Source: Prostheceraeus crozeri (Eukaryota; Platyhelminthes; Polycladida; Euryleptidae). From it: a stretch of DNA of 64,000 nucleotides. A model generated the notes under the pieces. The model was not told where the DNA came from and searched no databases. It was given only the letters and a program-made list of their open reading frames with translations. Location: assembly GCA_907163375.1 (NCBI GenBank), contig CAJQUW010001866.1, positions 1,116,001 to 1,180,000 of the forward strand, in the 5' to 3' direction. Positions 1 to 64,000 of the stretch are shown piece after piece. Within the stretch, counting starts at the first letter, position 1, and each line of letters opens with the position of its first letter. A program made the position numbers and the translations under genes.

Positions 1-2102
1 TTGTTGAGTCATTTTAATGCCATGCGTAAATGAAAGAAACTATTAACAGCTTCAAGACGAATGAGAGCACAGAAGCCGCAAAGGATGTCAAATATGAAGA
101 CATCTGAGAGAAACAGGAGATATGAGGCCGACTTTGTTAGAAGCATATAAAGTCAGAAGTCAAAAATGTACTATATTTCCAAGAGCATTGGAAAACAGAA
201 GCAAGTGCGCTCACATATTCACAAAACACAACTTGAAAACAGCATGCAGTCTGTGCTGTTTAAAATAAAATATTCAGAACAGGAAGGAGAGGAGTGTCAT
301 CAAAACAGATCTCCAGATTTTATACTTATTGGTTAGTGTTTTCTTTAGTCGTCATTCGTGAATCGTTTGTTTTTTGGAGAAACTTCGCAATGAATGTTAC
401 CTTTTGGAGTTAAAACATTCATCAATTGATTGAATTCTGTTGTATTGTTGCAGTTCCATAACAAAGGCACTGTTCATTGTCTCGAATTTTGATATAGTGA
501 GCATTCTATCATAGAAGGATACAGAGTCTCCACCTTTGAATTATCATTTCCCTCACAATCGCATCGTATCGTATTTCCCTCATATCGTAAGTGATTTCAG
601 CAGCTGCAGCCACGAAATCAAATTTGTGATTATTTTGTTCGAAATTTTAATAATGTATTTGTGTCACTGTATTTGATATCAAAATTCAGATATGATTTCA
701 CAGTATTCTCAAAATCACCTCAATGAGCCAAGGAATTGTGTAATTTCCTTACAATTGCATCACTTTCACAATTCTACTCAACTACTTGAAAACGGTTAAT
801 GGATGTGCTTAATTTCAGATTTTATTAGTCAACAAAACATTCCATTCCAACTTGATCACTAGACACACTGTCTGGTTGATATGTACAATTATATTTCTTA
901 ACTTATGCAACTTTCGATTTTTTGATGTACACGCAACATGTTTTTCTAAGCAACAAAGAGCGGCACTCTCCGAGAAAAGACGGACATCGAGAGCAATTGG
1001 GACAAAAATTGAAAAAATCATGCTGCTTTAAATATTCCATAGCTGGATTCTTGCATTTGTTTCTTCTGCCTGTGTAGATAGGAGAGGTTGTTCAAGGACT
1101 ATTTAGGATTTGGACAGATATTATCCGGAATCCATGTGCGATTTTGATAGATTTTATTCGAAGTCTGTGTACGGAAGGATTTATAGTTTCGCTTGGAATT
1201 TAGGTGAATGAAGCGCAACTCTATTTTTAGCGCAAAAAGAAATTCGCAAATCAAGATTAAATTGTTTGCTTTCAAAGTAGTTGGCTCGCAACAAAAGTCC
1301 GCAGGTTAACTGGCAAATGCTTTTCTGATTCTCCCATAGAGGTTGGATTGCTACATATCTATGCAATCTAGAGCGGACATATATATTCATAACGGAGACA
1401 AAATGAATTAAAAGCAGAGTTATCTGTGAATGTGTATATTCAATGTATATAGTTTGCAATTCTGCCTGGGGATCCAGCTTTAGGAAGACTTCCAATACTT
1501 ATTACTTACATTGGACGTATGCAACGACAACATGCAAATCTCATTGACGTTATATCATCGCATCAATCAATTGCACCTTAAATGATTGTAGCCGGAATGA
1601 TAATTGTGGACGATACTCACGAAATGCCTACCGAATAGAACAGAAAATTCTTGATAACAAATGGATGCCTTATAAAATGAGATTGGTGTCTTGATACCAG
1701 GAAAGATAATTCATTCGAAACGATTATCAATTTATAAAACACAATGACAAGGCCGACCAATACAGACAATGTCACAAAATTGCCTGTAGAATCGTCTGGA
1801 AATCGTCTGGAATGGAATCGTCTGGATGAACATGCTGGAACATCACTCTGCTCAGGATAGTTTGCGACGGATAATGAAGATCAAGTGCAAAAAATGGAAG
1901 CATAAATCATAAGTCTGTGGTCACAAGATCAATTTTTGATATTTTCCTTCATGTCGTCTACAGACTTTGCTAACGGTCCAAGTGGATCTCTGCGTGAAAA
2001 ATATAGCTTATCAGAAGTTATCATTTACATCAGAAGTTATCTCAAAATAACGACATAGAAATCCTGAACTAGACCCGCTGTCAGAGTCCAGACTGGTGCC
2101 AA
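1..2102. other. No gene recognised
   Basis: AT-rich sequence with no convincing coding region, splice-bounded exon or RNA gene. Reading frames here are short and lack recognisable motifs. The only internal structure I see is a small direct repeat near 1,790-1,826. It may be intergenic, intronic or old decayed repeat. Confidence 0.5.
1790..1826. repeat. Short direct repeat (AATCGTCTGGA)
   Basis: Three spaced copies of an 11-base word, AATCGTCTGGA, occur within about 37 bases. This looks like local replication slippage; no function is implied. Confidence 0.6.
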
Positions 2103-2305
2103 CCATAGAAATCGATTGTTTATCTGAAGTTTACTAGAATGGAAGATGACTGAAGGTCACGGAACATCCGAGGGAACTAAGTTGGGGCATGAGCAACCAA
2201 TGAAAAGTCTAGAATTTCACACTTGACTGATTCTAACCTAATGATGTAGCCGTTGACAAGTGTATCTAAGTAAAAATGCATGCAATTTTGTGCCACTATT
2301 ATGTA

Positions 2306-3944
2306 CAGATTGTTTCATAAAAAATGGATCACCCTTAAACATCGCCTTAACTTCAACTTTGTCTAAATCCGCCAAACTTGAACGAATTTCTCTGAAATTT
2401 GGAAGATATGTCAGTTGTGCTTACTAATATCATTGTTGGAAATTTCAAGCATGAATATTGAGTTGTTTTCCTGTTATAGATAAAAAAGTAGTAGATAATT
2501 TGATCTTCATTTAGCAATGTTACATAAAATCATACCTCACTCTTATAAAATTACATTTGTTTCCTTTGTTATGTAATATGTTGTTCTACAAGCCAAAAGC
2601 TGTCAAGCAAAACAAAAATAAAGAAAATCGGTCAATCAGAGCCAGTATAGCACCAGTATTCATCAACAATAATGTAACTGCTACATGTGATTAACTGGAC
2701 TTCATGTTCCATAGCTTCCTGACTTCGTTGCGGTGGTGTTGGCAGCACTCCTGATTGCTTTCAGCTAGAAATCTATCTCTTACCGGTTGAAAACAATACA
2801 AAGCACAAATGAACAATAACGAGATCGCATTCACCAAAGGAAAAGTGTCAGGGTTTTCTTTGCGAGCTACAAGCAAGCGACTAAATGTCCCTTACACAAA
2901 TGTGCATCGATGGCATAATGATGATTTTCGACTGTCGTAAAGAGGGCTCTGGTCGTCGACGCAAAACATCCAAACATAGAGACCGCATAATTTTGAGATT
3001 TGTTAAAGTTGATCCAAGTCTCTCGTTAACTGAGATGGCTGCACTAGTCTCGTCTATTTCTAAGTCCACTTTTCGTAGAAGACTTATTGAGTCGAATTTC
3101 AAGAGCTGTAAGAGGCCCTCTCAGATCGAATTATCAGATCAGCATACAAAAAGACGTCTCAGATGGGCAATGAGTCATTTTCACTGGCAAAATCAATGGG
3201 ATCGGGTTGTCTGGTCTGATGAGGCATCAGTCCGTCTGAAGGATAGTGATGGTCGATTGAGATTATGGATGAAATCTGATCAGGAAATTCCGAGACATTT
3301 ACATCGTCCCCGGGTACAAGGTGGTGCGACTCTACTGATTTAGGCTGGCATTTGGACCAATGGCCGCTCTGAACTTCACATACAGCAAGGAACCATGAAT
3401 TCTGAACGCTATGTGAATGTCTTACGAATGAACATTGGCCAAATGACAGATCAACTTGGTAATCCATCGACTTAGTTATTTATGGATGATAATGCTACGT
3501 GTCACAGGAATAGTAGAGTCAACTTATGCAAGTCTCAATTAGGACTTAGGACATTATCTTGGCCAGCTCGTTCTCCTGATCTGAATCCCATAGAAAATGT
3601 ATGGAGTATTCTAAAACGTAACGTTCGTCGTTCACTGCTACCTACAGATGGCGTATCACAACTTACGTCACTGTTAAAAAGAGAGTGGAGAAAGTTAGAT
3701 CAGTCAAAAATCAACGATATCATCGAATCAATGCATAGATGAATTGGTAATGTCATTGACAATAAGGGTAGGGCCACAAAATATTAGCTTCTTAAGAACC
3801 GTTACTGTATCATAGCTTATCAGATTATATAAGGACATTTAAATATATTAGGGACATGAAATAACATGAAAAATGCTTTCTGTATCATACTTATGTTTTA
3901 TTTAGTCAAATTTTAGGCTGATCCGCTTTTTATGAAACGGACTG
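2306..3944 (+). mobile_element. Tc1/mariner transposon, copy 1 (defective)
   Basis: The element starts CAGATTGTTTCATAAAAAAT and ends with the imperfect inverted complement, flanked by TA on both sides (2,304-2,305 and 3,945-3,946), the expected Tc1/mariner TA duplication. It is about 1.64 kb long. It matches the copies at 16.3 and 25.4 kb along its length but carries several inactivating mutations in the transposase. It lies inside a small hAT-like MITE; an unoccupied paralogous site is visible at about 56.1 kb. Confidence 0.93.
2809..3760 (+). pseudogene. Tc1 transposase pseudogene, copy 1
   Basis: This is the same DD34E transposase as the intact copy at 16,756, but broken. A 2-nt loss near 2,929 (GACTG against GGCTCTG in the intact copies) shifts the frame after the first helix-turn-helix. 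Two Trp codons have become TAG, at 3,341-3,343 and 3,473-3,475. A late Arg codon has become TGA at 3,740-3,742. The catalytic context WSDEAS and the MDDNATCH and NPIENVW blocks are still readable in separate open segments (2,885-3,343 and 3,482-3,742). It cannot encode an active enzyme, but its ends might still be mobilised in trans. Confidence 0.93.
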
Positions 3945-4008
3945 TATTACATGAAGCTTTACTTCTATTCTAGAGGCTTTATCGTTATCAATTTCGATGG
4001 GTGCCAAC

Positions 4009-4500
4009 CTAGTTATCTATTGTCCTGTCAACACAAGCGAGGACAATAGCATAGATATCTGATCGCCATGAAATCTCCTTTCTACTTTATCAACCATATT
4101 AAATGATCCCTCCGCATCGATTTAGGGAGCAGTTTTTACGGTACCAGCCTTTCTTATTTCTTTTATTCCCACACAAAAGGCTTTAACGTTGACAGCTTGT
4201 TGAAGTAATTTCAAAGTGAACTTTGTGAACATTCAAAAATTGTTAGACAGATGGCCAGGAGGGATAAGATTCAAGTGCGTCTGCTTTGTTCTCTGCCGCA
4301 CAACACTTGAGTGAATTTCCTCATGTCAAATGGTTTGCATTTGTAAATTTGCGAAGCCATTAGAAATCCCATCGATGCAGTTATCTTAAGGTTTTAGACG
4401 TTAAGAAAGGGGATAGATTACAATGAACGGAAAATATAATGAAGAAAATCAATGACTTGCTGGAAAACATGAGATGATGCCTATAGTAATCGACTCACTG
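4009..4500. other. No gene recognised
   Basis: Unique-looking AT-rich DNA following the MITE; no coding or RNA signature seen. Confidence 0.45.
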
Positions 4501-4504
4501 AGAT

Positions 4505-4636
4505 GAATAGCCTTCTCTGTATGTTTGGGTCTAGAGATAACGTTCCACAATGTTGACGGTCACGTCCAGAACTAGTCTAGAGGGGCAAGAAGATCAATTT
4601 TCCACTGAACTTAATACGAATTCAAGTCTGAATTCT
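4505..4636. repeat. Dispersed repeat, paired with 27,030-27,130
   Basis: About 120 bases align with 27,030-27,130. Shared blocks include GGTCTAGAGAT, TGACGGTCACG / TGATGGTCACG and AAGATCAATTTTCCA. The second copy adjoins the Tc1 at 27,021 and leads into a 45-bp minisatellite. I do not recognise the family and see no ends. Confidence 0.6.
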
Positions 4637-4639
4637 GAC

Positions 4640-5756
4640 GAACTACGGCATTGACATCACATAAAACGTACACAGTCAGTAAATTAGATCGTGAGGGGTC
4701 GAACGGTATGAACAATGCTTCCATTTGATTAAGTTATCACGGAGAAAAATTGAATCAAAGTTGAATCAATTGAATATACTGTTCACTTGACAGGTCTGAC
4801 TGCAATCTGACCGTTGAATCTCTGGGTTCTGCAATGCGCGCGATTGCGCAATTTGACCAATCAAACAATGTCAATTTTTATTGCTTGCTACCATTGCAAA
4901 CAATGGTTGAGATGGTACTGTGTCCGCTGTACACTGATCCATACGCAAAAGAATCTATCTCTGAATATCGACTGCACTCGTTATGTGCAAAAATGTAAAG
5001 GAATTCAACATCTTTCACAAGAGTGCGGATACCTCTCCCCTCTCGTCGTCCGCTCCCAACCGTCCATAGTATCGTCGCTTTTCACCTGAAAAACGACATA
5101 CCCCAACGACTGATGCTTGTCTTTATCCAGTATTTCTTTTCCTTTACGTGTTTTTAATATCTCATCAATCGTGCGATGCTGTTTCCAACAAATTTCTACT
5201 CTTTCTTAAGTCCACATTTCACAAGTATCCAATTTTCTAATACCAGATTTTCTCGAAGCACAAATCATTGATTCATACAACAGCGCACTCCTAAAATGGA
5301 TAAGCACAGCAACATGCTCAAATGATTCGCACGTTTTCACAGGTTTTACGGCATTATCGAGTGATAATCGAAGATAAGATACGATCTTCACTCTTCAATG
5401 CATGCAGAAATATCTGTGAAAACTGTTTAAGCAGACAGCAACATGCTGCAAATTTGATTTTCAAATTCAGCTGAGTCGCTTTTTATATGCTGTAGCATTT
5501 ATCTATAACCGTTTATACCAGGCGGACACGATCTCGAAAACTGCAAACTCAACCATTCTGAATAACTCCATGCACGGCGTCAAGCCATGTCATAAACTGG
5601 TATCAATGCTACATCCATACTTAATGACCAGAAATGTGTTCAATCTATATCAAGGTCGCCATAATCGCCGGAGGCCTACAGTCGCGGAGAAACATGAAGA
5701 ATATTGAATGTACATGTACATGTAATGCTCACATTAGATAAGGCAAGCTTCCATTA
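4640..5756. other. No gene recognised
   Basis: Several frames of 60-90 codons are open here (for example 4,814-5,089), but they have no recognisable domain and no matching repeat elsewhere in the window. They are probably chance. Confidence 0.45.
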
Positions 5757-6119
5757 TTCCGAAAGCCTGACCGAGTTTCTGCAGGGAACGAGGCCGCGAA
5801 CGAGACTTTCATAAAATGATGTGCAACCTAGGGTGCTGCGTTCCTCTTCTCATCAGATGGGACCAAGGAAATATATGTGAATTCAATAGGAAGAATGAAT
5901 TGGTTTATACTCCATAGGTAAAGGTGCATGAACATTACAGCAAATGACCTGAAGACCATCTAAGTCAAAAGTTATGGCACTAGGCTCAGTACTCTCCATA
6001 TCGTGAGAGAAAGCATAGAAAATCGCATTTATAGAGAAAACTTCAATCTACTTTCGATCACTCTGAGAAGGCCTCTTTTTAGCCTCGTTCCCTGCAGGAA
6101 CTCGTTCTCGCTGCCGGAA
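5757..6119. mobile_element. Foldback element copy (GAACGAG arm family)
   Basis: The left end reads TTCCGAAAGCCTGACCGAG followed by TTTCTGCAGGGAACGAGGC. The right end is its imperfect inverted complement (GCCTCGTTCCCTGCAGGAAC then CTCGTTCTCGCTGCCGGAA). Interior blocks (GTGCATGAACAT, TGACCTGAAGAC, CATAGAAAAT) match the better preserved element at 17,902-18,499. No transposase is present. The superfamily is undetermined; the related copy has TA flanks. Confidence 0.75.
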
Positions 6120-7081
6120 TGTGTCAGCTAATGAATTCATAAGCTTGTACTGGTAGTTTCTACTCTGGAATTTGTAGCTGCTCATTTTGAAAACGATGCA
6201 ATTTATTTTGGGTGCAATGCACCGCAAATCCCAGATAATCACCAGCAAATTTTCCATGCAATTAACTTCAGATACAAAAAGTAGACATTGATATATTCCA
6301 CTTCGAAGGCAAATACAACAGAAAGACAGTAATCTAAAAATTGTTGAGGAATTCGTTGTAGATTGACTTTGCAAAAGTTGCCGGTATGTCAGTGTTCTAT
6401 GGCTTCTTCCAACGCTTTCATTTGCCTTTAATAACATCTTAAATCATTCGAACTCTACAGTCTCTGTTCCACAAGGGTTTCACAGGTGCACTCAAGATAA
6501 GCCTGCTGAGATGACAGATTTCAGAAGGATCAAAAGTAAATCAATGTACGCTGCAGACTCCACGATTGATGAGACAGTCAGATTAATGATGCATTTCAGG
6601 CGGCAACATGTTCTGCAGCCGCAGAGACACTCTGTCCACCAAATTTATCATCCGGCATCCTTTCGTGTACCTGTCTTCTCTCTTGCGTTTTATGAGGATC
6701 ATTGTGATGTTCAATCTCATTTTACAGCTTCCATAAAGCATTTTCTCTACTGGACCCGGAGTTTGACCCTTTGTCTCAGCACCAATTGCAGTTTTCTGAC
6801 ATGATAAAATGCCGAATATTTTAACGAGGATGATCCCTGTGATGATAAGTAACGATCAAATCTCACTGATATGACACAAGCAGAGAAATCCGACTTTCCT
6901 CTTTGATTAATCCTGTTAATACCGCCGTTACAATGTACTCTTCATATTATCCGTGATCTCAGTTACCGGGTGAAAAGTATTATGTTGCTTAGAAGAGTGA
7001 GAGCCATAGCCATTTTCTTCCTAAATTCGCACACGAGCTTCTTATTATTTTTAATAGTTAGTTTTGCTTCCAGTCGTCTTG
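6120..7081. other. No gene recognised
   Basis: No coding, RNA or repeat signature I can support. Open frames at 6,511-6,804 and 6,970-7,200 show no domain; the second overlaps an inverted repeat. Confidence 0.45.
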
Positions 7082-7531
7082 TAAAGTTGCAGAGCCTCAT
7101 ACATCGCAAAATCCCATTTGTTTATGTAGATACATGTACTTACGAGTTTTATACACTCAATAACGCAATGATCCAGCATACATTAAAAAACTCAAAATGA
7201 TATTTGTCATTTTTATGATTATGATTACATATTTTTGGCAGAATTCTTCATCATCAGGCAGAAATTCGACATTCCTCATTACCGGTAGCTTGACCGATTT
7301 GCTGTTAAAGATAATGGAAACGTCATGACATTTGACAACCGATGTTATTTTTACAGATAAACAATCTCTCCTGATCACAAAATGAAATTCACAGAATTTC
7401 TCTTAGGTACATTTTGAGTTTCTTTGATGCCTGCTGGATCATTACGTTATTGAGCGCATCGAACTCGGTAGTATATGGATCTGCATAAAAAATGGGATTT
7501 TACGATGTTTGAGGCTCTGTAACTTGCAAAA
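7082..7531. repeat. Imperfect inverted repeat (foldback, about 120-bp arms)
   Basis: The arm at 7,082-7,198 is the diverged inverted complement of 7,411-7,531. Shared blocks in arm orientation include CAGAGCCTCA, AAAATCCCATTT and CTCAATAACG, then AATGATCCAGCA. By eye identity is about 80%. The loop is about 210 bp. It resembles the ends of an old non-autonomous DNA element; no target duplication was identified. Confidence 0.7.
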
Positions 7532-7646
7532 CTTAAGAATTGCCATTTTACTGATGCTGGGTGACAATCTACATATTAAAAATGCGGGAACTTAGGAAGC
7601 AAACGTCATACTACAACGAAAATCGCATGCTACCAATCCGATGTAA

Positions 7647-8489
7647 TGCTTGCTACCAAATGCCTTAATTCCTTTCATCTGGTGGCGTTTTTACTGTCTG
7701 GCAGCAAAACTACCAAACCTGTAAGTTTCTACCAGATGCTTCATTTTCTTACATCGCATAGATATGCCATCAGTTGCATATTACTTTTTAGTGAGTTGTA
7801 GGTAGCAAGATATTGACATTGTATAGTCAAGCTTGCAATATTGAATTCTATTATATTACACGGAAGTCTAAAAGATTTTGTAAATATTCAATGAATATAC
7901 AATTGTTAACAATATGCTTCATGTAAGTTTGAAATTAAGCTGTTGATTTATCCGAAATAATGATACATTCATAATTCATAAATTCAAAGACAAAGTATGT
8001 TTGAGATATATAAATGAATGTGGTTGCATTGAAGTTATCGTTTTATCAAAATGATTCTAGTCAATTCTATAAATGGAGTTGAGCATTTGCGGGGCTTATA
8101 GGGAACTTATAAAAAGTGACTTATATTTCACAAGATTTTAAAAATATGATTCACATCACATAATTAATATACATACATAAAAATATACAAAATATGACTT
8201 CCGCTTAAAATTATGTATCGAATCAACTACTGTTCAGTTCAGTAGTATTCAATATAAACTAAATATGAAAGGCTCCAGTGAAATTTAAGACCATGGCCAC
8301 CAGATGATGTGGAAATTACCTACCAGACCGTCGCATTTCACCCAGGCGGCCGCCACCAGCTGAAAACGGTCTGGTAGGTAATAACAAAAAAGACAATCTT
8401 CATTTGGGAAGAAATGTTTGCTTTTTTGTGAGCTGGTTTTGCAGCGAAGTTTATTTCATTTGGTAGCTGACGGTTTGCAGTGTAAAGAG
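7647..8489. repeat. Dispersed repeat copy 1 (about 0.84 kb)
   Basis: Aligns with 44,211-46,089 over both ends: CTTGCTACCAAATGC at the left, and TTTAAGACCATGGC to GGTAGCTGACGGTTTGCAGTG at the right. The other copy is longer because a hAT-type element is inserted in it. The two outer ends share an inverted GCTACCAAATG, which may be a terminal inverted repeat. It is non-coding; the family is unknown. Confidence 0.75.
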
Positions 8490-8600
8490 CACTGATGAGG
8501 CGCCGGTTCCAGCAGTTGTTAACCATTGAATACTGCCATCGCGTCGGTCCTGTGGTCATGACAACGCATAGCCACGTAGTAGCACTGCTTTTAATGTGCA
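8484..8600. repeat. Dispersed repeat with GTCATGACAAC core
   Basis: About 110 bases, from GCACTGATGAGG to TGCATGTTCTCTC, align with the reverse complement of 51,290-51,415. The best conserved part is a near palindrome around GTCATGACAAC preceded by GCCATCG. Because the core is palindromic, both strands show similar short peptides, which can look like conserved coding. I see no real gene. Confidence 0.55.
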
Positions 8601-9211
8601 TGTTCTCTCTAGCCATCTGTTATTATGCCTGTATTTGTGATTGTTTCCTTGTGATTGTGACTTTTTCCGATCTTTATCAAATAGGCCTTAGTGAATCTAA
8701 AGCGAAGAGAAACTGATATTATGAGATCAACTCTGAACATTCTTTGACTTCTATCTGAAATTCAAATACGAAGAAAGAGAAAGACAAAATGGAAACAGCT
8801 GCTTCTGATGATCGTACTTATCGGGGATATGAAATACACTGCCAAAAAGATTATCGATAAACGTCTTATCTGATGTGAGAGGCGTCATGAGAGGACACAC
8901 AGAGGCTGCATGCAAGATATGCGCAATCTTGAGAATTGCGTGACATCCGGAAGTTGACATCCGATGTACCCCTAGAAATTGTTTTTCACGAGAGCCAATT
9001 ATGATTGTCATGATTATAACAGTTGCATGCAACATCTTGAAATGATTGTCTCCGCATTTCCTTCTATTCGAATGAACATCCTACGCTTACATGTAAGAGA
9101 GATGGAAGACATCGTATCAAACGTTGCCGTTCCAATATGTCTGTAAAATCTTTTCCGATAGTTTCAAATATAGAAGTACTCAAAAATTTTAAATCATAGA
9201 GCAAGTATATT
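8601..9211. other. No gene recognised
   Basis: No supported feature in this stretch. Confidence 0.4.
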
Positions 9212-9992
9212 AGGTAGAGTGGCAACTCCACATTTATTGAATCCCTAATGTGTATACACTTTCAATTTATTAAATGAATTCGGGGGGGATATAGTTGGTA
9301 ATTGTTACTAAATGTGAGATATGCAAATTTTTGCAGTTTTGAAGAAATTGTAGCGGAATTGAGTGATCATGATAGTAATGCAGAAGGAATTAGGGCATTC
9401 TACAGATTCTCAGTGTCATGACAGCCTTGAAAATTTAATGTTTGTTATATTAGCAATTCGATGATTTCCTATTACTTTGATGCTTAACCTCAAGAGTATT
9501 TTCTTAAGCGTGATCATATCACAGGCAACTGCAACTTAATCACATAATCAAAGACAATGATTTCAACTAACTTTGAAAGATGTAAATGGGTCCACATCAC
9601 TATTCAGATTCAAGAAATGAAACATGAATTTAGTGAATCATTAAATTATGCCGGTGAAAATTGGAAACTTGGAATTTCAGCCAAGAAAGCATGAATGATA
9701 TCGCGACTTTTTCATGAAGACTTTCATTATAATGCGGTTCATGAAATTCCCTGGATAAGCTTTGTTAGGATGCATATTAGGAAATATTCATTCCTTTGAT
9801 ATCCAACTTGTTTCATACTACTTACAAGGAAGCGTCATCTCGGTAGTATATAAATTGGCAAACTTTTGACTTTTTTGAAACTACCGAAATAATTTTGTGG
9901 GCCGCGGGAACGAAATCTCCGCAAAAAACTGAATCTTTTCATATAAAGATTTTCATTGTATGCAGATACTTTTTTGAGTCGACACTCTACCT
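9212..9992. mobile_element. Non-autonomous DNA transposon, GGTAGAGTG ends (copy A)
   Basis: The left end AGGTAGAGTGGCAACTC and the right end (opposite strand) AGGTAGAGTGTCGACTC form terminal inverted repeats of about 17 bp. There is no coding capacity. Two further copies lie at 37,016-37,401 (right half) and 50,183-50,619 (shorter, both ends). The flanks are TA-rich but a target duplication is not certain, so the superfamily is open. Confidence 0.72.
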
Positions 9993-10020
9993 ATATATCC
10001 CTACTCTATATTTATAACAA

Positions 10021-10340
10021 CAGAGAACTTTTTGATCTTTGGCTCTTAGTGATCTGACTCGTTCAATGATTTCATCGACTCGAGAGGCTGAAGGCCGACT
10101 TGATTTTAATAAGTCATTCAACGATTCATGGGTTCTGTCTTCAATTCTCTTGATTCATCGTTTAACAGTTGAGAGTCCTGGTGATTTGTCCCCCTAAACC
10201 GTTAAAGTTTGAATTATTTGACTTCTGACCTCATCTACTGACAATGATGTCATCTCACAACGACTAATATCATCATTTTATAAACCACCTTGACCAGATC
10301 TTTCGATTAGTGTATGGTTTATTTTTTGCTGTCATTTTCC
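10021..10340 (-). pseudogene. Mariner-like transposase remnant (helix-turn-helix part)
   Basis: On the minus strand one frame reads, with stops, LSTVKR followed by a stop, then IKRIEDRTHESLNDLLKS, then SRPSASRVDEIIERVRSLRA. This layout is what IS630/Tc1/mariner transposases show between the first helix-turn-helix (STVKRWI-like recognition helix) and the GRPS-type linker followed by a second helix (DEIIERVR). No DDE catalytic part is visible nearby. In-frame stops show it is dead. It differs in sequence from the four Tc1 copies in this window. Assignment rests on motif pattern only. Confidence 0.5.
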
Positions 10341-11690
10341 ATTTCTGATGGACATTAGATTAGGCACTGTGATCTATTGGACATTAGTCAAAAATTTGCA
10401 TTTTTTTACCTTTGACCTTCACCTCAGGCCAGGGATGACCTTATAGGGTTGTTTTTCGCCCCGCCAAATGCCTCTTCTAAGAAAACCTCTTCTAGTTTCA
10501 TGTACTTCCTTTTGTCCTAAAAATTCCAAAAATTTTATTTTCGGTTAGGTTCTGCTATGTTTCCTCAGGCTTGGAGACCTTCCATGTCGTACATTCGATA
10601 TGGTTGACCTGGCTCCGCCATGTGGTATAGGTTGGAGGTTAGGGGCCGAAACATTTCTTCATGCAGCCGCATGGTTCCTCCCTGATGACTCCATACATAG
10701 CAAACTTAATTTGGCTTTTAGGTTTCTTATTTTCACCTTTTGCTATTTTTAAGTTAGCTTATCGTCAGGTCCATGACGAACTCTTATTTCAGTTCTTATA
10801 TAGTAAAACGAAATCGTTTATAAGTGTCAATTTATTTCCTTTACCGTCCTCTAGTCAACTATCCTTTATACATATTTCAGTCCCTACTATGTAGTGGAGT
10901 GGGTTACTCTATGTTGTTAGTATTAATTTATATTCATTCGTTCATGACTTTTAATTACCTAATTATTTACAGGATTCTCCACTAGGGAGGTTGTTTAACT
11001 TTGGTACGCGTATCTTCCGTTTCCTGGATCCTTCGAATTTTTTTGACAGTGTCGTGTCTTGATTCGATTATAAAAATGCTGTTTTTTCTGAATTCCCTTT
11101 CAATGCCATTTCGATTGATGTGGCAACATTGGTGCAGGGGGGATTCGCCCACCAATGGGGCGTAGGTTAAAAAGTGCATGCTCAGTCGGCTTCTGCCTAC
11201 AACATTAGGGAGAAAAAAGCCCATCCCCAAGCCATGTCCAGCAGAAGTTCAACACCATCTGAGCTATAATTGAAGCATAACGTGCACTAGATTACCTTTC
11301 CTCATTATCCTGAGAACTCAGATATGAAAAGTTGAAACAACTTTATTTGATTTGTAATCAATCATCAGATATTTGGTTGATAAACCATTTGATGACGTCA
11401 GTTTGTAAATGCAGCTCCTGTAGGCTCGTGGCTATGTTAGTCGCTGAATAAACACGCTGTCGCCATGCAGTTCCACGTCCATGAGGATATTCTCAAAAGT
11501 TATACAATGAAAAATTATGGGTTGTAATTAAACTTCACTTACTGGTGAGAATTATTCATTTGGTTAACACACTTTAGCAATACACATCTCAGAAACAAGA
11601 CTCAGTGAGACGAAGTGTATAAGTTATACAACAGGAATGATTTTGTACTTTATGAAAAGTGATAAAATGTAACTTGTGAGATAGGCTCTG
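10341..11690. other. No gene recognised
   Basis: AT-rich, unrecognised. Frames at 10,661-10,894 and 10,982-11,230 show no domain. Confidence 0.45.
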
Positions 11691-11693
11691 TTC

Positions 11694-11995
11694 TTCAATT
11701 CTTTCTTCCTCTTCTTCTTTGTCTTCTACCCTCTTCTTCCTCATCTTCCTCGTCTCCTTCCTCTTCATCTCCTTCTTCTACTTAATCTTCTTATACTTCC
11801 TTTTTTCTTCTCCTTCGTCCTATTCGTCTCCTTCACTTTCTTCTCTCTCTTTTTCCTCATCTTCCTCGTCCCCTTCTTCGTCTAATTCTTCTTTTTCTTA
11901 TCCTCATGCTTCTTCTTCTTCTTCCTCGTCTCCTTCCTTTTCATCTCCTTCTTCTACTTCATCTTCTTACGCTTCCTTTTCTTCCTTTTAGTTTA
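11694..11995. repeat. Polypyrimidine tract (TTC/CTT-rich)
   Basis: The plus strand is almost purely C and T, mostly irregular CTT/TTCC units. Open frames rich in Ser, Phe, Leu or (antisense) Glu, Lys and Arg are a by-product of composition. Such a tract could form triplex DNA. Confidence 0.9.
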
Positions 11996-12074
11996 CACAT
12001 CTTCAATTTACCACTCATTTTTTTCAATTCTGACGCGGTTTAAGCGCGTCTTTGGGAACAGAGAAAGTGATACA

Positions 12075-12305
12075 GACAGCTGTCCCTGTTTTCGTCTCTT
12101 CCTCCCTCTCCCATTCTTCATCTCCTTCCTTCCGCTTTGCTCATTCTTCGCATTTCTCATTTTCCATCTTAAAATTTCCATCTCTCCTTCTCCGCTTCCC
12201 TTGCCTTCTTCCGTTCGTTCTTCTGCTTTTTCCTCTCCCAAATAGTGTCCTCATCTCCTCTTCGTCCTTCTCATTCTTCTTCGCTTTTTTGTTCTTCTTC
12301 AAGGA
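12075..12305. repeat. Polypyrimidine tract 2
   Basis: A further C/T-rich plus-strand tract with less regular units; same interpretation as the neighbouring tract. Confidence 0.85.
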
Positions 12306-12421
12306 AAAAGTTTCCAGGATTTATGAGGTCACTGAACTTGATCCGGGCCACTAACACTAGCCTTCCTTTCCATTTCTTCTCATCATTTGTCATTCTCTCA
12401 TTTGTCATTGTTGCTTTGTAG

Positions 12422-12640
12422 CATAATTGTGGTTCATTGCGGTCCGATATCTTAGACATTGCATTCAATTGAAAAAATCTGGACAGCGAAGATATCAATG
12501 TTGTCCGTTTCTTCGATATAGCATTCAATTGAAAAAAAGTCAGAAAGCAATGACATTATTGTGGTCTGCTTGCTAGATATAGAATTCAATGGAAAAAACG
12601 GACAGCTGCAATGTATTATCATTGTTGCCCGCCTTTTAAA
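12422..12640. repeat. Minisatellite, about 65-70-bp unit, three copies
   Basis: Three diverged units share GCATTCAATTGAAAAAA (or AATTCAATGGAAAAAA) followed by a purine-rich stretch and ATTGTTGTCCG-like or TTGTGGTCTG-like ends. Units differ by small indels, so this is an old tandem duplication. Confidence 0.75.
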
Positions 12641-13320
12641 TAGAGTCTTTGTACATCTATTTCAATCATCCATCGAGTAAAAATGTTGGAGGCATGGCAT
12701 ATAAGTTCCTCATGACTCACAGTGCCAATGTAATTACGGCCTTCTTAAATCGGACCGCAATCATTGATTGTTCCTTCCACATCTTAATCTTCTCTATTTT
12801 CATCTCTTATCTTCTCTTCAATCGTTCCATCATCTTCTCGCTACTTTCTCCCTTCATTGCCCAGTTTTTAATCACCAGTTAAATAGTGTTCTGCAACTCG
12901 TTGCATAGATATTTATCAAATCCCTATGATTGATATCGGATTGAGGTCGCTGCATTCTGATGGAATTGATTATCTTAGACGAGATCAGATAGAAATCATT
13001 AACAGGATTGCTGATCACTTGGAAAGTTCACAGTCATTCTCACACATGTGTCTTCCTTCCTTGCATTGAGGTGAACAGCTGGTTTCCACCTGTATGTCCC
13101 CTGATGACTCTCAGAGGGAGATCACGTGACGCTCAGATAATCTGTCAATGCTGTTTTCACAGAGTGGATCAAACACTCCATTCAACAACAAATGGGGAAG
13201 ATGAGGTCTCTTCCATGTGATCATGCAGCGAGGATTCTCAACCACGGTGCCGCCGGAGTACTGAAGAATATTCTAAGAGTGCCATCAACTGCCACGGTGC
13301 CATTGCTGTGCCACAAAAGA
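12641..13320. other. No gene recognised
   Basis: No supported gene. The frame at 13,192-13,560 is open only because it runs into the following polypyrimidine tract. Confidence 0.4.
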
Positions 13321-13321
13321 C

Positions 13322-13530
13322 TATCTTTCTTCATTTTCTCTTCTTCTCCTTCTTCTTCTCCTCCTTCTTCTTCTCCTTCTTCTTTTCCTTCTTCTTCTTT
13401 TCCTTCTTCTTCTTTTCCTTCTTCTTCTCCTTCTTCTTCTCCTTCTTTTTTTTTCCTCTTCTTCTCCTTCTTCTTTCTCTGCTTCCTCTGCTTCTTCTTC
13501 TACTTTTCCCACTCCTTCTTCTTCTTCAAG
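13322..13530. repeat. (CTT)n-rich polypyrimidine tract 3
   Basis: Nearly regular TTC/CTT repeats on the plus strand. All three plus frames and a minus frame of Arg/Lys/Glu stay open through it, which is compositional and not coding. Confidence 0.92.
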
Positions 13531-13704
13531 AGTAATTCACAAAAGTATGGACTTTTGTGACAATTAGCGTCGGCAATAAACTTATAATTTCGAGAAATTT
13601 TGGCCTTATTACTTTATCTGGATGTATCAACCTTTATTTTCAAATCATGAATCCTAAGCACCTCCTGCTCACGGCCCTTTTGCATGAATGCACCTCTGTG
13701 AGTG

Positions 13705-13760
13705 TGTCTAAGTGGAAATGCGTGCGATGCTTGTGCCTCTATTATATGGCATGAAGATTG
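13705..13760. mobile_element. hAT-like MITE fragment (copy 3)
   Basis: About 55 bases from TCTAAGTGGAAATGCGTGCG to ATGGCATGAAG match the interior of the MITE at 55,921-56,175. Neither end is present, so this is a truncated relic. Confidence 0.6.
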
Positions 13761-14274
13761 ATGAGAAACATACATTTCTTAGATAAGGCAATAACAAAGT
13801 TCGGGCTCGCAAGATTTCATTTTCCACTTTTCACCATCTTCCCATGATCTCTAAACTCTTCAGCGGCCGAAGTGGATGTAGTTAAAGCAAATCTGAAATA
13901 TTTTTATCAGAGTTTCCGATTGGCATAGTTGATCACTTGAACCAGATGATCTCGTATTAAATTGCAGACCTGCAATGACTGACTCTCGTGATATTCCCCC
14001 ATGTAGTGGTCATTTAAGGACGTTCGTGATTCATCAATTAAGTTCAACAACTCATGAGAGCATCTCCGATTCATTCTTGAGAGATGGTAGAGGAAATACA
14101 GCTAATCGCGTGAAAAACTGAGGAGTTATTACATTTCTGAAATTCCCCGAGACAACAGCAAAGAGATAACATGAGACTGACGTCCGGTAGAATGATGATA
14201 TTTGGGAGAATAAGAGCATAGAACTCCTTCATTGAGAGAGAGAGAGAGTCCCATTCTATACTCATTTTTGTTTA
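13761..14274. other. No gene recognised
   Basis: Nothing supported except a short (GA)n run near 14,233-14,249. Confidence 0.4.
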
Positions 14275-14276
14275 TA

Positions 14277-15457
14277 CAGTCCGTTTCATAAAAAGTGGAT
14301 CATCCTAAAATTTGATTAAATAAAACATAAGTATGATACAGAAAGCATTTTTCATGTTATTTCATGTCCCTAATATATTTAAATGTCCTTATATAATCTG
14401 ATAAGCTATGATACAGTAACGGTTCTTAAGAAGCTAATATTTTGTGGCCCTACCCTTATTGTCAATGACATCACCAATTCGTCTAGGCATTGATTCGATG
14501 ATATCGCATCAATCATCATATCGTATGCCTCATCAGACCAGACAACCCGATCCCATTGATTTGGCTAGTGACAATGACTCATTGCCCATCTGAGATGTCT
14601 TTTTGTATGCTGATCTGATAATTCGATCTGAGAGGGCCTCTTACAGCTCTTGAAATTCGACTCAATAAGTCTTCTACGAATAGTGGACTTAGAAATAGAC
14701 GAGTCTAGTGCAGCCATCTCAGTTAACAGTTAATGAGAGACTTGGATCAACTTTAACAAATCTCAAAATTATGCGGTCTCTACGTTTGGATGTTTTGCGT
14801 GGACGGCCAGAGCCCTCTTTACGACAGAGTCGAAAATCATCATTATGCCATCGATGCACATTTGTGTAAGGGACATTTAGTCGCCTGCTTGTAGCTCGCA
14901 AAGAAAACCCTAGTTCTAGCAAGGCTGACACTTTTCCTTTGGTGAATGCGATCTCGTTATTGTTCATTTGTGCTTTGTATTGTTTTCAACCGGTAAGAGA
15001 TAGATTTGCAATCAGGAGTGCTGCCAACACCACCGCAACGAAGTCAGGAAGCTATGGAACATGAAGTCCAGTTAATCACATGTAGCAGTTACATTATTGT
15101 TGATGAATACTGGTGCTATACTGGCTCTGATTGACCGATTTTCTTTATTTTTGTTTTGCTTGATAGCTTTTGGCTTGTAGAACAACATATTACATAACAA
15201 AGGAAACAAATGTAATTTTATAAGAGTGAGGTATGATTTTGTGTAACATTGCTAAATGAAGATCAAATTATCTACTACTTTTTTATCTATAACAGGAAAA
15301 CAACTCAATATTCATGCTTGAAATTTCCAACAATGATATTAGTAAGCACAACTGACATATCTTCCAAATTTCAGAGAAATTCGTTCAAGTTTGGCGGAGT
15401 TAGACAAAGTTGAAGTTAAGGCGATGTTTAAGGGTGATCCATTTCTTATGAAACAAT
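14277..15457 (-). mobile_element. Tc1/mariner transposon, copy 2 (internally deleted)
   Basis: Oriented on the minus strand. The 3' terminal repeat starts at 14,277 after TA, and the 5' terminal repeat ends near 15,457 (…GAAACAATCT, with the outermost G lost). The length is about 1.18 kb against 1.64 kb for full copies. The interior jumps from the sequence just after the WSDEA region to near the C-terminus, with about 20 bp of filler between. It retains a 15-bp segment that all other copies here lack, so it belongs to a different lineage. Confidence 0.92.
14480..14967 (-). pseudogene. Tc1 transposase pseudogene, copy 2
   Basis: Starts MNNNEIAFTKGKVSALLELG at 14,967. The helix-turn-helix keeps ALLEL, missing in the other three copies, and the linker reads GSGRPRKTS, a canonical GRPR AT-hook-like motif (GRRR in the others). 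A 7-bp duplication of TTAACTG near 14,727 shifts the frame after residue 80. The catalytic core from shortly after the first Asp to near the C-terminus is deleted. It is dead but informative about the ancestral sequence. Confidence 0.9.
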
Positions 15458-15459
15458 CT

Positions 15460-16120
15460 AAACATTATCATATTCGAACGACTGATCTGCTCATCCGTCA
15501 AGTTGCGAGCCACCGAGCAAGAGAGAGAGAGAATTATATTATAATAATTCCCCAAGTACACCAAGTACATGAATTTCATGGAGGCTCTGTATAGAGAATA
15601 CTGTATATAGAATACTAAATAAAGCACATATTCTAAACGCATATGGTAGGCCGAAGTGAGTTAACTCGGAGATGGATCAGGTCAGTAGAAAGAATTTACA
15701 AAATTCATTAAGAAAATATAGAGTTCGTGTAACAGCTTTAAATAGCGAATGGAATGGCTGCTTCTCGTTGTGATATATTGTGGACAAAATGTGAATCTAG
15801 TGGGTGGTACTTATTTTTTGATATATCATTCAAGTTTTGCCTGCATTCAGTGAAGATCAAAGAAATGAAGAAGGAGTGGGCATATGTGGCGGTCAAATAA
15901 CGGTCTTACTGACGGCAAACTGAATAAAGATGTAGTGACCGTTGAAGAGGCCAAACAAATCAGATTATACCAACCCCAGTGCTAACCAAATAAAACGAGA
16001 TGCATAATGGTCCTACTACAAGTCAAATAAATCAAGATAACCATTTTGCAGACCAAACATTTATGAAGAAAATTCCCCAGTGCGGTATAAGTACACATTT
16101 ATGCTTTGTCAAAGCAGGTA
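15460..16120. other. No gene recognised
   Basis: No supported feature apart from a short GA run near 15,522-15,534. Confidence 0.4.
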
Positions 16121-16253
16121 TTAAGCCTCGTTCACACGATGACATTAGTGTCGTGACATTAGTGCCGAGGCGCAGGACGAAATCTAGGCTAAATCAATGT
16201 CGTGACACCAACCGTTCAGACGCTTAATAAACAGTGTTGTGACACTGCTACTA

Positions 16254-17893
16254 AGATTGTTTCATAAAAAATGGATCACCCTTAAACATCGCCTTAACTT
16301 CAACTTTGTCTAAATCCGCCAAACTTGAACGAATTTCTCTGAAATTTGGAAGATATGTCAGTTGTGCTTACTAATATCATTGTTGGAAATTTCAAGCATG
16401 AATATTGAGTTGTTTTCCTGTTATAGATAAAAAAGTAGTAGATAATTTGATCTTCATTTAGCAATGTTACATAAAATCATACCTCACTCTTTTAAAATTA
16501 CATTTGTTTCCTTTGTTATGTAATATGTTGTTCTACAAGCCAAAAGCTGTCAAGCAAAACAAAAATAAAGAAAATCGGTCAATCAGAGCCAGTATAGCAC
16601 CATTATTCATCAACAATAATGTAACTGCTACATGTGATTAACTGGACTTCATGTTCCATAGCTTCCTGACTTCGTTGCGGTGGTGTTGGCAGCACTCCTG
16701 ATTGCTTTCAGCTTGAAATCTATCTCTTACCGGTTGAAAACAATACAAAGCACAAATGAACAATAACGAGATCGCATTCACCAAAGGAAAAGTGTCAGGG
16801 TTTTCTTTGCGAGCTACAAGCAAGCGACTAAATGTCCCTTACACAAATGTGCATCGATGGCATAATGATGATTTTCGGCTCTGTCGTAAAGAGGGCTCTG
16901 GCCGTCGACGCAAAACATCCAAACATAGAGACCGCATAATTTTGAGATTTGTTAAAGTTGATCCAAGTATCTCGTTAACTGGGATGGCTGCACTAGACTC
17001 GTCTATTTCTAAGTCCACTATTCGTAGAAGACTTATTGAGTCGAATTTCAAGAGCTGCAAGAGGCCCTCTCAGATCGAATTATCAGATCAGCATACAAAA
17101 AGACGTCTCAGATGGGCAATGAGTCATTTTCACTGGCAAAATCAATGGGATCGGGTTGTCTGGTCTGATGAGGCATCAGTCCGTCTGAAGGATAGTGATG
17201 GTCGATTGAGATTATGGATGAAATCTGATCAGGAAATTCCGAGACATTTACATCGTCCCCGGGTACAAGGTGGTGCGACTCTACTGATTTGGGCTGGCAT
17301 TTGGACCAATGGCCGCTCTGAACTTCACATGCAGCAAGGAACCATGAATTCTGAACGCTATGTGAATGTCTTACGAATGAACATTGGCCAAATGACAGAT
17401 CAACTTGGTAATCCATCGACTTGGTTATTTATGGATGATAATGCTACGTGTCACAGGAATAGTAGAGTCAACTTATGCAAGTCTCAATTAGGGCTTAGGA
17501 CATTATCTTGGCCAGCTCGTTCTCCTGATCTGAATCCCATAGAAAATGTATGGAGTATTCTAAAACGTAACGTTCGTCGTTCACTGCTACCTACAGATGG
17601 CGTATCACAACTTACGTCACTGTTAAAAAGAGAGTGGAGAAAGTTAGATCAGTCAAAAATCAACGATATCATCGAATCAATGCCTAGACGAATTGGTAAT
17701 GTATATTGACAATAAGGGTAGGGCCACAAAATATTAGCTTCTTAAGAGCCGTTGCTGTATCATAGCTTATCAGATTATATAAGGACATTTAAATATATTA
17801 GGGACATGAAATAACATGAAAATGCTTTCTGTATCATACTTATGTTTTATTTAGTCAAATTTTAGGATGATCCACTTTTTATGAAACGGACTG
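16254..17893 (+). mobile_element. Tc1/mariner transposon, copy 3 (intact ORF)
   Basis: About 1.64 kb, between TA at 16,252-16,253 and TA at 17,894-17,895. Ends are AGATTGTTTCATAAAAAAT (the first C of the terminal repeat is missing) and the inverted ATGAAACGGACTG. It lies within the Harbinger remnant. It is nearly identical to copy 4 at 25.4 kb: I saw about a dozen single-base differences, indicating recent transposition. Confidence 0.95.
16756..17709 (+). CDS. Tc1/mariner DD34E transposase (intact, 317 aa)
   Basis: Cut-and-paste transposase. It binds the element's terminal repeats and moves the element into TA sites in nuclear DNA. Residues 1-40 form a first helix-turn-helix (FSLRATSKRLNVPYTNVHRW), then a basic GSGRRRKTS linker at 47-55 and a second helix-turn-helix at about 58-110. 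The RNase-H-like catalytic triad is D138 (WSDEA), D228 (FMDDNATCH) and E263 (NPIENVW), with 34 residues between the last two. At 317 aa it is slightly short of the usual 340 for Tc1. A shared loss of five residues (ALLEL) after S14 sits inside the first helix region; whether activity survives is unknown. The start was chosen because it matches the other copies and begins the conserved block. Confidence 0.95.
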   Translation: MNNNEIAFTKGKVSGFSLRATSKRLNVPYTNVHRWHNDDFRLCRKEGSGRRRKTSKHRDRIILRFVKVDPSISLTGMAALDSSISKSTIRRRLIESNFKSCKRPSQIELSDQHTKRRLRWAMSHFHWQNQWDRVVWSDEASVRLKDSDGRLRLWMKSDQEIPRHLHRPRVQGGATLLIWAGIWTNGRSELHMQQGTMNSERYVNVLRMNIGQMTDQLGNPSTWLFMDDNATCHRNSRVNLCKSQLGLRTLSWPARSPDLNPIENVWSILKRNVRRSLLPTDGVSQLTSLLKREWRKLDQSKINDIIESMPRRIGNVY

Positions 17894-17901
17894 TAGTATT
17901 A

Positions 17902-18499
17902 GTCCGGCAGCCAGAACGAGTTTCTGCAGGAAACGAGGCCGAAAATGAGACTTTCACAGAATGATGCACACCCTATGCCCACGAATTCACGCGTCTGCCG
18001 AGTTCTAATGAGTACGAAGCCCATAGTCATATTTTTTGACATGGAATGTCATCAGGTCCTATGATGTGCATGTGCTGTTATTATGGTTCTGGTCGGCAAT
18101 GCATGTGAGAATGTGTTTGGATGTGGATAAAGTTGCTCAAAATGTTTGTGCTTGCCGACATAAAGAGGCTCGCCATATCTAAATGTGTTTAGCTTTGTAG
18201 ACAGGGGTGCATGAACATGAAAGGAAATGACCCGAAGACGTTCCATGTCAAAAATTATGACTATGGGCTTAGTACCTTTCGTTTAATCAGAGAAAACATA
18301 GAAAATTTCACCTTAACGAAAAACTGCAATCTGCGTCCCATTGGATTTACATGTGTTTTTCTTTGATCCTGTCTGACAAGAAGAGGAACTCATTAGAACT
18401 CGGCAGACGCGTGAATTCGTGGGCATAGGGTGTGCATCATTCTGTGAAAGTCTCATTTTCGGCCTCGTTCCCTGCAGAAACTCGTTCTGGCTGCCGGAC
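17902..18499. mobile_element. Foldback element with 111-bp near-perfect arms
   Basis: The left arm 17,902-18,012 and right arm 18,389-18,499 are inverted complements with a single visible mismatch (GGAAAC against GGGAAC). They begin GTCCGGCAGCCAGAACGAG. TA flanks both ends (17,900-17,901 and 18,500-18,501). A second, less perfect inverted block lies inside (about 18,013-18,065 with about 18,215-18,275). There is no transposase. It interrupts the Harbinger transposase remnant. Related copies: 5,757-6,119 and 27,598-27,838. Confidence 0.88.
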
Positions 18500-18501
18500 T
18501 A

Positions 18502-18743
18502 TATTGCTTCTTCTAGTCACTGCAGCTTCTGTTCTTCACAATTGGATCCAAAACAGATCCAAAAGTAATCATGGTTTGACTACTGATGTCGAAGACATTG
18601 AAAACTATAAACTGATACCTGGCTCCTGGCGTGAAGTTGTTCGATCTGCTGGACTGAGGCGCATTGCTTCGACGCAAATTAGACATTTTCCGGAAAGTGC
18701 TCGTCAAAAAGAGAAAGAGTTTAGACAATTTCTTTATGAATGA
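18502..18743 (+). pseudogene. PIF/Harbinger transposase C-terminal remnant
   Basis: After the foldback insertion one frame reads about 80 residues containing VTAASVLHNWIQ, then YKLIPGSWREVVR, then ESARQKEKEFRQFLYE and a stop. The CxVLHN block followed by PG-W-R and a basic C-terminal helix is the usual end of Harbinger (DDE_Tnp_4) transposases. The catalytic core upstream is absent: that side of the junction is the foldback element and then Tc1. The TTA-flanked ends at 16,124 and 19,511 support the class. Identification is from motif memory, with no alignment run. Confidence 0.72.
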
Positions 18744-19514
18744 AGGGCAAGTATCATGGCAATATCAAATGCTGACGACGGTCGGTTCATGCCGGCAACT
18801 GGCGTTTACCCTGCTAACATGAAATTTGTTTATAATAGATGAGATAAAGTACTCACCAAATTTGTTTCAGCTGAAGTGAATTCGAGATTTTTATGAAGAA
18901 AAGTGTAAACGAGAACCATTTAAGTTGAGTAAGTTAAGGTGTATATATTTCTGACGTTGCCGATCCAGTTGACTTGGATTTATTTACCTTTCGCAGTTCG
19001 TTATTATAGGTGCTCCGAATTGATCGAATTTTTGCTCGCAGCTCTTTTAAGCTGAGGATATTACAAGTGAACATTACCATTGATTCTGCCTCCTCACGCA
19101 TCAAACGGTTTTTGCAACCTTCCCTAGATTTGTCCCAAAGACACAGATGTTGTTGGCAGCACGTCCAGAAAGAACAGAATATTAGTCGACGTCATTTTAA
19201 TTCGCCGAAGTTTCACTTCATTTCTGCAACGCACCTAAGTCTTATTCGTGAGTTTTGCAATATTATTATGTGACTAGTATCATCCTTTGTACGATCTTGT
19301 CGTTATGCATAATCTCAAGCTATGACCGCCTAGGTTAGTGTCACGGCATTGATGTCCCATATCAAAAGATTCTGACATCTCGACATCGATGCCACGACAC
19401 TAAATCTGAACTCCCCGCGCTCTCACACTACCTCAGAAAGTCAGCTATCTATGAAAATATGAGTCAGCCAAGCGAATGTCACGATACTAGTGTCATCGTG
19501 TGAACGGGGCTTTA

Positions 19515-20640
19515 TTCATTTAAGATTCAATGTCCTCAGTGGGTGCCTGAATAATGTTGCAGCGGCCCTTCCACAAGCATAAGATATGTTTGACGGGCAT
19601 TGACTGCGGCTAGACTCAATCCCCACCGGATGACAGATCAGTTTGAATTCTGTTAATGGAAGAATTCCATCCCCTGTATCAGATATCTTCTTCCTGACGT
19701 CATATCATTGCGTCTATCTGAATGAACGTGAAAAAAATATTCACTTGAATCCTCCCCATCCCTCCAATCCTCATTTTCTTGAGATCCTTCACGCGTTCAC
19801 GGCTGTTCATCATATCATGACAGATGCCTGCCTGATGTACATTCTTTGATAGCGCCAGTGGTTGTGAACGAACCTGATTTCTCGAATTCGACTGACATTT
19901 ACACAGCGACATATCGTGTCATGTATGAAAGAAGCGTAAATAGAGAATGAAAGCGCTGGAGATCAGAACATTCCTCAGTGAATGTGTACTCAAATGAAAA
20001 TTTCATTTTACTGAGAAGAATGTGGCTAACATCGTTCTTTAACTTCTGTATACTGATATGTGTAGATAAACTGTTGCTTGAATTGTGTCATTGTTCTGAA
20101 TGTGCTCTTCAACGGTTGCCAATTTCTGCTTTGGTTATTATTTTCGTCCTAGAAAAGAGAGAGTCGATGATTTCAAATGGGTGGTATACGGAGGGACTCA
20201 AATTGCACCGAAACTGCATGCGATCCTTTGTTATTGAAGATTGTTGCGAAACACGAGGTCACGGTCAAGTTTCAGAAGTTGCTACTGTGTCTTGACCTTC
20301 GACCAACTGGGCGAACTTTATCTAGCTACTCAACGAAGGAGGATGCGAAATTTTAGATAACATCTTTCTACGTATTCTACAGCTTTCAACCAATTTTGAA
20401 TAACATCGGCTGAATACTTTCGTCACAATGAGACTTCAAAATTCGAATGTACGACAGATTTGTCGAATCTTGCACTATTTTTCACTTTGAATGTTTTCAG
20501 GTGTCCTTATTTATATTAAAGCTATTTGAATTTATAAAAGAAAGTGTTATCGTGTCAGTTTAAACAGAAAATGAAAATTCCCTTGTTGATTATACGAGTA
20601 TTTAGACTTCGACGTTTTGAATTCAAAACTTAACTTTTTG
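19515..20640. other. No gene recognised
   Basis: Open frames such as 19,643-19,849 and 19,978-20,295 have no recognisable domain. I see no repeat partner in the window. Confidence 0.4.
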
Positions 20641-20644
20641 ATAT

Positions 20645-20940
20645 TTTATTAACCTCTAAGGTGACTCTGAATATCAAAGCAATAATGCTATTTTGACTCG
20701 TCATCATAAGAACTTTCTATTTAATTTGTCGAATTTTGTTTTGAATTTGGTCAAATGGCTTCTAAGATAGGACAAGAAATAATAATCATAGCAAATACTC
20801 ATCTTTTTGACCTTTAACCTTACATGTGACCTCCACAATGACCTTGAATATCAAAACAATGATGATATTACAACTCGGCATCGTGAGAACTTTCATTTGA
20901 TGTATTTTATTTTGAATTTGGACAAACCAGCAGGGCGCGT
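20645..20940. repeat. Diverged tandem duplication, about 185-bp unit
   Basis: Two units share GAATATCAAA, CAATRATG, ACTCGTCATCATAAGAACTTTC (GGCATCGTGAGAACTTTC in unit 2) and TTTTGAATTTGG. Both follow a TGACCTT-type motif. The pattern resembles interspersed satellites with TGACCTT words common in marine invertebrate genomes (general impression). Age: old, about 75% identity by eye. Confidence 0.6.
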
Positions 20941-21625
20941 TTGTCAAAACACCTCAGTGGAGCGAGGGTTAAAATAACTTGGGATTATCATGTCGCTTTA
21001 AATGGCAATGATAGATTCGGCTAGCAATTGCTGATGGCAGAAAGAAATTACTGCAACGCATAATGAAGATGTCGATGTCCTTAGAAGATCACAGGATGTG
21101 AAGATAGCTTTGTAGAAGGTTGATTAACGTATTTTCACATTTGAAAACATGTTATTTGCAATTATGAACGGCGCGCGGACCTACGCAAAGGGCACGCCCC
21201 TCAATAACCGTTATCATCTCACATGGAGAGGAATCATTTTAAAAACAATTCCTTTTAGCTGACAATTGCTTGATCAGTTACTAAAGTGTGTACAAAATTT
21301 CATCGACATAGATATCGGCTTTATTGTATTACAAACATGTCCCATATGGGAGCGTTGGGAGGATTCAGCATCATGAATTAGGAAAATCTACCAACATCGT
21401 TTTGCTTAACTCATGAATAAGCGTTGAATGTCAGACCACAGATGGCTTTTGACAAATGAATCTACTTCTCTTTTTGATATCATCCACAGATAACCATGTA
21501 TCAGATATTGGCAAGGGACTAATAGTCATGGAGTCAAGTCGTCCCTGCATTGACGAATAGCATGCGTTTGGATATACTTAGCTCATCCAATGCAGCTTCA
21601 TCGCCTTTGCAGATGCTGATGACAA
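20941..21625. other. No gene recognised
   Basis: Nothing supported. Confidence 0.4.
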
Positions 21626-22430
21626 TTTGAATGAATGAATGAATGAGGACGATTTTTATTAAAATGACAACTAGCTAAAAAGCTTCAGGGTCAATTCACA
21701 AAATTTAAAAGCATAAGAAAGCTCACAAAATAAAAGTCCGATCAGCTGCTTTTGCATATAAATATTAGCTTGACATATGACTTAAAAAGTTTAGCTGTCT
21801 CTTGAGATCGACATTTGGGTGGCAGGCTATTCCATATATGAGCTGCACTGGAAGAGAACAGTATCCTCTGCGTATATTTCAGTCTGCAGCGTGGTTGGAG
21901 GAGTTGCTCTTTTCGGAGTCAGCGGAGAGCGGAGTCGAGATCGATTGTGATGTGAAGGTCACTCACAAGCTTCACTCGCTCTCTAAGGTACGATGGAACA
22001 GATCCATGAACACACTTATAGGCCAAGGTGGCTAAGCGAAGATCAACTCGATGCCTCATGGATAACCAGTCCAGCTCTTTTGCGGCTCCAGAAACATGGC
22101 CAAAGTACGGGATGTTCTTCACGAGACGAACTGCAGCATTGATCACGCTCTGAAGGCGGTTCATCGTGACTTCAGGCAACCCACTGAAAATACCGATGCA
22201 ATACTCGAGCACAGGGAACACCAATGACTCAACCAGATAGGCAGTATGAGAACGAGTAATTGATCGGCGGATTGAGCGGATTTGTCGGAGTATACTGAAG
22301 CACGATGACACTGTTTTTGAAACTTGTGATGCTAAGGACAATGTGTTGTCAATCATGAAGCCGAGATAGCGAGAAGAAGCCACAGGAGTAAAATGATGGT
22401 CCATAATGGAGATAGGTTGCTCATGGCAAG

Positions 22431-23187
22431 CAGAGATGTAACCGGTCGCCGGTAGACCGGCGCAGGTCGCCGGTAGACCGGCGCAGGTCGCCGGTCCAGT
22501 CTGAAAAATCAGACCAGCCAATACCGGCAGAGACGGTCACATCGGCATAATTTCATCCGGCATGATGTGAGGAAGTGTCCTTCATGTTGAATCCATCACG
22601 TCAATCAGTAAATTGTTAATTTTAGCAGCCGTTTTCAAGGCGTGCAGAGTACCGCCACCGTCGTGTCCTTCTAAATCTCTAGCTTGTTGTCGTAAAATGT
22701 TACAAAGGTACGTTCAATAGATGATGCTGCATAAACCTAGCTCCAGACAAAATCAAATTAAGTGCTCCTAGCCTAGGCTAAGAATTGTAACATTCTAACA
22801 TGTAGCTGGGGCCTGCTAAGCATATAACAGGCAGGTCTAGCCTACTATAAAGGACCTATCTGGTACAAGATGGGCCTATATATAAAGGCCTAAATATAGT
22901 GCATCGTAGGCCTATACATTATATCAATGCCTACATACAGCTATACATCAATCTTATGCTTGGTCTACTCTATGAGCCGATAGCCTAGTAGGCTCGCATA
23001 TCAGGTTTCGGCCTACAGCCTCCATAACTGACCTCACGATAGGCCTATTCGCTTGTAATCTTATGCGGTATCAAGTTATAGGCAACAATGTTTAACTCTA
23101 TATATTCATCGAAAGATCCGGTCGCCGGTCCAATGCCGGTCGTCGGTCCGGTCCGGTCTGGAATATTCCGGACCGGTTACATCTCTG
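22431..23187. mobile_element. hAT-type non-autonomous element (757 bp) inside the LINE
   Basis: Terminal inverted repeats CAGAGATGTAACCGGTC at both ends. The target duplication ATGGCAAG is perfect and 8 bp long (22,423-22,430 and 23,188-23,195), the hAT length. The left subterminal region has 21-bp CCGG-rich repeats and the right one has CCGGTC words, probable transposase binding sites (inferred). The interior is rich in TAGGCCTA words. There is no transposase ORF. Removing it rejoins the LINE reading. Confidence 0.92.
22440..22497. repeat. Subterminal 21-bp repeats, CCGG-rich
   Basis: A unit of GGTCGCCGGTAGACCGGCGCA is repeated about 2.7 times directly inside the left end of the hAT-type element. 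The dyad CCGGNNNACCGG makes it palindromic. hAT transposases bind short subterminal motifs, so a binding-site role is plausible but inferred. Confidence 0.75.
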
Positions 23188-24514
23188 ATGGCAAGCCGAT
23201 AAGCGCTGGCGTAGTCCACACCACATAATATTTGTCTTCTCCATGTTCATCACCAACTTGTTAGAGTTCAGCCAACTTTGAATAAAATGCATACCATGTG
23301 AGATTTTTGAAGTCAATGAAGGTTTTTTTACCATGTGGACAAGACCCATACAGCAGAATGTCGTCGGCGAAGATGTAGACTTTCAAGCCAAAATTTTGTG
23401 AAACTTGGGAAATTTCGGCAGTGTAGAGGGCATACAGAATCGGCCCAAGGACAGTTCCTTGTGGAACACCATTGACCACTGGTACAACACTAGAATGGGA
23501 TCTTCCATACCGAAAGTACTGTGAGCGCCTTGTAAGAAAGGACCGAAACCATTCCGACACTAATCCTTTCAAACCATACGTCGTTGAAAGTCGTTCCATA
23601 AGTATACCATAATTCACTGAATCGAATGCCGCTGACACGTCGAGAATGCTGCTAGAAGATTTACTTCTCCCTCATCAATGGACTCAAGAAGATCACTCAT
23701 GACAGTTTCCGTAGAATAATGTTTCCGGTATGCTGATTGGTAAGTCGGAAGAAGATTACTTGTATGCAGATAAGAAATCATTTGGCGCAGGACAAGTCGT
23801 TCTAGCAGCTTCGACAGAACAGGGAGGCTGCTGATAGGACGATAAGATGACACATCATCGACATTTGATTTCCATTTCTTGATGACAGGAGTAACACATG
23901 CCAAGCCCAAGTTGGATGGAAACGATCCTCGAAGTAGTGATTCATTCACCAAGTGTGTTAGAAATGGTGAGAGAAGGCCAAGGCATTCCTTGAGAATGCG
24001 AGCTGGCATGGGATCTGCCAGGGACTGTTTATTGGGCAACGATCGTATTGTGGAGGAGATGTCGGGAATTGAGACGCACCGGAATGATGACAGCGAGCAT
24101 TCTTTATCCAAAACGGTAAATGAAGGCCGGTTGGCTGTACGCGTGATGGATGTAATTTTCCTAATCTTGTCGTCGAAGTGGTCTGCAAACTGTGTAGCAT
24201 CAAGGTAATCCGAGCAAAGTTTAACATCGCGACCCAACAAGGTGTTTATTGACCGCCAAAGTTTTTGAGAGTCTTTTCTTTCAGATTGTATTTTGTTTCG
24301 CCAGAACAGTTCACGCTTGCATTTCAGGATCCTTCGGTAGTAGGCCATGCAAGTTCTCCAGTCGTCATGACAGCCACTACGCTCCACACTACGAAGTAAA
24401 CGTTTAGCGAATTTACATTTAATTTCAAACGTCATTTTGTCAACAAAACCAATACGCTCATTAAGTCAAAAATGACATAAGGTTATCGACAACAAGGCTC
24501 AAAATGGAACACTC

Positions 24515-24695
24515 TTAAAGGGACACCCCTAGGGTGCAACTCGTGAAGGGACACCTCGTGACAGGACACTCCTAGGGTACAACTGTTGAAAGGACACCCA
24601 TGGGGGACACTTCGTGATTGGACACTCCTAGGGAACACCCCTTGAAAGGACACCCTATAGGGACGCCTCGTGAAAGGACAACCCTAGGGATGTTC
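24515..24695. repeat. Short tandem repeat (GGACACCCCTAGGG family)
   Basis: About eight degenerate units combine GGACACYCCTAGGG and AACTCGTGAA / CACCTCGTGA in alternating order. It lies just beyond the 5' truncation point of the minus-strand LINE. Its relation to the LINE is unclear. Coding frames are closed. Confidence 0.8.
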
Positions 24696-24699
24696 TTTG

Positions 24700-25380
24700 G
24701 TCAGTCAAAATACGGATCATGTCAAATGCGCTCAGTGGATGACCGCTCCATCCTTTCTGACCTTGCGTCTCTTTAACAGTCAGTTATCTGTGGACCACAT
24801 GCACAGAACCCATCTGTCTAATGTAGACTACATTATGTGACAGTCATGCCGACATTCATTTTAGCTGTCAAACAGTCGATTCATCAAAACTCAACGTCAG
24901 TTTTTCATTTCAATGTTTATGTGTCTATGGAAATAATGCAGAGATTTTTCACATCTGATCGTGCATCATACTTGAAGGAATCAGGCATCTGGTTTCACAA
25001 TTGACAACTTGAATGACTAAAACTTGTTTCTGTTCAAGTTTGCGACACTGCATCTTGCCTGGAGCATTCACCTACATGTACACTACATGCGGGTGGTAGT
25101 TCAGTTCTCGTCATTATCAATTCGAAGATCTAAGAAGAAGTATTAGATAACATCCGCCGCAATCCTGCATCAAACCCTGTTCATTGTCACAATTCCAACG
25201 TCTTCTTTCATTCCGAAATGGAATTTCCCGTATTGCAAGGAAAAAGGTACATGGATAATACTACTACAACAGAAGCAAATCAATATACCAACACCATGAG
25301 ATTTTAATACTGGATTGAGAAGATAAATGACTGAGTAACTATATGCCTCACGCCGGATGCGTAAATAGTGCAACCACAGA
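24700..25380. other. No gene recognised
   Basis: Nothing supported before the Tc1 at 25,381. Confidence 0.4.
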
Positions 25381-27021
25381 CAGATTGTTTCATAAAAAAT
25401 GGATCACACTTAAACATCGCCTTAACTTCAACTTTGTCTAAATCCGCCAAACTTGAACGAATTTCTCTGAAATTTGGAAGATATGTCAGTTGTGCTTACT
25501 AATATCATTGTTGGAAATTTCAAGCATGAATATTGAGTTGTTTTCCTGTTATAGATAAAAAAGTAGTAGATAATTTGATCTTCATTTAGCGATGTTACAC
25601 AAAATCATACCTCACTCTTATAAAATTACATTTGTTTCCTTTGTTATGTAATATGTTGTTCTACAAGCCAAAAGCTGTCAAGCAAAACAAAAATAAAGAA
25701 AATCGGTCAATCAGAGCCAGTATAGCACCAGTATTCATCAACAATAATGTAACTGCTACAAGTGATTAACTGGACTTCATGTTCCATAGCTTCCTGACTT
25801 CGTTGCGGTGGTGTTGGCAGCACTCCTGATTGCTTTCAGCTAGAAATCTATCTCTTACCGGTTGAAAACAATACAAAGCACAAATGAACAATAACGAGAT
25901 CGCATTCACCAAAGGAAAAGTGTCAGGGTTTTCTTTGCGAGCTACAAGCAAGCGACTAAATGTCCCTTACACAAATGTGCATCGATGGCATAATGATGAT
26001 TTTCGGCTCTGTCGTAAAGAGGGCTCTGGCCGTCGACGCAAAACATCCAAACATAGAGACCGCATAATTTTGAGATTTGTTAAAGTTGATCCAAGTATCT
26101 CGTTAACTGAGATGGCTGCACTAGACTCGTCTATTTCTAAGTCCACTATTCGTAGAAGACTTATTGAGTCAAATTTCAAGAGCTGCAAGAGGCCCTCTCA
26201 GATCGAATTATCAGATCAGCATACAAAAAGACGTCTCAGATGGGCAATGAGTCATTTTCACTGGCAAAATCAATGGGATCGGGTTGTCTGGTCTGATGAG
26301 GCATCAGTCCGTCTGAAGGATAGTGATGGTCGATTGAGATTATGGATAAAATCTGATCAGGAAATTCCGAGACATTTACATCGTCCCCGGGTACAAGGTG
26401 GTGCGACTCTACTGATTTGGGCTGGCATTTGGACCAATGGCCGCTCTGAACTTCACATACAGCAAGGAACCATGAATTCTGAACGCTATGTGAATGTCTT
26501 ACGAATGAACATTGGCCAAATGACAGATCAACTTGGTAATCCATCGACTTGGTTATTTATGGATGATAATGCTACGTGTCACAGGAATAGTAGAGTCAAC
26601 TTATGCAAGTCTCAATTAGGGCTTAGGACATTATCTTGGCCAGCTCGTTCTCCTGATCTGAATCCCATAGAAAATGTATGGAGTATTCTAAAACGTAACG
26701 TTCGTCGTTCACTGCTACCTACAGATGGCGTATCACAACTTACGTCACTGTTAAAAAGAGAGTGGAGAAAGTTAGATCAGTCAAAAATCAACGATATCAT
26801 CGAATCAATGCCTAGACGAATTGGTAATGTATATTGACAATAAGGGTAGGGCCACAAAATATTAGCTTCTTAAGAGCCGTTTCTGTATCATAGCTTATCA
26901 GATTATATAAGGACATTTAAATATATTAGGGACATGAAATAACATGAAAATGCTTTCTGTATCATACTTATGTTTTATTTAGTCAAATTTTAGGATGATC
27001 CACTTTTTATGAAACGGACTG
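25381..27021 (+). mobile_element. Tc1/mariner transposon, copy 4 (intact ORF)
   Basis: A full copy of about 1.64 kb with both terminal repeats complete: CAGATTGTTTCATAAAAAAT at the left and ATGAAACGGACTG at the right. TA follows at 27,022-27,023; the base pair before the left end is GA, so one side of the duplication has mutated or differed. It inserted beside a dispersed repeat also seen at 4.5 kb. Confidence 0.94.
25884..26837 (+). CDS. Tc1/mariner DD34E transposase (intact, 317 aa)
   Basis: Second open transposase, differing from the copy at 16,756 at three residues: E76 instead of G76, I155 instead of M155, I192 instead of M192. The triad D138, D228, E263 and both helix-turn-helix regions are unchanged. 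E76 is shared with the older copy at 2.8 kb and is probably ancestral. Like that copy it lacks the ALLEL segment kept by the deleted copy at 14.9 kb. With intact terminal repeats and an open ORF this is the best candidate for an active element in the window; expression and activity cannot be judged from sequence. Confidence 0.95.
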   Translation: MNNNEIAFTKGKVSGFSLRATSKRLNVPYTNVHRWHNDDFRLCRKEGSGRRRKTSKHRDRIILRFVKVDPSISLTEMAALDSSISKSTIRRRLIESNFKSCKRPSQIELSDQHTKRRLRWAMSHFHWQNQWDRVVWSDEASVRLKDSDGRLRLWIKSDQEIPRHLHRPRVQGGATLLIWAGIWTNGRSELHIQQGTMNSERYVNVLRMNIGQMTDQLGNPSTWLFMDDNATCHRNSRVNLCKSQLGLRTLSWPARSPDLNPIENVWSILKRNVRRSLLPTDGVSQLTSLLKREWRKLDQSKINDIIESMPRRIGNVY

Positions 27022-27029
27022 TATATTGC

Positions 27030-27135
27030 TTTGTCTGTGCATCTCGGTCTAGAGATGACATTTATCAACAGCACTGATGGTCACGACCAGAGCTAGTGCC
27101 GAAGGGCAGGAAGATCAATTTTCCATTGAGCGCTA
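27030..27135. repeat. Dispersed repeat, partner of 4,505-4,636
   Basis: Aligns with 4,505-4,636 from CTGTGCATCTCGGTCTAGAGAT to CAAATTCAAGCCTGAAG. It directly follows the Tc1 right end and leads into the 45-bp minisatellite. Confidence 0.6.
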
Positions 27136-27141
27136 TGCAAA

Positions 27142-27400
27142 TTCAAGCCTGAAGCTTGCACGGTGCAGCTGACTGGGTCACTACTCCTCACACTGCGTGC
27201 TTGAATGGTGCAGCTGACTGGGTCACTATTCCTCACATTGGAGGCTTGGACGGTGGAGCTGACTGCGTCACTACTTCTCACACACGAGGCTTGGGCAATG
27301 ATGACTGACTGGGTCACTACCCTCTCTCTCTCTCTCCCAGAAGACTTGAACGGTGATAGCTGATTGGGTCACTGATCGTCACACAGGAATCTTGAGCCAT
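27142..27400. repeat. Minisatellite, 45-bp unit, about five copies
   Basis: Units share GCTTGRACGGTG, AGCTGACTGGGTCACTA and CTCACAC. The period of 45 is a multiple of three, so a minus frame (27,093-27,317) stays open as a 15-residue repeat (core SSDPVSCTVQAS). A (CT)n expansion sits in the fourth unit near 27,320-27,338. No other evidence supports translation. Confidence 0.88.
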
Positions 27401-27597
27401 TTTGAAGAATGCCACCAAAATCTAATGAGAACGTTGAACATAATGAAATGAAGGACGGTTGTAGCTTTTTTTGATGAGCTTGCAATTCACATGATTTTTT
27501 TCTCAAAGACTAACAAAATAAAAAGTGAAATGTAATTACATCGATGTTCGATGTTCACAAAACCATCCTAAGGTGAGGTTTTCATGTTTTGACAGAA
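27401..27597. other. No gene recognised
   Basis: Short unrecognised spacer between the minisatellite and a foldback fragment. Confidence 0.4.
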
Positions 27598-27838
27598 TGG
27601 CGTGGCAGCAATTATGGCTATATTCGTTCTATTTCTTACTTAATCAGACAAAACATAGAAATCCGAAACTTCTTCTCATTGGAATCGCATGTATTTTTCC
27701 TTGACCCTGTCTGACAGAGGAAGAACCAGGTGGAACTCGGCTGACGCGCAGATTCGTAGCAGGCATACGGTGTACATCATCTCTTGAAAGTGTCATTTTT
27801 GTTCCCGCTCCCTGCAGAAACGTGTGCTGGCGGCCGAA
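27598..27838. mobile_element. Foldback element fragment (right half)
   Basis: Matches the right half of the element at 17,902-18,499: ATTATGGCTAT, AATCAGACAAAACATAGAAAT, GACCCTGTCTGACAGAGG, GAACTCGGCTGACGCG and CCTGCAGAAACG, then GCTGGCGGCCGAAC at the end. The left arm is not present, so it is truncated and cannot fold as the full copy does. Confidence 0.75.
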
Positions 27839-28560
27839 CCTCTCCTTGTTTCTTAACTAAATGCGACGAGATTAGAACAACAGTTAGCGAGAGTTTAGGT
27901 GAAGATAAAGACATGAAAGTGCGCGAAATATAGCTGACTCACCAACAAATTTTGACACATGGATAATATGGCACTAAAGGCTTACAATCAAACATGAATC
28001 GTCTGAAAGTTATTTGGGAGAATATCTGAGTCGGCTCAGTTTCTCTGTTTTCTCAGTAAGCTTCATTGCTTGCCATCAATATTCTGTTTGATGAAAGCGT
28101 TTTGCAGCTGATTTTTCGCTTCTGCATACTCCGCTTTAACAATGCCGTTTTCACGATTCAGGAAGACATTTGTCAACAGATATATGCCAGACTAGCATTC
28201 AGCACTTTGGAAAGTATTCATAAAATATTAAAACCGAAATAGTGGTTTGTTGAAGAATCAGTCTTGTTAAAAGTGGCTGTTGTTATTATTATCATGTTGT
28301 CGTATTTACGGCAGTTTGTCTGCAAAGTGTGTGAAAATGATAAATCCACCTTCGACCTTAATGTGTGCGATTACTGATAAGCTTATACAAAGCACAAACC
28401 TGTTACATTTACTACTTTTGAAATTGTCTAATAAGTAAGTCGATTATTTTTTGCTCACACGCATACCGCTTTCATGTATTCCATTACAACTTTGTTGGAT
28501 TGCTGAAGCATTTTTTCTATCATGGAAAATACATTAAATAGTGTAAACAGAATAATTGAG
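27839..28560. other. No gene recognised
   Basis: Nothing supported. Confidence 0.4.
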
Positions 28561-28564
28561 TACT

Positions 28565-28850
28565 GAGTTGCATCCTAGTTGAAAAATGGAAACAGACCTG
28601 AATAGCTGCCACTTCATCCAATATCAGGAATCATCACATCTCTCAACATCGACACAACTGCCTATTTAAAGTCGCAGCTATGTGCGGGTAAATTTGTGAT
28701 TCGCAATTAGCAAGTTAGTGAAATTTCGACGGATATTCATCAAGTATCACTTGAAACACACTACTGGCAAATCGCCTGAGTTTGTGCGCCTGCAATAATT
28801 AAAAAATGCTACTTTTGTAAATACACTGCAATTTTTAGCAAAAAAACCTG
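28565..28850. repeat. Dispersed repeat, order A then B
   Basis: Block A (about 28,565-28,690; core CAGACCTGAATAGCTGCC, CATCCAATATCAGGAATC, CTATTTAAAGTCGCAG) is followed by block B (about 28,697-28,850; core CAAGTTAGTGAAATTTC, CGCCTGAGTTTGTGCGCCTG, TGTAAATACA). At 41,046-41,345 the same two blocks occur in the order B then A. This circular permutation implies a tandem or circular source. Confidence 0.82.
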
Positions 28851-30210
28851 TGAACTCCATAAACTCCCCTTTGATAATGTTTGGAGCATGCTTGAAAGCA
28901 TGGGGTCAGCTAAGCTTCACTTAAATAGATACTTTTAAAAATATATGTAAATTATTGGAAGTCTGGTAGAAACTCAGATGTAAAATGAGCAGAAAATTAC
29001 GGCTGATGTGCATCTAAATGAAGAAATACTTCAAACTATTGCGAGGCGTTACAATATTTTTCAACGTCTTTTTTGCATTTTCAACTGCAACTATTTGAAT
29101 CTAATATTGATCCGTCTTTGATAGCTATTTTCAACTATTACAAATGATAGCTATTACAAAAAAAGTTAAATGTGAGCCATAATAATGAGCATGTAAAAAT
29201 CTGTACATCTTTTAATGTACAGATTTTTTGTAAATGGCCTATTTCCAAATTGGCCTCCATTTTCTAAAAATTCCTATTTTTCACAAATTGTTTAGGACTA
29301 GTACGTCGACTACAGTGCAAGAATAGTTTCTCAGCATATAAGAATATTTCTGATTTTCGACAACTCAGTTTCGAATGTGCAGTCAAAAAGTATTAATTGT
29401 GAGTAGTATTATATGGTTAAGATGCTATTTTAAGAATTTAGAATTCAATGTCAATTGAAACTGAATTTCAATAGAGATGCTTCATTGTTGTTTAAGTTAT
29501 CCACATGAGACAAACTAAAATATGCTCATCCGCTTAAAAACGATTCATGTATTCTTTCAGAATGCAGGGAAACATGACAACAATATCCATTACAAGCACA
29601 TAATCTGTAATAAAATGAAATTCTCCTCAAACATGTCGGGAATTATAAACACAAACAGATCGAAATAATCGATCACTATACTGAAATTTTTCCAGTCATT
29701 CTCAAAGCTGTGATGCAATGATTCAACACTGTGTTGTTCGAATTCTCCTCGAGTTAGCTCACATGATCTGGCATACTGTGCATGTAGGGCATTCCCCGGT
29801 CCCAATAGTTGGTATACACTCTGATGTTGTTTATCTGATATGAACGGATTTCAACTGTTACGTCATCACTCATCAAATTGTGACGTCATCATTTTAACAG
29901 ATATTTACGGGTATTTTCTGAGAAGCTTTTCTGTTAAGTTAAACGGTAAATATAGCTGTTTTTAACTGTTTACAGCTTACAGTGACATGGATACACTTGT
30001 AGTCATGCAAAGCTCAACTTCACTTGCTTTTTAACAATGGTCTTTAGCGATTTAAATTGATAAATATACTTAATTCTCTATGCTTTATGTTTACTAACAC
30101 CGGATTTTCAAGCTGACAAAATTATTGACTTGATTATCACATGACTATTAACCGCAATCATAATATTTCATCTGTACGCAGACTTTGATTATAAATTGAT
30201 AATCGTTCTT
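28851..30210. other. No gene recognised
   Basis: AT-rich DNA. A TGACGTCA-type word near 29,880 is noted but carries no weight alone. No ORF with a domain. Confidence 0.4.
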
Positions 30211-30218
30211 GAATATTA

Positions 30219-30401
30219 CAATAGCAACCGCTTCCAGGCGACCTCGGACAATCGATCTAATGATTCTATGCCTCCGGCTTTCACGAGGTCGAAATGATAT
30301 GTCAATGCGACTTGCTCTTGGCACCACCATGAAAAATGGCGTGCCGGCTGGGAATCATTAGATCGATTGTCCGAGGTCGCCTGGAAGCGGTTGCTATTGT
30401 T
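30219..30401. repeat. Perfect 49-bp inverted repeat with 82-bp loop
   Basis: The arm from ACAATAGCAACCGCTTCCAG to CTAATGATTC (about 30,219-30,267) is repeated exactly, inverted, at about 30,350-30,398. The loop contains a second sequence that is itself repeated inverted at about 30,545-30,632. Perfect arms imply recent formation. Confidence 0.88.
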
Positions 30402-30635
30402 ATATAAACAAACCAGGAAGGTAACGTCATAATGCGCGCTGAAAGCTTTACTTGCTCATGACACGATCATTGAGGGTGTGCTTCGCTGGTCTTGGTGATC
30501 TTCATGCCGCGTTAGCAATTCGAAGACAGGGTTCGATTCCCAGCCGGCAAGCCATTTTTCATGGTGCTGCCAAGAGCAAGGCGCATTGACATATCATTTC
30601 GACCTCGTGAAAGCCGGAGGCATTGAATCATTAGG
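30261..30635. repeat. Second inverted pair, about 87-bp arms
   Basis: The segment 30,261-30,346 (GCCTCCGGCTTTCACGAGGT to AAAATGGC and CCGGC) is repeated inverted at about 30,543-30,632 with about four differences. The two inverted pairs overlap, forming a compound hairpin or an inverted duplication with rearrangement. Confidence 0.82.
30470..30556 (+). ncRNA. tRNA-like SINE core (uncertain)
   Basis: CAGGGTTCGATTCCCAGCCGGCA contains a perfect B-box consensus (GGTTCGATTCC) inside a T-arm-like hairpin. An A box is not convincing upstream (CTGGTCTTGGTG is the nearest). It lies between the inverted segments above, so this locus may be a tRNA-derived SINE that has been duplicated in inverted orientation. 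No intact tRNA fold. Confidence 0.35.
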
Positions 30636-30765
30636 ACGTTTTTGAATATTATTCCAATTCATACCTGAAGCTCACTGTTTGCACTTTCTATATTATATAA
30701 GCTTATAGGTTTCCCGAGTTTTCGTGCAAAAGAAGTTTAACTCAGAGGCCTGACCTTCTTCACAC

Positions 30766-30806
30766 CCTCTGAGACCTGATGGGGGGTCCAGTGGACCCCA
30801 TTTACA
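30766..30806. repeat. Palindrome-bearing repeat, copy 1
   Basis: ACACCCTCTGAGACCTGATG followed by the 17-base palindrome GGGGTCCAGTGGACCCC. A second copy lies at 31,492-31,532 in the same orientation. Function unknown; possibly ends or binding sites of an unrecognised element. Confidence 0.7.
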
Positions 30807-31491
30807 AATTCTTCGTTTACCTGCTTAAATCGATATCAAAGCATTAGAAAAGTTGATTTTAAGTAAAACAATGATGTTTGGGTGAAGCAAATCGATATAA
30901 ATAATCCTTTGAATGCCTTTTAGTCTTCTCAGTAGACACATGCGAAAAGGTGATGTTTTTGTAATTCATCTACATTCAGCATAGTATCAAATGTACTAGG
31001 AGTCGGTTTTACGATGTCTGTTGTCACCATGTAACCTCAGATAGTTAAATTTAATGAAATTGATTTATTCCATGCGGCGTAGCCCTTACATTTGGCCATT
31101 TTTTTCAAATTAATCCGTGCCAATCGTAATTAGGCCTAAACTGAGCCATAATTGCTGCATTTTATGACCCTCAAAACAGCTGTGGAGATCTCAAACCCAT
31201 CAATTACCACTGTAAAAACTTTTCCAAGTTTTTTTCAGTGTTGAACTATCAATATAATGATGGCTTTGATTTTGAACATTGATTGATGCTGATTTGTTCA
31301 TGTAGGCCAACCAGTCATGCACGATCATGTGCGAAAACAAAATATTCACATTTTGTGATCTTCTAACATAACGCACAGGTACAAGTATGATGTAAACATT
31401 GAATAAATGAATCTCACTCATTATACACCACCGTGGACATGTCCAAAAACATTTTTCATCTGATAGTAAACGTTTTGTTATGGGAATTTCT

Positions 31492-31532
31492 ACACCCTGT
31501 CAGACCTGAGGGGGGTCCAGTGGACCCCCTTG
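31492..31532. repeat. Palindrome-bearing repeat, copy 2
   Basis: ACACCCTGTCAGACCTGAGG followed by GGGGTCCAGTGGACCCC, direct repeat of the site at 30,766, with about 0.7 kb between them. The intervening DNA shows no coding region. Confidence 0.7.
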
Positions 31533-31639
31533 GCCTGTCTACCATACTTCTGTTGATTCAATTGAAATGAAATAACACATGCAGATTCACTGTCAAAAAT
31601 GATGATTTTACATCGGCATGAGCAGTTGATAGATCCTCC

Positions 31640-33115
31640 TACTGGCTACCTACTTTAGGTGTTGAGCATGTATGGCAAGCTTTGTCCCGACTTGCTCTCA
31701 AGGCAACAGGTAGTGATGATGTCCCAACAGCTATTTACAAAAAGTGTTCTGTAGTTCTTGCTGAACCCATTCATCAACTTATTACTGAGAGTCTGCGATT
31801 GCGAAGGTTTCCAAGACTATGGAAAACTGCGGACATTGTTCCTGTTCCCAAGTCGTCGAGTCATAAGGTTAATGATCTTCGTCCAATAAGCCTTCTACCG
31901 GTGCCAGCAAAAGTTACTGAGAAGTTTATTCTCGATGAGTTGAAACCGTTATTTACGTCTTTTTTGGCAATAATCAATTTGGGATCAGGAGGAAATCTTC
32001 AACTAGTCATGCCATCATTGCCGCGCATGACTCGCTGACCCGTTTTGCTGACGATCCTGAAATTGGTGCATCACTATTTCTCAGCTTTGACTTTTCAAAG
32101 GCTTTTGGTAAAATAAGTCACCACGATCTGGTTCAAAAGGTCCTTCAGATGAACTGTCCAGCAGGGTTTGTTATTTGGCTGAAGCAATATCTCAGTGATC
32201 GTCAACAACGAGTTCGCTTAGATGGTCGCAAGAGTGCATTGAGTGAGGTGACAAGTGGTGTGTCCTTGTGTCCTACTGTGTCCGTATCTGTTTGGTCTCT
32301 ACGTCTCATCTCTGCAACCGTCTAATTCGGACACTATTATGGCGAAGTTTGTTGATGACCTTGCAATAACATTTGGCATTAGAAAGCCCTTCGTCCGTTA
32401 TGATATTGAGAGAATAAAATCTGAAATTACTGTCATACGCAATTGGTCATTTAGAAATGATATGCAACTGAACGAACATAAAACTACGGGACTGATCAGA
32501 TATCGAGGAGATTTTCAGGAAGTAGTCGTCCTCGAAAGCGAGCTTGCTGATATAACTTTCAAGCAGAATGTCCGTTTTCTTGGTGTCATTATGGATGGGA
32601 ATTTTGGATGGGGCTACTAAGAAAAACTATGTGCTCAACGAATGTATGTACTACGGCGAATGAAGTCATGTACAACAATGAAGGACTTCAGATTAATATA
32701 TGCATCCCTCATCAGAACTTTACTTGAGTATGCATCTCCCGCCTTCGTTGGTTTATCCACTGAAGGCTCAAGACGCCTACAAAGAGTTCAAAGCAGATGT
32801 CTCAGGATAAAGGGCATCACTGACCAACATGTACCTGATCTTACAACGCGAAGCTTTAAAGGTTTTGCATGAGATCCCTTTCACCGACACATTCATCAAA
32901 GACCTTTTCCCACCTACCGTTCCCAGTGGTCGACTTTCTGTTTATTACTCCCGTTCATCTTTACGAAGAAGCTCTTTTTTTCCGAAAATGAGCATAATTT
33001 CATCGTCTTCCTTTTGTGATTAACTTTATACTTATATTATCTTGATTGTCAATGCATTTCGAATGTCTTGTATATATATTCCGATTGCCATTCAAAGAAC
33101 AAATAAACATATATC
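31640..33115 (+). mobile_element. LINE fragment (RT), plus strand, degraded
   Basis: A 5'-truncated non-LTR retrotransposon. Sequence begins within the RT domain and runs to a non-coding 3' region ending near 33,115 (AACAAATAAACATAT). No endonuclease. Several frameshifts. Confidence 0.82.
31682..33023 (+). pseudogene. LINE reverse transcriptase pseudogene
   Basis: Segments in order: 31,682-32,038 with LRPISLLPVPAKVTEKFIL; about 32,040-32,265, different frame, with FDFSKAFGKISHHDLVQKV and the start of the GVPQG region; 32,255-32,620 with FVDDLAITF (the YADD motif, Tyr-Ala replaced by Phe-Val) and NDMQLNEHKTTGLI; a stop at 32,618; 32,642-32,872 with SLIRTLLEYASPAFVGLS; and 32,829-33,023, the C-terminal end. 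At least four frame disruptions make it dead. The C-terminal pattern (RTLLEYASPAFVGLS) resembles that of the LINE at 57.3 kb, so they may belong to related families. Confidence 0.85.
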
Positions 33116-33714
33116 TCTCTCCGCACAAAAAGTAAAATAGAAAATTTAGGCTTCGGGGTCCACTGGGACCGTGGGTTGGGATGAGCCAGGGAATGCCCTC
33201 CAGATGCACAGTATGCCAGCAGATCAGCACATCCGAAGTTTAGACGTAGAATCACTCTAACTTCAACTTCAACTCCTCATTGATACATTATCAAAAAAAG
33301 AGCAGATTTGTGACACTTTGAGCGCAAGTAAAATAGAATATCGTAGGAAGGCGCCATTGACATCCATCTCTTCATTTCACAACATCTTTGACGTCTTCAC
33401 AGTTTAATAAAGATAAAATGAATATCAGAATTCGCTCTGAGACTGCGAATGTATTCCAGTGGAAACCAGGCCGATAAGAGCTGCCTACGGCGAAGCAAAT
33501 ATCTCAATTTTCACTTCAACAACTCTCCTTTTCTCTACGTACACTGTCAGGCGTCATTGCGTGTTGATTCTCAGTGGAAAGATCCTATCGTACTTTCTAG
33601 AGACAATCAGAGCGGGACATGAAACAGATTTCATCTCGTCTGGTAGGCGAGTCTAGCTCGTGATGAGAGAAACTGATAGAGAATTGAAATGATAAAGAAA
33701 TATCTAATAGGGAA
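33116..33714. other. No gene recognised
   Basis: Nothing supported. Confidence 0.4.
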
Positions 33715-33845
33715 ATGCTGTAAGACTTACAAGATCTTATCACGAATTGCAGCAAGATTTCAATCTTATTACACTTGTCGAGTCTATTAAAGCGATATTG
33801 CTGCAAGGGTTCTTTAAATTCATCCCTCAAGTTTAAAGAATGATA
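33715..33845. repeat. Dispersed repeat, partner of 35,850-35,980
   Basis: Aligns with 35,850-35,980: GTAAGACTTACAAGA, GCAAGATTTCAATCTT, CTTGTCGAGTCTA and TGCAAGGG, then TTCATCCC. Unknown family; no ends identified. Confidence 0.6.
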
Positions 33846-35039
33846 TCGCAATTACTAAGGCTGCGTCTAAAAATGTTGAAAACTTAAAACTTATCAAACC
33901 TTATTAAAACTTACTAAAAAAGATAAAATGCAAAGGAATCCATATGCAAGATTGCGTAGAGAAATTTCGAAGAAAGTTTTCTATCATTAGAACATGCCGC
34001 GAATATTCATTTTCAGAATAAATGCATCTAGAAAGAGATTTAGTTAGGTAGTGTCTATTGCCACGGCCAATCCGCTACAATTTTGGTATCACGGCTATTA
34101 AGCTGACTGAGCCGGTAATGGGGTAGTCTGGTGTGGGTAGGACACCTGAATTCTGTGAAAATAGTCTGTATAGTAAGTTATGCATTGATGATAGAAACCT
34201 TTCAATTTTTCTGCCTTCCAATTTTTCAACCTTTCAATTTGCTTTAGATATTTTGAATAAAGACAATGATTACCCAATGGATATTATAATCAACATCGCT
34301 AATTATTTTTTAAAAGCCTATGCGGTGGGTTGGACACTATACGTAATTCGAGTACTTCTGTTCTTCCATACTCCAAAATGAAAGGGAAAAATAAGTCTGA
34401 AGTCAATGAAAAGCAACAATGTATTCACCAAAAGTATGACACAATCGAAATATCACAAAAATATCATAAGTTATAATCTACAGACTCGCATGTTGCACAT
34501 TTGGTTGAAGCAAAACAAGTCTGACATGCCCACAACCCACACGGGATGCACATAAACCAATCCATTATTGTTTGCTTTGACCAAATTTCACTGCACATAC
34601 AACAAACGTGATCCGATTTCGCTTTCTTTATTTACTATCTCCGATGTGACATTTAATTTTTCTTTCTTTTTGGTTTTCTTTTCTGGTCTAGCATAGTCGG
34701 TGAGGAAACAGAAGCCACTTATGTTCCTCTATGAATCGGGGTTAGAGTGTTTTCTTGGAGAAGACAGGACAGTGCGAATAGCTGAAAATGAGCTGTTTAC
34801 TTCAGAAGTCGTGGATCTACTTGACCAAGGAACATCATCCCCAAGATAAAGGAGTATCTACAAGAATTGAACAATCATTTGTCGAAGTGTTCGACTGAAT
34901 CTCATAAGAATAAGATTTAGACTTTTCAAAGTCCACGGCTGATGTAGTGTTTTTGAGCGAAGAAGGTCCACAATAATTGAAGCCACTTATCAGAAGATCA
35001 GATTTTGCTTTCATGTCCTGCCAAACAACATTGAATACT
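33846..35039. other. No gene recognised
   Basis: Nothing supported. The frame at 34,133-34,381 has no recognisable motif. Confidence 0.4.
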
Positions 35040-35300
35040 TCAAAAAATACATTTTAATTGAGATAGACTTTGAAGGTAATTCGAGAGAACGTCAGACCAC
35101 TTCGACTTTAAGGGTTTGTTGAAGTGTTTATCGAGTGGCTGCAAGCGGTGAGATGAATGTGGAGGTAAGCAAAACATTTCTATTCCACATTTGTTTGCAA
35201 ATTCAATGCTCTTAACAGTTATGTGTGACGTGTGTCCATCCAAGAAAAACGCGCAGCTTTTACCTGGGATATGATTCCTATGCTCCTCAAGGTGCTTCAA
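35040..35300 (-). pseudogene. Pogo/Tigger-type DDE transposase fragment
   Basis: An 86-residue minus-strand frame contains FLDGHTSHITVKSIEFANK, then CLPPHSSHRLQPLDKHFNK, then PLKSKWSDVL. The DGHxSH block followed by LPPHxSHxLQPLD and a PLK-W segment is characteristic of the pogo (DDE_1) branch of Tc1/mariner. The Asp of DGH is the second catalytic residue. Upstream sequence to about 35,440 shows degraded matches (MFLIFKGR) in other frames, with stops. N-terminal DNA-binding domain and the ends of the element are not seen. A dead fragment. Confidence 0.82.
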
Positions 35301-35413
35301 AAATAAAAGGAATATGTTTTGGTTTACATATCCAGTTTACGAATAATGGCTTTTTGGACCATGTGGATACAATTAAACATCCGTGGAGCACGACCTTTAA
35401 ATATGAGGAACAT

Positions 35414-35492
35414 GGTTGATTGAGAACACACTACTGCACTATGACTCGTGCGTGTGAGCCTGTGTGCCTGTGGTTGATTGAGAACACGGCAA
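35414..35492. repeat. Direct duplication GGTTGATTGAGAACAC
   Basis: The 16-base word occurs at about 35,415 and again at about 35,472. It may reflect slippage or ends of a small insertion between the two copies. Confidence 0.5.
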
Positions 35493-35849
35493 TTAAATGG
35501 TTAAATCCAGCTTTGCTATGTCGATTGTTTTGAAGTCGCTGCTAATTTGACTAACTAATCAGGAAATTTCTGAATTTCCATAAAATTTAGGAGACGAAGT
35601 AAGACCAAGTGAGGCGACGAAAAACAAAGCTGTGAGGTTTAATGCACCCTGATACATATTTCTTGCTACATTGAGTGATTTGTAGTCACTTATAGCTGAG
35701 AAATATGAGGCGTGGTCATGGACATGGAAGAATATTGTACCAGCTCAGCCGGTGCAATAGTCACTGTCATTTTAATATACATGAAAGTATCTTGAAATTG
35801 TCAACAGGGGAATAGATGCAAGATGCATGGAAAGCAAATAGAATGGAAC

Positions 35850-35980
35850 TTGTAAGACTTGCAAGAATATATCACAATCTGCAAGATTTCAATCTTTTCA
35901 GACTTGCCGAGTCTACTCAAGCGTTATTGATGCAGGGGCCTCTTGTTCTCATCCCACAGGTTTCAGGAATGACACATGTA
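35850..35980. repeat. Dispersed repeat, partner of 33,715-33,845
   Basis: See the partner for shared blocks. A frame open at 35,816-36,082 is due to this repeat and lacks domain motifs. Confidence 0.6.
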
Positions 35981-37015
35981 CACCGTCTTAAATCGCGGTT
36001 GTATTATGAAGATAATATGCGCAAGAATCTATATTCAAAATTTTGCAGAAAAGTGCGGAAAACATGTCAAATCTGTCATTAAACATGGCGAGAACAGTCA
36101 CCCTCGCTAAAAGTTTCCTTGAGAACTCATGAAATTTAATGCGGATTCATGAGATTTTTATGAGAGCTCGTGAGATTATGACGAGTCTCATGATATTCAT
36201 ATAAGAAAATATTTAATTTATGATGTTCTCATGATGCTTTGATGAGAATATAATGAGTGGCAATGCGAGAACATTCATAAAATGCATTCATGGGAAAATC
36301 TTGAGTATTCATGAGGCTCTTGTGGAAATGAATTTATAAGTAGTAAGGTATGCATGCTAGCCGCGAAAGGAAAGAGTCATAAGAAAGTTTATTCAATTGA
36401 TAAAAATCTCCATATTTAGTCTGTAAAGGATAATAGGCAAAAATATAGAATACATCATGGCGATGTGCAGCAGCTTTTTCGAAATGATGTATCTATAATT
36501 TGACTCTGCAATTACCATTACTATGCAAGATGTTGAAAATGGACATATATGCAATAACAGTTCAATTTTTTATCATGATAAATAAAAGATCATTACTGCT
36601 GTATGTATGACTTATTTCGAACTCTATCCCCAATCGTCAAATTTCAAGCAAGAATGCTTGATGTTGAAGATTTTAATGCTGATTATCAGGATTGCAATCA
36701 CATGTCTTTATTTCTGAAAAGCAATAAAGCAAATTTTAGCTCTTCCTTCAATTAACGTTTATTCTATTCCATGCAAGTTACTGAAAGCTTCCCTGATCGC
36801 ACCTATTTTAATGTCTACATTTGGCACTCACATTGTTCCCAATTAACGCCCCTTTAACATTCTACACTTCACAATTATGCGACAGATCATGATAATGACA
36901 ATCTGTCAGTGACTTTCCCAACGCTTGCTACTCCGAATGGTACAATTCCTTCGAAGTGCTCTCATTGCCACGATTCCTTCAGATTCGCAGAATTCGCTGT
37001 CCAAAAACGCGTGGA
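35981..37015. other. No gene recognised; partial repeat near 36,930
   Basis: Mostly unrecognised. About 36,940-36,998 (TTCCTTCGAAGTGCTCTCAT, CACGATTCCTTCAGATTCG) matches the repeat family at 47,928 and 56,605. The stretch 36,110-36,330 is rich in TCATGAG-like words. Confidence 0.45.
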
Positions 37016-37401
37016 AGATTCAAGAAATGAAACACTAATTTAGTGAATCATGAATTCATGTCAATCAAAATTGAATTAAAAACTTGAAATTTCAGTCAAC
37101 AAAGCTCAAAAAGATTTCGACTTTTTCATGAAGACTTGCATTATATTGCGGTTCGCGAAATTCCCTTGATAATCAGTTTAAGATGTTCGCTAGCAGATAT
37201 TCATTCCTTTAGATATCCAACATGTTTCATGCTCCTTATATATGGTGTTCATGTTAATAGTACATATAATTTGCAAAAATTTAGCATTTTAAAACCCGTT
37301 CAAGTAATTTTTTGGAGTACAATCTCCGCAAAAAAACCTTAATCTTATCATATAGAAATTTTCACTGTATACAGATACGTTTTTGAGTCGAAATTCTACC
37401 T
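37016..37401. mobile_element. GGTAGAGTG-ended transposon, copy B (right part)
   Basis: Matches the right half of the element at 9,212-9,992, from AGATTCAAGAAATGAAACA to the end GAGTCGAAATTCTACCT. The left end is missing. Diverged, about 75% identity by eye, with open frames but no domain. Confidence 0.75.
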
Positions 37402-38236
37402 GAACAATGTCACTGTTTCAGATGTCAATGTCATTTGTTTGTCTGAGGAGAAACTTGAAGGGAATGTGCTTTCAGACAGCGTTATTTTGTTTTCTTGTAA
37501 TTTTCAAAGCTAGCCGAATTTGTTTTGTGTCCGCAGATTTAGTAGAGTTTCCTGTCAAGCAATCGCTATCATTTACGGGCATCTAGTCTTGTCGATAAGA
37601 AGTGAAATTTCGTCTTGTCAGATATAATCATTATAACAGAAAGGTGAACACAAATATTCCTCAAAATTGTGTTTTTACATTTCACGACAATTCTCAGCGG
37701 ACAGATCGTCTGAAATATCATTCTTAGAGACGAAATATATCAGCGACTGCGATACTACAAATGAAAGTCTATTTTCTTTTTTTCAACGATTGGATTAACA
37801 AATAATAACAGCAAATTTTTAGTCAACGCGATCAAGAAAGTGAAAGAGGAAAATTGTTTGTCACTCTTTGCAATTCATCATTTTGCAAATCACTGATAAG
37901 ATTCATCGTTGATTAAATATCATGCGCTTAGCTGAGAAGAAATCAAAAACACCGGATAACAGAGCAGAGCGTATTTGCTTTCTCTAATGAGCCGAAACAG
38001 AAGGATAGAATTGACTTCAAAAATCAAATGAAATGTCAAACCTGTCATGAAATTTCACATTATCCCATTGCCTCTTGCTTGGCGTTTGATCGCTGCCACG
38101 ATGATGTAGCAAGAAATTACGTAATTAAAGCTATTTTCCCCCGAGGATGGAGGGGTTCCTCCCCTTACGCATTGCTTGATATTGTTACAAAACTGCGGCT
38201 TATTTTTGCGCATCTGCAACCAATGAATAGACATAA
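37402..38236. other. No gene recognised
   Basis: Nothing supported. Confidence 0.4.
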
Positions 38237-38239
38237 TAA

Positions 38240-38463
38240 GCTCATACGCTGACAATCACAGACAACGATTCAAACAAAACAATAACAATTATGAAAAACA
38301 AGTATTCAAACACTTTTAAGAAAAGAGATCTACCATTAAGAGATTTACCAAACCCTAGGTCTTAATGGTGAATCTCTCTCTTCTTAGAAGTGTCCGAATA
38401 ATTGTTTTCCATAATTGTTATTGTTTTGCTGGAATCGTTGTTCGTCATTGTCAGCGTATGAGC
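38240..38463. mobile_element. Tourist-like MITE (224 bp), TAA target duplication
   Basis: Arms of about 100 bp are imperfect inverted complements, beginning GCTCATACGCTGACAAT at both ends. The flanks are TAA at 38,237-38,239 and 38,464-38,466. A 3-bp TWA duplication fits the PIF/Harbinger group. No coding capacity. The inner loop is only a few bases, so the element would form an almost complete hairpin. Its ends differ from those of the Harbinger remnant at 16,124. Confidence 0.85.
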
Positions 38464-38466
38464 TAA

Positions 38467-39200
38467 TTATGTTCCAAAACTACTATAGATACAACTTAAA
38501 TTCTTCGTAGCTTTAAGTTTCTATGCATTTCAGAGCATTGATCAAAAATCCTAGTCAAGTTTGACCCGTAGAACATCAAATACAAGTACGAGTATTATTG
38601 ACCTTTTTAAAAAAAACTTTTTGCAAATGGAGAATTTTTGTCAATTTTCTGCAAAATCAAGCAGACCATTGGCAAAGTACAAGATGAAGTCATCAGTACA
38701 CTGTAAACCACTCACTACCAAACACATACGAAGGATGGATACCAAAATATACTGACTTATGTTGTTTTGTTGTTTTTAATCAGCCAATCAGAGAAGGAGT
38801 TGTTCGCATCGTTGTACACTGTAAACTGTAAGCAGCCACCTAACAGATAATTCATCAGCCAAATCAGTATTTTAGCTGATGCTGCGCATAATCAGACAAA
38901 TTTCATGCCTATCAGACAGCTTTTGTCTCATCGCTCGGACCAAGCGTTATACACTAAGAACGCTGACTTTTATTTTCTCAAATGGCATAGAAATCCACAT
39001 GTACAATGATTGGTTAATTTTTACAAGTAGTATTAAAGGCTCTAACTTATAAGTGGCGTCCAGATTGGGAACACGGATCCTGCACATCAATTTTGAAGAT
39101 TATTTAGTATGACCTCCTCTTCTACTTCATATCAAGCGATTACCAAAAACTAAAATTTTACAAAACGGTCATGCGATCCAGCAGCGATGTATACAAACGA
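38467..39200. other. No gene recognised
   Basis: Nothing supported. Confidence 0.4.
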
Positions 39201-39570
39201 ATGCTACATCTCATGACCGCACGTTGCACGTCATGCAGATATGCATTCTACGATTCTCACTGGGACTGATGCTGATGGACCATGTGCTATACGAGGAGGT
39301 GAAGAGCTGCCTTGGTGTACGCGGGAACTGGCTCCGCTGGTTTGGACACGTCGCCCGTGCTCCGGAGGGCTCTGTTTTGCAAACCGCAATACAACTGGAG
39401 TACCAGGCATGTCGCCACGCGGGTGGCCCAAGTAGCGAGTGAAGAACACCATTAATGAAGATCTACATGGAACCCAACTGAAGTAGGACAACATTGATCG
39501 CTCAGAATGGAGACACTACCGCCACGGAGACTCCGCGCCCCTCCAGAGATGGCGAAGAAGATGATGATCA
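39200..39570 (+). pseudogene. LINE C-terminal fragment
   Basis: The plus-strand frame 39,224-39,442 contains GNWLRWFGHVARAPEGSV. After a shift it continues toward TINEDLHGTQLK, then a stop, then DNIDRSEWRHYRHG. The LRWFGHV motif, followed by an I-EDL block and a DRSEWR block, is the usual tail of several LINE ORF2 proteins after the RT domain. The RT itself is absent, and stops and shifts make it dead. Composition is more GC-rich than the surroundings. Confidence 0.65.
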
Positions 39571-40950
39571 ACTGACAACTAACTTTAATTATAACAAGTC
39601 GCGGGCAGAAAATGAAAGCCTGCTTCTGTCACACTTCTCAATCCAGTCATGTGTCTAGTCATTCCATCTGTACAGCACTTTGTGATATTCTTTAATAAAG
39701 GCAATAAGAACGGATTTCTTATCTGACCTCTCCTTGAGTTTCTATTCATCAAATTGAAGGAGAAATCCTTGACAGCAAGTCAATCACATCAACGAATAGA
39801 ATTCTATTCATTGACTGGAAGTGAAAAAATCTTTCAATCATCACACTGCATAATTATCAGCTGTCAATCAAAGTGTTGAGAGATTTCTATTCACGTATGA
39901 CTGTTCTCTGCGCATTTTTGAATGACAGGATCGATGTGAGAGCCAACATTCTCTGATGTAGAGCAGGGCTAGAAGGCACGTACCGGTCTGTCGGTCAGAG
40001 GCTGACTTAAGTGACTATCAAGCTGGTCAAAGTTCAGACCATCTGTAAACCGGCTCCAGGTCGAGCTGCGTCCTGGTTTCAAGGTTGGGCAAAAACTTGG
40101 GGTCAAAACTAAAAACCCAAGCCCAATTTTATGAAATCAAGTAAACGAAGTGCATTCTTTGCACTTTGTGCTGACATGAAGATTCTTCTATAAGCCAAAA
40201 TTCCTATTGGGCTCATGAGAAGTGTGCTATTAGTGGGAAAGATTTATTATTGCAATAATTGTAATTAGTAGCCTAAGTACATGTACAGCGCCATAAAGTT
40301 ATCTTTTAATCTAACCTACACTAATATACTGACTAATTGAAGATCTTTGATTTAATTATGACTGAGTTACACATTGCTCATAGCAAAGCAATTGTCTTCA
40401 TTTTAACTCATTAAGAAATATAAACAAACTTGATAAATATTAGAGCTGTGCAGTAAGTGCATGGCTAAACATATTTGGAATGCGAAATCGGAATAAATTT
40501 ATTTTTGGATAAATGTCGGCTATCGCAGAAAATTTAGGGTTGCGGATAACTGCGAAGATGTAAAATATACGGAATATATAAAAATTCAATATGCACAAAT
40601 GCAACAAAATACATGTAAGCCAACAATAGATATAATATGTATGAACTTTCAATGCGCAGTATTGTCAAGCTCAGAATGAAATAGCTGGCAATTAGAAGTA
40701 TTTCATTTTATTAAATATTCTGTGAAGCTAGTGGAAATTTGATAAAATATCAGAACATTATGCTTTTGTCCTGTAGCTCCCCTAAGATTCAAATCAAAAT
40801 ATTAATTTTTGTAACTTGATCTGTATTTATTCAGCATTAATAAAAAACCCAAGTTTTGTATCACTTTCCCAAAGTAGACCCAAAACCGTAGATCCAACCT
40901 TGTTGGTTTAGACTGACTTCAGGCTATGTGTGCAATTAACTAAATTGCTC
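39571..40950. other. No gene recognised
   Basis: Mostly unrecognised. CAGGGCTAGAAGGCACGTAC near 39,965, followed by CCGGTCTGTCGG, resembles a hAT end with CCGG-rich subterminal DNA, but I found no matching other end. Confidence 0.4.
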
Positions 40951-40954
40951 AAAT

Positions 40955-41020
40955 CGAAAGGAGTTGTGGTGATCGGGGTTGTTTGAAGGAATTCACAGCA
41001 CCGGGAGAGACATTCTGCCA
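40955..41020. repeat. Repeat family C fragment
   Basis: GAAAGGAGTTGTGGTGATCG followed by GGGTTGTTTGAAGGAATTC resembles 56,680-56,735 (same strand) and the inverse of 48,000-48,050. Short and diverged. Confidence 0.5.
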
Positions 41021-41045
41021 TTCTCCAAGATATATAGACAATGTT

Positions 41046-41345
41046 ATGATTTGCAATGAACAAGTTAGTGAAATTTCCACGGGGAATGATTGAACATCAC
41101 TTTAAACACACTATTGACAAGTCGCCTAAGTTAGTGCGCCTGAAATAGTTGATAAATGCTGCATTTTGTAAACACAATGTAATTAGAATAAGCAAATATT
41201 GAGTTCGATCCTCAGACGCAAAATGGGAACAGACCTGAATAGCTGCCACTTCATCCAATATCAGGAATCATCAGCAGGCCTAGCTCACATCTCTAAACAT
41301 CGACACAACTCCCTATTTAAAGTCGCAGTCATTCACGGATAAGCC
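41046..41345. repeat. Dispersed repeat, order B then A
   Basis: Block B (about 41,046-41,190) precedes block A (about 41,195-41,335), the reverse order of the copy at 28,565-28,850. Block A here contains AGCAGGCCTAGC, absent from the copy at 28.6 kb but partly present in the third, inverted copy at 42,641-42,722. Confidence 0.82.
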
Positions 41346-41381
41346 GGCATTTACACATGACCAGGGTTTACCCAGGCACAG

Positions 41382-42300
41382 TTACAGCCAAAGAAGAAGG
41401 GAGCCCAGGGGTCGGAAGGCGTGCTGCTCACTGCCGTAGAGATTCAGTAAGCTATTTTTCATTGTGCTCAAAACATTTTTTTCAAAAATCTTGCTTAGGG
41501 CAGGAAGGAGAGATATTGGTCTGTAATCTGCAAGGCTTGGTTTCGTTCTCTTTGGAATAGGGCAAATTAAAGCAGTTTTCCAACAGTCTGGAAAAACTCG
41601 ACTGTGGATTGAACTCTCGAAAATGTGGCGGACAACATCGCAAATCAAGTAAGCCCTTTCTCTTAATAGACGAGGGGAAGTGGATCAGTTCCATTTGATT
41701 TTCTGTCGTTGATGCTACAGAGGTGATGAAATACATTCTCTGACGTTATCGAACAATTCCATTTTTGATCATCGAGATTCAAAAGAGTTTCGTCTAGGAG
41801 AGAGTTGAAATTTTCTTTAAAGGAATCGGAGAGAATCTGAAGACTTTCATACACTCCTGAAGAGAGGCTGTTCAAAGACGCGGGGGTCGTTTTCGGCCGC
41901 TGATATCGTTGACTAAACTCCAAATATTTCGATTTTTACTTAGGCTAGCTTTGGTTCACACATCTTTTGCTTTCTTAACTTCTGTTCTCACTTTTGTCTT
42001 TAGGTGATTGTAAACGTTCCATTGTTTCTTTCTGTAGTCTTCCCAGCGGCTGTTTATCAGTGTCTTTAAAACTGGGGTCATCCAAAGTTTATCAGAGGAG
42101 GAGAGAACGATGCACTTTCTGGGACTATGTTGAACAGAATCCATCATCAATTCATAGAACCTTTCACACTTCTCGTTTACTGAGTCTGCCTGATAAATGG
42201 ACGAAAAATTGGCACACGATAAGTTATTTAGAAACGCAGAAATGTGAGACCGAGGAATCGAGGAACATTGCAAAACGGACACTGCCATCAAACAACATAT
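41382..42300 (-). pseudogene. LINE internal fragment (linker plus start of RT)
   Basis: Minus-strand segments 42,291-41,956 (DKLWMTPVLKTLINSRWEDY and KTKVRTEVKKAKD), 41,923-41,663 (SNGTDPLPLVY) and 41,648-41,382 (PIPKRTKPSLADYRPISLLP, GSEQHAF). These match the region between endonuclease and RT and the first RT motifs; the W-MTP-L block matches the LINE at 59.0 kb. The catalytic RT part and the 3' end are missing, unusual for a LINE copy, which normally lose the 5' side. A later deletion or rearrangement probably removed them. Frame shifts separate the segments. Confidence 0.78.
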
Positions 42301-42640
42301 CTGTATATGTAATTACTGCACGTATGATGATATTAAAAGTCAGTTCCGAGAAATATTAAGTAACTATGAAATCGGTATTGTAGAGGCATTAATGATCAAA
42401 ATAGCATCAGCCAAAAATTAATCACTCTGCTGAAAATAATGGAATATCGCATTTGCAAAAGGTATTTAATTAATTTCTTTGTCTTGTGCTAAGTAACTGT
42501 AAAGTCACCCATAATGGTATTGAATTTCGCAATTGTTTAATTAAATCAATCATGTTCTTGCTTCAGCGTTATTGATCAGTGTTAACAATGTCTCTGGACG
42601 TTTTAGTACTTAATTATTTTACAGTGACGGATTTCTATGG
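42301..42640. other. No gene recognised
   Basis: AT-rich spacer, nothing supported. Confidence 0.4.
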
Positions 42641-42722
42641 CTGCAACTTTAAATAGGGAGTGTTGTCGGTGTTGAAAGATGTGAACTTGGCCTGCTGATG
42701 ATTCCTGATATTGGATGAAATC
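42641..42722. repeat. Block A repeat, inverted partial copy
   Basis: The reverse complement of block A (CATCCAATATCAGGAATCAT, CAGCAGGC, TCCCTATTTAAAGT). It ends where the 3' tail of the adjacent LINE begins, so the LINE probably inserted here. Confidence 0.72.
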
Positions 42723-43440
42723 ATAATCATAATCACTTTATTTGTTCACTTCTGCATGTAATACAATTCTGTGAACCGTACAAATCAAATACACGATGTC
42801 AATAAAGTAAAAAAAGAAAGAAGTGCAATGGTTATTCAGTTCATGAATAAAACGGAAAGACAAAAATAAAATCATTTACAAAATTTTATGAAAGAATGGC
42901 TAAAACGAACAGTCTTTGCGATGGGAGGCTGTAGTGAACCATTCGCTCTCATTGACATATTCAAAACAGGTCGTACATTGAACAATGTCCTAAGTGGGTC
43001 AGTTTCACATTTTTCAATAGAACGAAACAATTTTTGGCACATTTTGTTGGCAGAATCCAAAACAGATTCTCTCTCATCACAAGAAACACCAATTATCTTG
43101 AAAATTCTTCTTTCGATACGAACAATATCATGTAGTAGGTAATCAGTAATGTTGCAAAAGCACGGAAACGAATATGTCAGCACACTACGTATAAAAGCAA
43201 TATCAGCATGAAACATGACATTCTTCGTACAAGCACTACGCCGAAGATTGCGTACAATGAAGATTCTTCGAGATGCCTTCCTAACAATATATTTCACATG
43301 CTCATTCCACTTCATGTCGGCAGAAAAAATAGCCCCAAGGAAACTTGAAACTATGAACATTGCGCAAGCTATTCAAATCTGCCCCATTTTTCATCTGAAG
43401 ATGCAACCCAAAATTCAATTATTCTATGAAAAATATTGCT
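42719..43440 (-). mobile_element. 5'-truncated LINE, minus strand, 3' end only
   Basis: The 3' tail reads (minus strand) GTGATTATGATTATGATT, a 6-base repeat, at about 42,719-42,736. Coding remains only for the C-terminal region of ORF2. Truncated near 43,440. Confidence 0.78.
42872..43360 (-). pseudogene. LINE ORF2 C-terminal fragment
   Basis: About 160 residues: FLGAIFSADMKWNEHVKYIV, RKASRRIFIVRNLRRSACTK, FIRSVLTYSFPCFCN, IVRIERRIFKIIG. This is the region after the RT domain (LGV-D--W--H------A-RRLF-LR-L) found in CR1/Jockey-type ORF2 proteins. It is open over its length but lacks the RT. The same pattern is seen at 57.5-57.9 kb. Confidence 0.82.
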
Positions 43441-43850
43441 TTGTCACGTAAATTAGTTAACTTGTCATCTTAAAAAGCTTAGACTGCCGCGCTTAAGGAA
43501 TTGAATTTCACGACTTATCGATACCTTTCTAAACTCAAATACGACTCATCAGATCAAATTATCAACTCTATAGGCGCATTCCATTAAGTCGCAACATCGC
43601 CCTCTATATTCGATCCCAAAGTAAATCTGTCATAATTCTCATACCTAACGTGCTGCCATATTTGATGGTTGCGTCATTTTTAAAAGTCATGATACAGGAT
43701 TGCGTAATTTCTTCACCAATGAACTTCAAAGAATTGGCACTTCTTCATAGAGATTCTTTGATAATGATGTTATAGAAGTAGGAATCAATACATCGCCAAA
43801 ACCATGAGAAAGCGTCCGCAATTCTACTGTCTACAGATATATATCATTTC
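43441..43850. other. No gene recognised upstream of the GPCR exon
   Basis: Non-coding as far as I can see. It ends with a pyrimidine-rich stretch (TTCCTCATCCCTCATTGCAG, 43,848-43,867) directly before the GPCR start codon, a good 3' splice site. Confidence 0.5.
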
Positions 43851-43867
43851 CTCATCCCTCATTGCAG
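43848..43867 (+). promoter_or_regulatory. 3' splice acceptor before the GPCR start codon
   Basis: A pyrimidine-rich tract ending in CATTGCAG is immediately followed by ATG. This implies that the first coding exon begins at or near the start codon and that the 5' UTR is spliced. Confidence 0.6.
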
Positions 43868-44193
43868 ATGAACGAAACGCCGGATTATCTCCTCCAACAG
43901 TTGCCTGCAGTCTATGCCATGCTCTCCATCATCATCTTCTTCGGGGTGATTGGAAATGCAATCGTCGTTGTTGTCTACGTCAATCGGCCTCACCATCAAT
44001 CTGCCACATTCTTCATTATCGTTCTTGCGGGCGTGGACATCTTCTGTTGCGTCTTCCAAATCCCTTTCACCATTGCCATGGAAATTATCACCTACCGGAT
44101 GTACAGTCTGGCTCTGTGTCGTGTCTATTACTTCTTCAGCTCATCCAGTCTTCCATTCAGCTGTCTTCTCATCTCTGCGATAGCTGTGGACAG
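43868..44193 (+). CDS. Class A (rhodopsin-like) GPCR, N-terminal coding exon (TM1-TM3)
   Basis: The exon encodes 108 complete codons plus two bases. After a short extracellular start with an N-glycosylation site (N2-E-T4), TM1 spans about residues 17-38 with G29-N30 (position 1.50). TM2 spans about 46-72 with LAGVD (D57, position 2.50). C84 is the conserved extracellular disulfide Cys. TM3 ends AIAVDR, the DR of the DRY motif (D108, R109). The sequence then reads GACAG followed by GTGAGG, so a phase-2 splice donor splits the Arg codon of DRY. A pyrimidine-rich acceptor (CATTGCAG) lies directly before ATG, implying a 5'-UTR intron. TM4-TM7 are not visible downstream in the window. The ligand is unknown; class A membership is clear. 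Confidence 0.88.
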
Positions 44194-44199
44194 GTGAGG
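44194..44199 (+). promoter_or_regulatory. 5' splice donor in the DRY motif
   Basis: CAG followed by GTGAGG matches the donor consensus. It gives a phase-2 intron within the Arg codon of DRY, a position often seen in class A receptor genes (known from the family). Confidence 0.75.
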
Positions 44200-44210
44200 A
44201 TAATTGGATC

Positions 44211-46089
44211 ATGCTTGCTACCAAATGCTTTATTTCCTTTCATCTGGTTGCGCTTTTACTGCTTACCAGATGTTTCTTCTTCATCTAGTCGCATAACAGT
44301 TGCATATTACTTTTGACTGCGTTATAAGTAGTAAGATATTAATATTTATGAGTCAAACTTACAAAATTGAAATCGATTATACTACACGGAAGTCTAAGAG
44401 ATTTTAATAAATAATTAGTAAGTGACATATATGAAGTAAAACAACTGTTTTTCAGTTCATTTGTAAGTAGCAGGATTGAAACAAGCCGCCGGCCGGTTTT
44501 AGTAACGCCGTCCCCGGCCGCAAATTTTGAAGACCGGCAGGCCGGTTAATTTAACTAGACCTATGCCGACCTTTGACGACATTTAGTCCAGAAAAATTTG
44601 CTTAGTTAATCATTGCAACATTAAGAGCATGTAAATGTAACACAATTTGAGAGTATCTGCACGCATGTTTTGTAATATAAAGATTGTCAACTTCTTTAAA
44701 CAGTTAAAAAAATGATTGCTGCCAGCTTTCAAACCCTACTTTATATCAAATAAAGTTTTCAGAATCATGTATTGTAGCCTGCATGAATTTTGGAAGCATT
44801 GTGTGTTCCTCAGCCTATCTACTGGAAAATTATTCCAGATGTTGAATAATTTTGGGACAAAGTTAATATCAAAATAAATTATTGATTATATATATTAATA
44901 TTAAAGATACATTCCCCAGTCACCACATGGGATAGTTTATAAAACACGTGGAACTTAGAGATGCAATGAGCAATGGATTCCAATGCAATTTAGGGCCTAC
45001 TACTCGAACATTTGACAGTGGATTGTGGATAATTGCTTGATAGGCTAACTGTGCGCAATAAATTTTGATCGAAGTCGTTTGTACACAGTAACAATCCCTC
45101 TCGGTCTTGGGACACTCACTGACATGAAAAATTGGTGACAAGTTTGGCGAGCTCATTGCTTCAGACTATTATGGGTCAGCTCGCGGTCATCAATGTAAAC
45201 TCAAAAGATATGAATCTAAACTGTAGTGGAGAGAGTTCTCATTTGACGTCGCAGATCACTAGAATTCTTTCACAAGTTAAGAAGCAAATCTTTAAATGAA
45301 GTTTCCACGTCACAGACAAAACATTTCGTAACATCAGCACTCAGTCAGTGAATAGATAGTTCATCTCAGAACCTAAATCGCTAGAAAAACTTTTGTTATA
45401 TTAGAACTTAGAATTTATAGATCGCTTAAAGCTTTCTTGTAAATTTGAGATATTGATATACGCATATATTATTAATGTATCAATGATATTGTGACATCAA
45501 TGCCCATTTCGGTCATTATTTTGATTGTCTGTTTTTAATTTGCTTGGCTTTGAAAATACAGGTAACATTAAAAAAACTATAAAGCAGGCCTACAACTCTT
45601 TAGTTTAGCAAATAAGTAATGACGCGTCTTACTCATCGCACAAAGCATGATATAATAGTGCGAATAATTACATGGTATGATATTTCATTGTAATAGGTAA
45701 CTCTCGCTTAATCGGAGTAACGGATGACCTGACATCCATGCATTTCACGTATGCTGTGTGAAAATTGAATAATGTCTAATGGCACAAGTTGACCAAGCAA
45801 TGTCTGATGATCAAAGCCCTAACCAACCGGTATACAGTGTCGACAGCCGGTTCCAACCGTGATAAGTAGTATTCAATATAAACTAAATATGATAAATTTC
45901 AGTGAAATTTAAGACCATGGCTCCCAGATGATCTGGAAATTACGAAACAGACAATCGGGTTTCATTCAGACGGTCGTTACCAGATAGACGCGGTCTGGTA
46001 GCCAAAAAGGCCGAACCATTTTCATTTGGGAAGAAATGTTAGAATGTTGGCGAAATTTGTTTCATGTGGTAGCTGACGGTTTGCAGTGC
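44211..46089. repeat. Dispersed repeat copy 2, interrupted by a hAT-type element
   Basis: Left part (44,211-44,470) and right part (45,862-46,089) align with the continuous copy at 7,647-8,489. It starts 17 bases after the GPCR splice donor and so would lie in the intron. Confidence 0.78.
44471..45861. mobile_element. hAT-type non-autonomous element (1,391 bp)
   Basis: Inserted in the dispersed repeat. Ends CAGGATTGAAAC (left) and CACGGTTGGAAC (right, opposite strand). The flanking 8 bp are GTAAGTAG (44,463-44,470) and ATAAGTAG (45,862-45,869), one mismatch. An unoccupied paralogous site is seen near 8,240. Subterminal DNA is CCGG-rich (CCGCCGGCCGG, GACCGGCAGGCCGG, ACCGGTATACAG), as in the 757-bp element at 22.4 kb. 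No transposase ORF recognised. Confidence 0.82.
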
Positions 46090-46596
46090 AATGTAGCTTA
46101 ATGTTGCTGTAATGTAAAGCAGGGTACTCATTGAATGCCGATCTAATTTACCGGCGGGGCGATTTGGCCATTTTCGTATTTTTTGCAGTGGACCCGGTAG
46201 GATAATCCAAAAAGAAAGCCAATCATATTCGTAGCGAATAAATAGTACTGTTGTACCTTTTGTTATTCTCGCATTGTACATCGCTTTCGCAGCTAAAATC
46301 AGCCAGCCTTCGTACTCTACACTCACAGTGTACCTGCTATCTCCTTCTTCCGATTCTTTTTTCTTCATAGTTCCATATTCCAGTCCCGTATCTTCTCCAT
46401 ATATTTCTTCTTCCTTGTCTTCTTTTTCTACAAATTTCCTCCTCAACTTTTTCGCAAATTTCGCTATTTTAGCAAGAATTACGATAAATCTACCGCTTGA
46501 TGGACGTGAGTGAATCATGCAGCCAGCAAGGCCTATCGATATGGGACAACCGATTGAGAGTATTATTCCATCGAATGACATGCGTGTTTGAGTCAA
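46039..46596 (-). CDS. Unrecognised 185-codon ORF, doubtful
   Basis: Starts MTQTRMSFDGIILSIGCPIS. It holds a hydrophobic N-terminal stretch, a basic segment (KIAKFAKKLRRKF), an acidic run (EKEDKEEEIYGED), and weakly hydrophobic parts later. The last 17 or so codons lie in the dispersed repeat ending at 46,089, so the natural 3' end, if any, is not here. It is antisense to the presumed GPCR intron. I do not recognise a family. It could be an exon of an unrelated gene or chance. Confidence 0.2.
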   Translation of the reverse strand: MTQTRMSFDGIILSIGCPISIGLAGCMIHSRPSSGRFIVILAKIAKFAKKLRRKFVEKEDKEEEIYGEDTGLEYGTMKKKESEEGDSRYTVSVEYEGWLILAAKAMYNARITKGTTVLFIRYEYDWLSFWIILPGPLQKIRKWPNRPAGKLDRHSMSTLLYITATLSYIALQTVSYHMKQISPTF

Positions 46597-46599
46597 AAT

Positions 46600-47927
46600 T
46601 TTCAGTTGGAGAGGTAGGAAATTGGACGGAAATTGTCAAGGTCGATGATAGAACGAGGACGTCCCATTTGGTCATAATTTTGTGCATGCTAGACAGATTG
46701 AGAACGGCCATGGGGCCCGAGAACATGGAGGGAACAAACCGACCACCACGCGTACGCAGTCAGCTTAGTTGAGACCACTCAACAGGGGATCTGATGATCG
46801 GGAGTGTGCGCACTCCAAGCTGGCAGAAGCGGGTGGAGAAGCCACCACTCAAGAATAAACACAACATGACGGTGTCCTGTTAAGCTTGAGAGACACATTG
46901 ACTTCAGTTTCGTTCGCCCATGAACTGGCTACGAAATCTGAAAAGTATTCTATCGAATTCCGCGCTGTTTATCATGCCTCATAACTAAATTATCCTCCCA
47001 CAACCAGAGAGGGCCTCAAGCAAGGCAGCATTCTCAGTCTCTCTTCATCTCTGCCCAATTGAAACTGCCATTTTTTACTCGTCCCTCTACACTGTTGAAC
47101 TTTCCCAAATGCTAATTTCTAAATTCGTAGCGTCCTTGGGGACGGCTCTGACACACTGCCATTTAAAAAACAGACGTTTAATAATAACAACCTCCAGACT
47201 GCCTATATATTATCATGTGACCGATCTCCGCTATTTACTAATACTTTGCGATTATTGACAATCGACTGACAATGACGGATTTGTGAATCCCTCAAGGATT
47301 TTATAATGTCGAAGAGTGCTCTCGAAGGAGAAAAGTTTCACTATCAACTGGTCTAGAATAAACTGGTGAAAATTTATTTCCGCAGACTGTGTTATTTATT
47401 AATATGATGTTTGTCATATGTCAGCGGTAAAAATTAAAGAGAAGATAAAGTCAGCGTGATCTTTCACCTGGTATGATCAAGGTGTAGCGAGGAATGTTGA
47501 TTGACAATGTTCAAAAAACCTACAAGAATATACGAATAAGGCTCACCATGGTAGAGAAAGCTGCCAATCACATTACTTTTGTGCACACAATAAAAGCTTC
47601 TCTAACTTAATGTACATTTTAGACGCCTTATACATGAAGTAGCTTTTCTAAATGATAAAACTATTAATATTGAAAGTTTATTCTTACATAAGGCTGAATC
47701 GAAATCAAATTTTCCATTGTATTAGGGATATGTAGAAGTCACACGTAACAATAACCCCTAAGTCTTCATCATTATAGCAAATACCTATACTGGTAGGATG
47801 CGGTGCCCGAAATTGCACAAACAATCAACAGATTTCCTTAAATGCCACTTAATTAAATGGTTTAACCCCGTCATATAAGCAAAGACTAATTCAAAACGAT
47901 ACACACGCTGTAACTTAGTAAGTGGGC
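46600..47927. other. No gene recognised
   Basis: Nothing supported. Confidence 0.4.
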
Positions 47928-48106
47928 AAAAAGGAATTTTTAATACCTTACAGAGATTGGGTAAACAGTCATGCGTCGCTTGCGGATTGCTGTGAATTCT
48001 ATCAAAATGCTTCGATTACCACGATTCCTTCAGATTCGAAGAATTCAGATCATTGAGCAAACGTTTTCTCCATAATGGTGGTCCTTCCAATCATTATTAA
48101 AGAAGA
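47928..48106. repeat. Repeat family C, copy 1
   Basis: Aligns at about 80% with the reverse complement of 56,605-56,802: AAGTGGGCAAAAAGGAATTT, TTAATACCTT, GCGTCGCTTGCG, TTCCTTCAGATTCGAAGAAT, TCAGATCATTG. Fragments also at about 36,940 and 40,955. No ends or coding recognised. Confidence 0.78.
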
Positions 48107-49385
48107 TAGCATCCCCACGAAAATTGGTTCACCTGATGATTTCACTAACCTCTTCTCGGCATTCCCGACTTCATATACTGAATGAAGATAGACAGCGATG
48201 TGTGCTTAGTGTGTCCGAAGTGATATTACAACACTCACGCCACTCACCGGCTAGTCCCCGAATGCCAAAAGTCGGCAGACAGCTCATTGATTGAGTGTGT
48301 GTCATTTGCGATAGTGCATGTATTTGATGTACGACACATCCCTAATAGGAACACTGAAGGAGCAGAGCCTAGTTGTCTAATTCTGTGGGTTTAGCTTAGA
48401 AATGAGTGCATATTACGTTAGCGTGTGTTTTGTAGAATAATAGCATTAATTTAGAGACAAAATCCAACGTACGTCATCGATATTGAAACATCATATTTGT
48501 ATCAGACATCATTCAATTTCCTCGCGAAACAGCAAAACAGTAGCACCAAATCTTGTGGGAAATCCTATAAATGCAACCATACTTGACTCTGAAGCGCATG
48601 ACATGAAATTCATGGCACAACATGCATGTATGTAGGAAATGAACTTTCTATTGTTCGAATTTAACTTCGCTTCTTCTCGCATCTTCATAATATAAATGGC
48701 ATTTCAAAATTCAAAGTCACCAACTTTAGCAAGTTCTAAATTCTGAAATTTTCCAAATTTTGGCTCTGATTCTCTTTAAAAATTTTCCGCAATAATTCAT
48801 GCATTTCACTTTCTAGTGGGCTAAATCCAATGATTTCTGGTGAGCTGTTTAGAATTGCGTTGACAATAAAATTCACATAGGCACAGGTTGAGCAGATATA
48901 ATGTTATGATGCACAATGCTACAAGGGAGCTAAACAGCATGAAAAAATTGTTCAAAAATGGATGCCTTGAGTTTATATAGGAATTTGTCAGTAGATGGCT
49001 TTGATAAATTATTTGTTTTCATCATTTATCACATGAAAGCGTCTCTAAACAATAATGGGAGTATGTCTCATTGCTTTAGGATAGATCCAAGATGTTCTGA
49101 ATACAACTGAAAAAGCAAAATTAAAAATAATGTGTTATTATCATACTTGTGATAAACTGTCAATTCCTTAACTTTTGAATCGCTATGTGTAGCACAAAAC
49201 GGACAACATTGCTTATAAAGCTATTGAGTAGTATTAATAGTTTGCTGCAATTTTTTCAAATAATAATAATAGAAATGGTGTATTTGTTCATTCATATGTA
49301 TTCACACTATTCATACCATTCATGTATTAAATAGTTGCTTGAATTAATTGTTGAAATCGTGAGGAATATATCCATTTCCACGGTC
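48107..49385. other. No gene recognised
   Basis: AT-rich, nothing supported. Confidence 0.4.
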
Positions 49386-49389
49386 TCTG

Positions 49390-49600
49390 ATGCTTAAGAA
49401 GACGAGAAAATGTAGAACGAGAAAGGATGAGAAGAAAAGACTAATGAGATGAACAAGGAAAATGGAAGGATAGTAAGAGTCTTAAGTGATTGGAAAAGAA
49501 GAAAAGGAAAGTACTCAATAGAATAAAGAAGAGGACAGAAAGGAGAGAGGAAAACGAATAAGGAAGAGAAAGAAAAATAGAAAGAAAAGACGAGGAAGAA
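49390..49600. repeat. Purine-rich (GA) tract
   Basis: The plus strand is strongly A/G-rich with irregular AAGGA, GAGAA and GAAGA words for about 200 bases. It is the strand-complement type of the pyrimidine tracts at 11.7-13.5 kb. Confidence 0.8.
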
Positions 49601-50182
49601 TTACTGCATATTGCTGGCTATATTACTTCCGATTGCAACTCTGTCTTGCATCTTGCATCGCTTGTACTGCATTTCATAACACACGCTACATTTCGTTTTG
49701 ACTGACTTGTTGATTAATTCACACAAGAATGTTGCAGAAAGATAATTATTTGCATTAATGGATGGAAATTTCTAACTGTTTCCGTGTTGTCTTCATTATC
49801 AAAATAGCATGCACTGTAACAGTTAGAGAGATACGGAGTCGAGAAATGTTGATTCACTCATTTTCGAACGAAAACCAAAAACTTTCGTATCAGGTGTACA
49901 GAGAATCAGTTTCCTTGATAAATATTTGATGATATCGCGACTGGATACACAAACAAGCAATGTAAACAGACAAGTGTGAAGCATCGATTGGGAGATGGAC
50001 CATCAGATGGAAGCAAATCCTTTTGAAATAGAAATGTCGTGACAGAAGCCTTATTAGTTTAAGAATTACGAAAATCACTCATGGCATTTGAATTTTAGCA
50101 TCTTCTACTACTGTATTGGTGAATAAAATTGAAGAGCTTCGGATTTACCCAATCATACCGTAGAGTAAGAAGTATATTAATT
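49601..50182. other. No gene recognised
   Basis: Nothing supported. Confidence 0.4.
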
Positions 50183-50619
50183 AGCTAGAGTAGCAACCCA
50201 GCAATAATTAAATCCCCAGTCTGCATACAGTTTCGATTTTATTAAATGAACTCGAGTTGAGACCCAGTACCACATGTGAGACTTTAAAATATGCAAATGG
50301 GTCCACATTCTTGGAATCAAGAAATGACGCATGAATTTAATAAATCAGAAAAGTATGCCGATGAAAATTGAATTATAAGCTTGAAATTTCATCCAAGATC
50401 TCAACTTTGAGATCTCAACTTTTCTATGAAGACTTGCATTATCATGTGGTTCATGATATTTCCTTGATAATCAACTCAAATTCCGCTTAATTAAGACACC
50501 TGCTAGTATATGTCCATTCCTTTTAATATTCAACAAGTTTCATACTACTTACACGCTCGTATAGTGGTTTGCAAAAATTTTGCTTTGTAGCTTCCTAAAA
50601 AATATGGCACACTCTATCT
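50183..50619. mobile_element. GGTAGAGTG-ended transposon, copy C
   Basis: Both ends are recognisable but mutated (AGCTAGAGTAGCAACCC at left, GCACACTCTATCT at right). It aligns with 9,212-9,992 but lacks about 260 bases of its left-central part. It contains a local duplication GATCTCAACTTTGAGATCTC near 50,395-50,425. Non-coding. Confidence 0.72.
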
Positions 50620-51289
50620 TTCATATACTTACTCTATGTACCCACGTTTCCTCTTACTCATCTGCCCAGATTTCAAATGGGCAATAATCTTGGTTTAATT
50701 CACTCGAAGTGGTACTGGAATGACGCTGTCCTTACCCACTAATTGTGGTGCTGTTTTATTATTATCATGAGATGAGGCAACTGGAGCAAACCAAATGTGA
50801 TGAACTTTTATTCACAATGAGACTATAACACACTGCAAGTATTAGTATCATTTTTGAATGATATAACGGCAGCATGCCAGCAGTCGTCGCATTTTTCATT
50901 AAAAATGAAGGATGGCGTTTGATATTTTAGACACAGCAAGAAACAGTGGTTTTCTTGAAATGCAAGATATAGAGTGGGAAGATGTCCTAAGACTTGAATA
51001 ATTTAAGCACAAGAATTCCTTGGCAGCCGTGGAAGCTGTGCGGAGACCATAATACCGGTTATCGCGTTTCATATTCAAAGTCCTTGTATTCGACTGAAAA
51101 TCAGTCGTAGAACTGAATTTTGATTAAGCAATCATTCCAGCCACGCAAGTCTTCATACATGCATGCATAAAAAATCAAATGTGTGCAGAAGAGATATGAA
51201 GAGCACATGTTCGACAATGTGTACATAGTCTCGACTGTACTGTTTTTTAGAACCGTAGAAATCCGACACTCTATAAAATAAAATACTAG
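50620..51289. other. No gene recognised
   Basis: Nothing supported. Confidence 0.4.
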
Positions 51290-51415
51290 AAGTGTGAGGG
51301 AAATTGAAATCAATAGTGCGTCATGTAAATGTGTTGTCATGACAACGGCACCTAAACGATGGCGGCTTCCAGTGTCTGACAATAGGAATATCAGGAATAG
51401 GCTTATCAGTGCAGT
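51290..51415. repeat. Dispersed repeat with GTCATGACAAC core, inverted copy
   Basis: The reverse complement aligns with 8,484-8,600, with about 65% identity and a conserved GCCATCG and GTTGTCATGACAAC core. Frames on both strands give CVVMTT-like peptides because the core is palindromic. Confidence 0.55.
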
Positions 51416-54400
51416 AAATATTCACAGTTTTCATCATTTCTCTTTATATATAAAAGCCTTTGATAAAACAACTTACAATAAATCGCCATGCGGCAAGAAT
51501 CTGAAACTGTTGCATGTTTCAGCAATTTCATTCTTCTTAAGATCTAGCAACATTGATCTACATCGGTGTTTAAAAGATCGGCTGGGTATTGAAGCTTCCA
51601 TCGTCCGACAATAGGCGCAGGTTGCTGTAGAAACGCTTTTATTAGAAGAGAGCAACCTAGATATTTACTTGGTAGCACGAAAAAGCAAATTTCGAAATGC
51701 TGCATACAATTTTTGTGTTGTAGAACTGACATGCACTTCTCACACGAAACTGTTCCGAGAACTCCAAGTTGTGTTCTCGAATCTTGCACCTATGTAAACT
51801 CTCTCGCCTTGTGATACTGACGTTCATCAATTTCATTAGAGTCGGAGAATTCATCGTGCGTCGATATTGTTGAAGATTCTTTACTCCTGTCGTAGCACTT
51901 TAGTCAGATCTGACTTTTCAATCAATGAAGCAATGTTACTATGATACTAGAAGTAAAAGTGCATTATCTATTCATGCCTCTTTTCAACATCTTTCTTGCA
52001 ATTCTTGTTTCAATATACATGTAAACGTAAAAGATATGTTGATAATTCCTAGAGGTTAGCATAGCATCTTTATGTTAAACTTTAAAATCTTATTTTCGTC
52101 TACAAAGATAGAATTGTGATGTTCATATCGATAAAGCAGATTTTCCAAGTATTTTCTTGTTCGATTGCTAGTGGCTACATAACACTACTTATAAACGCAA
52201 TTGCAACTAATGTGTTTAGTATTTCAGTGAACTTTTTTAAAGGTGCGAACAACGTTTGATGCTTACTTTTATCAATTTTTTCAAAAATGCACAGACAATT
52301 CTCACAGTGCAGATGTTATTTCGACCTCCGAAATCATAGCTATCCGCATGGAACTGAATCTGACTATATGAAATTCTTAGCGGCATTATATACGACTACT
52401 ATGCTGTACATTAAATAAATACACTCAAATTTGCTAATGAATATCAATTATCAAGCCGTTTGCTGCTTCAAGCAATTGATCAACGTATATCAGAATTCTG
52501 TGTGGAGTACAAGGGAAAGCTAATCATTTATTAATTATGAATCACATTCAGCGTTGCCTCAACTGTGCACTTTTTGCTAAGGAACAAATATCGAAGGTGT
52601 TATGAATATCAAACATTAATGGATAAGGGAAAATTTGAAAAAACCTATCAAAATTCGTTTATCCTGTCTTGAAACTTTGTCACTGAGAAGTGAGAGACAG
52701 TCAAAGAGTTTATCAGAGATGAAAGTTTTACTTTTTCCTGCTATTTTCAGCACCAAAGTCAAATTGGAATAAGAAGTCAGTATCACCGTTAGTGATGAAG
52801 TAAACAATATATTCATCGCATCAAGGTCTTTTGGTTATCATGTGTCAAATATAGACTTTTGAAAAGAAGGGCAATTGTCTGTTGATTACGACATCCGTGA
52901 ATTCATGCTGCTCCGTCAATCCGATTAATATCAATTTTTTTGAAAATGCGATTTACAGATTGACGAATATCATTGCAAGTTTGTGGCACAACAGTCGCTT
53001 GCCGGCTTGGTTTTAGACATCAAGGTTTCCAAAGCCAAGTGAAGTTCTTACAAATGCTTGAAATATTACTTACTTTGTGTTGATAAGTAGTCATATAATA
53101 AAACCATCGAGCGGAAAATCAATTTTATTGATTAGAATCTCAAATTTTGAAAGAATATAAAAAATATGAAAGATAGAAGATTTAGCATGTGACCTTTTGA
53201 AATAATGAAACACAACAAGAATGTGCGTTGAAAGTGCTCATAAGCATGAATTGTCACACAGTAACTGTATAAGAAGTCACAGTTCAACGTGTGCTAATTC
53301 AAACTTGGTGTGCTAATTAACTAGCACCCTGAATTGTGAGACTGACAAGCATGACAAGTGCAACTTCTTTGCAAGTGTGATGCAGCCACTGGGATAAATT
53401 GCCTTGTTTGCATGTTGGGACAAACCCACACGCAAATAAATCTATCTCTATGGATGCAGCACATTGAACCGATTTCTATGTAATTGTGGAAACTCTATTA
53501 AAGGTGCCTTCAGGACAAAATTCGTTTATGATTTTATTGTCTTCAAAGCAGGTGTACACATCAGCAGTCACTTATATCCTTATCCGGAACTCTGAAACGA
53601 TTTGGCTAACGGGATATACGTTTGTTTAATGCTCCTGGTGACGTCAGCGGTGATACGCACTACTGTCTGCAGGTGTGACAAAGAATGCTCCTTTCTGCTA
53701 CATGCAGAAATCTTGGGTAGAAAGTCAGTATAATAGTTCTGTGACAAACCAACAAACCAGGGGTGACCGCACAGAAAAACTGTTTAGCTAACAAATCTCA
53801 AACAGTAAGATTCAGCCCTTGAAATTACTTTGCCACTAACAACTCACTATTAGTTAGCCCCAGTTAGACAATAACATTCTGCCTGCCGAAAATTTAGAAA
53901 CAGTTTCAAAAATCATTGGTCACGCGGTCCGATATATATGATTCATACAACTCATTCATCGAAGAAGTTATGTCAGAAAATTGTGGCGAAAATTCGGTTG
54001 CACCACGAGTGCACATTCGATGCGACTTTAAATGCACATTCACGCTATGCACCCTCTCATTTAATGCCTACATATCTACGGACTTGTCCATATTACTATA
54101 TACATTGTTGCCCACCCAATGGATGGAAATCTTTGTAATAATAATTGAGGATCATTTTGTGTGAATCAGAAAGCAAAGATAACTAACAATCCGATTCTAT
54201 GACTAACTCAATTTGTCCTTGTTGCGGTTATCTTAGACCTCCTCGATAACAGATGATTAAATGATGAATAATTCAGACAGAATTTCACTGATATCTAATT
54301 ATTTTGTTTACTTAACTAATGAGCTGAATTAGCTGAGGTTAGATTTTGTTTGTAAATATCGTTGTTATTAGAATAGGCATGTCTAATAACTCCATTGACA

Positions 54401-55912
54401 ATATACGTGTATATCTTCCATTGTTGTTTATTGAAGCATCAGTGTCAGCCTGTTAAAGTCACTTTAATCTTGAATTTGTCTTGACCTTGACCATTTACAG
54501 ATTATGCAATGCTAAAAGAGGAAAATGCTACTGGCGAAACTCAGGCATTTTTTTCAAGTGTTACTGATATAGATTTCCTGACTGGCCAGTGGCATTTTCG
54601 TTTTTTAATGTATCAGTGTTGATGGCTTATAGATGGGTGTGCTGACGAACGGAACTTCACCTTTCAATTTAATAATGTAGCAGAAAATGGAATGTAGAAT
54701 TCTCTCTAAACACTAGTGTCTTCATTTTGTGATCATGATAATCATCACGTAACGAATATTCACTGTCCCATAAATTTGAGCAATAAAACAATTATCCTTC
54801 CATGCCACTAAATCAAGCGGCTCAGTTTTTATGTGAACCTTTAATGCTTTCAATTTGCAAATTAGAATATTGCAATATCTCTTGACCTGCAGATTTGATT
54901 AAACATCAATTACGACATATATCTTAGCCAATTTCAAAACATACCAGCTATCTTACCAACCGCTTAGAAAGCTATGCCGCAAAGTTCATGATTCCTCCAT
55001 GAACTTTAGATAGAACTTTTACAAGCGTTATCAATTATTGGTGTTATCCCAGGGGGATACAGACGTAATCCAATTAATATGATTTAGCGACGGAAGTCAC
55101 AACGATAATCTGATTATTGTCCTACTCAAAGGTCCAATTTAAAGTTAAAGACACTCAAGAAGAAGGGTGTTTTGTCAGACGCTAATCTGGATTATTAGTG
55201 TGACATCTAACGGCTTGAGAGATATTCATTAACCATTCTCACGGCTAGCTGTCTTGAATAAGTTGCAATGATGAGTGCAGACTGGCTTTGAGAGTTGATC
55301 AACTTTTTCAATTTCATTGAAGAAGTGTCTAGACAATGGCTCTTATAAATGCAGGATGAAATAGATGAAGCAATATCTCCGTTACCTTGAAACTCTCCAT
55401 TGCCTTTGTTATTCACCCTGATCAGTCATTGAAAAGTTAATGGTGTGATCACAACTTCTATTGTGAATCTCTTTCATTAAATAACAAATCTGAGGATCAA
55501 TTTTGTGAGCGAAGACGTCAGAATTTCCTCTTTCCGATGGCATATAATCAGCGAAGGGAAATAAACAAATTACAATTTGATTTGACCAACTTTTTGATTT
55601 TATACATATGAATAAGCATGTAATCTTGTGGATTACGTTTGGAATGAAAATGAAATGCAATTGAGCATTATATTAACCTTCCGATTACAGACGATGAATG
55701 TTCAGAATTAACGCGCACAAGTATCAGTAGCAATGTAATCTCCCAGCAGATAGCGAAGTATTTTCCCATTATTTCCAAACACTAAGTTGAGGATTTTTTT
55801 GCATCTAATCAGTTCTTGATGTTGATGCTGCAACCAGCATGCTTCGATGTCTATGTTGAAGCACTGTGGTGATTGATAATTACATGTTTGAAATTAGCAT
55901 GCTTTTGCGTCT
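51416..55912. other. Long region without recognisable gene
   Basis: About 4.5 kb with no exon, RNA gene or repeat partner that I can support. A small imperfect hairpin lies at about 54,520-54,600 (AAAATGCTACTGGCGAAACT against CCTGACTGGCCAGTGGCATTTT inverted). Confidence 0.45.
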
Positions 55913-55920
55913 GCTACTAT

Positions 55921-56175
55921 CATAGAAATATACTGTTTATCTGAAGTTCGCTAGAATGGAAATTGACTCAAGGTCGCGGCACATCCGAGGGAACTAAGTT
56001 GGGGCATGAAGAACCAATTAAAAGCTTCGATTTACTCATGTGACCGATTCTAACCCAATGATACAGACGTTGGCAGGTGCATCTAAGTGAAAATGCGTGC
56101 GATTTATGTGCCGTTATTGTGCATTGCATGAAGCTTAATTTCCATTCTAGAGGTTTCTTGTTGTCAATTTCTATG
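55921..56175. mobile_element. hAT-like MITE, complete copy 2 (255 bp)
   Basis: Ends CATAGAAATATACTG and (opposite strand) CATAGAAATTGACAAC, both leading to CTAGAATGGAAAT. The target duplication GCTACTAT is perfect and 8 bp long (55,913-55,920 and 56,176-56,183). This is the uninterrupted form of the MITE that carries a Tc1 at 2.1-4.0 kb. Confidence 0.88.
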
Positions 56176-56183
56176 GCTACTAT

Positions 56184-56604
56184 AGCATAGACATATTACC
56201 CTCAAAGTGGCAGTAAAAAGTGCCAGATAGCGTTGAACGTAGTCAACTTTGCCTTCACACTTTACTGACCCCCTGAGCATAATATGCTGATGAATCAATG
56301 CATTTCTCTCGATCACCATTCGCTAAATTGTTATTATTGTCTGGTGACCACAGAATTAGACAGGTCGTCTCTTCTTCCGTTTGACTGGAAGGGAAGGATT
56401 GGAACATGAAAAGTCATTGAAATGGCACAATCTCCTGACTAAATACCATAGCAATCGAACAATGAGCAGCCAGTTCAACATTAAACACGCCAAATTGTGC
56501 GAAGTTTCAGTGACTGTTATCAACCGGATCACACAGCAAAGAGATGCAGACGATGTCAAGTTCTGTAGCGAAGTTTGTGAACGTTTTTTCATGCGCCTGC
56601 TAAC
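56184..56604. other. No gene recognised
   Basis: The frame at 56,381-56,611 and its antisense are open but lack motifs. Confidence 0.4.
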
Positions 56605-56802
56605 TTTTTAACAATGATCGCAGGACCCAACATTATTGAGAAAACTTTTGCGCAATGATCTGAATTCTTCGAATCTGAAGGAGTCGTTGCGATCGGAGCA
56701 TTTTGAAGGAACTCAGAGCAATTCGCAAGCGACGCACGACTATTTTTCCTATCTCTGGGCAAGGTATTAAAAATTTCTTTTTGCCCACTTATTAAGTTCC
56801 TG
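56605..56802. repeat. Repeat family C, copy 2 (inverted)
   Basis: The inverted counterpart of 47,928-48,106; see that entry for shared blocks. Confidence 0.78.
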
Positions 56803-57125
56803 CATGTGCCATCTGTTTGAATCAGTTTGCATTTCTAGCAAAGTGATACGATTAAACAATCTAATTCTGTGCTGGTGACGCACAAAGCCTGATTATTGAA
56901 GGCATCCCTTCACTTCCATTGTTTGTCCATTCTTTTCTGACTCATTATGGATCGAAAAGTGTCAGCAATCAAATTCAAAGATATTTAATGCTATAAAGGG
57001 CTGGATAGGAAACAGACGTGTTTTTACCCTGTGTTCAACGAAGCCAGAGAAAATCAGCTGATATTGGATGAATTTGAAAATATTTGTAAGCGAGCAACAC
57101 ATATTCGTTTTCATTGTCTCTTTTT
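56803..57125. other. No gene recognised
   Basis: Spacer before the 3' end of the long LINE; nothing supported. Confidence 0.4.
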
Positions 57126-57132
57126 GATGATT

Positions 57133-57151
57133 AGTAAGTAAGTAAGTAAGT
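57133..57151 (-). repeat. LINE 3' tail, (TTAC)n
   Basis: Plus-strand GTAAGTAAGTAAGTAAGT marks the 3' end of the minus-strand LINE. Microsatellite tails in place of poly(A) are known in the CR1/Jockey group. Confidence 0.8.
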
Positions 57152-57292
57152 GTTTTATTTCAAGTTGAATGAAAATCAAGACAGTCATATACACAAATCA
57201 TATACAGATTACATAGTCATATCACAAATTTTCACATACACAAGTAAAGAAGACCGAAAAATAAATGCATACAAACTGAGATCATTTTACAT

Positions 57293-59070
57293 CTACATAT
57301 CATTTAAAATATCGTTAAAGTGTACACACAGTTGCTGAAGTAAAAATGGGAAAAAAGATCTGGCATATTTTTCAGTACGGATACATGGGAAAACGAATCT
57401 GTTCGACCGTTGAGATCTTTCAGGCAGAAGGTCTCTCAAGATGTGATTTTGGTCGTTTTCAATCTGTCTGAAAAGTTTCAAAGAATGTTGCAATCGTCTA
57501 TGTATAGTATCGTCACACTTATTACACTTTGAAACACCATCATAAATTATACGATGTGCTCGGTTTTCAATAGTTGAAAGTATTCTACAATGCTTTTTAG
57601 AGAGCCCAACAAATGTTTCACATGCGTAGTCTAAAACAGAGCGGATAATGGCTACATATACATCATGTAATTGATTTGCAGAAATAAGTGATTTTAAACG
57701 TCTGATGATATGCAAGCGTCTGCTACACTTTATTCGCAAATAATCTACGCGGTCGTCCCAAGTTAACTTATTATTCATACAGACTCCGAGATACTTGATG
57801 GACTTCACGTAGTTTACAGAGAAAGAAAAATTGTCTAAGGAAACAGGAGATCGAGAAACAATCATCACATTAGACTTTTTTGTATTTAGTCTCAAAAAGT
57901 TTTTTGCGCACCACAATTCAACATTCTCTATTTCACGATTAACCGTAGAGCGAATGTCATCAATATCGTGTTTTGGTAAAGGAATGATTACACTTATATC
58001 ATCAGCATATTTAAGTATTACATTATTCACTGAGGTACTATGTAAGTCACTAACATATAGGCAAAAAAGAAAAGGGGCTAAAACGGATCCTTGTGGTACT
58101 CCGCAAGTAATGCTCACAGATCGGGAATACACATCCTTTAACTTCAGGAAAGTGGTTCTATTTTCACAGAATGATTTCAACCATATAATGAGCTCGATAG
58201 GGAAATTCAAAGTCTGCAATTTCTCAAATAACACATTGTAATTTACACAATCGAACGCCTTTGACAAATCACAGCTCAAGACTGCGCAACCAAAATTCTG
58301 CCTTTCATCGATGATGCGTAATGATGTATCTAGTAACTTCAAAATGGCTGTTGTAGTCGAGGCACCTTTCCTGAAACCATGCTGTTCGAGGCCATAATTT
58401 ATATAGAACATGTCTGCAAAACGATTGAGTACAATTCGTTCCAAAATCTTCGCTAGAGGAGGAAAGATCGAGATGTATCGCAGATTGTTTATATCAGGCG
58501 GTTGACTTTTAGGTATTGGGACTGTGACACTAATTTTCCAACTCGCAGGAAAAGTCAATGTTGACAGTGAGCAATTAAATATATGTGTTAACGGTTCAGA
58601 AATAACGTCCGCCAGAAATCTATAAATTCTAGTCGGAACTAGATCAAACCCGGATGACTTTTTGAGAGGCATATTGGACAGCATTTTTCTTACTTCTGAG
58701 GTATCAATTGTAGGATACCAGCTTTCGGACGGTGCGGTATCAATGAATCGATTAAGATTATTTTTAGGGAATGGGCTTGATAATGAGTCTGCCATTTTAT
58801 CAAGAAGTTGAATGATACTTCCATTTTCTTCAATTAGTGTAGTCCAATTATCTATCGTACTATTTTTGCCATCGTTCTTGTGTTTCGCTACGACTTTCCA
58901 TAGACCTTGTGAGGAGCTGTTCATAATCTTGTTTGCCCAAATTTGTTTTGCAGTTAAAATTTCTTGCTTTACTTTCATTTTCAATTCATTATCTGTTCCA
59001 ATTTCTTGTTCTATAGGCATTCCATTTCTCATTGATTAGGTATTTAGTCAATGGGGTCATCCATTCTTTG
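57293..59070 (-). pseudogene. LINE ORF2: linker and reverse transcriptase (RT open, frame broken upstream)
   Basis: The RT copies the element's RNA into the genome at an endonuclease nick (target-primed reverse transcription). An open stretch of about 565 codons (about 58,995 to 57,293) holds DLVPTRIYRFLADVI, the LAKILERIVLNRF block, GLEQHGFRKGASTTTAILK, CDLSKAFDCVNY (first catalytic Asp), CGVPQGSVLAPFLFCLYV, KYADDISVI (catalytic DD), KYLGVCMNNKLTWDDRV and a basic C-terminal region. Upstream, DKEWMTPLTKYLINEKW is in a different frame: about one base is missing near 58,997, so the apparent start MRNGMPIEQE is an out-of-frame artefact. The linker matches the fragment at 42.2 kb. Confidence 0.9.
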
Positions 59071-59080
59071 TCGTTCTGGG

Positions 59081-60336
59081 TTATTATCACATCGGGGGTG
59101 GGCAGTGAAGAGTGAATACAGAGCGCTTAGCGTGGCTTACGGGAGATGAGAGAGCTCCCATTGTTAAGTCTTGATGTATGAGGCGAAGTTTGTGTAAAGG
59201 CGGATTACATATTTATCACACAGCGATTACATCTTTATGGGATTCGAGGATGAACAGGATCTGTTTACTTGTGGGAATCGAAAAGGCAAAGATTGATGAA
59301 CAGGATTTGTTTACATGTGAGGATCGCAAAAAGCATACTGTATTTATTGATGTGATGAATTTAATGACAGGATCTGTTTACATATGGGAAACGCAACAAT
59401 TGAATGATATCTGATTTATCTTTGTGACATATCTTTCAAGACATATCATTACCTATTCAGTATTTTGTCAGCCACTATGTGTGGGACCGCGCTCGTCTGG
59501 GTTTGAGTGTTCAGGTTAGGGGTCGAAACACAACTAGACGAGTACCTGCTGATGACTGACGGACTGCAGTATTATGTTTTATATCCCTTAATCGGTAACT
59601 GAAGTAGTGGTCGATGTATTGTAATTCAAATGAAGAAATGTGGAATTACATGAAGTAGGCCTACTATAGACGGATGAAGAAACTGGCGATAACAAATTCA
59701 AGTGAAGAAATAGTATTTTCCATGTGTAGTCTTAGGTATAGTGTGTATAGTTTCATTGCTTTCGGTGTAGTAGAGTGTCATTGTAATTCTATTGTTTACC
59801 TCCATTATCCACTTTCCACTTATCCACTTTGTGTAGTGTCAGATATAGTTCACTTGTAATCAGTGTAGTAGCATCGTTGTATTTCCATATTTTACCTCCA
59901 CTTTTCCAATTTTTATTCATCGGTTTCCTGTTGTTTTATAATATCCATTTTTTAATTTCCTTAACCTATGGTGACCATTGTCTTATTCTATTTCCACTAT
60001 CAGCATCTGTAGTCGGTACAGTATATTAGAAGTCTGTTTTGAACGTGTATACGGCAGTGTTTGGAATCTATGGTATTAGTATATCAACAGCAAGAATGAG
60101 TAGTATTACAAGTCTTAAGATTTCCATTTTTACCAGATATTGGGCCAAAGCTGATCAATTTTAATTCGTTGCCACGAGAAAGCTACATTGAGTTCTTTTA
60201 AGAACTGATTAATCCAATGGTTACAGTAGCATTGCCTTTGTACACTTGCGGATTGGAGAACGCCATCAATCCTCCTTAGGACTACTTTAACTAATAATTT
60301 AAATTAGTAAGCATTATATTCTATTATAAATGGCTA
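59081..60336. mobile_element. 1.26-kb insertion of unknown type in the LINE
   Basis: LINE coding stops matching between the SHTMMK segment (about 60,350) and the NDKEW segment (about 59,075). CTGGG flanks the insert on both sides (59,076-59,080 and 60,337-60,341), a candidate 5-bp target duplication. The ends are not obviously inverted (TTATTATCACATCGG against TAGCCATTTATAATAG on the other strand). No ORF with a recognised domain is inside. A 5-bp duplication would fit an LTR-type or other DDE element, but TG/CA ends are not seen, so the type is open. Confidence 0.55.
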
Positions 60337-60344
60337 CTGGGATG

Positions 60345-60652
60345 ACTTTCATCATCGTATGAGAATCAACAGAAGGGATGTAAGTATTAATGAAATATAT
60401 TAGATGTTCCTGGAAATAGTGAGCTTTTGTATTAACATCGTCTGATTTCTGTAATAGTCCCATCCAGTCAAAGTTACATACTTGGAAAAATAAAGCATCT
60501 AGGTTCGATTGTCTGAAATCATAAAGCTTGTGAGACTGCACATTTATCTCATTAGGCTTCAAAAGATAACAATTTGATGGATAACAAGTTAACATTAGAT
60601 GATCAGAATTTCCCAGTGGGGCATTGTACTGTACGTTTTTGGCATCATATAC
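60345..60652 (-). pseudogene. LINE endonuclease, C-terminal part
   Basis: Reads VYDAKNVQYNAPLGNSDHLM and continues into the linker (LYDFRQSNLDALFFQVCNFD). SDH is the last catalytic motif of the APE-type endonuclease that nicks target DNA. It is cut from the rest of the domain by the tRNA-like array. The open frame starting at 60,763 reads through the last tRNA-like copy and into this segment, which is a fusion artefact. Confidence 0.88.
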
Positions 60653-60675
60653 TTTTAACAGACGGAAAATAGCTG

Positions 60676-60748
60676 CGCGTCTTGGTGGATTTGAACCACC
60701 GACCTCTGGCATTCTAGGCCAACGCTCTACCAACTGAGCTATCGACGA
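60676..60748 (-). tRNA. tRNA-like gene, array copy 1 (anticodon position AGA)
   Basis: The minus strand folds as D arm GCTC-AGTTGGTA-GAGC, anticodon arm TTGGC-CTAGAAT-GCCAG with AGA at positions 34-36, 5-nt variable loop AGGTC, and T arm GGTGG-TTCAAAT-CCACC. The A box TAGCTCAGTTGG and B box GGTTCAAATCC match the RNA polymerase III consensus, and TTTT follows 7 nt after the end. Problems: in the acceptor stem only positions 2-5 pair with 68-71. AGA would mean Ser, but Ser tRNAs have a long variable arm, missing here. So it is probably a transcribable tRNA-like or pseudo-tRNA and not a working tRNA-Ser. Confidence 0.65.
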
Positions 60749-60963
60749 GCGACAGAACGACATAAGTCCTCAATTGAAGAACCCGCGTAGGAGAATCCGA
60801 TAGCTTCATCCTCCAAGACAACATAGCATTAACCGTCAAGCCAAACTACTGAAGCAAGTTATCAGTAATTCAAAGCCAGCATTATACTTTGAAACGGGGA
60901 CTTAGTCCACACAAGTATTCAAAGAAAGCTGCAATGATAATTTTAACAGACGGAAAATAGCTG

Positions 60964-61036
60964 CGCGTCTTGGTGGATTTGAACCACCGACCTCTGGCAT
61001 TCTAGGCCAACGCTCTACCAACTGAGCTATCGACGA
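60964..61036 (-). tRNA. tRNA-like gene, array copy 2
   Basis: Identical to array copy 1 (60,676-60,748), including A and B boxes and TTTT terminator. Confidence 0.65.
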
Positions 61037-61251
61037 GCGACAGAACGACATAAGTCCTCAATTGAAGAACCCGCGTAGGAGAATCCGATAGCTTCATCCT
61101 CCAAGACAACATAGCATTAACCGTCAAGCCAAACTACTGAAGCAAGTTATCAGTAATTCAAAGCCAGCATTATACTTTGAAACGGGGACTTAGTCCACAC
61201 AAGTATTCAAAGAAAGCTGCAATGATAATTTTAACAGACGGAAAATAGCTG

Positions 61252-61324
61252 CGCGTCTTGGTGGATTTGAACCACCGACCTCTGGCATTCTAGGCCAACG
61301 CTCTACCAACTGAGCTATCGACGA
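61252..61324 (-). tRNA. tRNA-like gene, array copy 3
   Basis: Identical to array copy 1. Confidence 0.65.
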
Positions 61325-61539
61325 GCGACAGAACGACATAAGTCCTCAATTGAAGAACCCGCGTAGGAGAATCCGATAGCTTCATCCTCCAAGACAACAT
61401 AGCATTAACCGTCAAGCCAAACTACTGAAGCAAGTTATCAGTAATTCAAAGCCAGCATTATACTTTGAAACGGGGACTTAGTCCACACAAGTATTCAAAG
61501 AAAGCTGCAATGATAATTTTAACAGACGGAAAATAGCTG

Positions 61540-61612
61540 CGCGTCTTGGTGGATTTGAACCACCGACCTCTGGCATTCTAGGCCAACGCTCTACCAACTG
61601 AGCTATCGACGA
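61540..61612 (-). tRNA. tRNA-like gene, array copy 4
   Basis: Identical to array copy 1. Confidence 0.65.
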
Positions 61613-61827
61613 GCGACAGAACGACATAAGTCCTCAATTGAAGAACCCGCGTAGGAGAATCCGATAGCTTCATCCTCCAAGACAACATAGCATTAACCGT
61701 CAAGCCAAACTACTGAAGCAAGTTATCAGTAATTCAAAGCCAGCATTATACTTTGAAACGGGGACTTAGTCCACACAAGTATTCAAAGAAAGCTGCAATG
61801 ATAATTTTAACAGACGGAAAATAGCTG

Positions 61828-61900
61828 CGCGTCTTGGTGGATTTGAACCACCGACCTCTGGCATTCTAGGCCAACGCTCTACCAACTGAGCTATCGACGA
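61828..61900 (-). tRNA. tRNA-like gene, array copy 5
   Basis: Identical to array copy 1. Confidence 0.65.
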
Positions 61901-62115
61901 GCGACAGAACGACATAAGTCCTCAATTGAAGAACCCGCGTAGGAGAATCCGATAGCTTCATCCTCCAAGACAACATAGCATTAACCGTCAAGCCAAACTA
62001 CTGAAGCAAGTTATCAGTAATTCAAAGCCAGCATTATACTTTGAAACGGGGACTTAGTCCACACAAGTATTCAAAGAAAGCTGCAATGATAATTTTAACA
62101 GACGGAAAATAGCTG

Positions 62116-62188
62116 CGCGTCTTGGTGGATTTGAACCACCGACCTCTGGCATTCTAGGCCAACGCTCTACCAACTGAGCTATCGACGA
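62116..62188 (-). tRNA. tRNA-like gene, array copy 6
   Basis: Identical to array copy 1. Confidence 0.65.
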
Positions 62189-62403
62189 GCGACAGAACGA
62201 CATAAGTCCTCAATTGAAGAACCCGCGTAGGAGAATCCGATAGCTTCATCCTCCAAGACAACATAGCATTAACCGTCAAGCCAAACTACTGAAGCAAGTT
62301 ATCAGTAATTCAAAGCCAGCATTATACTTTGAAACGGGGACTTAGTCCACACAAGTATTCAAAGAAAGCTGCAATGATAATTTTAACAGACGGAAAATAG
62401 CTG

Positions 62404-62476
62404 CGCGTCTTGGTGGATTTGAACCACCGACCTCTGGCATTCTAGGCCAACGCTCTACCAACTGAGCTATCGACGA
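62404..62476 (-). tRNA. tRNA-like gene, array copy 7
   Basis: Identical to array copy 1. Confidence 0.65.
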
Positions 62477-62691
62477 GCGACAGAACGACATAAGTCCTCA
62501 ATTGAAGAACCCGCGTAGGAGAATCCGATAGCTTCATCCTCCAAGACAACATAGCATTAACCGTCAAGCCAAACTACTGAAGCAAGTTATCAGTAATTCA
62601 AAGCCAGCATTATACTTTGAAACGGGGACTTAGTCCACACAAGTATTCAAAGAAAGCTGCAATGATAATTTTAACAGACGGAAAATAGCTG

Positions 62692-62764
62692 CGCGTCTTG
62701 GTGGATTTGAACCACCGACCTCTGGCATTCTAGGCCAACGCTCTACCAACTGAGCTATCGACGA
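62692..62764 (-). tRNA. tRNA-like gene, array copy 8
   Basis: Identical to array copy 1. Confidence 0.65.
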
Positions 62765-62979
62765 GCGACAGAACGACATAAGTCCTCAATTGAAGAACCC
62801 GCGTAGGAGAATCCGATAGCTTCATCCTCCAAGACAACATAGCATTAACCGTCAAGCCAAACTACTGAAGCAAGTTATCAGTAATTCAAAGCCAGCATTA
62901 TACTTTGAAACGGGGACTTAGTCCACACAAGTATTCAAAGAAAGCTGCAATGATAATTTTAACAGACGGAAAATAGCTG

Positions 62980-63052
62980 CGCGTCTTGGTGGATTTGAAC
63001 CACCGACCTCTGGCATTCTAGGCCAACGCTCTACCAACTGAGCTATCGACGA
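62980..63052 (-). tRNA. tRNA-like gene, array copy 9
   Basis: Identical to array copy 1. It is the first copy met when reading the LINE 5' to 3'; only 35 bp of its upstream spacer remain before the junction at 63,087/63,088, so its 5' flank differs from the other eight. Confidence 0.65.
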
Positions 63053-63087
63053 GCGACAGAACGACATAAGTCCTCAATTGAAGAACC

Positions 63088-63660
63088 ATTTGAAGAACCT
63101 TGAGATATGTCATTTGAGATCAGCAGGTGGTCTAAGATAGCGTTTTGCCTAGTCGGATTGATGATTATATCGCACATATCCATATCAGAACAAAACCTTG
63201 TCACATCAAAAGAGTTCAAATCACCAGCCAACATTAAATGATAATGAGGCTTAGTTACACAAAAGTCGTCAATCAACTTCACTAGATCGTTGTATATGTC
63301 ATTCAGTTTTGATGCGTTTAAACTTGGTGGGATGTACAAGCATAATAAACATAACTTGAACGAGGAAATATCAATAATCAGATATTCAGATTCATTTGGT
63401 AAATGGTACGATTCAGAAATATTAGAGAATGAAATATTCGATCTGAGAAACACTGCAACTCCACCACCTCTTCGGCAAGATCGGTCACTCCGACATGAAG
63501 TATATCCTGGAATATTGATCAGATCTGAATTTATTAGACTGCTCAGCCAGGTTTCTGTCACACAGATTATATTGGGAGATTTTAGAGAAGCAACAAGTTT
63601 CAGTTCGTCAATCTTTGGTAGTAAAGAACGTGCATTCAGTAACATAACGGTAGGATATGT
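63088..63660 (-). pseudogene. LINE endonuclease, N-terminal and central part
   Basis: APE-type endonuclease that nicks the target for retrotransposition. Motifs in order: LLNARSLLPKIDEL (catalytic Asn), ICVTETWLSS (catalytic Glu), RRGGGVAVFLRSNI, LMLAGDLNSFD (catalytic Asp and Asn) and AILDHLLISND. The domain is cut after QGSSN; the SDH motif resumes at 60,652. Across the array the frame is preserved (AAT codon at 63,090-63,088, next codon GTA at 60,652-60,650), so the insertion appears to have removed nothing. Confidence 0.9.
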
Positions 63661-63677
63661 TGAATCCTGTAAAACCT

Positions 63678-64000
63678 TTACCGAAAATTTGCATTGGGAT
63701 CTATCGTTACAACTTTGTTATTGCGGATGGTAACTTTTTCGCCAAGATCACGCCTTGCTTTCAATTCTTTTCTCAATAAAAAATTTCTGTCCCTTTCCAT
63801 TTTTGTATAGTCAGGATTTATGAACACTTTTGAATATTGAGGAAAGTCTTTAAGACTTCTCGCCTTTCGGAGAAGAGCAGTGCGATTATTTTCATCAACA
63901 CATTTAAATCTGAGAAGTCGACGTTTATCAGTATCAGATTTTCGTCCAATGCGATTTGAAGATTCCACCTCAATGTTATCCATTTCAAGAGCGTTACATA
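63678..64000 (-). CDS. LINE ORF1 protein, C-terminal part
   Basis: About 100 residues up to the stop at 63,678: RIGRKSDTDKRRLLRFKCVD, ALLRKARSLKDF, VFINPDYTKMERD and LLRKELKARRDLGEKV. The R-R-LLRF, LLRKAR and LRKELKARR blocks are typical of the C-terminal part of CR1/L2-type ORF1 proteins, which bind LINE RNA. Its N-terminus lies beyond the window. ORF1 ends about 30 bases before the first Met of the endonuclease frame, so ORF2 may be translated by reinitiation (inferred). Confidence 0.75.
   Translation of the reverse strand, partial: CNALEMDNIEVESSNRIGRKSDTDKRRLLRFKCVDENNRTALLRKARSLKDFPQYSKVFINPDYTKMERDRNFLLRKELKARRDLGEKVTIRNNKVVTIDPNANFR

Follow-up and report, generated by a model that had tools for sequence, protein, structure and literature searches.

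A tandem array of tRNA-like units inside a LINE as a probable retroposed copy of a short non-autonomous element

Introduction

How does a tandem array of identical tRNA-like units come to lie inside the endonuclease region of a LINE? The question is raised by one locus in a 64,000-nucleotide stretch of flatworm DNA, the whole of which is referred to here as the window. An initial annotation, made from the sequence, had described nine tRNA-like sequences in identical 288-bp units, had read them as a recently amplified array within a retrotransposon frame, and had suggested a new class of mobile or circle-derived RNA polymerase III satellite.

Results

The array and its tRNA-like domain

Exact 288-bp periodicity was measured by script at 60653-63087 (8 x 288 + 131 = 2435 bases), and the full units were mutually identical (8/8). 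Tandem Repeats Finder, run on the window, gave a period of 288 and 8.5 copies at 60649-63087, and Rfam returned nine tRNA matches on the minus strand, each of 47.1 bits against a gathering score of 29 (E 6.2e-7). These results confirmed that the array described in the initial annotation is real in the sequence. Positions along the unit are numbered here on the tRNA-sense (minus) strand with u1 at 63087; in RNA orientation the array runs from its 5' end at 63087 through eight full units (u1-288) and a terminal u1-131 to its 3' end at 60653. The tRNA-like part occupies u36-108. By Rfam match and alignment, that of the first unit lies at 62980-63052 on the minus strand, and eight more follow at 288-bp steps, the last at 60676-60748. 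The unit has a GC content of 44% and stop codons in all six frames, so that no long frame crosses the array.

ARAGORN, run on the window, did not report the tRNA-like sequences of the array, and relaxed settings drew other, poor cloverleaves. Three of the seven acceptor-stem pairs are non-standard, and the anticodon, AGA, sits in a body with a short variable loop, which we take to be class I; serine tRNAs have a long variable arm. The tRNA-like part thus has neither the paired acceptor stem nor the isotype-consistent body of a functional tRNA, and a cluster of functional tRNAs was rejected on these two points. They also make it extremely improbable that the locus is an ordinary tandem tRNA gene array, moved as DNA or misassembled; homogeneous single-tRNA arrays do exist, as described for Hydractinia and Nippostrongylus (PMC11067881, PMC5765664), but misassembly is, in addition, hard to square with 178 exact junction matches on many contigs (see below).

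In 17 diverged units, change per site was 0.019 in the tRNA-like part against 0.028 in the spacer, some of the source contigs looking error-rich. The consensus unit holds intact boxes A and B, TAGCTCAGTTGG and GGTTCAAATCC; in the same diverged units box B was changed at 9 of 186 sites and box A at 2 of 204. Judged from these sequences, there is no clear sign of selection in the tRNA-like part or in the boxes.

The host LINE and its empty site

Both flanks of the array belong to one minus-strand LINE with an endonuclease (PF03372) and a reverse transcriptase (PF00078), and related proteins span the joined flanks as a single alignment (for example, residues 1-290 of P0121 at 56%). The endonuclease part upstream of the array, matched by PF03372, lies at 63100-63717 and the downstream part, recognised from the alignments across the joined flanks, at 60366-60652; both are open frame. 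The reverse transcriptase (57293-59085) has a frame change near 58991, and this LINE copy is therefore not intact even apart from its inserts. At its 3' end, AATAAA precedes an (ACTT)n tail at about 57130-57160. A genome search with 301 bases of LINE flank gave 20 matches, at least 14 of which, window included, covered the whole flank or nearly so at 98-100% identity; as judged from sequence, the host LINE is a member of a young family.

The empty site, ATATCTCAA/GTATATGATG, is uninterrupted in ten of the 12 LINE loci that were fetched, one of the ten (L054) differing by a single base next to it; the remaining two were the window itself and one locus unread by the word search. From these ten array-free copies it follows that the array was inserted together with a 12-nt filler, without target duplication or loss. 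The filler lies at the 5' junction (63088-63099, minus strand) and, by alignment and comparison with the empty site, is an imperfect second copy of the first bases of the array, resembling a template jump. The locus therefore arose by insertion into a LINE and not by a LINE jumping into a tRNA cluster. The inserted stretch given by the initial annotation, 60653-63087, stands, with the correction that the 12 bases of filler were also inserted.

A second insertion, of about 1.28 kb at 59086-60365 (bounds by eye and protein alignment), splits the same LINE between endonuclease and reverse transcriptase; a 3-bp duplication (GAT) may accompany it, and a motif near GAACAGGATCTGTTTAC occurs several times. 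Elsewhere in the window there are four Tc1-like copies, 95-99% alike (2288-3946, 14273-15459, 16237-17900 and 25380-27027), two of which keep an open 323-codon transposase frame (16738-17709 and 25866-26837). Their protein has a 97% identical counterpart, piece P0130 (60% of query), in a JGI contig. Among the proteins found by similarity to those of the window, the ones with a named source are distant (Holothuria 34%, Clonorchis 39%, Trichonephila about 35%). An imperfect palindrome at 38231-38472, 82% self-complementary over about 245 bp and with an extreme hairpin fold, is MITE-like, and long TTC-rich polypyrimidine tracts lie at 11704-11968 and 13327-13527.

Copies elsewhere in the genome

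The genome searched (G000) comprised 2.05 Gb in 14,165 contigs. The 288-bp unit gave at least 239 matches (37 of 93 candidates scored), and the many copies have other flanks, which bears out the suggestion that the unit is mobile. The listed matches all fall on a single strand of their respective contigs and do not include the array of the window, which reflects a limit of the search. Thirty-two stretches were fetched around these matches, giving a sample that consists of long copies; because the search required the linker u132-178, arrays with other linkers would be missed. Recent amplification, too, was supported. Of the 18 first-batch loci with a full unit, 16 have one or more units that match those of the window exactly, and 8 consist, as to full units, of nothing but such exact matches.

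Exact junction patterns gave 178 matches on many contigs, with 0 and 0 for the reversed controls. The pattern GTTAAAA-TTA-(A, C or G) accounted for 94 and GTTAAAA-notT for 84, the latter comprising A (69), C (10) and G (5, the window among them). The 178 include duplicates and internal variants: L057 and L059 are one event, and L086 and L107 are internal. Fifty of the 94 TTA-junction copies were fetched, the stretch lengths of about 1640, 800 and 310 bases biasing the sample towards short copies; the 5' end was readable in 39. The 11 set aside were L055, L063, L080, L083, L086, L095 and L103, cut by the fetched stretch, and L087 (about 19 nt of element), L059 (duplicate), L075 (broken) and L069 (two pieces). 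From the other pattern, 12 of the 84 were fetched as a tailed sample, of which 10 were usable (L107 being internal and L109 cut; the 5' end of L111 was placed by eye at about u280). Since the junction patterns pick the 3' end, these two samples are no test of that end.

Four exact patterns found no match among viral or prokaryote contigs. A plasmid or phage origin was rejected, the only matches, some 60 bases long, falling at tRNA genes or in unannotated places.

A fixed 3' end and scarce target duplications

Among the 26 arrays with a visible 3' end (window included, four duplicated arrays on C5440 counted once), 23 stop at u131 (GTTAAAA); the three exceptions end at u90, u107 and u174. Array ends as non-random as these argue for insertion via RNA rather than as pieces of a DNA circle, and lend no support to the circle-derived origin proposed earlier. 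The 3' flanks of the 23 begin with TT in 18 cases and with TTA in 13, TTA being found at 2-3% of control sites. Runs of A at the 3' end reach 23 (L009), and the first base past the run was T in all 11 fetched tailed copies, the internal L107 left out. The 5' ends were spread across the unit in the 26 unit-search arrays in which they are visible. The common 3' end, the free 5' end and the A tails point to target-primed, 5'-truncated retroposition by a LINE-type enzyme; target-site duplications, a further mark of that process, were found in a minority of copies.

Duplications of at least 7 bp occurred in 4 of 22 copies (mispaired controls 3.7%) and in 1 of 39 (mispaired controls 2.0%). Individual examples measure 17 bp (L033), 9 bp (L078), 8 bp (L038) and 12 bp (L019, in a local repeat), and one of 12 bp with one mismatch was seen by eye at L021; the insertion in the window has none. 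The scarcity of duplications suggests either an enzyme unlike the L1 type in second-strand cutting or repair of the second strand by end joining, and the element-like filler seen by eye at the junctions of the window, L028, L038 and L040 fits end joining. Annealing of the target to TTA at u132 had been considered as proof of an RNA extending past u131. It was dropped because TTA is present in the 5' copy of the target duplication at L021, L038 and L078, and a target preference together with an origin of the linker in the flank of a master insertion is preferred.

A search of the window brought to light no partner LINE sharing the element's 3' end: outside the array there is no convincing match to the unit, and the tail of the host LINE differs. 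A SINE of the host LINE was rejected on that tail, which is (ACTT)n and not GTTAAAA(A)n.

Two clusters of 5' ends

One cluster of 5' ends lies at u178-184, with 7 of the 26 unit-search arrays, 7 of the 39 junction copies and none of the 10 in the tailed sample; the first two samples come from different contigs. The clustering of 7 of 26 ends at u178-181 was matched in 0 of 20,000 uniform simulations, a null that overstates the significance because short copies dominate. In the sample of 39, which favours short copies, 22 measured 131 nt or less, 13 measured 132-288 nt and 4 were longer, and seven of the 39 formed a class of 236-241 nt. These seven longest single copies start at u179-184, with the tRNA-like part about 145 nt downstream, and six multi-unit arrays (L017, L019, L023, L024, L034 and L039) start at the same u178-184 point. 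On the strength of the peak and of the arrays that share it, u179 was taken as the approximate RNA start, the alternative being a preferred stopping site of the enzyme. In the window array (minus strand), a stretch equivalent to the full-length mobile element of about 241 nt that occurs singly elsewhere in the genome (u179-288 plus u1-131) lies at 62669-62909, and the 47-nt linker (u132-178) that separates monomers lies next to it at 62910-62956 and begins TTA like many target sites. The sequence TTTT at u115-118 (60666-60669 in the last unit, minus strand), a possible polymerase III stop, lies 13 nt before the 3' end of the element. The RNA polymerase III label found no support as worded: although the unit has both box A and box B, the longest monomers begin about 145 nt ahead of the tRNA-like part and extend beyond this candidate stop.

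The 5' ends also bear on a reading that is attractive on the window alone, namely a tandem LTR element of the TRIM/Helenus kind, with the tRNA-like part in its terminal repeat (R9-S8). The window array by itself reads R-S-R...R, with an R of 131 bp and an S of 157 bp, and tandem Helenus and TRIM arrays are described (PMC10886601, PMC6934838). R, however, lacks TG..CA, neither orientation shows TGG within the first 15 bases of S, the longest purine run before R is 4 or 8, and there is no adjacent 4-bp duplication. The other arrays begin at many points of the unit, which makes R an accident of a 5' end at u1, and it is on these free 5' ends that an LTR element was ruled out; we consider it very improbable.

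A second cluster lies at u92-95, with 11 of 49 junction-search copies (8 of 39 plus 3 of 10) and 1 of 26 in the unit-search sample of long copies. Its eight ends among the 39 comprise four at u94, one at u93 and three at u92, a position at which the match may be extended by a fortuitous A of the flanking DNA; of the neighbouring ends, none fell at u76-91 and one at u96-103. By standard tRNA numbering, we take u93 to be A58 of the T loop, and the sequence of the T arm, GUUCAAAUC, fits GUUCNANNC, the motif for methyl-1-adenosine 58. This modified base blocks reverse transcriptase, and a stop at u94 would be as expected from a methyl group on A58, whereas a stop caused by structure should fall ahead of the stem, at around u101. 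Since long arrays cross A58 many times, the methylation, if real, would be partial.

Sizes of the arrays and variation among units

Where both ends were seen, the arrays hold 8.45 units (window), 17.6 (L018) and 1.1 to 12 (the others), and most of the units examined are nearly identical. An array on C1668 runs from before 388,700 to about 415,770, more than 27 kb, with about 94 units or more that are mostly identical or nearly so; arrays on C2855 and C7241 reach the contig ends. At L039 each of the 8 units covering u118 has the change T118C; in L012 variant units are mixed with plain ones in blocks, and at L018 variants recur at intervals of three and six units. It seems that founder effects and subsequent exchange have both contributed. 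L031, L032, L035 and L037 lie near contig ends and have many single-base indels per unit, probably from assembly error, and their divergence was therefore not read as age.

The array L033 (C5440, 21500-31499), which has the 17-bp target duplication, is part of a segmental tandem repeat of 2-3 kb. On C5440 the four segmental array copies hold about 3.7, 5.7, 4.7 and 3.7 units, so that unit number must alter after insertion. Together with the three- and six-unit steps of L018 and the very great length of the C1668 array, these differences speak for a process in which each site received a retroposed piece of two or more units that afterwards expanded locally through unequal crossing-over or replication slippage. 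Such growth would still need a multi-unit RNA as its starter. Growth from single copies misfits the arrays studied, because these share one common linker (u132-178) rather than local flanks, the unit search having required that linker. We regard growth in place as the main source of the arrays as possible but doubtful.

The many identical units, and T118C in every covering unit of L039, as expected from one monomer, would also suit a circular, retrozyme-like template, in which reverse transcriptase runs repeatedly round a monomeric RNA circle at the target. Metazoan retrozymes are copied from circles in their authors' model (PMC7229834). Rfam, searched to E 5 with a stretch of more than two units on both strands, found no hammerhead or other known ribozyme, and the CTGANGA core of the hammerhead is absent; a ribozyme-bearing retrozyme was rejected on these results. 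The peak at u178-184 better fits a linear RNA starting there, and the mixture of variant and plain units in L012 also stands against a single circle. The unit RNA folds well (z -4.1), but this is unexceptional, as 9 of 120 control stretches from the window gave as low a z or lower, several of them in one palindrome; an imperfect inverted repeat inside the unit scored 41, with 200 shuffles reaching up to 42, and neither feature was used as evidence. A circular template appears unlikely to us.

Discussion

The likely answer, in our judgement, is that the unit derives from a short non-autonomous retroposon of about 241 nt that is copied by LINE-type target-primed reverse transcription, and that RNAs of several units are retroposed as ready-made arrays, the window array being one of them. 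The copying agent would be the enzyme of a LINE. The retroposon would carry its tRNA-like domain near the 3' end, and synthesis, primed at the target, would begin at the constant 3' end GTTAAAA(A)n, where the target site starts with T, TT or TTA, early stops often leaving 5'-truncated copies. At a master insertion, the element and 47 bp of its 3' flank would have been duplicated in tandem to form the 288-bp unit; the linker u132-178 is probably this flank, duplicated with the element, which is the simplest account of its TTA start. Transcripts reading through the array, each of several units, would then have been retroposed as whole arrays, and one such array would have entered the copy of the young LINE family seen in the window. 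We infer that the RNA was linear and multi-unit rather than circular.

A further reading is put forward more tentatively, as a possibility short of an even chance: the tRNA mimic at the 3' end would be folded and methylated at A58 by the tRNA enzyme of the host, which would set truncation points, while multi-unit transcripts spread as ready-made arrays and seed a satellite by retroposition, not by local duplication. Folding and methylation of the tRNA-like part would account for the 5' ends grouped at A58, and the mimic may be handled as a tRNA in the cell. If this were true, a modification carried by the RNA of a transposon would have left its fossil trace in DNA as the peak of 5' ends at A58.

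Retroposition of ready-made arrays is one suggested route by which satellites could be seeded at new chromosomal sites. The common RNA-type 3' end and the near-identical units in many different flanks, together with the empty site of the window insertion, make the seeding step datable and testable. A mobile tRNA-like element may also inflate the counts of tRNA genes in such genomes. A limited literature search found no tRNA-bearing retroposon spreading as arrays with a common RNA-type 3' end.

Comparison with known systems

Set beside related systems, as far as the sources describe them (PMC10886601, PMC7215508, PMC7229834, PMC11067881, PMC5765664, PMC6934838, PMC10702118), the element is nearest to metazoan retrozymes in behaviour, to SINEs in make-up and to TRIM/Helenus elements in looks. 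Metazoan retrozymes are described as tandem repeats of 150-450 bp in short arrays, with a GC content below 50% and a type I hammerhead (PMC7229834). By that account, the element resembles them in its short tandem arrays without LTR, primer-binding site or polypurine tract, in its GC content and in its self-paired RNA; it differs in its tRNA-like domain, in the lack of a detected hammerhead and in a 5'-end peak like that of a linear RNA. Helenus is defined by an LTR with a primer-binding site, a polypurine tract and, in animals, a 4-bp duplication (PMC10886601). With Helenus and the Cassandra TRIM, as described, the element shares the sequence of a small-RNA gene in a short element that forms tandem arrays, but the LTR hallmarks are absent from the window array and the ends misfit an integrase. 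The tRNA gene arrays described for Hydractinia, Nippostrongylus and Entamoeba have the same even spacing, near-identical units and one tRNA in each, whereas the tRNA of the element is degenerate and its arrays are mobile.

Like SINE2 elements, the element is short and non-autonomous, with boxes A and B, dispersed copies that have a common 3' end with an A-rich tail, and 5' truncation. It differs from them in that the tRNA-like part occupies about nt 146-218 of 241, close to the 3' end, with no tRNA-derived promoter at the 5' end; in that its apparent RNA start is far upstream of the boxes and its 3' end beyond TTTT; and in that target duplications are a minority and multi-unit copies common. 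A tRNA-Glu-derived tandem repeat of newts is reportedly likewise an array from a tRNA-related retroposon. The SINE-derived satellites of squamates, as presented in PMC10702118, are also satellite arrays from tRNA-related retroposons; set against the satellites of both groups as so described, the arrays of the element are themselves dispersed, have an RNA-type 3' end in common and consist of units that are nearly identical between loci.
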